The position numbers and the translations under genes were made by a program. DNA of 64,000 bases from Aquila chrysaetos chrysaetos (taxonomy: Eukaryota > Chordata > Aves > Accipitriformes > Accipitridae): contig NC_044005.1 in assembly GCF_900496995.4 (NCBI RefSeq), positions 18,667,363-18,731,362 on the forward strand, given 5' to 3'. The notes under the pieces are model-generated. The model made no database searches. It had not been told where the DNA came from and worked only from the letters and a program-made list of their open reading frames with translations. Shown here in pieces: positions 1 through 64,000 of this stretch (position 1 is the first letter of the stretch; each line of letters starts with the position of its first letter).

Positions 1-1445
1 GATAAATTAACATAACAGAGGTGAAAGGGGAAGGAATATTAGTAAGGGACAACTTAGTGAACAGCAAATATAACCATAAGTTTTGTCACTCCCATGATTT
101 AGCGGCTACTTTAACTCAGACATAAGGACCTGTCACGCTTATCTTTTAAATTAAGACAGTCTTCAAATCACTGTATCACTTCAGCTGTCAGCCACCACAG
201 AAAACAGATAATCCTATTCTCCCTTCAAACCATCAGATGTACAAGACAACACCTCTACTTATTTTCCCTCTTCAGTCTCAGAAACCTTAAGGCCATAGTT
301 AAAGGAATTCGCAGATAGAACAGACTGTAATTGTAATAAGTATTGATACACACGATTACTTTAAAATCACATGTAAATATGTATCATCAAAAGGAATACT
401 TCAGTTTCTGTAATAACTGATAATGCCTTTTTTTTTTAAATTCACCTCACTTTTTCTATATGTAGTATTGACTTAAAATATACCCATCAGAATGGCAGAA
501 GTAACAAAATACGATCTACCATCTGCTTTGATATAATAAACATCAGCTACCCGTCAAAAGCAGACCTCGACTTCTGCCTTTTAATTAGTTCAAGCTGCTA
601 GCATCTTATTAAAATGTAATTTCTAGAAGGACAGATAATCCTATAAGATAAATTGTTCCTAGCAGATACAGTGTACTCTTCTGCTTTCCTCATTATTAAC
701 TCTCTTTACATGAGCTTTTTCTTACAGAGAAATTTTTTAAGAGGGTGCAAAGCATTTGTCTGATTTCTACTGAATAATAAGTTTGTCCACATGAAATATG
801 AGTTTGCCTTTTTCCCCCTATTTTTAGCACAGAACTGCTTAAATCAAGGGGGAGTTTGCTTAAAAAGATGACACAAACTGACAAAATTCACTAATAAGGT
901 TTTATCAGCAGTTTGTCTTTTAGAGAAGTCGGGAAGTAACAACATTTAGATTCAGAACTGAGTAACAAGTGGATAAAAAAAAAATCTATTAATTGGTACT
1001 AAAAAAACATTGTCTTATGAGCTAAATCTTATGTAGTAATTGAGCACAGGAAGTTCCACAGTAACCATTTCTAGTATTTTATGTTCTTGATATAAGTAAA
1101 TGTTACAAAAGTTACTATATCCCTGTTGTTTGATTGTTTCCCTGCTGAATAAAATTTAAGATCATGATAAATTTTGTGCACTCCCCAGGGTCATGTTCAT
1201 TCTTTAATATATCAGCAAGATCTCTGTTTCTCAGGAGTATCCAGAAGGCCCTGCCCATTGCTTAGTACCGGTTGCACTTCATTTGGCCTACTGACACTCA
1301 TTAAGCTTTTGGGGATTTCTTTGAAATACCAGACAAAATATAACCCAAATACTGTATAAGCTACTCTCTCATTAAGCCAAATGCTGTACTAATGACACCA
1401 CATGAGGCCTAAAATAAGATCTATCAGCTTTCAAGAATTCATTAC
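1..1445 (-). other. GOLGA5: GOLGA5 intron (3' part off the window)
   Basis: AT-rich intron sequence downstream, in gene direction, of the donor at 1445-1444. I looked for the remaining golgin-84 exons (last coiled coil, transmembrane tail) and saw none. No repeat is recognised. Confidence 0.7.
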
Positions 1446-1574
1446 CTGTTTTTGTCGTTCTAGTTCAGCTTCTGCCTCTTGCCTGGCCATTTTATGTGCT
1501 GCTATCTGCTCTTGTAGGTCTTGAAGCTGCTCTCTCACCGACTCAGCTTCACTTACCTGCTGAGTCTCCATATC
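1446..1574 (-). CDS. GOLGA5: GOLGA5 coding exon 7 (residues 503-545)
   Basis: Acceptor CATTTCAG|GATATG and donor AAACAG|GTAATG, 129 nt, phase 0 to 0. Coiled coil rich in Glu/Gln (METQQVSEAESVREQLQDLQ, ending ELERQKQ). It has no long start-to-stop frame but matches the position, phase and character of the golgin-84 exon here. The next exon must be left of the window. Confidence 0.9.
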
Positions 1575-4500
1575 CTGAAATGTACAGAAATGTTACTGTT
1601 TCACTAACGTTCAAACAATACTGCAATCTGTCATAGGTAACAGCAAAAAAAAGTTGTATCTGCAATATTGCTTCAAAGGAAAAATGAAGGTGAGGGTGTA
1701 TTGAATAAATGACATCTGGTCATTTTATACAGAATATTTTTACTAATACGGTAATAAAATAAATGCATTTTGGGAACATGAAAAGCGTCCACTTTTTCCT
1801 TTCGACTCTCTACAGGCTAAAACTCTGTAGAGCAGGCTTGCGTGCAACTGCTGGGTTGAGCCAATTATGCCAGCAGACAACTCGGATTACAGTTGCTTCA
1901 AGGATTAGTAGCCCTTGCAGAAAAGGATATAGGTGATCTCTACAGAAATCACCACGCTTGTTTGGAAAGAAATGCTTCACTCAAAAGGAGCACACAGTAG
2001 TGCAGGAAGAGAGAAGTGGTATCTATAGTATTCCTCCCACCATGAGCTGAAGTGGTGAGAGGGAACATGGAAAGAAATTGGGTATCAATAAGCACTCATC
2101 TCACCTTGAGCAAAAGTTGGCTTATTTTAATGCTAGGTCAAATAAACACTAGAAGCAACAGCCCTAAACTATACAAGAAAACAGTCCTTTGTGCATGGTT
2201 AACTACAAATACATGTGTACATAATCATAGCTACCTGCAGCTCTGTTCTCATCTGTTGTATTTGCCCCATTAGTTTTTGTATTTCTTCTCTCTGAGTGTC
2301 TCTCTCATGTCTCAGTTCTTCTAGTTCCATTGTGCTTGCAGTATTGCTATCCAAGCCTTCAATACCAGAGCCTTCTTTTAAGCTGTTTATCAACTTTTCT
2401 TTAGACTGAAATAATAGATCAATATATTATTTATAGCAGTATTTAACAAGTCCTCAACTAGAATATGCCAGAACGACTTTGCTCTAAAATTCAAATGTAG
2501 ATGTACAGTAGAACTGCTTTATCTGTTCTTTTACCCAAGTTAATAATGACCCTACACATTGTAAAATGAAAATGCTTCCCTACTCATAATTTCTGACTTC
2601 CTGTATGCCATGAGACTGGATTTACTGAAAGCCTGAGTTATCTGAGGAAGAGTACAGCTTTTCTCTTTAGAAGTGCCTGGAATGTTAAATATGTCATGGA
2701 TAACAATTTTGGCTTTCCAGCTACCATAAGAGAGCAGACAGACACTAAAGACAAAACTGACACCCTTTCAGTCCATCCCTTCTCCTGCCAACAAAGCCAA
2801 ACAAGAACCAAATACAGCAATAACTCTTCTGGGAAAGAGGATGAACCACTTTAATTCAGAGTCAGCCTAATGTTAGCTCGACATCGACTTCTCATCTCAT
2901 GCTTTTCTTATTTATCAAGACTATTTAAAACCTGTCCTTGGATATCAGACTAAATTAATTATTCTAAACAGAGACCTTCAACATTTTGCTAACTTTGATA
3001 AACAAGACTCAAATTGACCACGTTTGGACTTGGTATCTTTGACACCTTAAGTAGTATAGAACTCTGCACAAAATACCTGATTTTGCCATTGTTCATGTAA
3101 TGTTGATCACTTGCAACCTTTCAGAATATATATAAAAAAAAATATTTTCTTTGGTTTACACATAAGTATCCATTATATGCTATGCTTCAGCCTCAAGCAG
3201 AACGGAGCAACAGAGCAACATTCTTGACTCAAGAATACTGGGTGTGGAACAAATTGTAGGTTACATCTATCTATCTGCCTAAGATCAGACTCTTGGACGC
3301 AGAACACACTGACGGATGTTGCACAGCAAGTGCAATGGTTCACTTGGATTCTTCTTTAAGTTCAGGACCTGAACTTCCATTTCGATTACTTAATCTATAA
3401 ACTTAAAATTACAAAATGCAGACTGACAGCTGTTCTGTACAGGTATCATTATAGGTATGTCCCAAAATATATTACAGGTCACATGAAAAAACTACAGATT
3501 ATTTGAAGCGTAACACCTTAAAAAAGTTAAGTGTACAAATCAAACGACTTCTTTACAGAAATGCTTACTTGGAGTATGCGAGTAGCTTTCTGTTTATAGT
3601 CTGTCAGTTCCTGTTTTGCAGATTCTAGGTGGTTTTTAGTTACTTTGACTTGCTGCTGAAGCTCATCAGCTCGCCTCTTTTCATCTAAATACTTTCTTTC
3701 CGCTACAGTTATCCCTTCTGCCAAGTTCTGACGTTCTGCTTCCATTTTACTTAGACGAGCCGCAAACTCACTCTATTAGCAATAAAGAAACAATACTTTG
3801 TGTTTAAACACAGTCTCAACTTTAACCTAGAAAGGAAAAAAGAAAGTTTAAAAGCAACTACACATGACAACACCTCATATCTACCACCTCCAACTTAAAG
3901 ATGCATTAATGCTATGTGGAAAGAAATCCTACTTGCTTAAGCAAGTGCTAAATAGTATCAGTAAACATATGCATTTCTTTCCCTCACCAGAAATAGTGGG
4001 GGAATAACAATCTTCCTATTATTCACATTTATTTGGTAAACAAAAAGCAAGCTTTCCCCTCAAAAAATATTATCAAATGTCAGCTGCCATATTTTGATGT
4101 ACTTTAAAAAAAAAAAAAGAAAAAGAAAAAAAGAGAGAGACTGATAAAGATTTTCAGAGATGCTATTATACGTAAGAAAGGCCAAACTAAGTGTGGAAAG
4201 CAGTCTCTAGCAATGATGTACTCCATCTTTACCACAGAAGAGATTGTCCAGCTTAGTATGTTTAAGATTACATATTAAAATTGTGTAAGAATTTGTTGTG
4301 TAACAACATAGCATGGAAAATTAAATTGATTACTGATTTAGTTTTAAAACATGTTTTAACATTAAAGTTAGCATGAAAAAAACAGTAAAAATTGTCAGCA
4401 TTAATCGTCAAAACCTTTTAATCACAAAGCTTTCAAAATAACATATAAAAAGTAAACTAGCATCACAAGGATACTTAGTGCAGCAGACAGCACATCCTTC

Positions 4501-7500
4501 CAAGCCCTTAGTGCCCTAAACAGGAACTGAAGTCAGTGGGAAGAGAGAGCAGTTGGAACCTCACAGATTTGATCTTAAAAGCACAGTCTGACACTCTTCC
4601 TTACTCCTCATGTCTAACCTGCATTTGTTTGTAACTTTCTTGCTCTCGCTTGAGTGCGGAGTCTGCATCACGCAGCCTCTCTTGCAGAGTTTGAAGGGCT
4701 TGATTTTGCAAACTGCTCCCTTCACTGTGGTCTTGTATTATCCTGAAAGAGTGATATACACATTAATTGAAAAAGAAGAAATCTACTGTGATTTTCCTGT
4801 AGAAATATGACTACCTGGGTTTCAGACCAGCTTTGAAAATTTACCCAGTAAATTATTGAACATGGCTGGCTACAGGTGTGAGACCTGGAGTTAATGACTC
4901 ATGCATCTCCTCCCTGACCTATATTCTGGAGTATCCAATTGCCGATTCATATCCCAGCACTGAGATAAGTCAGTAAAGTCTTCATATTTGTAGATAAGCA
5001 AATGTATTTTTCAAGACAAAAACATTTTTCTTGAGATCTTCAGCTTCAGGCCTCTGACACAAACATAAATACTTTATACAAAATGAATTTCAATAATCAG
5101 GTGACAATTGTCCCTATTTAATACTCATTTGCCCTGTTCCCACTGCCAGCTATGATATAGCGGGCTCAGAGCAAACTTTAATCCTCATATTTAAATTCTT
5201 GATACAATCCCTTTCCCCATTAGTTTATTCATTTTTATTCTTAAAGACACTAAATTATCTAACTTGAATTTTCAAACCTATTACTATTTGCAGAATTACA
5301 AAGTATGAAATTATGAAGTACCGTGATTTTTCACTCTGCAATGCTTCCAAAGCTTCTGTCCGAGAACTTAAGAGCTGATCAGCTTCTTGCAACCGTACTT
5401 TCAGCACAGCTAGCTGTGAATCCTTAGCACCAACAGCTTCTGTCAGATCATCAACTCGAGCTCGAAGTTCTCTAACCATCCTGTCACTCTTTGAATGGTC
5501 AACATTCCACTTCTCAACCCTTTCCCGTGATTTGTTCAATTCTACAAAATAAGAAGATTCTTTGAAGTTTATAAAAGTAGGTATTGCAAGGTCATGTAAA
5601 TGGTCAGGATGCATACGTCACATTTCTTAAAGAAATTAAATACAACCAAGCTGAACTAACACTGAAAGTTTATGAGCTACCAAGAAGTAACACGTGCCAG
5701 ACTGGCTGTCAGAGCACAACCCATAAAATTTTGCAGGTAATCTCAAAACAGGCATTTTATTCTATGCCACACTGCAGTTGACAAATTTTACCTGGCCCAC
5801 CCCTTGCAATGGCCTACTGTCAAATAGCACTGTGCGAGCAAGCCTTTGGAAACCTCTGCATTAAAGCACCTAGTTCAACTCAATGTGACAATAAGCTCAA
5901 CCTAAAAAACAGTAGAAAAACGCACCAGTGTTGAAATAATGCCTGAATACTTACTGAGGCTTTTAATCAAAAATCACATATTAAGCTTCAATGGAAATTA
6001 TAATTCTCTGGCTCATATGGTTACTTTGAAAAAAATGTGGTCCCTCAGTTGTATGCCTAACAGCAGCAGTTTGCTCTACGTTTTATCATTTAAGTGTTTT
6101 TATATTCACATTTTTTATATTTGCCATTTTATTTGGCTTTGAAAAAGCTCATGAAGTAATACAAAAATACTAAATTTTACATTTTTACTGTCAGTTTCTA
6201 GGCATCAGAGATTATAGCCTACAGCCAGAAAGTAGTCAGATTTTGAAGTATTTAAAGGAATTTACTCATTTAAAAATTAAGTATCTTGCCATGGCCTTTA
6301 AAAAGCAAGAAAAATATTTTAATACTGTTAACATTTGCTAAAACCATTTTAATAAGATGTAAGTTTTGGAACTAAATTGATCACATCATTTTGATCAATG
6401 TTTGTGTTACCTTTGTAGTTGCATGAGCCTTTTAGTTTCTCCCAACTCACTATTCCGAAACCATGAATCATTTTGCTTGGTAAGTCATACATGCAAACTT
6501 AACTAGAAAGATTTTATTGTAAGTACTAAACACTACCATAGAAACAGTATTGTTTTCTAGTTCACTAGCATTTTAGTGATATGTTACAATTTAGTTTCCA
6601 AACCACAGTACCTTCTTGTGTTTCTTTGGACCTCTGAATTAATGAAGCCATTTCCTGATTTAAAGATTGAACTTCATTACGCAGCAGCTGATTCTCCAGG
6701 CGAAGATTGGATAGCTCATGTGATTTGAAATCATCATTAGCTGAAAGGCTAGGATTAGTTACTGCACTTAGTGATGAATCCTTCAGACCATCCCCTTGTG
6801 CTCCCAGTCCAGAATCTGAACTGTCTGGAGTTTCTGTACAGAGAGATGCAAGTTAGAACTAATGTATGTATTTGTCAGTTGCCTTCACATAAATTGTAAT
6901 TCCATGTTCTGCATCAGTGGTTAAATACATAATATAAAAATAAAAAAAATAAAATCCCCATCAAAATAGCTTATATCGAAATAGAATATGGAGCTGCTTC
7001 TCCCAAGGGACTTGCACAAAATAGGACTATTATACAGTATACATGCATCATGCAGCATTTTTGTTAATCCTGCAAGACGAGACATGGAAGTCATAAAATT
7101 TCTTATTGCATTAATGTCAAATTTAGGATTTCAAAACATTAATACATTTTATGACTGTGCTGCCCAAAGATGTCTTCAGAAGCTGAGAAAGTAACATAAG
7201 AGATTAAATATACATAGCAACTAACTAGGGGAATTTTTAGTAGAAGTTCATTCTGGTTTTCCATTAAGATTTTGATTTTGAGGCTGTATTCTATTTTTAA
7301 AAAAATCTGTTCAGATGACTACACTTAGTCATTTTGATACCAAACCTAAATATGTAACTCAATCACATAGCTACATTTTAGTTATCTTTACGTAAAAAAG
7401 CATCTGAAGAATAATTTCAGTCAAAACATCATCTAACTGATAATTCTGCAGTAATAATTCAAAATATTTCTTAAAAAAGCACTTTTACTCTGAGAAATTG

Positions 7501-10190
7501 AGTTGCAGTGACTTGAAGTGGACGTGTGATCTTTCCTTTCTCTAATGAAAAAATATAAGGTAGGTATACTCTGTCAAACTGTTAAAAGCTTTCTGCCAAT
7601 ACAAACTGTAATTCTCTAGGTTATGGAAACCAAAATACAGATTTTTATTTTTCTTTTTTTTAAATCTTAGAACCTCAGTGAGAACAGTAAGGGAACTCCT
7701 GCCAGTAGTCTGAACAACAGTCCCTTGCACGGAAGGAGGAACCAACAGCCTTTCCCCATCATGCACAAACACACAGAGAGCATCCTGGATTAATGCTGTG
7801 AAATTGATACATCCACTGTAACAGTCTTGATTCCAGCGTGCAGATAGTTGGAAGACTGGCAGCAGTATTAAGATAAAACAACACAGCATGCAATAAGCAA
7901 ACAAGCAGGCAATCCAAAAATATTACTTCTGAATTTAGTACATCCTAGATGAGTAACTGCTGAAAATCCAGGGGGACAGACTGCAACTAATTTCAAGCAA
8001 GACTACGGTTTAGCTGTCACGTTATTTACTTCATCTTGCAATCACCAACCAACCTGCTCCACCTACCTTGTTACCATTGCAACAGCCCCTATCACCCAGA
8101 GCCCAAGGAGCTGGGGCAGACTTAATTCTGAACACCACCACACCGACAAGTAGCAGCAGTGACCGTAAGATTTCTCCCACATTTTCTCAAACCCCTTTCC
8201 TATTTAAATGGTTCTAAGAATTGTCATTTCCTTCTTTTTGATTCATTTACACAGTTTCCAAATTATCAGACAATTTATCCTCATTCCTTTGTCTGGAAAA
8301 CTCAACAGATTAATGAAGCTAACGAAGCAAGAAATTAGGCATTCATAGCACAGATTAGATTATATCCATGGCAATGTACAAAGTATACCGTTAATTGTTT
8401 TTGTCTACAGCTAATGTATCATAAGCTACTTCAACAGATGCTATACAGAACATTTAAATGACACATATATCTATACAATCAACTTTGAAACCAGCATGCT
8501 CAAACTCTACATTGTAATTGTGTTCTTCCTCATTTGGCAGCTCCACAATGCAAACTCCACTCAAAAATCCTCAGAAGAAAATTCAACAGGCCACACCAAG
8601 CAAAATAAATACATTCCTTAAGCACCAATCAGCAAGGCCATATAGCAAGGTCTAAAATATTTGAATTAGTAGTAGTAGTAGTAAACCTTATTGAAAAGTT
8701 ACAGACCCAGAAATACAAAAATATTGACATCTTTGGAAATGATCCCTTTTTACATCTGAAACTTCTCAGCAGAACTAACGTAGTAAGTAAAAACCTGGCA
8801 TTTACAATGCTTTATATGCTCAAAGTACTGAACAAATAATAAAGCATTCTAACTACGTTATTAAGAAATAATATAACCATTTGCTTCGATTTTATAGAAT
8901 AAACAACAGCAAAGTAGCACAGCAACAGCAAAGACCAAGTATAGATTGGACAGTCTCATAGAGAAAACAAGTTCCTGACACTTCCCAGTCACATTCTCCT
9001 TTGCATTGACTTGAGAATAGCCCCAACTTTTGACCATCTGGCCTGGAGGCTCTGCCAGGTGTCTGGATTTAGACTGGAGTAACTACTTCTAGCAAACCCA
9101 AAGGCTTTATCTACCTAGCTCTCTCAGGCCTGTAGCCCTACAACAGCTTATCCACACCCAACTTCCCACTATGCATGGCAGGCAAGTTTGACAGCTTACT
9201 TCCATGGTGGAAGAGAAAAAACCTCACATCACCTCACATGGTGCATTGGGCAACAGCCAACACCATCTACCAGCTGGTGAAAGTGACTCACTCAGCAAAT
9301 GCAGCAGCACCTGTGCTTCTAAGGGTTGATGTATGGGGCCTGATGCAAGGTTAGGTCATAGCTCAGGGAGGTCAAGGTGAGCAGTAGAAATGAGGTAGAT
9401 CAATAACACAAAAGATTTAGGTATTAATTATGCAGCTTGTCAAATTAGCAAGGTATCTAAGGTTATCCCAGTGATTAAAAAATGTTAAAGACCCTGCTGT
9501 ACTCCACATATCTAACATACTACTACCACTAAATGCTCCATGAAGTGACAGTAAAACCATTACCTAGCCTTACCCTAGACATACTTGGCTTTTAAATATC
9601 TCTAGGTTCAATACTATTTAACTACCATTGCCTTGGCTCCTGATGGAATTATCTTCAGTAGTTTTTGCACTCTGTGTACTGGTAGACACAGAACTAACAC
9701 TTGAAGTCCGAGAGTGATTTTGAAGAACAGGTGCCTTGCTCTTCTCTTTTTTAGAGTCCATCCTTCCATTAGGCTCTTTCTCCGAACTGTTGAGAAAATC
9801 AAATAGTAACTCATCATCAGGTGCTGACTTTTTTCTTCTCACAAAATGTGAGGCAGCTCTGGGTGTGGAAACACCTTCTACTGGAGAAGCTACCTCCGAA
9901 GATGTCCTACGTGCTGGTTTAACGTTTGCTGTTCCTGCTAGGATTGTGACCTTTTGATGTTTAATATTATCAGCTGCTGAGGAGATGTAGGCTGCTTTGG
10001 AGGACGTCTGATATTTCAGCTCTCCAGCATGCTGGCGCAATTCAGAATATTCATTGGCAGAGTCCAAATTCTTATTATCATAAATTGCACTGCTTGCTGT
10101 GTCTTTTTTGCTGAGAGCTGATGCAGCTCCTTGATCAACTCTGTTGAGTAGATCCTCTGCCTTTCCGGCGAGATCAGCAAGCCAAGACAT
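1446..10190 (-). CDS. GOLGA5: GOLGA5 (golgin-84), N-terminal ~545 residues, seven coding exons
   Basis: Golgin-84 is a coiled-coil tether of the cis-Golgi, held in the membrane by a C-terminal tail anchor; it binds Rab GTPases and helps in ribbon assembly and intra-Golgi retrograde traffic (family knowledge). Coding exons in transcription order: 10190-9626, 6833-6612, 5541-5322, 4742-4619, 3772-3569, 2405-2235 and 1574-1446. All have GT/AG borders, and the phases (1,1,2,0,0,0,0) join without a break into 545 codons. The N-terminus (MSWLADLAGKAEDLLNRVDQ) is the conserved golgin-84 start. It is followed by a Ser/Thr-rich low-complexity region to about residue 215 and then by continuous heptad coiled coil. 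The vertebrate protein is about 730 residues, so about 185 residues with the end of the coiled coil and the transmembrane anchor lie beyond the left edge. I see no further exon in 1-1445. Confidence 0.95.
2235..2405 (-). CDS. GOLGA5: GOLGA5 coding exon 6 (residues 446-502)
   Basis: Acceptor TATTTCAG|TCTAAA and donor CTGCAG|GTAGCT, 171 nt, phase 0 to 0. It encodes SKEKLINSLKEGSGIEGLDS, then a Glu/Gln/Lys-rich coiled coil (MELEELRHERDTQREEIQKL). Confidence 0.94.
3569..3772 (-). CDS. GOLGA5: GOLGA5 coding exon 5 (residues 378-445)
   Basis: Acceptor TGCTAATAG|AGTGAG and donor CTCCAA|GTAAGC, 204 nt, phase 0 to 0. Coiled coil with SEFAARLSKMEAERQNLAEG, AERKYLDEKRRADELQQQVK and KQELTDYKQKATRILQ. 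Confidence 0.94.
4619..4742 (-). CDS. GOLGA5: GOLGA5 coding exon 4 (residues 336-377)
   Basis: Acceptor CTTTCAG|GATAAT and donor ATGCAG|GTTAGA, 124 nt, phase 2 to phase 0. The encoded segment runs RIIQDHSEGSSLQNQALQ, then LQERLRDADSALKREQESYK, heptad coiled coil. It has no methionine, so it is invisible to a simple start-to-stop search. Confidence 0.92.
5322..5541 (-). CDS. GOLGA5: GOLGA5 coding exon 3 (residues 263-335)
   Basis: Acceptor TTTTGTAG|AATTG and donor CACG|GTACTT, 220 nt, phase 1 to phase 2. It encodes coiled coil with the golgin-84 blocks VEKWNVDHSKSDRM, DDLTEAVGAKDSQLAVLKVR and LQEADQLLSSRTEALEALQ. Confidence 0.94.
6612..6833 (-). CDS. GOLGA5: GOLGA5 coding exon 2 (residues 189-262)
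   Basis: Acceptor TCTGTACAG|AAACTCC and donor GAAG|GTACTG, 222 nt, phase 1 to phase 1. It encodes the end of the acidic/Ser-rich linker and the start of the coiled coil (SHELSNLRLENQLLRNEVQ, with leucine/asparagine heptads), a strongly conserved golgin-84 block. Confidence 0.93.
9626..10190 (-). CDS. GOLGA5: GOLGA5 first coding exon (residues 1-188)
   Basis: ATG at 10190-10188; donor AATG|GTAGTT at 9625, phase 1. The start is the family's conserved N-terminus. The segment includes the conserved stretches SSAADNI, ILAGTANVK and SHFVRRKKSAPDDELLFDFLNSS and then a Ser/Thr-rich tail. Without splicing the frame hits a stop at 9618-9620. The same exon carries 51 nt of 5' UTR (10191-10241) after an acceptor TTTTGCAG. 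Confidence 0.95.
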
Positions 10191-10241
10191 GATGGATATC
10201 TCTTGGTAAACTTTATAAAATTATAATTTCAGGACCATGTG
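10191..10241 (-). other. GOLGA5: GOLGA5 5' UTR part of the first coding exon
   Basis: A good acceptor on the minus strand (CTTTTGCAG|CACATGG, AG at 10243-10242) lies 51 nt upstream of the ATG. The 5' UTR is therefore split and the promoter sits further right, consistent with the CpG island near 11 kb. There is one upstream ATG in this piece (CACATGG). Confidence 0.6.
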
Positions 10242-10859
10242 CTGCAAAAGACATAGAATGATTACAAATCAGATTGGTGTTGATAAGGCAAGATGTATGG
10301 GTTACCTAAACAACTGTTGTGTTAACCTATTAATGCTGTAATTATTTGAATACTTTTCTCCTACTCACTTGGTACTTCACTGTTTTGGTAACTGATGGAA
10401 ATAAACCAAACCTGTCTCTGAGGAAAACAGACAAAACCAAGGCTTAGCTATCAGACCACCATATCTGTTTCTGGCATCAGCACCTGCTACAGAGCAACCA
10501 GCCTGGTAGCCAATCTGCAACAATACTAGAAAATAAAGTCTACTTGCACCTGACAAAACCAAACTCAGCTGGAAGAGGAAAAGTGGCCAGATGCTTATTA
10601 CAGGAACAGATAACAAAGCCTTAGACATTTAGCCTGCAGATTCATAATCTGGGTCAGACAGAGGACCTTCTCCCCAACAAACTTCGCAGCCTGCCGTCCC
10701 TTCAGTGACACCGACACGGGGGACAGGGGCATGCCTTCACTTGCACCAAGGGCCTGCGAGACTACACAGGCGACGTGTGCCTCTATCCCAGCTCCCGGGA
10801 GGGGCTCCTTCACCCCAGGGCAGGCTTGTGGAGGGTCCCTTGGCCGAGCACACCCACAG

Positions 10860-11345
10860 CGGGAAGGGGGAAGCGCAGAGGCAGGCGAGGCCGGGCGGGA
10901 GGGCGATGCTCAGGGTGGCCCCCCCCTCCCCGCCCACCCTCAGCACGGCTGCCTGCCCCGGGCCCTCCCCCCCGCCCCTACCCGGCGGCCCTCAGGAGCG
11001 GCGGAGGCCTCAGCACAGCCCGGCCTCACCTCCTCCCAGCAGCGGGAGACCCCCGGCCCAAGGGGAGTCGTGAGAGGGGGAAGGGGAGAAGGAAGGGGGC
11101 ACCGGACGGCGACGGTCACTGCGAGGCCCCGGGCCGGGCTCGGCGGCGCAACCCCATCTTCCGGCAGACGTGGCCACCTTCCGGGACGCGGCGCGCAGGC
11201 GCAGGAAGCGCCGGGAGATGCGTGAGGTGGCACGGCGCGTCAAGCCCCGCCCCTCCCACCGGGCGGGGCGGGGCAGAGGCGGGAAGCGGGCGCAGTGCCC
11301 CTCCCTCCCGGTAACGGCCCTCCCGGTAACGGCCCTCCCCTGAGA
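10860..11345 (-). promoter_or_regulatory. GOLGA5: CpG island / TATA-less promoter of GOLGA5
   Basis: A dense GC and CpG stretch in otherwise AT-rich DNA, 0.7-1.2 kb upstream of the ATG-bearing exon. Visible motifs: two ETS-type CCGGAAG cores on the minus strand (about 11159-11165 and 11176-11183), an NRF1-like GCGCAGGCGC at about 11193, GC boxes (GGGCGGGGCGGGG) at about 11262-11274, and a 15-bp direct repeat at 11306-11335. There is no TATA box, as is usual for a housekeeping gene. The long open frames on both strands here come from GC bias. Confidence 0.75.
11030..11190 (-). other. GOLGA5: Likely GOLGA5 non-coding exon 1
   Basis: A strong donor on the minus strand (GGGAGGAG|GTGAGG) ends a GC-rich segment at 11030, and the downstream acceptor is at 10242. 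The upstream limit is not visible. I place the start near 11180 because ETS-type GGAA sites and an AAGATGG (YY1-like 5' leader) motif cluster at 11155-11185. Confidence 0.4.
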
Positions 11346-14300
11346 GGAGCGGTCCCCGGTGCTGTCGTTTTCTTCACTTCTGCCTTGTGATGGCAGGAGG
11401 AGCTCCAGCCCCACAGAGAGAAGGGTCAAGGAAGGTCTTTGCCGTGGCTGTTAAAAACAGCCAAGGGTGATCTTGCCTTTCCTGACCTGGGGTTTAAGGA
11501 TGGTGGTTTGTAAGTGGCTGCTTGACCTGACAGAAACTGTCTCGCTGCCTCTGCCCGGAAATGGCGGGTGACCTCTTTGGGGAGCCCCTGGCCTGCTCCA
11601 GGCCCGGGAAGCCTTTCTCCTTGTCTCTGTCCCCCATGTCAGGATGTCAGAGCATCATACAGGCCCACTGGAAAAAACTACTTTGGCCTTGATACTGCAA
11701 ATAAATTGTAGGAATTTCAACCAGAAGAAACTATGTGGGGCATTTATGTTCTGTTCTCCACAACTTGGGGAAGATGTGAAGGGAATGACCTGATCTTCAA
11801 GGGCAACTGTAAGATACCAAGGAACGTGGGACCCCCCAGATAAAACACCCACCCATCCCACACACAACAAGTACAAATAACTAAATGTGTCCATTTAACC
11901 ACCTGGATTCACAAAACTTTTATCAGCAGCTTTAATGTCCAGGCTTACCCTTACCCTGTTGCAACAATCCTTCCTATATGTTCGTCCTGTATGATAACAC
12001 TAATATCACCTTGTTTCTGCTGGAAATACTTAAAAGGTGCTGTGCAAGCAAAGGTGACTCTTACTTGGGTAAATATACTGAGGTTGTCTTAACTTTTCTT
12101 TCAGATTAAGTTCACATAAAGTGTCATGGCTAGGCTTAGAAGAGACATTAGTTGAGGTTAACACAAGGGCTTCCCACATCCTTAGGGACTCCTTTATAAG
12201 AGAATATCCTGGGACTAGTAAAGGGATCATCTAAGCTCTAAAGCCCCGATTTCAAGTGGCCCATTTCCTTTTTCAAAGCCCCATGATTTAGAGGTTTGCA
12301 TGACAAAAAAAGGGCACTTGCACACACTGAAACCAAGGGGCTTGGCATAAAGAACATGCTCAGCACTCTTTTTGGACAGATTTGCACTCTTGGGCAAGTT
12401 TTGCCTCCACCCAAAGAAGAAAAAAATGACTTTAAAAATTACTTTTGTTAAGTGAAAACTACTAACGTCTTACAAGGAATAAAATACAGCTCCAACAGTG
12501 AGTGATACTTACGAATATTTATTATCATTAATTACATAAAAAGAACATTCAGGAGGAAGGAAGGATTCTGGCTTTTCTGACAGACGAACAGAAGTCTTTT
12601 ACTATGGCTTAGTGTGTATGGGGTTGACGTAAACAGCAAGTAACTTTTAGATAATCTCAGAACAGTTTTTATAGTAGGGTAAAAAGAAAAGAACACTTCT
12701 CCTGGGATGTTGTTTCATCTGTCTCGAAGTTACTGTACTCATTAGCTGAAAGGGGAAGTGGAGCCCCAGACATCTATTTCACGTATTAAGCACATGATGG
12801 TGAGCGAAGAAGAAGAAAAACGAAACTTTTTGTGGAAGGCTATCGCAACTTCACTTCTCTGACAGGTCAGCTAAGGCAAAGGTTGGAAGAGGTAACTTCA
12901 GGAATATGGCTTATGTCACATGCAAAAGGCTAAGAATGGAGCACAATTGCTCCAGTACTAAAAGCAAATGTATAATACAGCAAATTCCCTTGACAAAACA
13001 AAATTCACATTTACTTACTCTTAACAAGTAAGACTGACTTAGGAGATAGTATTTTTAGTAATTTTGAGTCACTCTTTCAAGTCAAAACCTTTTAGTTGAC
13101 GTCAGATTTATACAAGAGAGCTCAAGATCCTTCTCACGTTCTTGTCCACATATGTTTTGCTATTTAGACTCTTTCTCAAATGAGATGCTTGAGTGAAGAC
13201 ACTTGGCGAGCATTGTTTAGAGGGACTCCTGTACTGTGGATGTCCCCATGCTCGTGACTGACTTCTTTCCCTCTCATCATCTGTGACTCAGTGTTCCAAA
13301 CCTGCAGTACTTGAACTCTTTCAAGCTTTATGGCTGTTATGTCTCTTCTGTAAATGCTTATGCTTAGCAAGGATAGCTGTTAAAGTATATGTAGTATTAC
13401 GTTAGGGGTTTTTTTTGTTGGTCATGTTCTTTCTCCCACCTCCCCCTTTATTTGTTTCCTCAAACAATCTTCCATAGCAACATATTGCAACTAATCACTA
13501 TACTTTTTCCATGGAGAACTTCTACTCACGCCTGAGGTACCAGGAAGAATGTGAATGAAGACAACACTTACAGGTCCTGCCACTTCAGATCCTCCTCTCT
13601 TGAAGACCTTTTCTCCTCCTGAGTTTCTGATTATAATGCTGAATTCATAGTTGGTGGCTTACATCCACATTTCCCCAAAGCTCTAGATGTCATCTTGTCA
13701 GATCAAACCTTACAAGTATTTTCTGATTAAATTCACAGGTATGCTGAATGTTGTTATCAGGTAGCCTCCTCTGGTTTATAGAAGTTTCCTTACATCTTAT
13801 CATGGTATCCTCTTCCTACAGGGAACCCACAAGGTTTGGGAAGATCATGGAGAGCTCCTGTGTAGGACAAAGGCTCCTGTCTACAGATATGAATTATCAA
13901 TTATCATTGGGCCTCATTAGGACTCACACCCAAGGAGGAGACATCAGCCCTGCTGCCTATTCAGAACATAGTCACAGCACTCGTACTGGCATGAGTTAAT
14001 AGAAAATCCATCCTGCCTCATGACAGATTAAGCAACACATTGGAAATAATAAACCAAATCAATTCACAGCCTTCAACTTCTATATCACGTGACTCAGCTG
14101 CACATAATCATAATTTCAATTAATGTGAATATATCACCTTCTCAGACACTAAGAAAAAAAGAGTTCAGGAAGTCCAAAATAAATGTAGGGTATCTTCTCT
14201 TTATGTAATATTTAAAACCCTGACAACAAATGCCACTGGTGTGGGATGGGAAGCTCATCTAGACCACTCAAGTTAATCATAACATCCTAGAGTTAAAAGC

Positions 14301-15063
14301 AGTTGTGGTATGTGGCAGGATTGTTTTTAAGTGTTATTGTACCATCTGTTAAGGTTTCAACAGGCAATGGCACAATTAATTTTCATGTGAACCAATAAGA
14401 AAGAGGAGGTTTTTTTAAGAGATTCTATTAATTACAAATTAATTCTAGTTTAATTCCACTTGTTTGGTCTTCAAAACACATTACAAATCCCCTCAGTGGA
14501 AAATTCACATGTGATTCTGAATATTTGAAGTATTACATCATTGAAGACCAAAGTGATATGAACAGATCTATTCCCAATGTTGGAAAGAAACAAGAAGGGT
14601 CAAAGCCAATGCCCTAGATTATCTCTGGTTTTTACAGAGAGGATACAAACAAAGCATATTTCAAGCCAGAAAATATCTAATTGCATCACTGCATCTAACA
14701 AGCTTTTCTCTGCATTAGAGTCTGAAAACCTTTTTAGGCTATATACCCACAGTACAGATATATAAGCAGCAAGTGGAATTCAGCACACATTTTAACATTC
14801 CACTCTACAGCCATCGCATGGTGCTTGTTTGACTGGATCATCTTACAGATGTAATCTAGTTTAGATGAATAAATGGTTGGAAAGAAGTGTCTTTTATTCA
14901 ATATTACATACGCAGACTCTTAGGCCCACGACTGAACTGCCCACAGCCTGAGAATTACTGGTTCTTGCAGATGACACAGTTATTTACCTTGAAGTAAATT
15001 CCATGGCAACCCTCTTTCCCTGTTCATACAAAATCTTAAAAAATGGGATCCCATATTGATAAA

Positions 15064-15096
15064 GGGACTGGGTGAGAGTGGAGGTAACCCAGTCCC
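15064..15096. repeat. Perfect 10-bp inverted repeat (hairpin)
   Basis: GGGACTGGGT at 15064-15073 and its exact complement ACCCAGTCCC at 15087-15096, separated by 13 nt. A second, weaker inverted pair (GGGTTACA and TGTAACC) lies within the next 100 bases. Confidence 0.8.
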
Positions 15097-16585
15097 GTAA
15101 GTCCTGTATAGATTTTACATTGAATTGTTGGGTTACAGAGTCATTCCATAAAAGCAATCATGCTTTATGTGTAACCTGGAAAACACATTTATTCCCCCTG
15201 AGTGCTCTGATAAAAATGTAGTAACTCCACTCCAATTTTTACCCAAATTTAGTGTCTCCCAGTATGTACGTAATCTTTGCAATTGTCTGATTTTTGAGAA
15301 GACATAAAATTTACATCAACGCTGTTAAAGTTTGTTCCATTTACATTTTCACAATTCCTGAGAGTCTCAAAAAATAATGTTTCCATTTGCAAAATTAGAA
15401 AAAAAAAATTAAGCAGAAAGTTTCATGTTTTAGACCATGAACAATATAGAGAAATCTAGAGTAGTGATATCTCTTTCCTTGGTGCTTCTTTGAGGTCTGT
15501 GTTTTTATTCCAACAATTGATGTACTCAGGTTGCAAGGATTTGCAGGGTGGCAGGGAAGAAAGAGGAAGGAAAGAGAACTTGCTGCCTGTTTATCTGACC
15601 TATTTACAACATCCCTTATGTCTGCTGTATTGACAGCTGCTTCCAAGCATCCTGTGACTGCTAGGGTGAGTGGTGAGAATATTTAATTCTGTCACAAGGG
15701 GCATACAGCTTCATTAACTACCACTGAAAACGTTACAGGTGCCTTTTTGGTTTACAGGTGCCCTCCCCAGAGTCCAGGCCCTGATCTGATATGCTACACG
15801 GGCTGCTGCATAGTTTGAAGGGATCTGGCTGCACTTCTCTGTCTGCAAGCATGAAAATTCATATCTCGCTGTAGATGAAAAATTAGACTGTCTGTACAAA
15901 GCCTTTAGATCCCTGTTCATATTCAAAGTAGAAGTAATTTTTACCAATAATTTGCACACATTTATTTTTCCTAATATAGCTCTCATTGTAAGGAGATTTA
16001 ACTAACAAAGCTAGAAAATATCTGCCACAATAACTACTATATCACAGAAAGATTAAATCACTTCCTCAGAAGTCATAGCAAGAAAACAATTGGGGCTTTA
16101 GTTTTGATTTTTTTTAATGAAAAAAGAGGCTGGTTTTGCAGTTGACAAAATTATTTCTTTTTAAAAATTACCATTTTCCACTTTGAGCAGATTTCCAGGT
16201 TTTTCATTGTTCATGAAGGGAAATCGTTAGGTAGCAGAGGCAAAACAGATACATAGTCACATGACTTGTACTTAGAAAGTTAATGATTCTCTTTTCTAAG
16301 TTTATTGAAATAGAGCTTTGGCTGTTATTTTCTATACTAAAATGTGCTGAAAAACATAAAAATTGCAAAATATAGCAACAAAAAATAAAGGTTGTCATGT
16401 CATCTTAATTCAGCCTTCTTTTGTGTACGTGTCATGATATATTATTACAAAACTACATATCTGGACTAAAGTCTTTGCTTCATGCAGTATATTGAAAATG
16501 TACCAAATATCAAGGATTGGAAAATAATGTGATGATCGCTGGATGATTTGTCATTTAAACTTTTATTTCATTTTCAACATTCAGT

Positions 16586-16604
16586 ATGTGGCCTCATGCC
16601 ACAT
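16586..16604. repeat. Short perfect hairpin, 7-bp stem
   Basis: ATGTGGC and GCCACAT around a 5-nt loop. No function is implied; a short stem of this kind can occur by chance. Confidence 0.6.
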
Positions 16605-19600
16605 GCATCACTTAAATGCATCACTGAATAAAACCCCATAAGTTTGTATGACTGTTGTCTATGACTTTGCATGACTGAGTATGGGCAGAGAAATTGGTTA
16701 CTGCAGGAAAAGCTAAGCTGAAAAGTTACAGCTCTACGCTACCTGCCCATGTCCCCACATGTACTCCACCGTAAATGAAGGCACCTAACCTCTTCCTTTA
16801 GCTACCTTGCATGACCTCACCTACACTCCCAAGTAAGCCTACATTCACTCAAGCTGTCACATTAGCCCATGACATGGGGTTCACACACCCACAGCCTCTG
16901 AGGTAAGTGGTATTACTATCTTCACATTCCAGACAGGGAATTGAGGTACAGCAAGTAGTAACTAAAGAGGAAGTCCTTTTCCACACCTGAACAGAGCAAA
17001 GAAGGTTTGGACTGGTCAAAATGTACAAACGTTGGGGATGGATCATGCTCAGTGCTAATGAATTTTTCAGAGAATTTTAATCACCAGCCTTCAACATACT
17101 TCTGGGTTTTGAAGGTATGCAACCTGTCCAGATGTGACTGCCTTCTCACAAATACAGCAAAAAGTCATGGTCATGATTTGAACATAATAATTCCTCTCGG
17201 TTATATTAGTGCAGCTGTGCCAGTCAAAGCACAAATCCCTCTCTGAAAGTGGCCAACTGCAAGTGATGAGGGAGGGTATAAGAACAGCACAGGAGATAGT
17301 CCTCAGCTACATTCTCCCTGGGATTTTGACTCAGGGACTTCCAGAGCCAGAGGTGGTGTCTTTGCATTTAAAAGGCCTTCAAAGATTTTTTTCTTTTAAT
17401 TTCTTTAATAATTAATAGAATTTTTCAAAGCACACAAGTACAAGAGCGTCTCAGCTAGAGAATTTGTAAACAGAGGTACCATTCTGTTTCCTTTTGCCCA
17501 AACATACACCTTTTTTTTTGTTTTGCTCAATATGGCTGAATGATTTATAAACTAAAAATTATTAGAAAGGAAATATTCCATAGACATCTATCATGGAAAA
17601 CATTAGGGTAAACTGACGGGAGTTTGGGGGATACTTTTTAAAAGAGCTCCATTTTAATATGAAATGATGGAAATTCTTAACTCTAGCTAGTAGCTGTAAC
17701 TGTGGGTGGGTACATGAGTATACACAAGGTGCAGGGGTGCAATGCAATGGACCCAGGCTAGAACATGTAGCTGACTCATGGCTGGGATATTTGAAGTTAG
17801 ACTACTGCTCGTTTACACCCTGGAAGAGTTGCTCTGTCTCCACTGTTGCATCCCCACTTTTGCATCAAAATGAAACACAAAAAGTTAGTCTGTGCTTGTA
17901 TTCCTTCTCCCACAGTACAACTCAACTGTATTACACATGCGCACGTGCACACACATTCTTTCAATCTTTCTGTTGTTACTGCTTTTTCTTTCATTACTCC
18001 TATTTCTTTCTTTTCCTCTAATAAATCACAATGAAACTTTTCCTGCAGTGTCCTCACTATCTTATTTCCTTTCTCCATATGCTAATGACAGAGCTAGCAT
18101 ATTATTCTAATGAGAAACAAAGCCAGCCCTCCTAGACACGGTAAGAATTATCAAAGTTAGGAGACCAGAAGTGCCTAGTGACATTTAAAAAATAGCAATT
18201 TTGAGAATACAAAGTCTGGAGAGTACAATGCCATTTGAGGATTTGGGGGTTTATTTGCATTCAGCCATATGCCTTTCTTCATGCATTTTCATGCATTATT
18301 TGTTGAAAAGAACTCAAGATACTCAGAATAATTCTCTAAAAGGTACCTCTACCAAGAGTATGCGATTTGTTGTAAAGAATGAAAGACCAATAGAATTTCT
18401 TTTCTTTCTTTTTTTGGTACTTATTGAAGCTTGATAAGGCAAAACATTTGCGTGAGAATATTTGCAAACAGGCATTTTTCAATAAAAAGATTTGAAGTAA
18501 TCGAACCCCTTTGCTGTTCACCTCTATTATATCTGGCTCCTCTTACTAATTTGATCTTGAAGATGTTTCTCCTTCTTCTTTATCTCAGTAAAGATACACA
18601 TTTTCCCTTTTTGGCAGTAGAACTATGGAAGACAAGTTTAAAGGGTCTTATCTATCCTGAGGGCACCTAAGTTTGCATGCAGCATGTCTCTAGGAGGACT
18701 TTTTTACTAAGAAGCCGTTATCTTCTGCATACATGCTCTCACTCCTGCGGGTGAAAACTCAGCAACTCCAGTGCAATATAACTGCCTGAGATCTTCCTAA
18801 CCACTCTCAGCTGAAATGGCCCGTATAGGCTATGAGAAGTTTTGAAAAGGAGAGTAACAGATCCAAGCCTGACATAAAATTCAACAGGCTGCCAGCACAA
18901 AAAGCAAGGGCAGCTGTTGATGCGAGTGCTGCGTGGAAGGTCTTCACTGGGCCAGTTTGACAATTTCCTGGCTTAACTGTGAATTACATGGATTAATCCT
19001 GGAGCTATAAGTGTGTAGATTGACTGGGCAAGCCTGAATCTAATACAGAGGGAAGTGTATTTTAACCAACAGAGAAAGAAAAGAGCATTCTTCCTGACAG
19101 TGGCAATGGGTAATTCGACTATTTGGAATCTGAGTGCAGATATCCACAATGATACTGCAAACATATCACATATGTAGACATTAATTGTGTGCAGGAGAAA
19201 CATTATCAAGGGGATGCATGCAGTGAGCTTTAGGAAGTATGTCAGTCAGATATGAGGATTCCCATGATTGCCTGAGATGAAGAAAGAAGACAAAAGAAGT
19301 CACGTTCAGAGAATCCTATTCTGGGTGTATACACTTCATAACTGACATTTGTTTTCACAGTGTTCAGTGGATATTTTACAGGTATGAAAATGCTGATGAA
19401 CTAGATTTGCAATAAATAACATCATTAAGCCTACTGCTGGCCATTACCTTATTCCACAATTTTTTAAATACGTTCCCCATTGTGTAGTCACACAGGTTAT
19501 TTGGAGGCCACTGTCTGCAAGGACGTGTTTGTAGTCTTTTAACCTTTAGACTTCTTCCCCTTTTCCCTCCTCGCTTGTTTTCTCTCGTACACATTGTCCT

Positions 19601-20654
19601 TCCCTTGAATTTCCTGATCATATGGGTATTTGAGGCTATCACCTCACATCTACTTTATTCTACTCCAAACCCTTGTTTTTTCCATAGAGCTCAACACTTG
19701 GCTACAAAGGTAGAAAGGTGTCATCTGCAGAAAAGGGGATAGCAGTCATTTTCATGTTTTCTGAAGGATAAAAATTGAACCTTGAACTGAGTGCATTGAG
19801 TGCATTTAGCTTTTCTGATGAGCCTTTTCTCAGCCCTCCATGTAAGCATACGTTCAAGGAAGCATTTCTCAGTTTGAAACTGGTGCTGTTCTGTATGTGT
19901 ATGTAGTGACAAGACTGTCTTGCACTTAAACTTTCTGGCATACTTACTGAGACTTTCCCAGATACATATATAAAACTGTTATGTGCAGACAGATCCTAGA
20001 TCAGGATGTCTCTAAGCTCTGTCTTCTTCAACATGTGTCTCTATGTGTTCCTATTCCCCTGCTTTTGACACCGATCAAGGTAGAAGTATATGTCCCAAAT
20101 TCTTTGCACCAAATTTATACTTTCACCATAAAGAAAATTACCAGGTGCATTTCAGTCCTATCTTTACTCTTCTGTTGAGTGTCAGTGCTGTGCACGCTCC
20201 TTTTGCAATTATGCTGAAATCAGTGACTTACTTCTCCTGGCATGCTTTCATACTCTTGCTTATTTATTGATTTTTTTGAACAGAAATGGAGACAAAGTCT
20301 CATAGAGTAAACCTCAGCTCCTCCTTCCCTGGAAGAGCTCTGCCTGGAGAATCAACCTGATAGAAATATTACATTTCCTGGGAGATTGTTGTCTTTCCCC
20401 AAAAAGCCCATAGGAGAAAGGAACAACAAAAAAAACCCTAGCTTCTTTTAGTCTTGGAAGAAACTGTGTTTGTATGACCATGTTTGTAGGCTTCAATGCT
20501 AAGGACCATTCCTAGGCCAGCCCTTTAGTACCTTATCGTTAAAGAATGTTTTCCACTCTCTAATCTTCAGGTACCTGTTGCATTTTAAGACTGCCATTTT
20601 GTGTTCTGTTTTCTAGAGACATGAAAATATTTTTACCTTCCCCTCACAGCTATC

Positions 20655-20790
20655 TGTTACATGTCATGTCAGAGTGTCTCTCCTAGATATTTTCTTGTCT
20701 ATATTAAATTGCCCCAGGTCTTTCAATCTTTTCTCGTAAGTGATCTTTCTGCCGTCTCTAATTGTTCTTTTCTACACTACAGTTCATTCA
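20655..20790 (-). mobile_element. Ancient CR1/L3-like LINE fragment
   Basis: The minus strand reads as a decayed copy of the conserved C-terminal segment of CR1-type reverse transcriptase. The frame gives TYEKRLKDLGQFNIDK and then RRDTLT, which parallels the (S/Y)[22 protein letters not shown] block of the young CR1 at 28 kb. It is strongly diverged, has no 3' repeat, and its limits are approximate. Confidence 0.65.
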
Positions 20791-23700
20791 GTTATTTATT
20801 GATGTGATATACATAAAATTTTACTAGGAGGCACTAAGTGCTGAGGAGCTCTGCTTGTAATGAGGCTCTGATCTGCAAATCTGTCCCCAAATTGGAGTGT
20901 TTATGCTAATGAATAAAATTAATGTATATACAAATATATGTATAGTATATAGATATTCTATATCAAGATACATACATACAGTTTTTTCTTTCTAAAAAAT
21001 ATATATAAAAGGAACAAACTGATCATTTGCTCTCACTCTTCTCACCTTTCTCTCCCTTCCTCTAAAAAGGGTCATTGCGTTCACTGTTTTTCTCTGGTGC
21101 TGTCTCAAGCCATTCCCCTCTACTTGGCCCCCTATTTCCAAGAAAAATATGGGAACCCACTACCTTGAACACTGTCAAATGTAGTTAAATCTGTCAGAAC
21201 AGTTGAAGAAAGCATGTATGAAGCTGTAGGGATAAGGTTTTCCCTCACTCCCTCCCAAAATGTATGCGTATATATTCCCCTAGTGATGTAAGTGAACTAA
21301 ACCTCTGAATCCGTCTGCCTCCCAGACTTGTTTAATCTCAGTTTATCTCCGTGATGATATGCCTGCCATTAACTCTCTTTCAGAATAAGGTCACTTCATG
21401 TAAGTCTCCTCTGATTTTCCTCCCAAAATAAAGATGAACACTGTTTTTCCCTTTAATCATTTGATAGCTAAGATCACCCCCTTGATAATCTATTAGTTTT
21501 GCTAAAATGAGAACTAAATCTTCCCTCTTTTCAAACATATGGGATAACCATGTCTGATGTTTGCCTTTACAAGGCAGCTAGTCATGCATCATTACAAGTC
21601 TAACAAATCTAATCTCATTGCTGGTGAAGATGTTGAAAGACTAGGCTCAGCACATTGTTTCATTTACCATAAATCTCTCCCACTCTTTACCTTGCATACT
21701 AGCTTTTTTTTCAGAATTTCTTATTTTGTTTTGCTAAGAGTTATCAAGTTAGTGCAACAACAAAGAATTAGCATTCCTTAAAATGTTTAAAATAGGTCAA
21801 GGAAGCTTAAAATTACACAAATATCTGCAATCTAGGACTAATGTTAAGCAATCATTTAAATTTGGATTAAGAATGCGGCATTTAATAGAACTTGTCAATC
21901 TTGTAGAAGCAGTTCATTGCCATGGGCAGGGGTGGGGGGCAGCTGACCATCCTGCCTGGGTACAGAGTGGCTCAGGGAAATCCTCTTAAGCCCTAAAGAG
22001 GAGATGGAAGAGAAGAAATTGCCTTTTATCTCACCAACTCAAGCATTGTGTTGGTAAATATTAGGCAAACATACAGGGCTTTATATGGCAAAGCACTTTA
22101 GAGCCTAAATTGTCCTGAAACAAGTGACTGCATGAGCAAACCTGTAGTTGAGTGGCTGAGTAAGCATATGGGTTTCACAGTAACAGTGTATTAATCAGCT
22201 CCAGATCCAACACAACTAGTGTGGTCTTGGCCCCCTGCATTCTTAAACATTGTTACTGAATCAAATAATCTAAAAATCCTCTTTTGATGAATAAAATCCT
22301 TTCTTCTTCTATTTTCCAGATTCATCCACATGGGACATATTTATGGATTTATTCTATCTTTTCCTTTGAAAATGTTCAATAACATTTTGTGACAATTTTT
22401 CCAAGAAGTAAAAAACATTCTTTAAAAAAATTCCCTACAGAATTTATAAAGTCTTATGGGAGTGTTGCGGTTCATTAGCTGGGTTTTAATCTACGAGTCA
22501 CCTGATTCGCATTCACTTACTATACTAGTGTATAACCTCTTCATCTTGCTTCCTGGTACATGCCCTAAGTGAGCTCAATTCATGATTCCAGTCCATTTTC
22601 TCCCAGCTAAAAATGTCCTTGACTCATTAAAAAAAGTCTTGATCTATTCAGATGCTGTTAAAGGAGAAATGTACGTGCAGTCCAGAATGGCTTCCTGTAC
22701 ATTTTTATAAATATCTTTCCTGGCAGATTAAAAGCAAAACCAATGACTTTTCAGCCTAAATTTCATCAGCTGTAAGGTTAGTGGCATGGTACCATAAATA
22801 GCTGTGTTAAACCATCTCCAGAGTTCTGGCAGAAATCTGGAAAACCTCTTTTGGGGAAAGCTGTGCTTTACCACAACTACTACTACCATGCCAGCACTTT
22901 AAGCCAGCCTGGTGTCAGCAATATTGGAGGTAGGAGTGCGAATCCTCTCGGAACACTCTTAGTGAAACAGAATCAGAGTTAAAGTACCCACCCTTATGTA
23001 CCAACAGCCTTGTGGTCTGTAGGACTTCCCATCCTTGGTGGTAAAATCTCTCTTTTAAGAAAGATTTTAAGAAAGCTCACGTTATCTGCAGTTTTTAAGT
23101 TTCACATTTGGGGTTTTTTTGTTCTTATTCGGTCAACACTTTCAGAGTTTGCTAGTGTCTCAGTTCTCATTTGTAGTGTGTGGCTTTGGTGGTTGGTAGA
23201 ACTGCCTTCCAGAGAGTCGAAGTTTTGTTGTGAGACATATGGGTGATGGCTACTTTTGCTTTTTAGCGCTGTCAGAGCAAGGAGCAAAACATTTCATAAA
23301 TCCATCATGGTTTTACCTACTTATGTGCTTTTCTCTTTTAAAAAAGATTATATGTATGTTTGTTTACATAGCTATAAAATATGCGTTTGTATGATTGACA
23401 AAACAGTATTTCTTTCATTTCTTCTCTTCCATGGTAACTGCTGCAGGAGATCTAGCCGCTTCTGTTTGAGACTCCCCACAACGGTATCTTAGCAATCTCT
23501 CTGCTTACTTCAGCCCACAAACCCAGCAACACCATTCATATCTTTCCCTTAGACAAACTTCCCACCCAATTCAGGAAGGCTTGCTAACTTTCTAACACCA
23601 TCAAAGAAATAATCGCATTCAGTACTAAAAATCTGAATATTACTTGAGTATCTTTAGTACCTGTCTGATACATTTTAACTGAGATGTAGGATTCCGGTAG

Positions 23701-24719
23701 TCGTCTTCCCATCTATCATTTTTCACAATAAGGAACATCCTGCTGATGTTTGATGAATGTAGAATTTATAGACGGGTTATTTGGCAATGATATTATCAGA
23801 CTTTTTAGAATTGACAGCTGACACAAGGTGTACTTACCTCATGTAACCCAGCTATGACAAACAATACGAAAAACACCTTTGGACTTGAATGACGGGTCAG
23901 CGATGCTTTTAACTGATACTAGGTAACTTTTAGGGCAGGAGGATAATACTCGAAACATAAGCATAACCCATGTGGCTACTAAGCTCAAACTAAATTGAGG
24001 GGAAAGGAAGGTTTAGGGCTTGTTTTTTCCTGTTGGATAATCAGCATGATGGTCTTTGTCAGTTCAAAAAGGTCATCCCTGAACCAGCCCAAATTTTAAC
24101 AGCTTGGCTGCGTCAGGAGGCATGCCAGGTTACTGGGGACTCCAGCTTCTAGAAAAGGACTGACGATTAACCCATAATGACCTTTTACGTTTACGATCAT
24201 AAGCAAAGCTAAGGGTCCAAATAACACAAATGGCAAACTCAGAGCAAAACTATGACTTACTGCAGATGTTCAAAAACACGGTTGGTAACAAAATGCAAAC
24301 TTTTTAACTGACAGTCAGCATGCAAGGGGGAAGCTGGTGTACTCCTTTCTGTGTGGTTTATTAGGCAAAGAGCAGGTGCCTCTGTTTTTCAGAAAGGACC
24401 TTTGCTTCTCTTTCTCTCATCAAAAATGGAGAAGACTTTACAGCAGCGTTTCTCAGGCTTTTTCGTAGTACATAACCAAAAACCCACCACACCTCTGACT
24501 ACTGGTGTGTGCCGATTTGAGTACCGTACCCGAGCCACTCCTGCGCAGCAGGGAGCGGGCCAGGAGCAAGGGCTGGCACGGTCTGCGGTGAGAAGCCAGG
24601 ACTCGGCTGGCGATCGCTGCTGAAATACACAACGACGATGTGGGGGCATTAGTTTTTTTCCGTCATTTCGTGAATTACCCTTTGACACATTCCTCCCCCT
24701 TTCCGTTCTGGGCCTCCTC

Positions 24720-25480
24720 ACGGAGGCGCTGACCCGTCCCTGCCCCAGTCACAACGCGCACGAAGCACGCACGAACACCCCTGCCGCCCGCGGCCCGGCA
24801 GCCCCCCGCGGCCTCCAACCCGCCCCCGCCCCACGCTCCCCAGCTGCACCCGGGGCAGCGCGAGTCGCCGCGCAGCCGGGGGACTACAACTCCCACCGTG
24901 CTTTGCGCGCAAGGCCCGCGGCCCTTTGAGCGCGGGGGAGCGCCGGGCTTGCTGGGGCACGTAGTGCGGCCGGGCGGCTGTCCAGCCGCTCCTCCGCCCG
25001 GCCGCGATTGGCCGGGGCCAGTCTCCGCCCGCCGCGGCCCGTGGTCGCCTCGCTCCGCACGGCGCCTGCCGCAATCACAGCGGCCGCGGCGGCGACACCT
25101 CCGCAGGCAGCGCGGTAAGGGCCGGCCGGCGGGGGCCGCGCTGGGCGCCCGGGGAGCATCGGGACCGCCTTGTCCAGGGAGGGTTCTGTCACAGCCGGCG
25201 GCTGGCTGGCTGGCGGCGGGGCGGAGGCAGGGGTACGCCGGAGTGAGGGGAGCCGTGAGGGCGTGCCAGCCCGCTCCTCTCCCCGGCGGCAGAGCTGCCT
25301 GGGGTCGGGGCGAGGGGCCCCGCCGGCTCCAGGGGAGCGGCCGAGGGGCGCTGGTTTCCCTCACCGGCTCCGAGTGCTGCCGAGCCCCCTAACCCCCCCC
25401 CCCCCCGCCCCGGCTGGCGGGGTCTGTTCGAGGCCCGACCGTTAGTGAGCGCCGGGGCTGAGGCTGGGCGGCGGTTCGGT
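24720..25480 (+). promoter_or_regulatory. LGMN: CpG island promoter of LGMN
   Basis: GC-rich, CpG-dense block with no clear TATA box. Visible motifs: a ZNF143/Staf-like element (ACTACAACTCCCACCGTGC, 24883-24901), a second related element in opposite orientation (complement of 24947-24965), a TTGCGCGCAA palindrome (24903-24912), an inverted CCAAT box (GCGATTGGCC, about 25002-25011), and a strong splice donor at 25114/25115 closing the presumed first exon. The long open frames on both strands (for example 24675-25364 minus) are a GC-bias effect. Confidence 0.75.
25015..25114 (+). other. LGMN: Likely LGMN non-coding exon 1
   Basis: GC-rich segment downstream of the inverted CCAAT box, ending at a consensus donor GCGCG|GTAAGG (exon end 25114). 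The transcription start is not determinable. The placement follows from the CpG island and the need for a 5' UTR exon upstream of the acceptor at about 32200. Confidence 0.5.
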
Positions 25481-28400
25481 CGATTTGCAGGCACCCCCCG
25501 CCTTGGGACGCCGGGAGAGGGGTCTGTCAGCCCGCCGATCCGCCTGCGCGTTGCGGGCATTGCCGCAGAGCGCCGAGCTGCGCCCTCGGTGATGCCTTTA
25601 GTAAAAGGGGTTTGGGCACAATTGTCCCCCTGCCACGGGAGCTGCATTTGAGCTCGCCTTTGTGGAAGGCCTTCGCCGGGGAGAGGAGTCAAATGGCTCA
25701 GAGCTGGCACAGGAGAGATGAGGGAGATCTGGGGGGAAGCAGTGGCAGCAGCCGCACCCGTTTAGTCCCCGGTAATACGTTTTTAACGGGGGAGAACGAT
25801 GGAGTAAGAATTTACAGGTTTTCTGCAAAGAGCTGATGATGCACGGAAGGTGCTGCACTGTGGCTGCAGTTACTCATAGCTGGTAGACAGCCTTGCCATA
25901 ACGTGAAGGTGTGCTCAGAGTTAGTAGCACCACTAGTTCCTAATTAGGATGGGACAGCACTGTGTTGGGTGTCTGTATTTGGGGGTTAAAACAAAGATTG
26001 CAGTGAAGATCTGAAACGCTAAGATAAACCATAGTAAAAGAGACGTGGAGTGCAGGAATCTCAGACTTTCTGCGTAATCACTTCTCCAGGATTTCATTTT
26101 GTCCACACTCCAAACGTTTCCATGTTTGTTGAACGGAAATGCCTACCCTCATCTGACTTACTCCTCTAACCTTACCCCCCTGCCCCGCCCCAAATCATGT
26201 AATACAATACATTATTCATGCAGTGTTGCAGTAGCTGTTTTTTTCTACCATCAGAATGTGATTGCAGAGGCTTTGTGTATTTGTAGACAGATATGAAAGT
26301 AAATAGCAGAGGCAGTTTTACTGAAGCCTTAAGATCTGCCAAATTTTAATCTGCGCTTTTTGAAGTGCATAGGGAAAAAAAAAAAAATCCCCTAAACCAA
26401 ATGTTGGATTGTCAGCATCCTAGGAAGCATAAGGAGTGATTTTATCCCTCACTGCCCCCCCCGGTATATGGTGCCATCTCTCTGCTGCTGAGAAAGTTCA
26501 TTCTACTGTTTGCAGATTTGTCTTTATTTAAAATAACTTTTAAATACTCTTATTTAATGTTAAAAAAAATGTTTAAGACCATTCTGAGTTAACGTAATTA
26601 CAAATTCTTGTTTTTACAGTAAAAGTTACTTATACATCTTCAGTAGCTATACTAAACTATTCTACTACAAGTTCTAATCAAATTAAGCTGATTCATGAAA
26701 TGGTTACTAGTAGACTTTGTAAAGAATTATTTTGCAACAGAGACCTTCATCTCCTTCAAAATGTACCTTGTCAGAGTTCACAGTGATAAAGACTTGTTGT
26801 TTCTACCGTACAAGTGCATAAAGAAAATTGCACTAATTCTGCAGGGGTTTAATCACAGGTTTAGGTGCTTCAGTTTGCGTAGCAGCCGGCACAACACGTA
26901 GGCAAAACATTGCTGATGGAGAACTGCAGACAGTTTCCTGTGAGGAGGGCTATAGTGAGTCAAATATTTTGTGGAAATCGGCATCTAAATATTACAGTGA
27001 CAGGCAATATGCAAGCACTGTGTGAGAAAAGGAATTGTGACTTGATTCTGAAAACTAAAAGGCCATTAAAAGTGGTTGTAAGAAGAGCAGCTGAAAAGAA
27101 ATAGAGATTTCCAAGAAAAGCTAATCAGCTGATCATTCCAGTTTAAGGCTGTTCTTTTTCCCTGAGGTTACTGTTAACTCACTTATTTCACATGAAGGGA
27201 AAATGGATATATGGTTTCAGTTTATGTAGCTTTCGGAGGCTGTCCTTGAGGTATTTGGAGTTTAAGTTACCAAAGTGTCAACATCACTCTAAACACTAGT
27301 GGAAAATACTTTGATCAGCTCAAACTCCTTTCTTTAGGGTGATATCCTGTTCTAAGATTTTTTGGTCTTAGTGGACTGTTTCCCAAAGGAAAGTTGGGAA
27401 ACTCAGGGAACAGGCTGTTGACCAGAAGAATTGTTCTAGCAGCAGCTGGCCACTTCCAGATGTAGTCTGTCTTATGCATCCCTTTCTTATCAAGTCAGAG
27501 ATGTGTGCTAGCCATGTAATGGGAAGTGGTCAAGGTACCTCTGTCAGGAAAAACAGGTTTTAAGAGCTGAGTGAATTGTTCTGGCAAGAGCCACCCAGTT
27601 CTGGCCATGCTTCTTCCAGGGACTGTGCACACTGTGCAGCAGCCTGCCTGCATGTGTACATGCTGTTGCTCTGCATATGTAGATCTGATGCTGAACCCAC
27701 TATGTCTGTGATATGTTCCTTTTTCCTAATACGGTCTCCAAAGCAAAGTTAATAAACTCTTCTACCAGAAAGACTAGGCAGAGCTGATCAAATCATCTGG
27801 TCGACAGCCAGCTGAATATGAGCCAGCAGTGTGCCCAGGTGGCCAAGAAGGCCAATGCATCCTGGCTTGTAATGGCAATAGTGTGGCCAGCAGGAGCAGG
27901 GAAGTGATCGTCCCCCTGTACTCGGCACTGGTGAGGCCTCACCTGGAGTACTGTGTTCAGTTTTGGGCCCCTCACTACAGGAAAGACATTGAGGTGCTGG
28001 AGCGTGTCCAGAGAAGGGCAACCAAGCTGGTGAGGGGCCTGGAGCACAAGTCTGATGAGGAGCGGCTGAGGGAGCTGGGGCTGTTTAGTCTGGAGAAAAG
28101 GAGGCTGAGGGGAGACCTTATCGCTCTCTACAACTGCCTGAAGGGGGGCTGTAGTGAGGTGGGTGCTGGTTTCTTCTGTCAGGTGGCTGGTGATAGGACG
28201 AGAGGAAATGGCCTCAAGTTGTGGCAGGGGGGGTTTAGGTTGGATATTAGGAAAAATTTCTTCAATGAAGGGGTTGTCAGGCACTCGAACAGGCTGCCCA
28301 GGGAAGTGGTGGAGTCACCGTCCCTGGAGGTGTTCAAAAAATGTGTAGACGTGGCACTATAGGACATGGTTTAGTGGGCATGGTGATGTTGGGTTGACGG

Positions 28401-31400
28401 TTGGACTTGATGATCTTAGAGGTCTTTTCCAAACTTGATGATTTGATTCTATTCTATTCTATATTTTAGGGGGTCAGCCAAACCTCTAAAATGATCTTGT
28501 GAATTCTCAGCTCTTCCATGTAGTCTCAATCTGCATGCATTTAGGATTGCATGTGACAGATCTTTGATTCCTTGCTTTCAGAAAAAGGCTTTTTATGTAC
28601 CTGTGGTAAGCTGGTCAGGTGAGCTGATTTCTCTTTGAATATGACCTGAAGACATAGCATGTGACAGGAACTTTCTCTTCTCAACTGCAGGTCAGGAACT
28701 CATTCAACATAACCCAGAACACAATCTTTTAAATTGCCTGCCTAAGCACTCAAAGGCTTTCTTTAATACAAGCAGAAATATGAGGGGGGTTGGTTGGATT
28801 TTTTTTGTTGTTGTTGGTTCTGTTTTGTTTTTTTTTTTTTAGTAGTTGGAAACAAGCAATGAAAGACCTATTCCCACTGCACATGTGTTTAATGGTTAAA
28901 CCTATTTTAAGTGCTGCTCAGAGAACCTTGGGGAGCTGAGCATTTCTTAAACATGACTTATTAGTGCATTGTGGTATGTCTAGGTTTTTTCCCCCTTCTT
29001 TCTGGTGTTAATTTGACTTAATTATAGTATAGGAAAAGACAGATAAGTGGGATTATATGTCATTAATTAGTATAAATAAGGAGGTTTTTTCTATTCTAAA
29101 TAACCCATGACAAAACATATGTGGTTTTCTAATACAATGCAAATGTTTCTTGGTGTGTGTTTGTTTTTCCCTGGGCCTTCTGCATCATTCACAACTTTAT
29201 CTCAGCAGAGGTGAGAAACCTGAGGATGTGGGTATCTGCATACTACATGGGAGGCTGTTGAATTCCTCATGGAGGGACTGCCTGAGGGGCATGATAACTT
29301 AAGTCTTTGTTCCTGATCTGGCCCTGGGTTCTTCTGTTGTGGGCCTGTTTGGAGGCAGAATGCAGGGCTGGTATCTGGTACACCTGTATCCTGCACAGCA
29401 TGGCCCCATGCACAGGTACTGGCTGGGGTCCTGAGAGCTGCAGATCTGTGTTAGTATAGTCTGGAGTGTGAACTTGTCAGGAAAGACAGTCCCATCAAAC
29501 TGTTTCCAGTTCGGGACTTAGCACTTCATATCGTATTTTTTCTGAAGCTACTTTAGTCTCTGTGGCGTCATATATCAGTAACTGACAGCTGGTGGCAGTG
29601 ACTGTTTCTGTGTGATAGGTACCTGTCTGCTAGTATCTGCCTTGAAATTAGCCATCATGTTATATGGCCCAGCAAACAGCTGGCAGCAACGCAGCTTCTA
29701 TTGATATATATGTCCTGGATTCGAATTGATGATTTACATCTCCAAGAGCTAAGCATCATGTGAAAGGATCTCCAGCCCTTCAGCAATCATTTGAACCATT
29801 TATTTTCTCTTTGTATTTTTCATGTAAATATAAGTAATGTTTTTAGTTGGAGAAATGAAAAGTTATGCTTTAATGAACATGGAAAAAAGTTTCTTCTCAT
29901 TGAGCTCTGAGGGATCTGTTTGCATGAGGTTTGTCTCCATATTCCAGTAAGTCAAACTCGGTTAAGATTCCTAAGCAGTTCAAATACATTGATTTTCTTT
30001 TCTTGCCTAATATTTCAGGAGTTAGATATACCTGAAACTGAATATTGGGAATGAATAGGCTTGTTGGCCCATGGCATATTGTGACACTTTAGAGAAGTTT
30101 TGAACAACTTGGTCTGAATCTTAGCTGTGCTGTGGGCAAGAGAATAGGCTGGTTTTGTGGACGTTGTAAACACAATATATCTTCAACACAGTTGTTGGTG
30201 TGTTATTTGTCTTAATCATCTGAAGAAGTGACAAGATGGACAAGGCAGAGTTGCCGTACAAAGCCACATGTCACTGGCGACAATGACAAGAATTTACAAT
30301 TCCAGCTCAACATGAGAGATTATAACTGTCTATCAAACTGCAGAAAAATTCTGCTTATTCCTTCATATCCACTTAACTGCTGAAGTAGCTAATAACTCCA
30401 CAAACCCTAAATTGTTCAATTATCATGTATTGTTCTTGCTCCCAAATCTCATGCTTGTAGTCAGTGACAGGAGTGGCTTATTCCTGAAAGATAAGTTTCC
30501 TAGATTCAAATGAGTTTTTGGAAAAAGCGGTGTCATAGCATTTAACATTCCATTCTCTTTTCCATTCTGTTCTGGAGTTTTTCTGTGTAGTAACAGCTCT
30601 TCCTATAGGAGCTGATATGCTAACATGACTTCCTTTACTTTGTGGTAACTCGTTAAAAAGAAAAAAAACCCAACTTCCAAATACATATATTATATATTTT
30701 TCATACTACTGCCTGCAAGACTTAGTCTTAGTGACCAGGAGATCCAGTCTTGGAAAGATCCATACTACATGTTACGTTAGCAGTCTTCACTGTACACAAC
30801 TGCTTTGGAGGTGAGCTGGCTACTTCTCTGTTCCAGCCTCATTTCAGTGGCTGCAGATGGATGGTTTTGATTGTGGGGAGCTGAGGCTGACTTAGATACT
30901 GTTTAGTTACTTGATTTAGTGGCAGCTTTGACATTGTGCCTTGTGACTGTGTCGTATGGCTTGGAAGTTTCCAGCTTTTATTCCAGAGAAAACCATGCTA
31001 AAGGAGAGTTACCTCTTACTACAACACCTCTTCCATACATAGCAACAATGATCAACTTCCAGAATCTCTTTTTTCTAGGTAGGCCAGTGTAAAATCACAT
31101 CTCTTGGTGCCTAAGGAAATATGTAATATTTGTGCATGTGCCAAGAGCATGCAATTCTTCAGGGGAGTTTGCTTTATGATTTACACACTGGATGCAGCAG
31201 ACCTGAGACTGTGACCAATATACATAACCTGCCCTCCCTGTCCCCGTCCCCCCCCCCAAAAAACCCAAACCAGAAAGCAAACCTTTGATTAGATATGGCC
31301 AGATTGTTTACTTTTAGAGCAAACACTTTATCAGACAATCAAGGTGCTCGGGAATTTCACTAGTGGGGACACTACTTTTAGTCCTCTCAAGAAAGTAGAA

Positions 31401-32200
31401 AGAGCCATTTCTCCATGGGCTTAAACCTCCTCTCTGGCTCTCCTTTTCTGAATTTGTCATCCACAGGCTCAGACCCAATTCTCTCACCGTGCACCTTGTG
31501 CAAACACTTAACCATTGTGCAAAAGATGAAAATAACATTCTTTCATGTGGTACTGGTTCACATTTGCTCTCCACTAGCATAACAGGTTGCACAAATAGCA
31601 TGAGACTCTTGCAGTCTGCACTTCCCCCCAGCCGTTAGGGCTGTATCTTGTGCAGAACAGCAGCATGGCCTCTCTCCAACCTCTCTGGCTTTGTGGGCAC
31701 AGAGGGCTTTTGTGACACTCTGACCTTCCAACTCCCAAGCAGTTCTCCATGTCTATGCATCCTTGTGCGTACATCACCCGGGATTTGACTCAATAATAAT
31801 GGGTTAATTGCCAGTGAGTGGAAACCAGGGAACTACATAAGTAGAGACCAAGAGAATAGTTTTATCTGTGACCTACTTGATAGAGAGGCTTGCTTTGTAT
31901 TTGAGGCTTATTCATTATCAGCTATTATAGAACAAAACAACCAGAGGGAGCTGAAAGACTTGGTTGTCCTATTCAGATTTGAAAGCTGACAGAAAAACTC
32001 TTGTAACTAGTAGCAGCTTGGTGCTAAAGGAAGATATGACCAGGAATTGTACTGCGGGTTGAATGGTCTGTAAAACAACAACAAAAAAAACCCCACAAGC
32101 AAGAAAAGCTTCTAGTTATGATACTACTGATGTTTGTTTTGCATTTGTTTTATTTTTGACTGATGTCTTCTGATGTAATTCTCTCAAACTTCTTCATTAG
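25115..32200 (+). other. LGMN: LGMN intron 1 (5' UTR intron)
   Basis: About 7 kb between the CpG-island exon and the ATG exon. The first few hundred bases remain CpG-rich and include a C-rich run (about 25390-25410). It holds the young CR1 at 27795-28462 and T-rich simple sequence near 28800-28845. No other gene was recognised. Confidence 0.6.
27795..28462 (+). mobile_element. CR1 LINE, 5'-truncated 3' end, relatively young
   Basis: About 670 nt in sense orientation relative to LGMN. It carries the C-terminal end of the CR1 ORF2 reverse transcriptase open over about 177 codons (27829-28362), with the typical blocks [53 protein letters not shown] and LDIRKNFF. A short 3' UTR (TTGGACTTGATGATCTTAGAGG) leads to the CR1-type 3' microsatellite GATTCTATTCTATTCTAT at 28444-28461. 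CR1 elements are normally 5'-truncated and make no target-site duplication. Confidence 0.92.
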
Positions 32201-32243
32201 GGTTTTTCTTTTGTCCTGTTTGTGGAGTAAATAAAGAAGAGAG

Positions 32244-32381
32244 ATGATACTGAAAGCAGTTGTGCTGCTGGGCTGTGCTCTGGGCATCAGCACGTTCCCC
32301 ATGGAAGAACCTGAAGATGGAGGCAAGCACTGGGTGGTGATTGTTGCAGGTTCGAATGGCTGGTACAACTATCGACACCAG
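32244..32381 (+). CDS. LGMN: LGMN coding exon 1: signal peptide and N-terminus (1-46)
   Basis: The ATG at 32244 opens a hydrophobic signal peptide ([14 protein letters not shown]), then the conserved [20 protein letters not shown] with catalytic-site Asn42 and S1-pocket Arg44. Donor CACCAG|GTAAGG. The exon probably starts at 32201 after TTCTTCATTAG, giving about 43 nt of 5' UTR. Confidence 0.95.
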
Positions 32382-35300
32382 GTAAGGACTGCTGGTTTCT
32401 CATGCTGATGCTGGCCACACTCCAGAAAATGCCTGCTCTGGGACTTGCAGGGAGATGATAGCTGCCTAGACTAGTTCAGCCCTTCTGTCATTTGGGCAAG
32501 TCCTTTTACTTCTAGATTTCCAGGAGTGTGTGAAGTTTTCAAAACAAACAGCAACAAGATTCACTCAGAGCCTGGTCTTAATTCTTGTTATTCTAACCCC
32601 AAGAATTCCCCTCCACTGCTCTTTTTGCTATTTGAATTTTTTTTTTTCTTACAACTTTGTTCAGTCTTTCATCTTTTGAAAAGCTATCATTAGCAGGAGG
32701 AGCAGTATTCTTCCTCTAATCACGCTTCTGCACCCTGGGAGACCTGTATCATCTAGGGTAAATATTGTATTACTAGGCTAGAGGATCTGACCCCAACTTG
32801 CAGGTGAACAAATGATGTCTAGAATTAAACCTCATTTTGAGACACATGCATGTTTCTTTCCATTTGTTTTCCTCTTTTCCTTATGTTACAAAAAAGCTCC
32901 CTTTCTTCTCTCCAGTTAAAAAATCTGCGAAGGCTGCAAATGCACAGTGTATTTTTGTGGGGTGGAGGACATGCAGAAGGGGGTTCTTTTTAACCTGAAT
33001 TGGTTTTCTCACTGTGTTCAACAGCATGGCCTCAGAGTTGAGTTGGCACAACAAGGATATGGTGCACTGGGGTGCAGGGATCAGAGTGAGTGGCAGAAAG
33101 AGGAGAAAAGGGAACAGGAATTCCTGAGTTTGACACTGCTGTCAAGGCCAATGTGTTGTGGAATTGTGGTCTGAGTGTGAGTGTCAGGATGGACAGGATT
33201 AAATCCAAGTGACTTAACTCTGATTAAGTTCAAGACTTAGAATCAGCAGTCAGGAGACTACGGCAGTTTTTCCCTTTGGGGAATTCTTGGACAATCCCTT
33301 AAACAGATTAATCTATACTTAAACACTCTAAAATTGAAACTACCTCATGCTTTCCTGGAGAACAGGGTCCATTTAATTCTGATTTATGTATACATTTGTA
33401 TATTTCTAAATGTTAAAAAAATAGTTTACTAGACTATTGTTGGTTAAGGTGAACTCAAACAGAGATTGAAACACTAGTGTACCAAACCAGCATTTTAAAA
33501 GTTAAACTGTATTAAATGTATGGGGTACAGCTGATGTGCTGAACACAGAAACTTTTAAAGTATTTATTATTTTTAATGTAACCACTTGTAAAATCTGGGG
33601 AGGCTTTATCCTCTCTGTTTCTGTTGACTGAGGAAGAAATGAGCCTTCCATGTGTTGGGCACCTGGGGTTTATGTTTATGTTTCTCCTCCCCTTCAGCTC
33701 ACAATCAGTTTGTAACTTTCAGCACAGTGATGAGCTTAAAACTAAATGAACCAGACTGACAACCTTGTTGCATCTGAAGAAGAACCTGTTACTGGCAAAT
33801 GCTAGCTCAACACTTTGACAAACTGGTTTTAGGGATTTTGCCAGCTCCTTGCGCTGTAGCTATCACCTGATAACCGTAGTTAGAATATTACAGCCTTAAT
33901 ATAAACTATTCCTATTTCAAATTAAATCTTAAAAAAATTTGTTTAAAGTTGAAATTGGAAAACAATTATAAAAATAGTAGCATTGTACTTGATCACTGCC
34001 TGCCCAGGGGTGTCTAAATATAATTACTGAGTTGTGCTCTGGTTGTTGCTATTGCTGTATAACCAGTCTTGTTGGCTCCCTTCCACTCTAGGAGGAGTTA
34101 ATACCGCAACATTCATTCTTTAAATAAAACTATGTTTTTGAAGTTGTGGCTCATGAGAATTCCTTTTCTACAGTTGCCTAAGCATAGAGTTTTTAACCTT
34201 TCTGTCAGTGAGCCTTCAATGGCAAGTGTATCTGCCAGGTATAATGGAGTTATGAAGAACAGAAGATGCACACTTATATATTTGTGTCCAAGAGTAAGTC
34301 TTTTGAACATGCCAGTTTCACAGAAGCAAATTAACTTTTGAGTGTGGTCATGCTTTGCAGACAGTTATTAAGTAATTACTTTTCAAGGTTAGAAAAATGA
34401 GAATGGGATTTCTTTAAACACCTTTGTTTTGAAGATAACGTCAACCAACAATGCAAAATATCTGCACTGTCAGATTGTTCTGAATTTCAATCCTAGAAAT
34501 TTTTGTATTTTAACCTCTACTGCTTGGTTCAGGTACAGTATTAATATTTTGAAAAAAAGGAAGTTAGAACACCACTAGTAATCCTATCGAAGTCATGAAA
34601 TCAGCATCATAAAATGAAAGAGTCTGTGTGAAGGATCCTTCAGAACGGTGCTGAGCTGCTACTTACCTGTCTTGGGCAAGACACTGTGCCTCTAACTTGT
34701 TACGAAAAGAATCAATTCCCAGAAGATGCAGTGCATCAGCAGCCTGTGCCATCTTGCCTAGCGGCCTTTTGTGGCCAGCCTTAAGGGCCTGGCAAAAATG
34801 CACGCCTGTGTTGGGGGGCATACTGTGAGACAGACCCAGCAGTTAGTCATGGAAAATCCACTTTGTGTGTGCTACGAAGCATAATCCAGAGAAGGGTGCC
34901 TCGGGTATCAAAAAATTGGGAACATTGTTCCCAGCAAAACAAGCTGAACTATAGACTTTTAGGAGAGTTATAGAGAGGAGGAAAGGTACTACAGAAATCT
35001 CAGGAGTTGTAACAGATTTTTGGAAACATTATGCAGACTGATCACCATGTCTTTGCGTGTGATAGTACTCCCTACCTTCCAGTGGTGGAAGCAAAAGCAC
35101 TCGTAAGTATTTAAATTATTTGCTTGTCACTTGCAGTGGCACCAGGAATAGGACTTGAACTTCCAGTTCTGTGCTTCATCCATCATTGAAGTCATTCCAT
35201 AGTGAACACCTGCAGAAATGCATGTTATTTTTCAGTAGAATAATACCTGTACTGTCAGAAAGCAAAGCAGTACTCCAGGATTGCAGATTTGTGTAATTTT

Positions 35301-38300
35301 TTGCTTTGCAAGGGAGAAACTGCAGAAGAAAATATGTTGTACTCTAATTTACTTTCCTCCTTTCTTCTATCACCTTTTTTCCTTCGAACTTCTCTGATCT
35401 AGCCTGTGTACAAGTGAATTTGTAGATGTGAATGTTCTTCTAAGTAGTTACTCAATGTGACTTTTTTATTACTAGACTGGTTGCTATTCCCTACATGCAG
35501 CTACGCACTCATGATAGCCCTTTGTAATTTGAGACCTCAGCTGACACATCTTTGGATTTCAGTTGCTCAGTTCGGCTGTTCAGGGTACAGTTAGTACATG
35601 ATGTTGCATGTTCGTATTACATTTATATTTTGTGAGCTCCAGTTGTTTGGCATGCTGTCTGCACACAACATAGTCAAAACATACTCTGTTGCCTTCCACA
35701 ATAGTTACCTGACAGCAGGATGTGTTCATCTGACTAAACAACCATAAAAGGAGAAGAATATTACACCTTCAAAAATGTCCCTAATTTCATACCTGAAAAT
35801 TTGTGGGGAAAGTAGTCCATCATTGTATGCTGTACAGACCCCGTGAACAGTAAGTTTGTAAAGACTGTGCAGACCTTGTAAACGCTAAGTTTGCACCTGT
35901 AACCTCAAGGAATCTGAAACTCCTTCTAAGACTTGTAATTCAGCTGTCAGTGGTCAGGATCCACTATCAGTAGTGCAAACCTCAAGTGTAGACAAGATAA
36001 GGAAAAAACCACCATTTGCACTTATATCTGTGAGTGAGATTCACACCTTGCAGGCACTTGTTTCCTCTGTGATGGCTGAACTGGGACTGTTTCCTAATCA
36101 GGATGATCTAAACTTAGACATTTATATCATCAAGTTCCTAAAATAAATTTTAAGTGTTTTGAGTAGTATACAGCCCAATGTGATAGGTTTACTGTCATTG
36201 CAAAGCTAGCCTGTATATTGCCTTATGCTTGTGGCTTCTCAGTTCTTTGGTGTTTTTACCCATATATATCTTAGTGTTTCTGATTAGAGTTGCTTGGTCT
36301 TTGGAAGGACTATCGACATACTCCTCTCTGTTCCTCAGCAGTTATTCTGCCTTCTCTGTAGCAGCTTTTTTGTTACCAGACTGGCTGCTATTCCCTAAAT
36401 GCAACTAAGCACTCATAATACATACCAGAAAGAGTACTCCCCTCATTACCTGGGAAAGTGGTTCAGCTCTCTACTATTGAAAGAGCTAGATGACGTATCT
36501 CTGGAAGGCTTAGTGACATATATGAGCAAATACAGCACTAAATGCTACTGGCAGATTTGGAGAATGAGCCAACAAACTAGTTCTCCTCAAGAGAAATAGA
36601 ATTGTATATACTTCTGCGTCTCCTGAGAGATGATCGTACCAGTTAACTCAAACATAAAGCTGGCTTCACAAACAAATCAGAAAGAGAGACAGACCAATGC
36701 TTTCTGGATATGCCAAAAGACAGTCAGTGGAAGAGCCTGATGTGAAACACAGTCTTACTAAAGGTGGAGTACATACTTGAGGAGAAAAATAGCCAAAAAA
36801 GTCTGGCAAAATTAAAATGCTGAAAATAAAAACTTCTGAATTTGTGTACATGGGTCTGGTTTTAGTTGTTGTTTTTAGTCTTATACTTACTGAGCTTTAT
36901 GGGCCATGGGCTCTATTTATATTCAGGGTTTTGGATACTACCAAGCAGAGCAGTATCTTATTCCAGGACAGATCTGAATTCTCCGGTCTTGCAGGTAACA
37001 GACAATAAGGATTGCCTTGGCTACTTGGTTTCAATTAACATTTCCTCACTGTGCTTACAAAATTGTAACTGAAGCTATGGGAAAACCTTTCCTAAGTTCT
37101 TAATACAGTTTTATAGTTTTATGTCTGATTCATTGATGTACGTTCAAGCAAGGGAATGAAACATGGTTGGCATTTCAGACATATTCTTCTAGCATGCTGG
37201 TATATATGACTTCATTCTTTCTTAGGCCGTGGCATTTCAGTGTAGCTGTAATGGGAACAGTGCCACTTTGCAATGAAGCTGACAGTTCATTACACATGCT
37301 TGTTAGCCACGAACCTAGCAGTCATAAGACCAGAGTAACCAATTGCACAGAAGTCCAAGCTCTTCCTTTTAGGAACTATTTATGCATGCGTGTGTCATAA
37401 AACAATTTGATTTTTCCAAAAATCCACCCCCCCAAGCAGCCTACTTGAAAGCTGTCTCACTCAAATGTGTCAACAGCTGTATGGCAGAGGAAAGGTGGGG
37501 TGTTCGGGGGTTTTTTTGCGTTTCAGAATTTCCCCCAATGTACCTTTTGGAAAACAAAGTGCCCACCCCAGGAAAACCAGGGAATTCCCCCTCTGATCGC
37601 CATGCTTTCAAAATCTAGGAGTTAATTATTTAAGGAGATTTAAGCATAGATCTTCCATAAAAATTTGCGAAGGTAGCAGCAGGTTTAGACTAACCTGGGG
37701 ATGAAAGGTCTTAACTATGCCATTAACAGTGTCCATTTTGGAGCTGGCATGTGAAGTCAGTTGTGCAGTAGCAGCTATACAGCTACCCCTCCTCCTCTTC
37801 TATTCTTCTGTGCAGGGCAGCTGCTACCCACCCCAAATCATTGCCACAAAAGTGTGATTTGCATTTAGTGATGATTTATCCAGTAAATGTTCATAGCATT
37901 CATTTCACATACTAAACCAACAAGTATAATACCAACAAGAGATCTGGAGCAATATTAGCTGTCTTTTTTAGAGTGGTTTACAGGTACAGATACGCCAGAA
38001 ATATTTCTGGAAGAAACAAGGCTCAAACAGCAGTATTTGAGAGGCAGTTACAGGTCAACAGGAAGTACTCTAGATTCACATACGCCTCCCTACTCTAGCA
38101 GCAGACTGTTTCTGTTCTGTTTTTATAGAGTTTTGGTGTTTTTTTTTAAATGTACAGAGGGAACAGGAGGAGCATGTGACCAACATCAAAGGTGGATAGT
38201 CAGGTCAGCTAATTCTTTGCAAAAAAAACCCAGCCATTTGCTCAGAACTGTCCTACTTCAACATGGGGAGTTTTAGCAGCAAAACATGTTTTTGCTGCTC

Positions 38301-41300
38301 TAGCCTATGTTGGTGATATCATTATGCTACCAGCAGGTACAGTTCCTTTAGCAAAAGCCTTAAAAGGCTGGGACAATCCCCAAACAGGCATAAGTTAAGG
38401 TTGAGGGGGAATTGATTACATTGATCTATTTCCCTCCACACTAGGGAATTTAACCCATTTAAATTTACCATCAATGTCTACTTTACTCTTTACTAAGACA
38501 GGACATAGTGAGCAAACAGTCAATGACTTGGAAGGAAGGAGAGAAGAGACAAAAAAAGCTGATGATATGCCTTTACAAAGCTTAACTAATTTGGAGTACT
38601 TTGGTATTAATTCAAAACACCTCTGATGTCCCTACTGGCCAGCCACACATCTGTGGGAGCATGGACACTTGCTAGTTAAATACGTTCATTTTATATTGCT
38701 ATAGTATGCCTAAGCATTTCTGTGTGTTGCCAGCCTGTAACTGTTCCTGTCAGCATACCAGAAGTGTATTATGTCTTGAGAGTGAGAGGGGATCTATGAT
38801 CTACTCATCAATCAGTGTAGAGATGCCCTGATTAGTGTTTTCTTCTACTTTTGCTTGGGTTGCTTCTGAAAATCAAATAAGTGTTTGGTCAAACCGGCAC
38901 TCTCCTGTTTCATATTATATGTGATGCCTTTATGACTCTGTTTAATCTCTACCTTTTGACTTGTTGAGGCAGCAGCTAGTATAATAACATACAGGGAGAT
39001 GGAGAACTATAAACAGTAGAGATTGTCTGGGGTAGGTGAAAGAGAATGTAGGCTGACCTGCGTAGTAGGAAATGGAACTGCTTTAGTAAGGACAATTTAA
39101 TGTTCAGGGTTAGTCACATGAAGGGATTTTGCTGCTGGAGAGTTCATTAGCATTAAATGTGCTTTACCCTTCCCAGAATCTTGCACAACTACCCTCTCTT
39201 TTTGGCTTCAGCCACACTTAGAAGACCAAGGATTATAAAGTGACAGGATTTTACGCTGTCCTTTCAGTTAAAATAATCAAAATCACTAATACTCCTCAGT
39301 CATCTGAACTTATGTAGGTCCACTTAAACCACTTCAGTCTGGTTTACAAACTAGCAAATTAGATTAGTGCAACAGAAGTAAGCTTTAAAGCTAGTTTCTT
39401 GCCTGCATTTGGAGCATTTGTTAGGTGAGATTTCTTCCATTAAATCTGCACAGCTTTTCTAGCATGCGGTAGGTTGTAGTTCTAGAGTTTAGGAATGATT
39501 GTTGATATCATATTAGGCCATTCACAGACTGCAAGTCTGAAAGAAGAGAATTATTTGGTCTGGGGTTACTAAGAATTCAGCATTCTGATAGAGGTTTGCA
39601 TTTACTGTAATATCACTTTGATGAGTATTGTTATTTCTGCATCATGGGAAGATGGTTCTGTAAAAGAAATCTGCTTATTCATATCCTGTACAAGTCAGGA
39701 AAAGAGCCTGAATAGAAACTCTGCAATTCTGTTTTCCACTGAAATCTGTTTTCCTGCCCTGAAGTTGCTTCAGTGTTACTCTATAAGAAATACATAATTA
39801 AAAAGGAAATTTTCCTTAACCAAAATTCTCATCTAGTAAACCATCTAGTAAAAGATTTAATAAAATCTTTGCAGAGATGAGATTGGTAAACCATACTTGC
39901 TTAAGCCAAGGACAGTCTTTGATGCTTAGTCATTCAGGCTTGGTACAGAACTAATTGAATTTGGTGGAAATCCAACTCTCTTCTTCTGCTTGGCACACTT
40001 TGGATTTGTGTGTCAGTGCACAAGGTTTTAATTTAGATTTTCTCACAGAATGCAGAGCATCGCTGAGAACCTTTTGTTAAGTTTTGTTACCTGTACCAAG
40101 TCTGAAGTAACTTCTGGTTTCTGTTTAAATAAGAAATCAAAACAGGTAAATGAGAGAGATTTTAATCATAGTCTCTATTACTAATGCAACTACAAACACT
40201 GAGTTTTGGGTTAACCAGTGCATTTCAGCCCTCTAGCAAGCCTCAATCTCTTATATTTGAATGCAGTTTCTTTTGGACAATAGGCTGCTCTTAGGCCTGC
40301 AAAGCTGTTTTTCTTCTGGTCTCAAAGGTAAAATCTTTGTTAAAGCTAGTAATGAAAATCTGCTTAATTTCAGGCAGACGTGTGCCATGCGTACCAGATT
40401 GTCCACCGAAATGGAATTCCTGATGAACAGATTGTTGTCATGATGTATGATGACATTGCTGATAATGATGAGTAAGTGATGAATGTGCACTAGTCACAAA
40501 CTATATGGTTACTACAAACATGCCATAGTCATCAATGTGTTTTGACTTTGTAGTAGTTGTAAGAAAAGCCTTTAAAACCACCTGTGATATCCATAGAGGC
40601 GTTTTATCCATCAGAACAATAATTGTCCTTTGAAATGTGCTCACAAGCTTTCTAAGCCTTACTCCACAACTCAGCATCAGTTGTGGCACTGAGGACTGTA
40701 GAGCTTCATTGGTAGGAGAGTAAGTGATCTGAACTCCCAGGCATAACAGTTTACAGCAGATAAGTAGCCTAAAACCACAAACATAGGGAAGCTCCATATA
40801 TGACTTGCAGGGCTTTTTTGAAAGGACGTTATCAGATTAATTCCCAGAATGTATATTCAGCAAAGAAGTGAACAGTCCCATTCTTGGTGACTGTCTAGAG
40901 CGTATCATTGCTTTCTATATGAAACAGTTCAGTTATACAGCCTCTAATTCTGAGACAACTTAAATCAGCGGACTTCACATGCACAGCAGCACTGGGAGCA
41001 AAGAGTAAAGGGGACTAAAGGCAAGGCTGAAAGTGGAGAGATGATAGTATAAGAGACCACCCACCTACATCTTCACATTAATCGATGTGATCTGAGGCGG
41101 GATACTTGAAGGTACTCTGAGGGTAAGGACACTTGAGGCAAGCATACGTAGCTGACTGAAGTGAAAAGGCCATTATAGTCTGAAATCACTTAATGACACA
41201 TGGTGCAAGTACCCATACTCTCTCTCAGGCAAGCTGGCCAGTCAGGACAGTTTAAATGGTTTCCTAGTTGTTCTGTGGTCATTGTGTGGCACCTGGCTAA

Positions 41301-44300
41301 TTCTTCATATTATGTTCCATTTAACTTTCAGAAATCCAACAAAAGGCATTGTCATCAATAGACCTAATGGCACAGATGTGTATGCTGGAGTGCCCAAGGA
41401 CTATACAAAGGAGGTAGGAATGAAACACCGTTCCCCAGGAGAGGTTCAGCATTAGCCAATGCTCTGAATAAATTCTTCCAGCCTGTAGCTTACACTGCAA
41501 AATGCACATAGTATAAAGCCTTCAGCTTATTCACCTGCATGGTTTGGCATGAAGTTTGGTGTTCATAAGATGAATATAAACAATAGATGATTTGAAGTGA
41601 AGCAGTGGTCATAAAAGTAAACCCTTACACTCTTTCTGTGCTGGCACACAAAATAAAATGAGGAGAAGTCTTGCATTCATAAATGTTCTAACTCAATCTG
41701 AAGATCAGCTGTTTAAGACTAGTTGTTTCATTAAATCAGAACAGTAATCCAATCACTTGGTGATTTCACAATTCAGTATCCGAGTGAGTCATCAGTGGCT
41801 AATACATTATATAATGATGGATTGAAAAGGATGGCCAGCTAAACTTGCCATCCACGTATGGATTCTGACTTTCAGAAGCCATCTTTCTAAATGAAGATTT
41901 TGTTGTTGTTTTTATGATCAGATTTAACTTTAATCCTTTTAAATCCTTAGGATGTTACTCCCAAGAATTTCCTTGCTGTCCTCAGAGGAGATGTGGAAGC
42001 AATGAAGGGGGTGGGATCAGGAAAAGTACTGAAAAGGTAAGAGAAGTTTAATTTAGAAAATAATTGCATGCATAGTTTTACATAGGCACTGATTTCAACA
42101 TAAGAAGAGGGTAAATTAGAGCAACTTGAGAATCCAGCAAGACTATTGATGGCAGTTCCAGGTCATTCACATTAGAAATACAATGGTTCTGGTTTCTTAA
42201 AGTATACAGCACCAAGAAGCAACTGCTGATATTTGACTGGCATGGAGTCCAGTATAGATTAAGGAATAAAAACTGAAGAGGATAGTATCAACTGTATTAA
42301 GGTATTTGTTATTTAGACTATTATCTTTTGCAAGAGTGGCTCTTCAAAGAGCGTTTTATTAAGGTTTGGAGACCTCTAGAAAGGGTTTGCTAAGGCTTGG
42401 CTTAATGTACATGAACAGTTGTATTAGTCACCTGAAGCGGTGAGACTTAGCAGTCAGTGGTAGAGGGACAGAGATAGCTTAAACAGTTCATCAGCTGAAA
42501 GAATTGCATGTCTAATCCCAGCCTTGCTCTTTGTGGCAGATGTAAGGTTATTGAGGCTTTGAAGGTATTGAAATGGAATTATGGTTTGTATTTAACACAA
42601 AAAAATCTTTGAGATTGAAAATGCATTATAAGCAATTAACCTTGTAATTGATGTATTATGCTTAAGGTATTTGTAAACTAAGTTACACAAATGATTGTAA
42701 GTTTGGCAATATTCTAATATATGAATAATAATAAATTGTAGACTGGCTAAGTAGAATGTAAGATCTATAATTAATGGGTGTAGTTTATAAAGGCTTACAT
42801 AATTTAGATGATTCAAGAATAAAAGCAATATATTTGAGGGCCTAATTAGAAGACCTCTTGGAAAGATACCTGGTGTCAGTTATTCATCTTGCTTCTATAG
42901 AGTTTGAGATATGAAAGTATGATGCCTGTTTACTACGTGTGTTATATTTCCGACTCAGTACTGCTGGTAAAGAGTTATATGATGTTATATTTTTCTGTGT
43001 ACAGTATTTCCTGCAAAACCTTTAAGAATTTAAATTTGACCATTTGGAGGGACTAACCTAGTTAAAGAAAAATTGTGTAAATGCCTATCTTCACCTGACA
43101 GTTTAATTTCAGAGGCAAAGCAATGAAACAGAACAGAAGAATTCTGCCCTGGTATTGGGGAGAAGAAAAAAAAGAAGGAACAGGATAGCAGTCGAATAAG
43201 CTATTGCTCTCAACTGTTTAAACTTCATCCTGAAAAGCTGATATATGCAAGGCATGTAGGCAAAAAGTTATTAAATTGCTGCACATTTACTAGATTGTTC
43301 TCTTCTAGTAGCTGGAATGAGTCAAGAGGTGACTATAAAGCATTTTTTGTTAAAAAAAAAAGTACTTCAGAACACACCTCACTTGTGAAAGCTTGATGTT
43401 ACAAGTTAAATAAGGGAGTGGCTATGCAGAGGGCCTAAGACTCTTAGCTACTCAGGAAGACAACTTGAACCCACATATAAAAGTCCTAGTTATTTACATT
43501 TCACCTTGGTTGAATTTTTTGCACTTAAGGTCAAGAGTGGGAGCCAGAAAAGTAACACCCAGCCCTTCTTTGTTAGGCACTGTTGTGTGAATTTCCAAGT
43601 GGCCTGACTTCTGCTCTTGGGTGGGACAAGAACTCAATTATCCTCTGCCCAGAAGGCTTCTAGATTGTCTTCCAGGTTGTTCCCGGAGGTTATTGGCCAG
43701 GCAGAAGGTTGGATGATGTTCCCGTGAGCTGCTGCAGTCATACCTCTTTGCAGACAGGAAAGAGCAAGGACAAATACGGATTTCTGGACCACTGATAACA
43801 GAGGAAGAGAGGAGGGCTTAGGGACTGCTTCCAATCTTTTCCAATATTTTATGTTTAATTGTCCCAGTTTAAAAGCAAAATCCTTTTGCAGATTTGGCTG
43901 TTAGGGCAAGACCTTAATATCACCCAAACGCGATCTGTTTGATTTAGAGTGCAATAAAAATCTACGGCAAACAGTGTACTACACAGACGTTAGGGAATCA
44001 AAGCCTGTGAGCATGCAGCGCTCAACCGATTGTAGAGCCACTTAGTGCAAATGCCAATCTAGCCTAATGGGTGAGTTTGTATATGCATCAATTCTTCATG
44101 GAGATGTAGGCTGACACTGATTTGGCTAAGTATGGCCATACAGATCACAGCAAGGTAGTACATAAACATACCTAAGGATCTTATCAAAGAAGTTTTTATG
44201 GTTTATCCCTGTGTTACTGGTGCCTCAATATAACTTAGTTATAAAAGCATTCCTTTTTTACCAGACTGCTACAAATGCCCACAGTATAACAGATTCTTCA

Positions 44301-47300
44301 GATAGGCATTAAAAAACAAAACAATTGTGGTCCCACCATACTCGATGTACCAGCCCCTGCCTGACCAAGTTTACAGTTTGAAACATGAAGTATAATTGCC
44401 ATATTCCCCATGCTTGAGGGACTAGCCTATATCCCTGTTTTCATTCCTTTTGCAGACACTCACCTCCTCTCCTAAGCACCCAAAGTAGTATGCTTTGGGA
44501 GGAAAAAAATATTACCAAGAGGAGAAGGTTCTTCAGCTGTATTATTTTCAAATGTTGACATGTCTTGGCACTGAGAAGCAGATGATTGTTGTTTTAATGA
44601 AGATTAGGTTGGAGTGGTTAGAAAGAATTTGCAATTTTTTCATTACAGTGGTCCCAAGGATCATGTGTTTGTTTATTTCACTGACCATGGAGCTCCAGGA
44701 CTTCTGGCTTTTCCTGATGACGATGTAAGCATTTTGTGGGATTACTTTGTCATAAAAAACATCCTTTTAGTGACATACTAAAATAATAAGTAATAAATGT
44801 AAAACACAAAAATATTTGATGCACTGCCGTATTGAGGGGGGAGGCAGAAAAAGAGCAATATTCTCATCACCACAGTTTGGATTTGTTACAGTTTGAAACT
44901 GAAGCATTCAGTTGAAATTAAGTTATGTCACTTAATATTTCACTGGACTTTGTTGGTCCAAGCAGACTGTTTCACACAGGTATGACTTGGCTTTCTGGTG
45001 CACTATGCATATCATCTGGGACCATTACTCATCATTTCCCGAGTGGTAAATACTAGAACTTTGTATTTCAGAAGGGCAAAGCAATCGTTATATTTAATGG
45101 GAAACAGTATACATATTCACAACAGTTAGTATTTATTCCTGTTAAGTGAATTGTGTGTCTGTTGAACATAAGTGGTTTTAATACAAGCCTTCTTATTTTA
45201 CAGCTTCATGTGAAGGACTTGAATAAGACTATTTGGTACATGTATCATCACAAAAAATACCGGAAGGTAAACAAGCATATCAGAAGTTGTGAGATTGAAA
45301 GAGCAGCTGGCATGGAAGAGAGAGAGATTTGTCTTTATTTTGAGAGTTGTTTAAAGCAGGAGGAAGCTGTTGCCATGCGATGAAATTTGAATTAGGATTT
45401 TGCGCTTAAAAAGATTGATCCTCTCCAAATTTTCTCTTTCCATTTTTAGTTTACTGTATATTTGCAGTTGATGTTGAGATGTAGCATACTGCCTTTTGGT
45501 AACGGTATATATTCTGACCAACGGTGGAGAAATAACATTCATAACTACTACACCCTCATAATATCCATCTGACTCTCTCTTCCTGTGCTTTGTTCACTTC
45601 AGACTGCACTGTTACTACAGGAAGTTTGTATATACCTCATGTTTCTCTTACAGTTACTAATATAGTTTAAGAGACTGTAACTGTTGTCAGAAAATTTTGT
45701 GCATATATTTCATCACATGTAGTTTTAAGCAGAAAAACTATTATTTTGAACATTTTAGTAGCTTGCCTTTTTTAAGCAACTTTCTGTGGTAATCTCTCTA
45801 CTATGGCATGCTGTATTTAGGAACACATAAATGGCCATTGGTTCCAGAAATACTACATTCAATAGTGGTACATTGCTGTGCTTGAAGAGTGACTGTATAT
45901 TTGATTTGTGCTTTGTACATTAGTCACTAGATCCCTGTGGGCTCTATAGAGATTAATAGCATCATTTTGTTGTGATTGTCTCCCCTTTCCACATAGTTTA
46001 GTTCCCCAAAATGAAAAATTTATCTATTTGCTTTTGTGTTTTATTTTGTAGCATTATGGATAGCTTTTGTTTCAGGGATAGCAGTACAGGCCAACTAGCT
46101 ACAGCTGAAAAGCACTGAAGGACTTTTCTCCATTTCCTCATGGAATTTCTTAAGGTCTCTGATTTATTTTATAGATGGTGTTTTATATTGAAGCATGTGA
46201 ATCTGGATCTATGATGAATCATTTGGCTGATAATATCAATGGTGAGCAATCAGTTAACTTACTGGACTTAAATGCCCCAACTTGTCACAGACCTAAACAG
46301 ATACCGTGTCAAGGATAGGTTCAAGGCACTTTTATGTAGAGTTTTAGCAGAGGAGCACAAGAATTAGAGAAAGTAATATTTTCCATTTATGGGAAGTTCC
46401 TTTTAAAGAATTAATGGATTCTTCTAAAGACTAACAGGGCTTTCAGTTTCTTGCAAATGAGAAGTTAAAAAAGTATTTCTTTTCAGGAACTATGTGGTCG
46501 CCGTTAACTTGTAGAAGTTAAGTTATACTGACATTTCTCAGCCTCAGCACTGCTAACATCAGGTGTGAAGTTCCTGATACCAGTTTCATTGAGTAGCAAA
46601 GGCACTTGTGAGACACCATTGCCAGGCAATTTTGCTACACTGATTTGCACAATAACCCAGGAAGTGGAACTCAGATTTTTCAGGGCTTCTAAGCTCTCTG
46701 CTGCAGAGCTGGGAGTTCAGCCTTGATTAGGACAAGGAATCACAATCTTTTCAAACTCCTGTTCTGTGGCAGGGAGACTGAGTGCTTTCTTGTAGTTTTG
46801 AATCTGCGATTCCAGGGAAGACCAGCCACGTGCCTATCCATGGCTTCCTGGGTCTTTGGCCCTGGAGTATGCTGTCTGGCACCCACCCAGACTCCTTACA
46901 GCCCTATCAGAGATTTACAGAAATTTCACACAGAATGTTTCATATTGATGATTGTTCAAAATAAATGCTCAGTGAATCAGCATTTTTCAAAGTTTGTTCT
47001 ATCGGAAATTTCCAGTCTGAGGACTCTCTGGTTTTACCACCAGCTTTGCCACAAACTTAAAAAGGCAGAAAATTGGCAGTTTATGTATTACAGTACGAAG
47101 CTGTCTTTGGCAGCCTTCAATGATGAACTACAAAGCTTAACTGGTTACTTGGTAAGCATTTTAAAGGGTGCTAAGAGGAGCACTTTACTACACAGACAAG
47201 ATTTAAGACTTTTTTTGGCTTTTGAACTTTAAGTACATTCTGAGTAGAAACTACACTATAGCTCTGTAAAAGCATGCCTAACACTTCTTCATTTTGAAAC

Positions 47301-50300
47301 GTGGACTTTCCTTCAGTTACGCAAGTATGCTATGAGTTGACTTTGGCAAAAAGCCAAAATTACTTTTGTCTTAATAATACCTCTAAAGATGTGTTTACAG
47401 TATTTCTGTTGTGTTAGAGATGACTTATGGGGAACACTGTGCTTGGGGTAGAGGTTGTAGAAGTTTGTTTTGCTTTTCCCTCAGTGTAGATTGTTAATCC
47501 AAGAAAGGATATTACTTAGAAGGTGGCATTTTCTGGAAGAAAAGATGATTTAGGGGATTTACTCCATGTTTGGGAAAAAGTCCTCATTATTGTAATAAAG
47601 AGAATGAATGTGTAGATGGTTATCAGTATACAGTGTTTTCAGGCAGTTCTTTGAATAGTAGATTTTTCCTTCAGAAGTGCATATTCTTCTTTAAACACCC
47701 CAGACCACACATTTGGCAGCAAGGAAGGAGCTCTTATAACAGCACTGAGGCTGACTGAATAGAATAATTAACAGGCTTCTTTCCTTCCTGCTGTTTAGAA
47801 GTAAATGACTGAAAGGCAAAATACTTAGACAAATATATCATGTGCAGCTAAGTACTAAATCATGTGGGGATTAAAAAAAAAGAAAAAAATTACTTTCTAT
47901 TTGGTTTACAGTTTATGCAACAACAGCTGCCAATCCCAGAGAGTCATCTTATGCATGTTATTATGATGATGAAAGGCAGACTTATCTTGGGGACTGGTAC
48001 AGTGTGAATTGGATGGAAGATTCAGATATGGTAAGTTACTCAGATGAGGTTTCTGCATTTCCATGCATGAAAAATCACTAGGCTTTTTTAAAAATAGCTC
48101 CTTTACAGGATTTGTGAAAATACTTGTTTTTAATCTGAGACGGAAATCAACAAATTGTGTTGGTAAAAGTATTTATCTACTACTCAGAACCATATATAAT
48201 CTTTATTTGTTTGGGCCGCTAAATTTATTTCTGAAACTAACTTGCAGAAACATTGTTTTCTTATCTATAAGATTAGAAACTGTCTAACTTCTAGTTTCAA
48301 ATTCATATAATCTCCATTTGCTAATCTGAGACCACATCTCCAAGTTTGTTAAACAAATTGGGCAGTTCAGTAATTTGTACCTCTGCTTCAGGGATCCTTA
48401 AATACTGAACTGTGGCTAACCCATTTGTTAGCATAATGGAAAAAGTATTAATGAAACAAATCTGGGATTTGTATGCCAGCCCACTCCCTTCTTGCCCATT
48501 TGCTGGGAGATTAGGAGATCATGAAAAGCAATTTGAGAATATGCTGTCAAATCTTCTTTTCAATTTTTACTTTTATGTCTTTCAAAGGTTGTATAGCTCT
48601 TGCCCTATACTTCCTTCTCCATACTGGCAGCTAAGACCCTTTCCAGGTTTCCTTGCATTTTTAGAATAGCTGAATTTAAGTATCTGTGACCACATGGAAG
48701 TTTCTTCATGCAGGAGGATCTAAGAAAAGAAACACTCCACAAGCAGTTTCAGCTGGTGAAGAAACGCACCAACACCAGCCATGTGATGCAGTATGGAAAC
48801 AGAGTATGTATTTGAGTGGGCTTCCTGGTCAGATATATCTTAAAACCTTTTGTGCCCTATACTTTCATATCTTTTAAAAAAAAAAAAAATCACTATAAAT
48901 TGGCAGGGTTGATTTAGAAAATAAAACTGTTCATCTCAGAAGACCACTTAGCATTTAAGGGACGGTGGTCCTGATGCTAAAGGAAATACAGCCTTGTATT
49001 ATGCTTTAATCCAAGGAGTCAGAATATGAATTGCCCTCCAAGCTCTGCCAGTGACTTAACACTTCACTCAAATATAAGAAGGGTATTTACCACTTCCAGG
49101 CATGTTATGAATATTAATGAAATGTTAATAAGTAGATTGATCCCTCCAATGGGAAGAGCTAAGAGGTGATGTATCATTTATAATAGTCCCATTATTCAAC
49201 AGATTAAATATTTGTTAAAAATAGAAGTCAGGTTACTTAACCTGATGGTCTTTTTCCCCACAGTGAGTTTTAGAAATAAAAGTTCCCCGATTTTTCACAG
49301 CCTTGACCTTGTATTAAAAAACCCAATGTGCGCACATACACACATACAGCCCTATGATCTCCTTTATTTTCTCTAATAAAGCAAGTTTAGAGAGTTAGGT
49401 TTGCATGGCAAAGCAAAGACAGACTACCTACTGGAGGTGATTGACAGTTTCCATTTGTTTACTTTCTAACCTTCAGAGCATCTCCTCCATGAAAGTGATG
49501 CAGTTTCAGGGCATGGGGAAGAAAACTATCCCCATTTCTCTGCCACCTGTAGAACACTATGACCTGACACCTAGTCCTGATGTCCCTTTTGCAATCATGA
49601 AACGAAAGTTGATGGCTACCAATGACATTAATGAGGCTAGGAAGATTGCTGCAGAGATGAAGACACACCTGGAGGTAAGCAAAAAAAAAAAAAAAAAAAA
49701 AATTGAACTACACATCAGGTCAGATTCATTTCCATCATAAGCAATGGCAGAAGTAAGACCCCTGAAGCCAATGGGATTGCTTCCAGTTTTTGCAAATTGC
49801 AACAAAATTACTCTTCAGACTGGTAACCTCTAGCTGATGGTTTACTCTTCCTTTAAAATTCAGGGATGTGTTCCACAAGGCACATTCAGTAGTGATTATC
49901 TAGGGAAATGCAAGCAAATGCAAAAGTTGGTCTCACAGCTTTTATTGCCAGGAAGTTACTCATCTGCATCCATAGGGATTCTTGTTGGGAGGACTTATTC
50001 TTTGGTGTTAGAGAAACTCTTGTCTCAGTAGAACTGAAATCTCCCAAATCAAATAGCTGCTGCAGAATGGTAGTCTAGAGAAACTCTTGTCTCAGTAGAA
50101 CTGAAATCTCCCAAATCAAATAGCTGCTGCAGAATGGTAGTCAGTATTGGTGGTGTTTTCTTTCTTCTGGCAGAACACTAGAAGGACAGTGAGTGATTTT
50201 GGGTGCCAAGAGTCTGACTTTCTCTCTCCCTAGTTTTCATTTGTGTGTTAAGAGACAGGTCCAAAAGACTGTGCTAAAAAAAAAAAAAAAATGGCAAAAT

Positions 50301-53165
50301 TGGGTTCCTTAAAGAGCCCAAGAGTTGAGGGAGGTTTAAAGAAAGAAAAATTTCCTTCCAAGTCTTCAAATTAGGTTTAGAAAAAGCATGTTTTAAGTTT
50401 TTGTTTGTTTATGTGCAGGTGAAAGAATTTATCCAAGAATCCATGCGAAAGATAATCACCTTATTAACAGGATCAAAAGAACAGACCAACCAAATTCTGT
50501 CAGACAGACTGACCATCAGCAATTACGACTGCTACCAGTCAGCGGTGAACCACTTCAAAGCTCATTGCTTCAACTGGCACTTACCATTGGTGAGTCAAGC
50601 GTTAGATATAACCTGATAAATGTAACAGTAAAACAAGCATGGTAGTCATAAGCACGTCTGCAAAATCAGCTTTTATTAAAAACCTAGCTTGGGGGCAGTT
50701 ATATGGCTTAGTTTTGGAGAAAGGGTAAGTAACGATTTTTGGAAGCAGGAAACCACTTCCACTACACCTGTAGATAAGCAAGAAGGTTACTAAAAATACT
50801 TTTAGTAAAAACAAACCCCAAAATAGTACCTTCATCAACTCCCTCCCCAGAAATCCCAATATCAAATAAATCATGTTGTATTCCTGCTTGAAGCATCTCT
50901 ACTGGCAAACCAGAAACACAAGCACCACCACTGTGAATTCATAATCCTGGTACATTCAGATTTCCGTGTTGCATAGTTCCTTGCAATAGCGTCATGGTTT
51001 AACCATGGCCAGCAACTAAGGGCCACGCAGCCGCTCACTCACTTCCCCCCCCATCCAGTGGGATGGGGGAGAAAATCAGGAAAAGAAGTAAAACTCGTGG
51101 GTTGAGATAAGAATGGTTTAATAGAACAGAAAAGAAGAAACTAATAATGATAATGATAACACTAATAAAATGACAATAGTAATAATAAAAGGATTGGAAT
51201 ATGCAAGTGATGCACAATGCAATTGCTCACCACCCGCCAATTGACACCCAGTTAGTCCCCAAGCCACAATCCCCCCATCCCCACTCCCCCCAGTTTATAT
51301 ACTAGATGTGATGTCACATGGTATGGAGTACCCCGTTGGCCACTTTGCGTCAGCTGTCCTGGCTGTGTCGCGTCCCAACTTCTTGTACCCGTCCAGCTTT
51401 CTCGCTGGCTGGGCATGAGAAGCTGAAAAATCCTTGATTTTAGACCAAACATTACTTAGCAACAACTGAAAACATCAGTGTGTTATCAACATTCTTCTCA
51501 TACTGAACTCAAAACATAGCACTGTACCAGCTACTAGGAAGGCAATTAACTCTATCCCAGCTGAAACCAGGATAAATAGCCTAGCTGCTACTTCCATGAT
51601 CTTGTTGAATTCCTGAGAGCCACTTTTTAGTTCAGGGGTTTTACTACTGTCTGCTCTTCCTGGGATCCCAGTTGAGGGCAAAATCCTGTTGTGCTAAGCA
51701 CTGTTTAGACAAGAATAAGAGAGGTCAGTTCCTATTCCAGAAAACCCAGTCCTGATGTCAGGCAAGATAACCTAAGCAGGCAGCAGTACATGGTAAGATG
51801 AATCAACAGCAAATTAATTTATTTTAGCAGAAAGCAATGGAATTACCTGGCAGTTGGCGAAGGTTTAAGTACTGTATACAAATCAAAAGCAGATGCACTC
51901 CTTTAGTTGGAGCTTCTAATCAACCAGGCTATTAGGAGGCCACATTGCTCTGTTAAACTTTTAGTTCCTCTTTAGTGTTTTTTTTTGTTTTTGTGGGGTT
52001 TTTTGAATGAAATTGGTTAAATGGGTAAGCCTTGCCTAAGGGGCCAATGTGCAGCAACAGCTGAATTTACCTAATGAAGTTCAAAGAGCAAAGTGCACAG
52101 AAGAAAGATGCATTTAACCTAGTACTAGATAGTCAAGACCATCAGTTAAACACCTTGAGTATTAATAGCATCTCTAAAGTACTTCCACAATTTAGTTTGG
52201 ATAAACAATACCTGCTCTTCATCACTGAAATTATCAACAATGTTTGTTTATTTCAGTATCAGCATGCTCTGAGACAGCTGTATGCCTTGGTCAACGTTTG
52301 TGAAGAAGGATACCCCATTGACAGGTAATGAGGTCCCTAGATAAACTGTGTAGTTTTATTTGTGGCTAAAAAAGCAGAAGCTAATAGGCAGATGAAGCCT
52401 AATGCTGGAAGTTTCTCACTTGTTCTGCTCTGTTGACCATTTTGTCAGTAAAGTTCTCACTCTAAAGTTGTGAATGCTTATTTTGGACAACATATCATTA
52501 TTAGTCCCCTCCCACTCATAATGATCCATTTCCCCAGTAACCCTTTAATTTCCTTGTTGAAGACCCTCAGGGGAAATTATAGCCAGTTGGAGGATCCCAC
52601 TGCACCACATAACATAAAAGAGCATGACTGGTGCAAGGGCGTTGCCCTGTAACTCCTGTATGATCTTACACTGAAGCAAGGTTGGGAACTGCTCCATTTT
52701 CTGTGTTGCCCCCTCAGCTGTTGGCTCAGAACACCACAGCACTGCTGGGTTCTGGTGAGGAAAGGGAATGTGGTGCTAGGGCCCTCATCTGTGAGCGTGT
52801 GGTAGGAAAGCAGGCAAATAATGGTCCAGGCTGACCCTTATGGTGGTGCAATGGGGCAAGGAGAGCATGGTGTTGAAATTCTGTCTTGGGAGTTTGTGGT
52901 AGAGGATGGGATCCTAGCTTGTGAGTCATGCGAGAGGAAGAAAAAAGAGGAAAGCAGAGGGGTAGGGAATGGGAGGGTGGACCGGTAGTTTAGGCAGTGT
53001 GTGCATGCAACCCAGAAGGTGAAGAACTGCTGGCCCCACTCCTGGTGGCATCCTTCTGCAGTTTGGGAAATAGTTTGAGAGCAGAGCACCTGGAAAGTTT
53101 CTGATCACTGTTTTCTCTGTTGCAGAATATGCCTGGCCATGGATCAAGTGTGCCTTGGGTATTGA
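32244..53165 (+). CDS. LGMN: LGMN (legumain, asparaginyl endopeptidase), complete, 13 coding exons
   Basis: Legumain is a lysosomal C13 cysteine protease that cleaves after Asn, and after Asp at low pH. It processes cathepsins and antigens and needs autocatalytic removal of its C-terminal prodomain (family knowledge). Exons: 32244-32381, 40374-40471, 41332-41413, 41951-42036, 44649-44724, 45204-45266, 46175-46241, 47912-48030, 48714-48803, 49477-49674, 50419-50589, 52257-52324 and 53126-53165. All have GT/AG borders and the phases join to 431 codons plus TGA, against 433 in human. Signal peptide is about residues 1-17. The catalytic set Asn42, His148 (FTDHG) and Cys189 (EACESGS) is intact and keeps the human numbering. 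An RGD lies at 118-120. N-glycosylation sequons lie at 91, 167, 263 and 272. An Asn-Asp bond at 322-323 aligns with the known autocleavage site. The prodomain ends in MDQVCLGY. Confidence 0.97.
35471..35520 (+). repeat. Local dispersed duplication, copy A
   Basis: Resembles 36374-36423: both run ACTAGACTGGTTGCTATTCC or its near match, then CTA(C/A)ATGCA(G/A)CTA(C/A)GCACTCAT(G/A)AT. I count about seven differences over about 50 bases. Confidence 0.7.
36374..36423 (+). repeat. Local dispersed duplication, copy B
   Basis: Second copy of the segment at 35471-35520, same orientation, about 900 bp downstream. Both copies follow a TTTTTT run and the word TTACTAG or TTACCAG. Confidence 0.7.
40374..40471 (+). 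CDS. LGMN: LGMN coding exon 2 (47-78)
   Basis: Acceptor TAATTTCAG|GCAGAC and donor GATGA|GTAAGT, 98 nt, phase 0 to 2. It encodes [20 protein letters not shown], then [13 protein letters not shown], the conserved C13 core around the second strand. Confidence 0.95.
41332..41413 (+). CDS. LGMN: LGMN coding exon 3 (79-106)
   Basis: Acceptor AACTTTCAG|AAATCC and donor AAGGAG|GTAGGA, 82 nt, phase 2 to 0. It contains NRPNGTDVY with the Asn91 glycosylation sequon and GVPKDYT. Confidence 0.95.
41951..42036 (+). CDS. LGMN: LGMN coding exon 4 (107-134)
   Basis: Acceptor AAATCCTTAG|GATGTT and donor GAAAAG|GTAAGA, 86 nt, phase 0 to 2. It encodes [20 protein letters not shown]. The RGD at 118-120 is the integrin-type motif also present in mammalian legumain. 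Confidence 0.95.
44649..44724 (+). CDS. LGMN: LGMN coding exon 5 with catalytic His148 (135-160)
   Basis: Acceptor TCATTACAG|TGGTCC and donor GACGAT|GTAAGC, 76 nt, phase 2 to 0. It encodes [13 protein letters not shown]; His148 in the DHG motif is the catalytic histidine of clan CD proteases. Confidence 0.96.
45204..45266 (+). CDS. LGMN: LGMN coding exon 6 (161-181)
   Basis: Acceptor TTATTTTACAG|CTTCAT and donor CGGAAG|GTAAAC, 63 nt, phase 0 to 0. It encodes [20 protein letters not shown] with the Asn167 sequon. Confidence 0.94.
46175..46241 (+). CDS. LGMN: LGMN coding exon 7 with catalytic Cys189 (182-203)
   Basis: Acceptor ATTTTATAG|ATGGTG and donor TCAATG|GTGAGC, 67 nt, phase 0 to 1. The nucleophile Cys189 (codon TGT at 46196-46198) lies in the EACESGS motif of family C13. 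Confidence 0.96.
47912..48030 (+). CDS. LGMN: LGMN coding exon 8 (204-243)
   Basis: Acceptor GGTTTACAG|TTTATG and donor GATATG|GTAAGT, 119 nt, phase 1 to 0. It encodes [20 protein letters not shown], then [15 protein letters not shown], which forms part of the substrate pocket in legumains. Confidence 0.95.
48714..48803 (+). CDS. LGMN: LGMN coding exon 9 (244-273)
   Basis: Acceptor CTTCATGCAG|GAGGAT and donor AACAGA|GTATGT, 90 nt, phase 0 to 0. It encodes [20 protein letters not shown] and on to MQYGNR. The Asn263 sequon lies inside it and the Asn272 sequon (NRS) spans its 3' junction. Confidence 0.94.
49477..49674 (+). CDS. LGMN: LGMN coding exon 10: end of catalytic domain and activation site (274-339)
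   Basis: Acceptor TAACCTTCAG|AGCATC and donor CTGGAG|GTAAGC, 198 nt, phase 0 to 0. It encodes [20 protein letters not shown] and the Asn-Asp bond 322-323 (LMATND) that aligns with the autocleavage site releasing the prodomain. A 22-nt A tract begins 6 nt into the following intron. Confidence 0.95.
49681..49702 (+). repeat. Poly(A) tract of 22 nt next to an LGMN splice donor
   Basis: An uninterrupted run of 22 A starting 6 nt downstream of the donor of LGMN coding exon 10 (GTAAGC then A22). Confidence 0.95.
50009..50142 (+). repeat. Perfect 67-bp tandem duplication
   Basis: Two head-to-tail copies, 50009-50075 and 50076-50142, beginning TAGAGAAACTCTTGTCTCAG and ending GAATGGTAGTC, with no difference that I can find. 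It sits in the LGMN intron between coding exons 10 and 11. Confidence 0.95.
50419..50589 (+). CDS. LGMN: LGMN coding exon 11: prodomain (340-396)
   Basis: Acceptor TATGTGCAG|GTGAAA and donor CCATTG|GTGAGT, 171 nt, phase 0 to 0. It encodes the helical death-domain-like prodomain with cysteines in DCYQ and HCFNWH expected to form its disulphides. Confidence 0.94.
50990..51574 (-). mobile_element. Solo LTR, ERVL-like, with target-site duplication
   Basis: Single LTR of about 585 bp inside an LGMN intron, antisense to the gene. On the minus strand it starts TATCCTGGTTTCAGCTGGGA (the usual start would be TG; the first dinucleotide is mutated) and ends CCATGACG. It has a TATA box (TATATAAAC, complement of 51294-51302) and an ATTAAA-type poly(A) signal (complement of about 51117-51122). 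A 5-bp direct repeat AATAG flanks it at 50985-50989 and 51575-51579, as expected for ERVL-class integration. There is no internal retroviral sequence, so it arose by LTR-LTR recombination. The family call rests on my memory of a very common avian LTR. Confidence 0.85.
52257..52324 (+). CDS. LGMN: LGMN coding exon 12: prodomain (397-418)
   Basis: Acceptor TTATTTCAG|TATCAG and donor GACAG|GTAATG, 68 nt, phase 0 to 2. It encodes [20 protein letters not shown], a conserved prodomain segment with one cysteine. Confidence 0.94.
53126..53165 (+). CDS. LGMN: LGMN last coding exon (419-431 and stop)
   Basis: Acceptor CTGTTGCAG|AATATG, phase 2. It encodes [12 protein letters not shown] and TGA at 53163-53165, which matches the C-terminal Met-Asp-x-Val-Cys-Leu-Gly end of vertebrate legumains. 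Confidence 0.94.
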
Positions 53166-53890
53166 TGGAAACAACAGTCCCCAATATAACCCTTACTACA
53201 AGTGATAACTTTTCATAACTAATAATCGAGACTTTACATGCATGCCACATGAAGAGAGTCAACTGCAGTACTGGAACTGTGCTGGGAGCCGAGGCACCTG
53301 ACCATGAGCAATACAGCACTTGCCAGTGCTCTCCCCTGCATCCGTACCTGCTGACAGCCTGCTGGTTTGACAGAGGCATTTTGGCAGATCACCTGGAGTT
53401 TTCAAGATGGATGATTTGTTTCAAAGCGCAATGCTCTTAAGAATCTCTGGATGAACACTACAAGCCACCTATCAGTGATTGCTAAATCTGTTTAAATTTA
53501 GCATAGAGTCATTAATTCTGGAAAATTTTTTTATACTATTGCTAACTATTAGGTTTTTAAAAAGTTAATGAATTCCATTACAGTGACTAATTTGCAGATT
53601 GGTTAAAGAGTGAAGAAACCAAAGCTTGTTCTTTAAGCTTTAACTGCTTAACAGTTTAAAGAAATGAGTTGCATTCAAGAACTATTGGATGTGAACAGCA
53701 CAGTTAAACTGTGAACAGTAAAAGTCTTTGTGGGTAGAAAGCACTGTTTCCCAAAGAAAAACACAAATATCTAATGCTGTAAATTTAGCACCAGTATGCT
53801 ATAATTGAATGTATATACACACAAAGCTGTGGGAAGTCATGAGTACAGGAATTGCCTGTAAATAAAAATAAAGTTGACAAGTTTCATCGA
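53166..53890 (+). other. LGMN: LGMN 3' UTR
   Basis: About 725 nt from the stop to the expected cleavage point after a tandem AATAAA signal. AT-rich, no other gene in it. Confidence 0.7.
53861..53872 (+). terminator. LGMN: LGMN polyadenylation signal (two tandem AATAAA)
   Basis: AATAAA at 53861-53866 and again at 53867-53872, about 700 nt after the stop codon; cleavage is expected within about 10-25 nt. Confidence 0.8.
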
Positions 53891-54007
53891 CCTACAGGGC
53901 AATACAGTGTTAAGACATCTTCTGTCTTGAAAATGAATGAGAACTAATTCATTTTATGATACTGCATTAAAAGGTTATCTATCACCTGTAAGTCTTTTAT
54001 AAGACAG

Positions 54008-54096
54008 GTCATCTCAAAAAAAAAACCCCACCCAAACCAACAAAACCCCAAAACAAACCCCAAAACCCCAACCCAAAAGCAACAACCACAAAAAAT
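54008..54096. repeat. A/C-rich low-complexity tract; G4-capable on minus strand
   Basis: Runs of CCCC separated by AAAA or AAACAAA. The minus strand reads GGG, TT, GGGG, TTTT, GGGG, a longer loop, GGGG, which satisfies a simple G-quadruplex pattern. It lies about 120 bp beyond the LGMN poly(A) signal. Confidence 0.7.
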
Positions 54097-54481
54097 ATCA
54101 AAATTTTGTGGCATTTGAAGGCACCACTCCTTACAGGTGACTCAGTAAATGACAAGCAGGGGGAAAATTAGAGGTTATTAGAGGTGATTCAAAATAGTTT
54201 CAGGTTGTCCATACCTTTTTACACATGGAGACAGGATACAGAAATACTTCAGGGCTCTTTCCAAAGTGTGTTAAAATATGCAAAATTACCTCATTTCCAT
54301 GGGAAAAGAACAAACTTTAACAAAAACTAAACCAGCCTCTCCAGGATGGAGAGCGTTCTGGATAGCTCCACTTAGAGGAGAGGGGTTATAGGGGCTGTAG
54401 CTGAAACTACTTTTATATAAAGAGCCAGACAAAGCCAGGAGTATTAGCACTTTCAGCTGTTGGCTGAGTGGCTGAGTCAGT

Positions 54482-54509
54482 AAGTAAGTGAGTGAGTGAG
54501 TGAGTGAGA
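54482..54509 (+). repeat. GTGA tetranucleotide microsatellite
   Basis: GTAAGTAAG followed by about five GTGA units. Confidence 0.85.
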
Positions 54510-56719
54510 AATCCCAGAGCACAGCTAGTGTCAAGGTGGATGGGAAAATGTAAAAGTATGTGGAACTAGGCTTTACTGAATTGAGAAATGAAAGTTTGCA
54601 CTTCGAGGGTTGTTGAAAGTTCAGCTATGTGCTGCTTTTGAGTTGATTCTTTTCAGTTGTAAAGCTGGATTTTTTTTAGCAGAAATCTAAAAATAAGAGA
54701 GTATGAACTTTTTGAGTGCCTGAATGTGTTGCAGGTGTTCCCCTGATAGCATGAAGAAGGGTTGGCCGTACAGGACAGCTTTTAGGTGGTCTGGCTGCTG
54801 TCACGAAAGAGTGTACCAAGAGCCCCCAATCACTTTGAAAGAACAGGAAAAATGACTCCTTCAAAGCCCTGTTTAAATATATACATTAAATCTGCTAAGT
54901 TTTACACATCTCTGCTTTTAGAGTTCTCTGCCCGAGAAATCCAGCCTGCTTCTCAAGCACTTAACATCATCAGTTCATAGTTTTAACAATTTTCTTCACC
55001 CATTAGAAATGCCCATTTTCTTCTGAAGTATTCAGAAGAGGCTTTTCATCTTTTGGCTTTTCATATCTAGAATGTAGAGGAGGAAAAAAGAAAAAAAAGC
55101 CCTCCAGGTCCTTCACAAATAGCATCACTTTATAGCCAAGAGTCTCCAGCCATACTAAGTAGACCTCAAAAAGTAATTATTGATGAAAAATCAGCTGCTA
55201 GCACACATTTTTATTTTCACACATTACTGACACCCAGGTGGCCCTTTTACCTCACTACCATCACATGCCCTGGCCCTCCTGCAGACCCTTGTAGCTCAGG
55301 ATGCAAAGCGGAAATGTGAACCGAGTGGGATTTTGTTCTGTCCATTTTCCTCCTGCAAAAGTGACTTCCAGAGCTTTGCTATCCTAAATGTTACCCATGG
55401 CATTATTACCCCTTCCCTCAGAGATGTGCCAAAATGAAAGAGAGGCAATCTGCTGAAGATGTCACTGCACCCACAATACCGTCTGAGATGCAGTAGGTTC
55501 TTACCGGTGCACCGCAAAAAGCATTAATGTGCTATTGAATTTCCAGTTTGTATCGAGAGACCCATTTCCTTTGCAGCCACTCAGGGAACAGCCCCACAGA
55601 AGAAGAAACCAACAACCTTCACCTGCTCTGATCAATACATTTGTTTTAAGGCCTCCAAATAGCATCACACAGGCTTCGTGCCTGCATGGCAGGCTGTTTA
55701 TTTTGGGATGGTAATAGAACCTGATGAGAAAATCATTTTAGGATTGTGCAAAGTCAGTCTTACGCCAGAGTATCTTGCAGTGTATTGGGCAATTGCAGAC
55801 ACCCTCACTCTTCCTGCAGGCATGCAGCTGCTCGGCTGCCATTCCTAGAACGCTGGGGTGCAGGAATGACTTCTGCAAAATATGGAAAACTGTCAGATTC
55901 CCAGCAAATTGTCATCACCAGGCAGAACAGGGCAAAGTTGAGGCTGTGTTATTTACAAAAACCTTTCCTGAGCAGAATAGTTGTGTGCGTATCCGTAACC
56001 CCTGGGAAGAGTGTCATTTGCACCAGCCAGGGCTTCCTATCCTCCTCCTTCTCCTCCTTATTGCTAGGAACAAAGTTCAAGGTCCTTTTTCCGACCATTC
56101 TGTTCCAAACCTGCCGTGAGTTTCTACCCAATATCCTGCTGCACACAGCCGTTCACCGCCCTTCCTTTGAGAGGACCTGGAGGGCAGGAGGCATGATCAG
56201 CCTCCATAGTATGCTGTATGCTGACTAGTTAATGCAAACTTAGATGGACACAGTTTTGTTCAGAGTGCATATAACCACCCTCCCTTCTCCACTAGCAATA
56301 AAGCCAAACGCAGTTCACTTGGAGTTGGAGATAATGCACTTTTTTAGACATTCCAGTAAGTAGTAGTATTTTAGCTCTGTCCAAGTTGCAACTTCTCTCA
56401 CCAGGATGGCTTAAGGTAAGCGCTGAGCAGCCATGCCCATCTGAGGGCAGGAGGCTGAAAGCCTCTCGTTCCTGTGCTCAGCCTCTGCCCTGTGAGAACA
56501 GGGATGGAGGCGCAGCAGAGGGAATGGCTACTGAAGCTAAAGTCCTGACTAAGCAGCATTTCGTGCCAAGCGCTCAGGCAATTCTGAATCAGAGGCTGCT
56601 TCCTTCCTAGGGACATGATACCCCAAAAGAGGCAGCAAACAGAAATACATTAAGTCTGTAATCCCATGAACCACAGGCAGAGCTGGCCAGTATCGCACAG
56701 TAGCAACACTCATCCAAGG

Positions 56720-56960
56720 AGGGACTCTGGTGGGATAGGCAGTGTCTTCGCACCAGCTGGATAGGAGGAAACCATTTGTCACAGTGCAAGGGGTTGAAAT
56801 GCTGGACCACGGCCTCAGCGAGGCTGTATGATCTCCAGCCCCAGAGACCTGCAGCAGTGAAAGCATGAGGCCCTGAGCAACCCTGGGAGGCAGCTCCACT
56901 TGAGCAGGGATTGGACTGGTGACCTCCAGGCGTCCCTGCCAGCCCGTATCACTCCACAAG
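56720..56960 (+). mobile_element. Old CR1 3' end, diverged
   Basis: Resembles the CR1 3' UTR: AGGCTGTATGATCTCCAGCC, then CTTGAGCAGGGATTGGACTG, GTGACCTCCAGGCGTCCCTG and CCAGCC, which parallel the bird CR1 tail (TTGGACT, GATGATCTCCAGAGGTCCC, TTCCAACC). No intact 3' repeat; limits approximate. Confidence 0.5.
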
Positions 56961-58270
56961 CCTGTGGAAAAAAGCCAGTCTTGTACAGAGTTTTGAAGTA
57001 CAGTTAATGACTGATGCATCATGAGGCCCCAAAGCTCTTGACTTCAGCAGGAAAACTGCCTTTGATTTCAATGGCTTTTATTTTAGGTTATACATGATTA
57101 ATTAATTATTTCAGTGAATTATTGACAGATTGTATCACTGGGTGCAAAGTGGTGTTAAATCAGATCTGTGCATGAAGTGGCCACACGGGCTTTTTGTTTT
57201 TAATTTGCAGAAGTTGCTGGGCTCAGCAGGTCTCCCTCCCTCTCTCACACTGGGATCCTTTCCTTGTGAGTGAGTGATTGTTGCACAATGTTTCTCTGCA
57301 AATGAGTGTTTGAGGAGGCCTTGGCTGGATTGCACAACCCTACTTGGTCAAAGTCTCCTGAAACACTCCTGTCTGCTGACGGCTCATGTGAGGGCAAGAG
57401 CATGAGTCATGGCGTGACCATCTTGACTAACCAGAGGCAGCCGCAAATCACCAGACTGGACTGCTTCCTCCTCACCTGGGCTGCAGCATAAGGCAACCCT
57501 ATGGCAAAACAGATGAATAAAATCCCATGGAGCATTTAAAAATGCCCCTTTCATTCCCACATTTGACATTTTTTTCTCACCACCTGAAATGTCAGATACC
57601 AGCGCAAAGCGGCACAGGACCCTGAGCACCAGGGTCCAGAGGGAGGGGCATGCTGAACTGCTCCAGAAGTCTCCATGCTGGAGACTCAGAGCTTTGCTGG
57701 GATCACCAAAACAACAGCATGTTTGTTCCAGACAGGCTGTTTCTTCAAGACCCTGGCACAGGGCAGAGCCTGAGTCCCACTGCTGAGCTGTGAGCTTGGA
57801 GAGGTGGCAGCCACCTTCATCCTGGGTCCTCCCGGATCCCGTCATTCGGGTCATCGCCCAGCTTGCGTTCCCTGACAAGTGACAGCTGTGGTCAGGCCCT
57901 GGAGGAACCGGGTCACCCCGTACCCCAGAGATGTATGTTTAGCAAAGTTGTTGCTGGTGGTTTATGTAATGTGACCAAACAGGCCAGGTGCCCCACGGCC
58001 TCTGAGCAAGACCCGCTCTGCACTGAGCCCCAGCACAGGGGTTTCCTTCCAGGCAGCTCGCACTAGGCACAGTAACTCACATTATTGTCAATAATCTCTG
58101 AGTTCGGGACAGCCATGGCAACCTCTGCAAATCAAATCAGAGTTTTGCAGTTGTTATGCCAAAGGAAAATGTTGTGTGTGCAATTTGAGAGCCTTTGTAA
58201 AAGCCCACAGAAATTCAGCTGGCACTCCTTGCCTTTTTGAAAACTGGGATCTGCAGGTCTGATTTTGGGT

Positions 58271-58537
58271 CTAGGCTTTGGTAAACTTTAGTCTGAGCCT
58301 GTTTGGATTGCAGTCATTTAGCACTGTTGTGGTTTCCTTGTGCTTATACAGCCGTATAAGCTGTGGTTCCCCCTTGCCCCGAGGTCCAGCTGCTGACTCA
58401 GATGTCCCAGGACACTGCAAGGTGCTGGAGTGCTTCACTTCATCAATCTGTTGCTTGACCCTGGCCAGTGCAAAGTCCAGTTGCTCTCCGGAAATATCCA
58501 CCAGAGGATCAGTCCTTGCTTCCTTCCTTGCATGTTT
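58271..58537 (-). other. Unrecognised open frame of about 88 codons
   Basis: On the minus strand, open from just after a stop (complement of 58538-58540) to TAG at 58273-58271. The frame has no ATG; the first GTG is at 58501. The translation is polar and protein-like (ISGEQLDFALARVKQQIDEV, then QLIRLYKHKETTTVLNDC and NRLRLKFTKA), with an amphipathic helix-like start. I do not recognise a family. It could be a decayed exon, a piece of an old transposon, or chance. Confidence 0.25.
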
Positions 58538-58713
58538 CTACTTTAGCCTTATCCCCATCAGATTACTTTAGGCTCATTAACTCATAAATGTTACAGTGTA
58601 AAGATAACCTGATCAGGCCAAGGATTTTGGCAGACATATACATCTTCGCTCCTGGGGCTTAAAATAACTTGCAGCAGCCACAGCAGAACTAAGCTGCTGG
58701 TCAGACACCACCA

Positions 58714-58734
58714 CCCCCCCCCCCCCCCCCCCCC
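58714..58734. repeat. Homopolymer C run (21 nt)
   Basis: Uninterrupted C21, followed within 300 bp by several G runs on the same strand. Such tracts are often mis-sized in assemblies. Confidence 0.9.
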
Positions 58735-59424
58735 ATCTCTGGGTCTGGCACTGGGGACCCCCAGTCCCACCATACATGGACCCCATGCAGTGTGATACCT
58801 GTGCACAGGTGGTGGGAGGTGAGGTGGGTACATGGCTTGGAGTACTACCAAGGGGGGGGGCGAGGAGGCTGGTGGGAGGTGGGCCAGAGAGCTAGTCTGG
58901 GCCCATGGTTTAGGTGGGAAAGGGAGGCAAGAGGTGGGGGGGGTGTCCTTTGGGAGAGTGGGTGCAAAACAGGATTTGGAGAGTGTGTGTGGGGGGCAGG
59001 TTTGAGAAAAAAAGGAAGGTTCGTTAGTGATGCTGCCCAGAGGTTGGACCCTCCTGCTGCCACAGGCCCAGGGGTGACAGTCGAGATCGTCCTCAGCATG
59101 GCCAACACAGAGCAGGTCAGCCCTCAGGACATATGGACATCAGCGACGGTACCTACAGCAGAAATAGGACAACCGGCCTCTCTGTGCTGCGTTTCAGGCA
59201 TTTACTGGCAGTGCTTCCACCAGAGGGGGAAACTGCCATGAGCTCACCCAACATGCAGGGATGGTGGTGGGCTGAGGAGCCGGGCAGGGTGAGGACAAAT
59301 TGCCTCACAGCCGGAATGCCCAGGGGACCCTTGTCCCGATCCAATGTCGGGGAAGGTTTCGATATGATCCCAAGAGCGAGATTAAGACACAAACGAGGTC
59401 AAATGCCGTATAGTCAAAAGAGGT

Positions 59425-59430
59425 TTTATT
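59425..59430 (-). terminator. LTR polyadenylation signal (AATAAA)
   Basis: The complement of TTTATT; a T/G-rich element (TTTGTGTCTT) follows about 30 nt on, as expected downstream of a cleavage site near 59400. Confidence 0.7.
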
Positions 59431-59493
59431 ATCAAAAGTATCAAAAGTGGAAAATGGTAGCGATAGGATAGAATGGAAGAAAAGGTAGAAATT

Positions 59494-59708
59494 AAGCAAG
59501 CAGTCGGGATAGAGTTGCAAGGATAGTCACCACCATGGATCCAGCGGCGTCCCGTCGGCCCTCAGGCAAGCAGTCGGTGGTGGGAGTTGCAAGGATGGTC
59601 ACCAGCACGGATCCAGCGGCGTCCCGTTGGTCCTCAGGCCAGCAGTTGGTGGTGGGAGTTGCAAGGATGGTCACCAGCACGGATCCAGCGGCGTCCCGTT
59701 GGTCCTCA
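59494..59708 (-). repeat. 72-bp tandem repeat, about three copies, inside the LTR
   Basis: Copies start at 59515, 59587 and 59659, exactly 72 bp apart, each beginning TTGCAAGGAT and containing GGATCCAGCGGCGTCCCGT. The last copy is cut at 59708, and a partial unit (GCAAGCAGTCGG) precedes the first. Copies 2 and 3 are nearly identical; copy 1 differs at several sites. The array lies between the TATA box and the poly(A) signal, so it should be in the transcribed R/leader region. Confidence 0.9.
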
Positions 59709-59766
59709 ATCTTCAATTCTTTGGTGAGGAAGAAAAGGCCTCCCCACCGCTTGTTTCTAGGGGTTC

Positions 59767-59772
59767 TTTATA
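59767..59772 (-). promoter_or_regulatory. LTR TATA box (TATAAA)
   Basis: The complement of TTTATA reads CCTATAAAGAACC on the minus strand. Transcription would start about 25-30 nt further on, near 59740. Confidence 0.65.
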
Positions 59773-60063
59773 GGGCATATTTCGATGATGTCATGCGCTG
59801 CAGGTTTCATTCATCACACACGACCTTCGCGTGATCGATACCAGAAACCAATATCTTATCAGCTCCAGCCCAGTTTCCTCCCCTGAATGCCTCAATGGCC
59901 TGGTAATCGTCCTTATGGACAGAGGAGTGTCCCGCTTAAACCGGCCATCTTGGAGACAAAGGGCTCTGGATGAGCAGTTCACAGTTCCTTGATGACAGCC
60001 CAGTCCCTCATACCTCACAATCTTTGAGGCAAATGGTTCGAGATAACAATTCAGCCTCTAACA

Positions 60064-60077
60064 CCACCCCGTGGCTC
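60064..60077 (-). other. Probable polypurine-tract region before the 3' LTR
   Basis: The minus strand reads GAGCCACGGGGTGG directly before the LTR start. It is G-rich but interrupted by pyrimidines, so a poor match to a classic polypurine tract. Function inferred from position only. Confidence 0.4.
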
Positions 60078-60147
60078 AAAGATTGTTTCAGGACCCATGG
60101 TGGTTTTGAGAAAAGATAGTTATATAGAAAAGCCAGAAAAGAGCATT

Positions 60148-61983
60148 TTATATAATCTGTATTACCAACAGTGTGGTTCGGTGCACAGCGCGAATTTGTT
60201 TAACACCGTCAGGCAAAATAGTAGTTACAAATTGCATATTAGTTACAACACGTTGAATCAATTGTATAAAGCATGGAATGACACATGGTAAAAAGAATAA
60301 CATGGCAAAACCACACAACAAGTAAAATAGCATTCGTTTAACCCATGGACCTCCAGGGAGCCAGGAAAACATATCTATGTCCCAGCTTTTCCATGTCTGG
60401 ACAGGAACATGGGCCAGCTTTCGTATTCCCGCAGTAATTTGTTTAACAATTTTCCCGCTGTCATCAATTTTTAAACAACAGTTAGAATCATTTAGTTTAC
60501 CACAAACACCTCCTTCCTCGGCTAGCAGGTAATCGAGAACCATGCGATGTTGTAATATTGCTGTTCGCATTTGTGTAGCTTGATCCGCCAATAGATCAAG
60601 GGCACGGGCTGTCTCGTTAGTAATGATCTCTAGGACAGCTTGTAACCGGATGATGCGATTTAGGTTATAGATAGGTTCTTGAGCACTGCTAACCCACTCA
60701 TTGGGGTTCCAGGTGGCAGGTCCATAATGTTGTATAATACGTTGAGGCGTCCACTTGTCTTTGCCCCAGGTTTGACCACTCCCACCTGCTATAGAGGTAT
60801 CAATGGATCGTCGATATCGATTGAGATCATCATATACTTTAACACCCAGTCCATCCCCTTCATCGTCTGGGAGCAGGAAAAACAAAGGGTGAATTACCCC
60901 CACATAACACACTCCAGTCCAATTTGTTGGTAGCAGTTTGTAGGCCCGTTGGCCACACACCCAATAGTGACCCTTTAAGGCTCGTGCACCATTTTCAAAC
61001 AAACCAGTAGGTGTCTGTGGTGATTGGAAATATGTTGAATTACCTACTCCCAGAGGATGATCTGATGGACCGTTCATCAACAACCTGTCCACAGTTTTTC
61101 CCACCCCCTCTGTGGTGTCCCAGCAGATAGGAAGCCCATCCGGACCTATACTCAAATGTCCCTTACAGTAGTCTTTATTATCACTTGACCACCAAATTTG
61201 AGTCCCATCAGGGAGACGAGAATATGTTTTATCAGTGAGTCTGCATTTCCAGGCACCAGAATCATGGTGCCAAAAGCAGGTAACATTAAGGTTATTAGAC
61301 TGATTAGTGGAAGACCAAAAATGGGAAAACTGTTTCCTGTGTCCTGTTTGATTCACCCAGGCCCATCCAGACCAGCGAGGCACAAAATTTGGAGAACTAG
61401 AACTCAAAAGGCGACAATATGCCTGGTCGCCCCCCTCTGGCAGTGATATAGCTGCCCTATGGTTTGAACAATCAATTGGTCTACAACCATCAGTGAGGCA
61501 ATGGTTGTCATAAGTATAGGTCCAGTTGCACTTGCTATTTCCCACGGGAATACCATCTTTCTGTGTTCGGTTCAGACAATATTCACCTTGGACTGGGTAT
61601 TGTATTGTCCAGGGCTGCATGTCTTCACTCCAGTAAGAATCATTTTTGACCTCACTGTAATTACTCACTAACCATTTTGGGGAAATAGGGACAGCAGTCC
61701 ATGGCCAGCTTTCCAAACCTAAGGGCCCACCACATACCCAACAATTAGTCAGATTAAAAGTGTTGGCCACTTGCTGGCCTAGAGCCACAAATTCATTTTG
61801 CCACTCCAAGCCGAAAAGAGGGGCACAGGAGTTTCCCCAGATATTAAAGGCGGCAACAATAGTTGACCAAAACAACATCTGTGGTGTTATAATGAACATT
61901 CTGTGAATATTAACAAAGCAATCACTGACAAAACTACACAAACAATTAACAGTTTCACGTATTTCCTCTTGAATGGTTAACAT
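60148..61983 (-). CDS. env: ERV envelope glycoprotein part
   Basis: Receptor-binding and fusion glycoprotein (family role). From the Met at 61983 it is 611 codons; a second Met at 61899 directly precedes a signal-peptide-like hydrophobic stretch, giving 583 codons. In fusion-frame numbering: CXXC motif CWVC at 639-642; about a dozen N-X-S/T sequons; furin-type RYRR at 947-950 dividing SU from TM; heptad-like region about 1005-1035; gamma-type immunosuppressive-like segment about 1033-1050; Cys1052 and Cys-Cys 1060-1061; membrane span about 1109-1134; cytoplasmic tail of about 35 residues. No frameshift or stop. The TM N-terminus after cleavage is polar and Gly/Ser-rich rather than a classic hydrophobic fusion peptide. 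Confidence 0.9.
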   Translation of the reverse strand: MLTIQEEIRETVNCLCSFVSDCFVNIHRMFIITPQMLFWSTIVAAFNIWGNSCAPLFGLEWQNEFVALGQQVANTFNLTNCWVCGGPLGLESWPWTAVPISPKWLVSNYSEVKNDSYWSEDMQPWTIQYPVQGEYCLNRTQKDGIPVGNSKCNWTYTYDNHCLTDGCRPIDCSNHRAAISLPEGGDQAYCRLLSSSSPNFVPRWSGWAWVNQTGHRKQFSHFWSSTNQSNNLNVTCFWHHDSGAWKCRLTDKTYSRLPDGTQIWWSSDNKDYCKGHLSIGPDGLPICWDTTEGVGKTVDRLLMNGPSDHPLGVGNSTYFQSPQTPTGLFENGARALKGHYWVCGQRAYKLLPTNWTGVCYVGVIHPLFFLLPDDEGDGLGVKVYDDLNRYRRSIDTSIAGGSGQTWGKDKWTPQRIIQHYGPATWNPNEWVSSAQEPIYNLNRIIRLQAVLEIITNETARALDLLADQATQMRTAILQHRMVLDYLLAEEGGVCGKLNDSNCCLKIDDSGKIVKQITAGIRKLAHVPVQTWKSWDIDMFSWLPGGPWVKRMLFYLLCGFAMLFFLPCVIPCFIQLIQRVVTNMQFVTTILPDGVKQIRAVHRTTLLVIQII

Positions 61984-63741
61984 CTTTGCTGCCCCCTCAG
62001 ACACAGTAAAAATGTCACAATAATGCTCTATCTGGGCATACCATTTTTGTACAGAGGCTCTCTGAGCCACCCCGTCAGGGGGCGGAGTTCCTGCTAAAAC
62101 AGTCTTGGTTACTTTAAACGGGCCTCTAAGTACTATAGACTGCTGTCGAATAGTCCGTTCAGCCTCTCTCAAGGCTAGACTGACTACAAACAAACCTTTC
62201 TCCCAAGCAGTATATCTTTTTTCTGCATCCTTAAAACTGCGAGAATAGAACCCAATAGGTCGAGTGGGTCCTTTGGGGCCCTTTTGCCATAAATGTATTG
62301 ATAACTCACTTTTGGCAAATCCCCATTCAATATGGACAGGGTCTGTGGGATGAATAGGACCAAGGGCTTGATGGGCAGTTGCTTCAAAAATTAGCAATTG
62401 CAATACCTCTTCGTGGGGCTTGGTCCATTCCCACTGAGCCCCTTTTCGCAACAAGTCATATAGGGGTCTTGCAATAATTGAAAAATCAGGGATATGTTTC
62501 CTCCAAAACACAAGTAATCCTAGTACGTGCTGTAAATCCTTTTTTGACTCTGGCATTTTAATCTGATCCAATGAGGAAAGGGTGTCAGGGGGGATACATG
62601 TCATCCCTCCCTTCCACCAAATTCCTAAAAACTTTACTTCGCTTGAGGGTGTTTGTATTTTCTCTGGTGGAGTTTTCAGCCCCAAGCTTTCCAAGTGAGA
62701 AATTATGTTATCTTGAGTTTTCCGAACCTTTTCTGTTTCATCCCCACCTACAAGAATGTCATCAATGTACTGATAAACACTGACCCCTTCCTCTGTCTGA
62801 ATTACTTCTAGCTCCTGCGCTAATGCATGATGAGCCAGAGTGGGGGAATGCTTGTATCCTTGTGGGAGTCGGGTAAAAGTAAATTGCTGACCTTCCCAAG
62901 TAAATGCAAAGCGGTCTTGATCCTCTGTTTGCAGGGGGACCATAAAAAACATATCTTTAACATCCACTGTTGCCATAATCGGGTGGGCTCGTTCTTGGAT
63001 TGTAGCTATAAGCTCAGCAATATTTGGTACCGCAGCTGTCAATGGACCAGTATTTGCATTAAGTCTGCGATAATCTACAGTTAATCTCCACTTGCCGTTA
63101 GGTTTTCGCACTGGCCACACCGGGGAGTTAAAAGGAGAATGGGTTGGAATCACAATACCCTGTCCCTTTAAGTCCTCTAACACAGGCGCTATTCCCTCTC
63201 TGGCCCCCAAGGGTATTGGGTAGGGCTTAACATTTGTAAGCTTTGAAGGGGGAAGCAGCGGCGCGGCTTTTAACAGCCGAATATCTATTGTGGGAGAGCC
63301 AAACGACCACTGTCTGCTTTGGTTATCAATCCAGGTTTTTCCTTTTAAAACATCGAGTCCTAAAAGGTTAAGTGGAAACTCCCCCACAACCATTGTCACT
63401 GTAGTGGCATTATCTTCTCCTGGCAAACGCAGGCTGACCATTGCTAATGCCTGTGGCTGAACAATGCCGAATGCATCTGCCACAAAAAGCCGCTGTTTGG
63501 AGGGTGTAATTCCGCAATTAGCAGCATCTTTAGTTTTAATAGCTGAAATCTGAGCTCCGGTATCTACCAAAAAGGTGACTGGGACTTGTCTTGGTCCCAC
63601 AATGCCTGTAATTAGTAAATCACCCTGGCCGTTTTCAGTGAGCTGTCTAATATACATCCAACCTTCGCCCCCCCGCTCACCACTGGAAGGCGAAGGATCT
63701 AGTTTCCCACCGGCTCTTGGGTGGCATTTGTTTCTGATAAA
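60148..63741 (-). CDS. ERV protease-RT-envelope fusion open reading frame
   Basis: Open without a stop from 63741 to TAA at 60150-60148; the first ATG is at 63657, giving 1169 codons from there (residue numbers below count from it). Residues 1-110: aspartic protease with active-site DTGA (32-35). About 140-350: reverse transcriptase with the first catalytic Asp at 232, LPQG at 264-267 and the YIDD box at 297-300. About 351-545: thumb and connection. From about 559: envelope. No RNase H acidic residues, HHCC zinc finger or DDE integrase core are found, so several hundred codons normally between RT and env are deleted, and the deletion happens to keep frame. Upstream, the frame begins inside the gag overlap, so translation of the pol part would depend on frameshifting. 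Whether the fused product is made is unknown. Confidence 0.9.
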   Translation of the reverse strand, partial: FIRNKCHPRAGGKLDPSPSSGERGGEGWMYIRQLTENGQGDLLITGIVGPRQVPVTFLVDTGAQISAIKTKDAANCGITPSKQRLFVADAFGIVQPQALAMVSLRLPGEDNATTVTMVVGEFPLNLLGLDVLKGKTWIDNQSRQWSFGSPTIDIRLLKAAPLLPPSKLTNVKPYPIPLGAREGIAPVLEDLKGQGIVIPTHSPFNSPVWPVRKPNGKWRLTVDYRRLNANTGPLTAAVPNIAELIATIQERAHPIMATVDVKDMFFMVPLQTEDQDRFAFTWEGQQFTFTRLPQGYKHSPTLAHHALAQELEVIQTEEGVSVYQYIDDILVGGDETEKVRKTQDNIISHLESLGLKTPPEKIQTPSSEVKFLGIWWKGGMTCIPPDTLSSLDQIKMPESKKDLQHVLGLLVFWRKHIPDFSIIARPLYDLLRKGAQWEWTKPHEEVLQLLIFEATAHQALGPIHPTDPVHIEWGFAKSELSIHLWQKGPKGPTRPIGFYSRSFKDAEKRYTAWEKGLFVVSLALREAERTIRQQSIVLRGPFKVTKTVLAGTPPPDGVAQRASVQKWYAQIEHYCDIFTVSEGAAKMLTIQEEIRETVNCLCSFVSDCFVNIHRMFIITPQMLFWSTIVAAFNIWGNSCAPLFGLEWQNEFVALGQQVANTFNLTNCWVCGGPLGLESWPWTAVPISPKWLVSNYSEVKNDSYWSEDMQPWTIQYPVQGEYCLNRTQKDGIPVGNSKCNWTYTYDNHCLTDGCRPIDCSNHRAAISLPEGGDQAYCRLLSSSSPNFVPRWSGWAWVNQTGHRKQFSHFWSSTNQSNNLNVTCFWHHDSGAWKCRLTDKTYSRLPDGTQIWWSSDNKDYCKGHLSIGPDGLPICWDTTEGVGKTVDRLLMNGPSDHPLGVGNSTYFQSPQTPTGLFENGARALKGHYWVCGQRAYKLLPTNWTGVCYVGVIHPLFFLLPDDEGDGLGVKVYDDLNRYRRSIDTSIAGGSGQTWGKDKWTPQRIIQHYGPATWNPNEWVSSAQEPIYNLNRIIRLQAVLEIITNETARALDLLADQATQMRTAILQHRMVLDYLLAEEGGVCGKLNDSNCCLKIDDSGKIVKQITAGIRKLAHVPVQTWKSWDIDMFSWLPGGPWVKRMLFYLLCGFAMLFFLPCVIPCFIQLIQRVVTNMQFVTTILPDGVKQIRAVHRTTLLVIQII
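61984..63741 (-). CDS. pol: ERV protease and reverse transcriptase part (pol, 3'-truncated)
   Basis: Protease cleaves the Gag-Pol polyprotein and RT copies the RNA genome (family roles). Protease and RT lie in one frame with no separate pro frame and no dUTPase in between. Motifs in order: VDTGAQ at 31-36; a hydrophobic LLGLDVL near 98-104; RT fingers with PVRKPNGKWR at 182-191; catalytic Asp232; LPQG; YIDD; FLGI near 343-346; then the connection subdomain to about 545. The RNase H domain does not follow. The exact breakpoint cannot be placed without an intact relative; it lies near 61984-62025. Confidence 0.9.
63662..63708 (-). promoter_or_regulatory. -1 programmed ribosomal frameshift signal (gag to pro-pol)
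   Basis: The slippery heptamer G-GGA-AAC, in gag phase, occupies the complement of 63702-63708 and directly abuts the gag stop TAG. After a 5-nt spacer comes a stem: CCTTCGCCTTCC (complement of 63696-63685) pairs with GGGGGGCGAAGG (complement of 63673-63662), 12 bp with two T-G wobbles and an 11-nt loop. The pol frame is open for 45 nt upstream of the slip site, as needed. GGGAAAC is a known retroviral slippery sequence (for example at D-type gag-pro). Confidence 0.88.
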
Positions 63742-64000
63742 TCAATCAGGGAAGGTGTGCTCAGGGTAGTATTCTCAAAATCCACTTTTCTGTTTACTGG
63801 TTTATCAGGCCACGCTGTTACCAATTTTTCCAATTTGTCTGTTGGCATCCCGTCCATTAAGCTACGCGGGATCCCCTTCTGGTATCCCCGCGCCCACAGT
63901 ATATTACGTTTGTTCGGGATATCTCTCCCCCCCGGCGGTTTAGCAAGGGGTGTTCTCTTATCACTCCCAGGGCACGGAACTATTTTTACTTCAGTCCGCC
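63699..64000 (-). CDS. gag: ERV gag C-terminal frame (partial)
   Basis: Open from the window edge to TAG at 63701-63699, about 99 codons, in the 0 frame relative to the frameshift signal; pol lies in the -1 frame. Basic and proline-rich at first, then more acidic/polar. It holds one Cys only, so no Cys-His zinc knuckle is within these residues. Any nucleocapsid must lie upstream, and this would be a C-terminal extension. The assignment to gag rests on its position before the frameshift site. Confidence 0.65.
   Translation of the reverse strand, partial: RTEVKIVPCPGSDKRTPLAKPPGGRDIPNKRNILWARGYQKGIPRSLMDGMPTDKLEKLVTAWPDKPVNRKVDFENTTLSTPSLIDLSETNATQEPVGN

What the first reader, a model, noticed from the sequence alone, without database searches (positions are those of the whole stretch)
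60148..63657. Single uninterrupted protease-RT-envelope fusion frame of 1169 codons
Seen: one open frame runs from the retroviral protease through RT/connection and, near residue 545-559, straight into envelope, with no RNase H or integrase in between. Known: pol and env are normally in different frames and env is made from a spliced RNA. Inference: a large deletion, or reverse transcription of an unusual spliced RNA, joined them in frame, and the product stayed open over 3.5 kb. That could be a young private allele or a propagated variant family such as other deleted avian ERV groups.
Basis: partly seen in the sequence, partly recalled or inferred. Interest (0 to 1): 0.75.

Follow-up and report, generated by a model that had tools for sequence, protein, structure and literature searches.

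The report
Mobile retrovirus missing its integrase
In what appears to be the golden eagle genome, a shortened retrovirus whose polymerase runs straight into its envelope gene has copied itself to about twenty places, although it lacks the enzyme needed to insert itself; it most likely borrows that enzyme from full-length relatives.

Summary
The frame is real: 60148-63657, minus strand, 1169 codons; protease, RT and connection run into Env at 61962/61961. It is neither a private allele nor an assembly collapse. The junction lies at 21 places in this genome (pattern with up to 2 mismatches). All 19 fetched copies that keep both LTRs have 5-bp target-site duplications, 18 of them distinct insertions. 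Five of 20 keep the whole frame. IN-bearing relatives in the same genome have 1466-1473 nt more here (9 examined), encoding RNase H and integrase (protein match in 3 of 3 tested). Both breakpoints sit in a short direct repeat (GAGGAAA or AGGAAA) without splice signals: a deletion, not a reverse-transcribed spliced RNA. It also removed the likely env splice acceptor. Twelve young deleted and six young IN-bearing copies differ fixedly only at -27, +8 and +15 nt from the junction, so they recombine. Shared variants show constraint on PR-RT, none detected on env. Best reading: a defective subfamily mobilised in trans. Closest precedents are HERV-K(HML-2) type 1 and cattle ERVK[2-1-LTR] defective elements; this is a new avian variant of a known kind.

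The parts
60148..63657 (-). PR-RT-Env fusion frame, 1169 codons
   Evidence: same full frame in 5 of 20 fetched copies
63343..63585 (-). aspartyl protease domain (residues 25-105)
   Evidence: PF13975 E 4e-11
62620..63111 (-). reverse transcriptase polymerase domain (residues 183-346)
   Evidence: PF00078 E 2.1e-26, matches to gammaretroviral and foamy virus RT
62131..62427 (-). connection, RNase H-like fold (residues 411-509)
   Evidence: PF17919 E 1.2e-12
61961..61968 (-). deletion junction 61962/61961 at the repeat GAGGAAA (61968-61962); IN-bearing copies have 1466-1473 nt here
60148..61899 (-). env frame from its own ATG, 583 codons, signal-peptide-like start
   Evidence: the Aquila chrysaetos Env P0111 starts at the same residue
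60808..60819 (-). RYRR, probable SU/TM cleavage site (function recalled)
   Evidence: motif scan, env residue 361
60256..60645 (-). transmembrane subunit part of Env (TLV_coat)
   Evidence: PF00429 E 3.8e-11, Syncytin-2 E 4.2e-20 for the env piece as a whole
59332..60063 (-). 3' LTR, 732 nt, TG...CA, preceded by a purine-rich tract ACGGGGTGG
   Evidence: the 5' LTR lies beyond the window edge (L009 7092-7823), 1 mismatch in 732
63702..63708 (-). slippery heptamer GGGAAAC directly before the gag stop codon (63699-63701); the minus-one frame enters the fusion frame
   Evidence: GGGAAACTAG present in 20 of 20 copies
63662..63696 (-). stem-loop 5 nt after the slippery site (CCTTCGCC / GGCGAAGG)
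   Evidence: -31.1 kcal/mol for 63635-63712, z -3.4, 0 of 200 shuffles as low
63699..64000 (-). 3' part of gag (513-codon stop-to-stop frame, continues beyond the window)
   Evidence: no Pfam family above cut-off

Best explanation
The frame is part of a complete but defective endogenous retrovirus of about 6.9 kb, one member of a subfamily that carries one deletion. Shown: the stretch encoding RNase H and integrase, the pol stop codon and the likely env splice acceptor are gone, joined at a short direct repeat; the junction occurs at 21 loci; the copies bear integrase-type 5-bp target-site duplications; they share variants in recombined form with IN-bearing copies; their PR-RT part shows constraint. 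Inferred: the deletion arose by template switching of reverse transcriptase between the repeats; the deleted RNA is packaged with, and integrated by proteins of, the IN-bearing relatives; it recombines with them in mixed particles; PR-RT-Env is translated only as a Gag extension after a minus-one frameshift at GGGAAAC, and its env part is mainly a passenger.
For: 21 junction loci, 19 at 0, 1 at 1 and 1 at 2 mismatches to the pattern. 5-bp TSDs in 19 of 19 copies with both LTRs, 18 distinct (17 copies; L024 and L027 read from the flanks). LTR pairs 0 to 1.15% different in the 17. IN-bearing copies with env 96.7-98.8% identical to the window's (3 copies); 459 codons of RNase H-IN open in 6 of 9. 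Repeat and lack of GT-AG at the breakpoints. Deleted and IN-bearing env sequences interleave in one tree (27 tips, L028 and L036 dropped); 21 polymorphic env columns shared by both groups, no fixed env difference; over 3509 columns fixed differences only at -27, +8, +15 nt, and 34 of 74 informative sites show all four combinations with the deletion. A deleted and an IN-bearing copy share an env stop at codon 260. Shared variants: PR-RT N/S 0.39 of expectation (0 of 1000 permutations as low), env 1.04 (584 of 1000); PR-RT against env p 0.008. Variants private to deleted copies: PR-RT 0.52 (53 of 2000).
Against: No RNA or protein evidence for any copy; no test that a relative's integrase works. 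With all 19 deleted and 7 IN-bearing copies no difference is fixed, so the tight flank holds for the 12 and 6 copies that I called young by sequence. The 7-nt repeat could give the same deletion more than once, so a single origin is not proven. The N/S test is unpolarised, treats sites as independent and skipped multi-allelic sites (5 pol, 4 env); for variants private to deleted copies pol against env gives p 0.07, and unbroken frames (pol 12 of 20, env 7 of 20) p 0.20. IN-bearing copies show no significant env constraint either (0.63 and 0.75), so lack of env constraint is not special to the deletion. The window-fold pairs the slippery site itself in an outer stem, which is not the textbook arrangement.
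Confidence: 0.88

Rival explanations
1. Reverse transcription of an aberrantly spliced genomic RNA joined a pol donor to an env acceptor.
For: The frame joins a pol domain boundary to a place just upstream of env, where env acceptors normally lie.
Against: The deleted stretch begins CAAGCC (or GAGGAAAC... if slid along the repeat), not GT, and does not end in AG at the join; the strong acceptor-like site TTTCTTTTCTCTCTCAG lies about 36 nt inside the deleted stretch (3 copies, 9 copies).
Confidence: 0.03
2. The fusion protein itself is the reason for the spread: a Gag-PR-RT-Env polyprotein puts Env into particles without splicing and gives the deleted genome an advantage.
For: Whole frame kept in 5 of 20 copies; the -1 frame from the gag stop leads into it; PR-RT constrained.
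Against: No constraint detected on env in deleted copies (1.04; 0.88 and 1.69); an env stop is shared by two copies; one of the five full-frame copies has a G-run one base shorter after the slippery site, so there the frame is not reached by the same shift.
Confidence: 0.06
3. The deletion arose several times independently at the same direct repeat and each copy is a separate accident.
For: The repeat would give the same junction each time; some older deleted copies share flank letters with older IN-bearing copies.
Against: Twelve young deleted copies share -27, +8 and +15 letters against 6 young IN-bearing ones, most simply by descent of a deleted template; no other junction was sought, so the rate of other deletions is unknown.
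Confidence: 0.07

Closest known systems
HERV-K(HML-2) type 1 proviruses
   Same: A shared deletion at the pol-env boundary fuses the pol and env frames; the deleted form was propagated ('mobilized quite efficiently' despite lacking functional proteins); some copies keep the fused frame open; a splice site is lost (passages of PMC524368, and PMC3228705).
   Different: There 292 bp, and per PMC3228705 a part of env is lost; here about 1.47 kb, RNase H and integrase lost and env whole from its ATG. Different retroviral group and host.
Cattle ERVK[2-1-LTR] defective (D-type) elements
   Same: About 6.8-kb defective subclade beside about 10-kb competent elements, mobilised with help in trans, recombining with them, with association kept only next to the deletion boundary (passages of PMC10924933).
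   Different: Mobilisation in cattle was observed de novo; here it is inferred from sequence. An in-frame pol-env fusion is not mentioned in the passages I saw.
Avian class I ERVs with ENS-3-like pol
   Same: PR-RT 46-83% identical to bird and turtle pol proteins over various lengths, several named pol-like protein ENS-3; PR-RT 77% identical to P0002, which has RNase H and integrase.
   Different: Of the 29 proteins none was recognised as carrying this junction.
Mouse IAP I-delta-1 (recalled, no call)
   Same: Deleted, fused-frame, trans-mobilised subfamily.
   Different: Gag-pol fusion, not pol-env. Recalled only.

Membership tests
Endogenous retrovirus (LTR provirus) | Two matching LTRs with TG...CA ends and a target-site duplication | tested here: met
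   Window copy: 732-nt LTRs, 1 mismatch, TSD AGGGT
Gammaretrovirus-like (class I) ERV | Pol closest to gammaretroviral/foamy RT and gamma-type Env | tested here: met
   Best PDB chains are Gag-Pol or RT of the MLV/XMRV type and foamy virus RT; Env matches TLV_coat and Syncytin-2. Names of virus types partly recalled
Gammaretrovirus-like (class I) ERV | CX6CC motif in the transmembrane subunit (recalled) | tested here: not met
   No C-6-CC in Env; the motif is C-7-CC, also in 5 of 6 avian Env relatives
Non-autonomous ERV subfamily mobilised in trans | Shared lesion in an essential gene in many independent insertions | tested here: met
   21 loci, 18 distinct insertions with TSD, no RNase H or integrase domain
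Non-autonomous ERV subfamily mobilised in trans | Relatives in the same genome that encode the missing enzymes | tested here: met
   459 codons of RNase H-IN open in 6 of 9 IN-bearing copies
Non-autonomous ERV subfamily mobilised in trans | Observed new insertions that depend on a helper | not testable with these tools
   Needs population or germ-line data
HERV-K(HML-2) type 1 | HML-2 betaretroviral lineage with the 292-bp deletion | tested here: not met
   Class I-like pol and Env; deletion about 1.47 kb. Works like it, is not one
Cattle ERVK[2-1-LTR] D-type | ERVK lineage of cattle | tested here: not met
   Bird genome and class I-like proteins; same dynamics only
Domesticated host gene | Single conserved locus with constraint on the whole frame | tested here: not met
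   21 scattered loci, most frames broken (15 of 20)

The most novel reading that the evidence does not exclude
The Gag-PR-RT-Env polyprotein is really made, goes into particles and supplies Env, or an RT freed from RNase H and integrase, in a way that gives the deleted genome a replication advantage over its helper, so that the fusion is a selected trick and not a passenger of a deletion.
Probability: 0.07. Interest if true: 0.75.

Novelty: new variant of a known kind. Interest (0 to 1): 0.45.

Why it matters
It gives a bird counterpart to the human HML-2 type 1 and cattle defective elements. Here one lesion removes RNase H, integrase and the likely env splice acceptor at once, and the copies still spread recently (three LTR pairs without a mismatch). 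With both forms in one assembly, it makes testable how retroviral parasites of retroviruses arise, persist and exchange sequence with helpers, and whether a pol-env polyprotein is tolerated.

Tried and rejected
Spliced-RNA origin: rejected from the breakpoint letters. Assembly collapse or private allele: rejected. Domesticated single-copy gene: rejected. Same junction elsewhere: none in viral contigs (with protein pieces also empty). P0069 looks, by eye, like another differently deleted pol-env frame. The collections held no other bird's DNA, so whether other eagles carry the junction is open. A count of undeleted pol junctions by pattern did not complete. Papers: searches list no title on such an element in eagles; only listings were seen there. 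PMC10924933, PMC524368, PMC3228705, PMC3835772 and PMC3128044 were seen as passages.

Full report
What is there. The window holds, on its minus strand, one open frame of 1169 codons at 60148-63657. In two pieces it matches aspartyl protease, reverse transcriptase and connection, then Env. By sequence the polymerase part is closest to MLV-type and foamy virus RT, the Env part to Syncytin-2 and other class I fusion proteins. RNase H (PF00075) and integrase (PF00665) do not appear.

The element. The frame is inside a provirus. The 3' LTR is 59332-60063; the 5' LTR lies beyond the window edge. In L009 (the window's own place with more flank) the two LTRs differ at 1 of 732 positions and are flanked by AGGGT on both sides. 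Upstream is a 513-codon gag frame with no Pfam family above cut-off. It ends in GGGAAAC-TAG; the minus-one frame from that heptamer leads in phase into the fusion frame, with a strong stem-loop 5 nt downstream. GGGAAAC is the shift site of MPMV, JSRV, HERV-K10 and others (table passage of PMC3835772). GGGAAACTAG is present in 20 of 20 copies, but the G-run in the stem varies in length; one of the five full-frame copies has one G fewer, so there the frame is not reached by the same shift. Frameshifting is inferred, not shown.

The genome. The window is G000:C2:18667363-18731362, 1.23 Gb. Contig C37 has 88,216,475 bases, the length of the contig given for an Aquila chrysaetos chrysaetos protein (P0027), so this is most likely the golden eagle (taxonomy). 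Pol relatives are bird and turtle ERVs, some named ENS-3.

Not one copy. A 201-nt query over the join matched 40 scored places of 147 candidates: 21 over nearly all of it, 19 only to the join, give or take a base. A query from the env side gave the same split, 21 and 19 of 40 scored from 63 candidates. A 24-nt pattern with up to two mismatches found 29 places: 21 with the junction, 8 with a different pol-side neighbour (CTGAGGAAA or CCGAGGAAA); the reversed control pattern gave 1. Two of those 8 were fetched and carry the undeleted stretch. More divergent copies would be missed.

Independent insertions. Twenty of the 21 were fetched. Nineteen keep both LTRs, and all nineteen have perfect 5-bp target-site duplications: seventeen, L024 and L027 read from the flanks. 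L013 and L014 share theirs and lie 15 kb apart, so there are 18 distinct insertions. LTR pairs of the 17 differ by 0 to 1.15%, three without a mismatch. With a bird rate of about 2e-9 per site and year (recalled), this is 0 to about 3 million years. An element without integrase that bears integrase-type duplications was integrated by something else.

What was deleted. Nine IN-bearing copies were examined. They have 1466-1473 nt between the two breakpoints. In the three tested by protein, this stretch matches RNase H and integrase of P0002. Six of nine keep 459 codons open to the pol stop. The pol side reads CAAGAGGAAA|CAAGCC, the env side CCTGAGGAAA|TACGTG in one copy and CCCAAGGAAA|TACGTG in two: a 7- or 6-nt direct repeat. 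No sliding within it gives GT...AG. About 36 nt inside the deleted stretch stands TTTCTTTTCTCTCTCAG|GT (TTTCTTTTCTCTTTCAG|GT in one), in 9 of 9 copies, a good acceptor by eye. A weaker candidate, TTTGTTAATATTCACAG, directly before the env ATG, remains in the window's copy. Template switching of reverse transcriptase at the repeat is the likely cause (inference).

One recombining population. In an env tree of 27 copies (L028 and L036 dropped) deleted and IN-bearing copies interleave. Between 12 young deleted and 6 young IN-bearing copies (chosen by me on sequence) no env column is fixed, 21 are polymorphic for the same letters in both, and 141 of 465 pairs of informative sites show all four combinations. 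Over PR-RT, leader and env (3509 columns) the only fixed differences lie 27 nt before and 8 and 15 nt after the join; 34 of 74 informative sites show all four combinations with the deletion state; mean r2 beyond 60 nt is 0.10. With all 19 deleted copies (L014 left out) against 7 IN-bearing ones nothing is fixed, and r2 at -27 and +15 is 0.81. One deleted and one IN-bearing copy share a stop at env codon 260 through the same letter. This is what co-packaging and exchange predict, as found for cattle ERVK[2-1-LTR] (passages).

Selection. Five of 20 copies keep the whole frame; PR-RT is unbroken in 12 of 20, env in 7 of 20 (difference p 0.20). For variants shared by at least two of 19 copies the N/S ratio is 0.39 of expectation in PR-RT (30 N, 38 S; 0 of 1000 permutations as low) and 1.04 in env (35 N, 15 S; 584 of 1000); PR-RT against env p 0.008. 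Singletons give 0.80 in both. Split by whether IN-bearing copies hold both letters: PR-RT 0.26 (2 of 2000) and, private to deleted copies, 0.52 (53 of 2000); env 0.88 and 1.69, neither low; for private variants PR-RT against env p 0.07. IN-bearing copies show PR-RT singletons at 0.42 (3 of 2000) and no significant env constraint (0.63, 0.75), so relaxed env is a trait of the family in this sample, not clearly of the deletion. Some PR-RT constraint may have come in by recombination from IN-bearing copies.

How it most likely works. The deleted RNA is made from its LTR, packaged with IN-bearing relatives' RNA and proteins, copied, and integrated by their integrase. It may contribute Gag and, by frameshift, PR-RT; Env rides along, probably without its own spliced RNA. 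Stop codons in shared lineages (pol codon 445 in three copies, env codon 237 in two; same letter not checked) agree with spread without the whole product.

Known or new. HERV-K(HML-2) type 1 is the closest in structure: a propagated 292-bp deletion that fuses pol and env frames (passages). Cattle D-type elements are the closest in dynamics. The eagle element is a member of neither, but works like both. New are the host and group, the size and the domain-clean cut, and the loss of RNase H, integrase and likely env acceptor in one step. None of the titles listed describes it. Overall this is a well-supported, moderately surprising variant of a known kind.

Noticed in passing
59512-59727: Three 72-nt tandem repeats in the LTR; LTR length among copies is 584 to 930 nt, consistent with changes in repeat number.
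   Followed up: partly
env frame, about 60440-60470 (minus strand): Env has C-7-CC (CGKLNDSNCC) where class I Envs have CX6CC (recalled); the same in 5 of 6 avian Env relatives looked at.
   Followed up: partly
63662-63696: The G-run inside the frameshift stem differs in length between copies, so gag-pol phase changes between copies.
   Followed up: partly
P0069 (protein from a metagenome source): By eye a different pol-to-env frame: connection, an integrase-zinc-finger-like stretch, then an Env 29.5% identical over 281 columns.
   Followed up: no
G000 C27-C31: Eight of the 21 deleted copies lie on contigs C27-C31 of 2.0-11.7 Mb; whether these are W-linked or microchromosomes was not tested.
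   Followed up: no
L009, directly after the 5' LTR: TTTAAATTGGCGTCACGGACAG follows the LTR; the primer tRNA was not assigned.
   Followed up: no
24001-26000 and 10001-12000: G+C of 0.62 and 0.55 against about 0.38 around.
   Followed up: no
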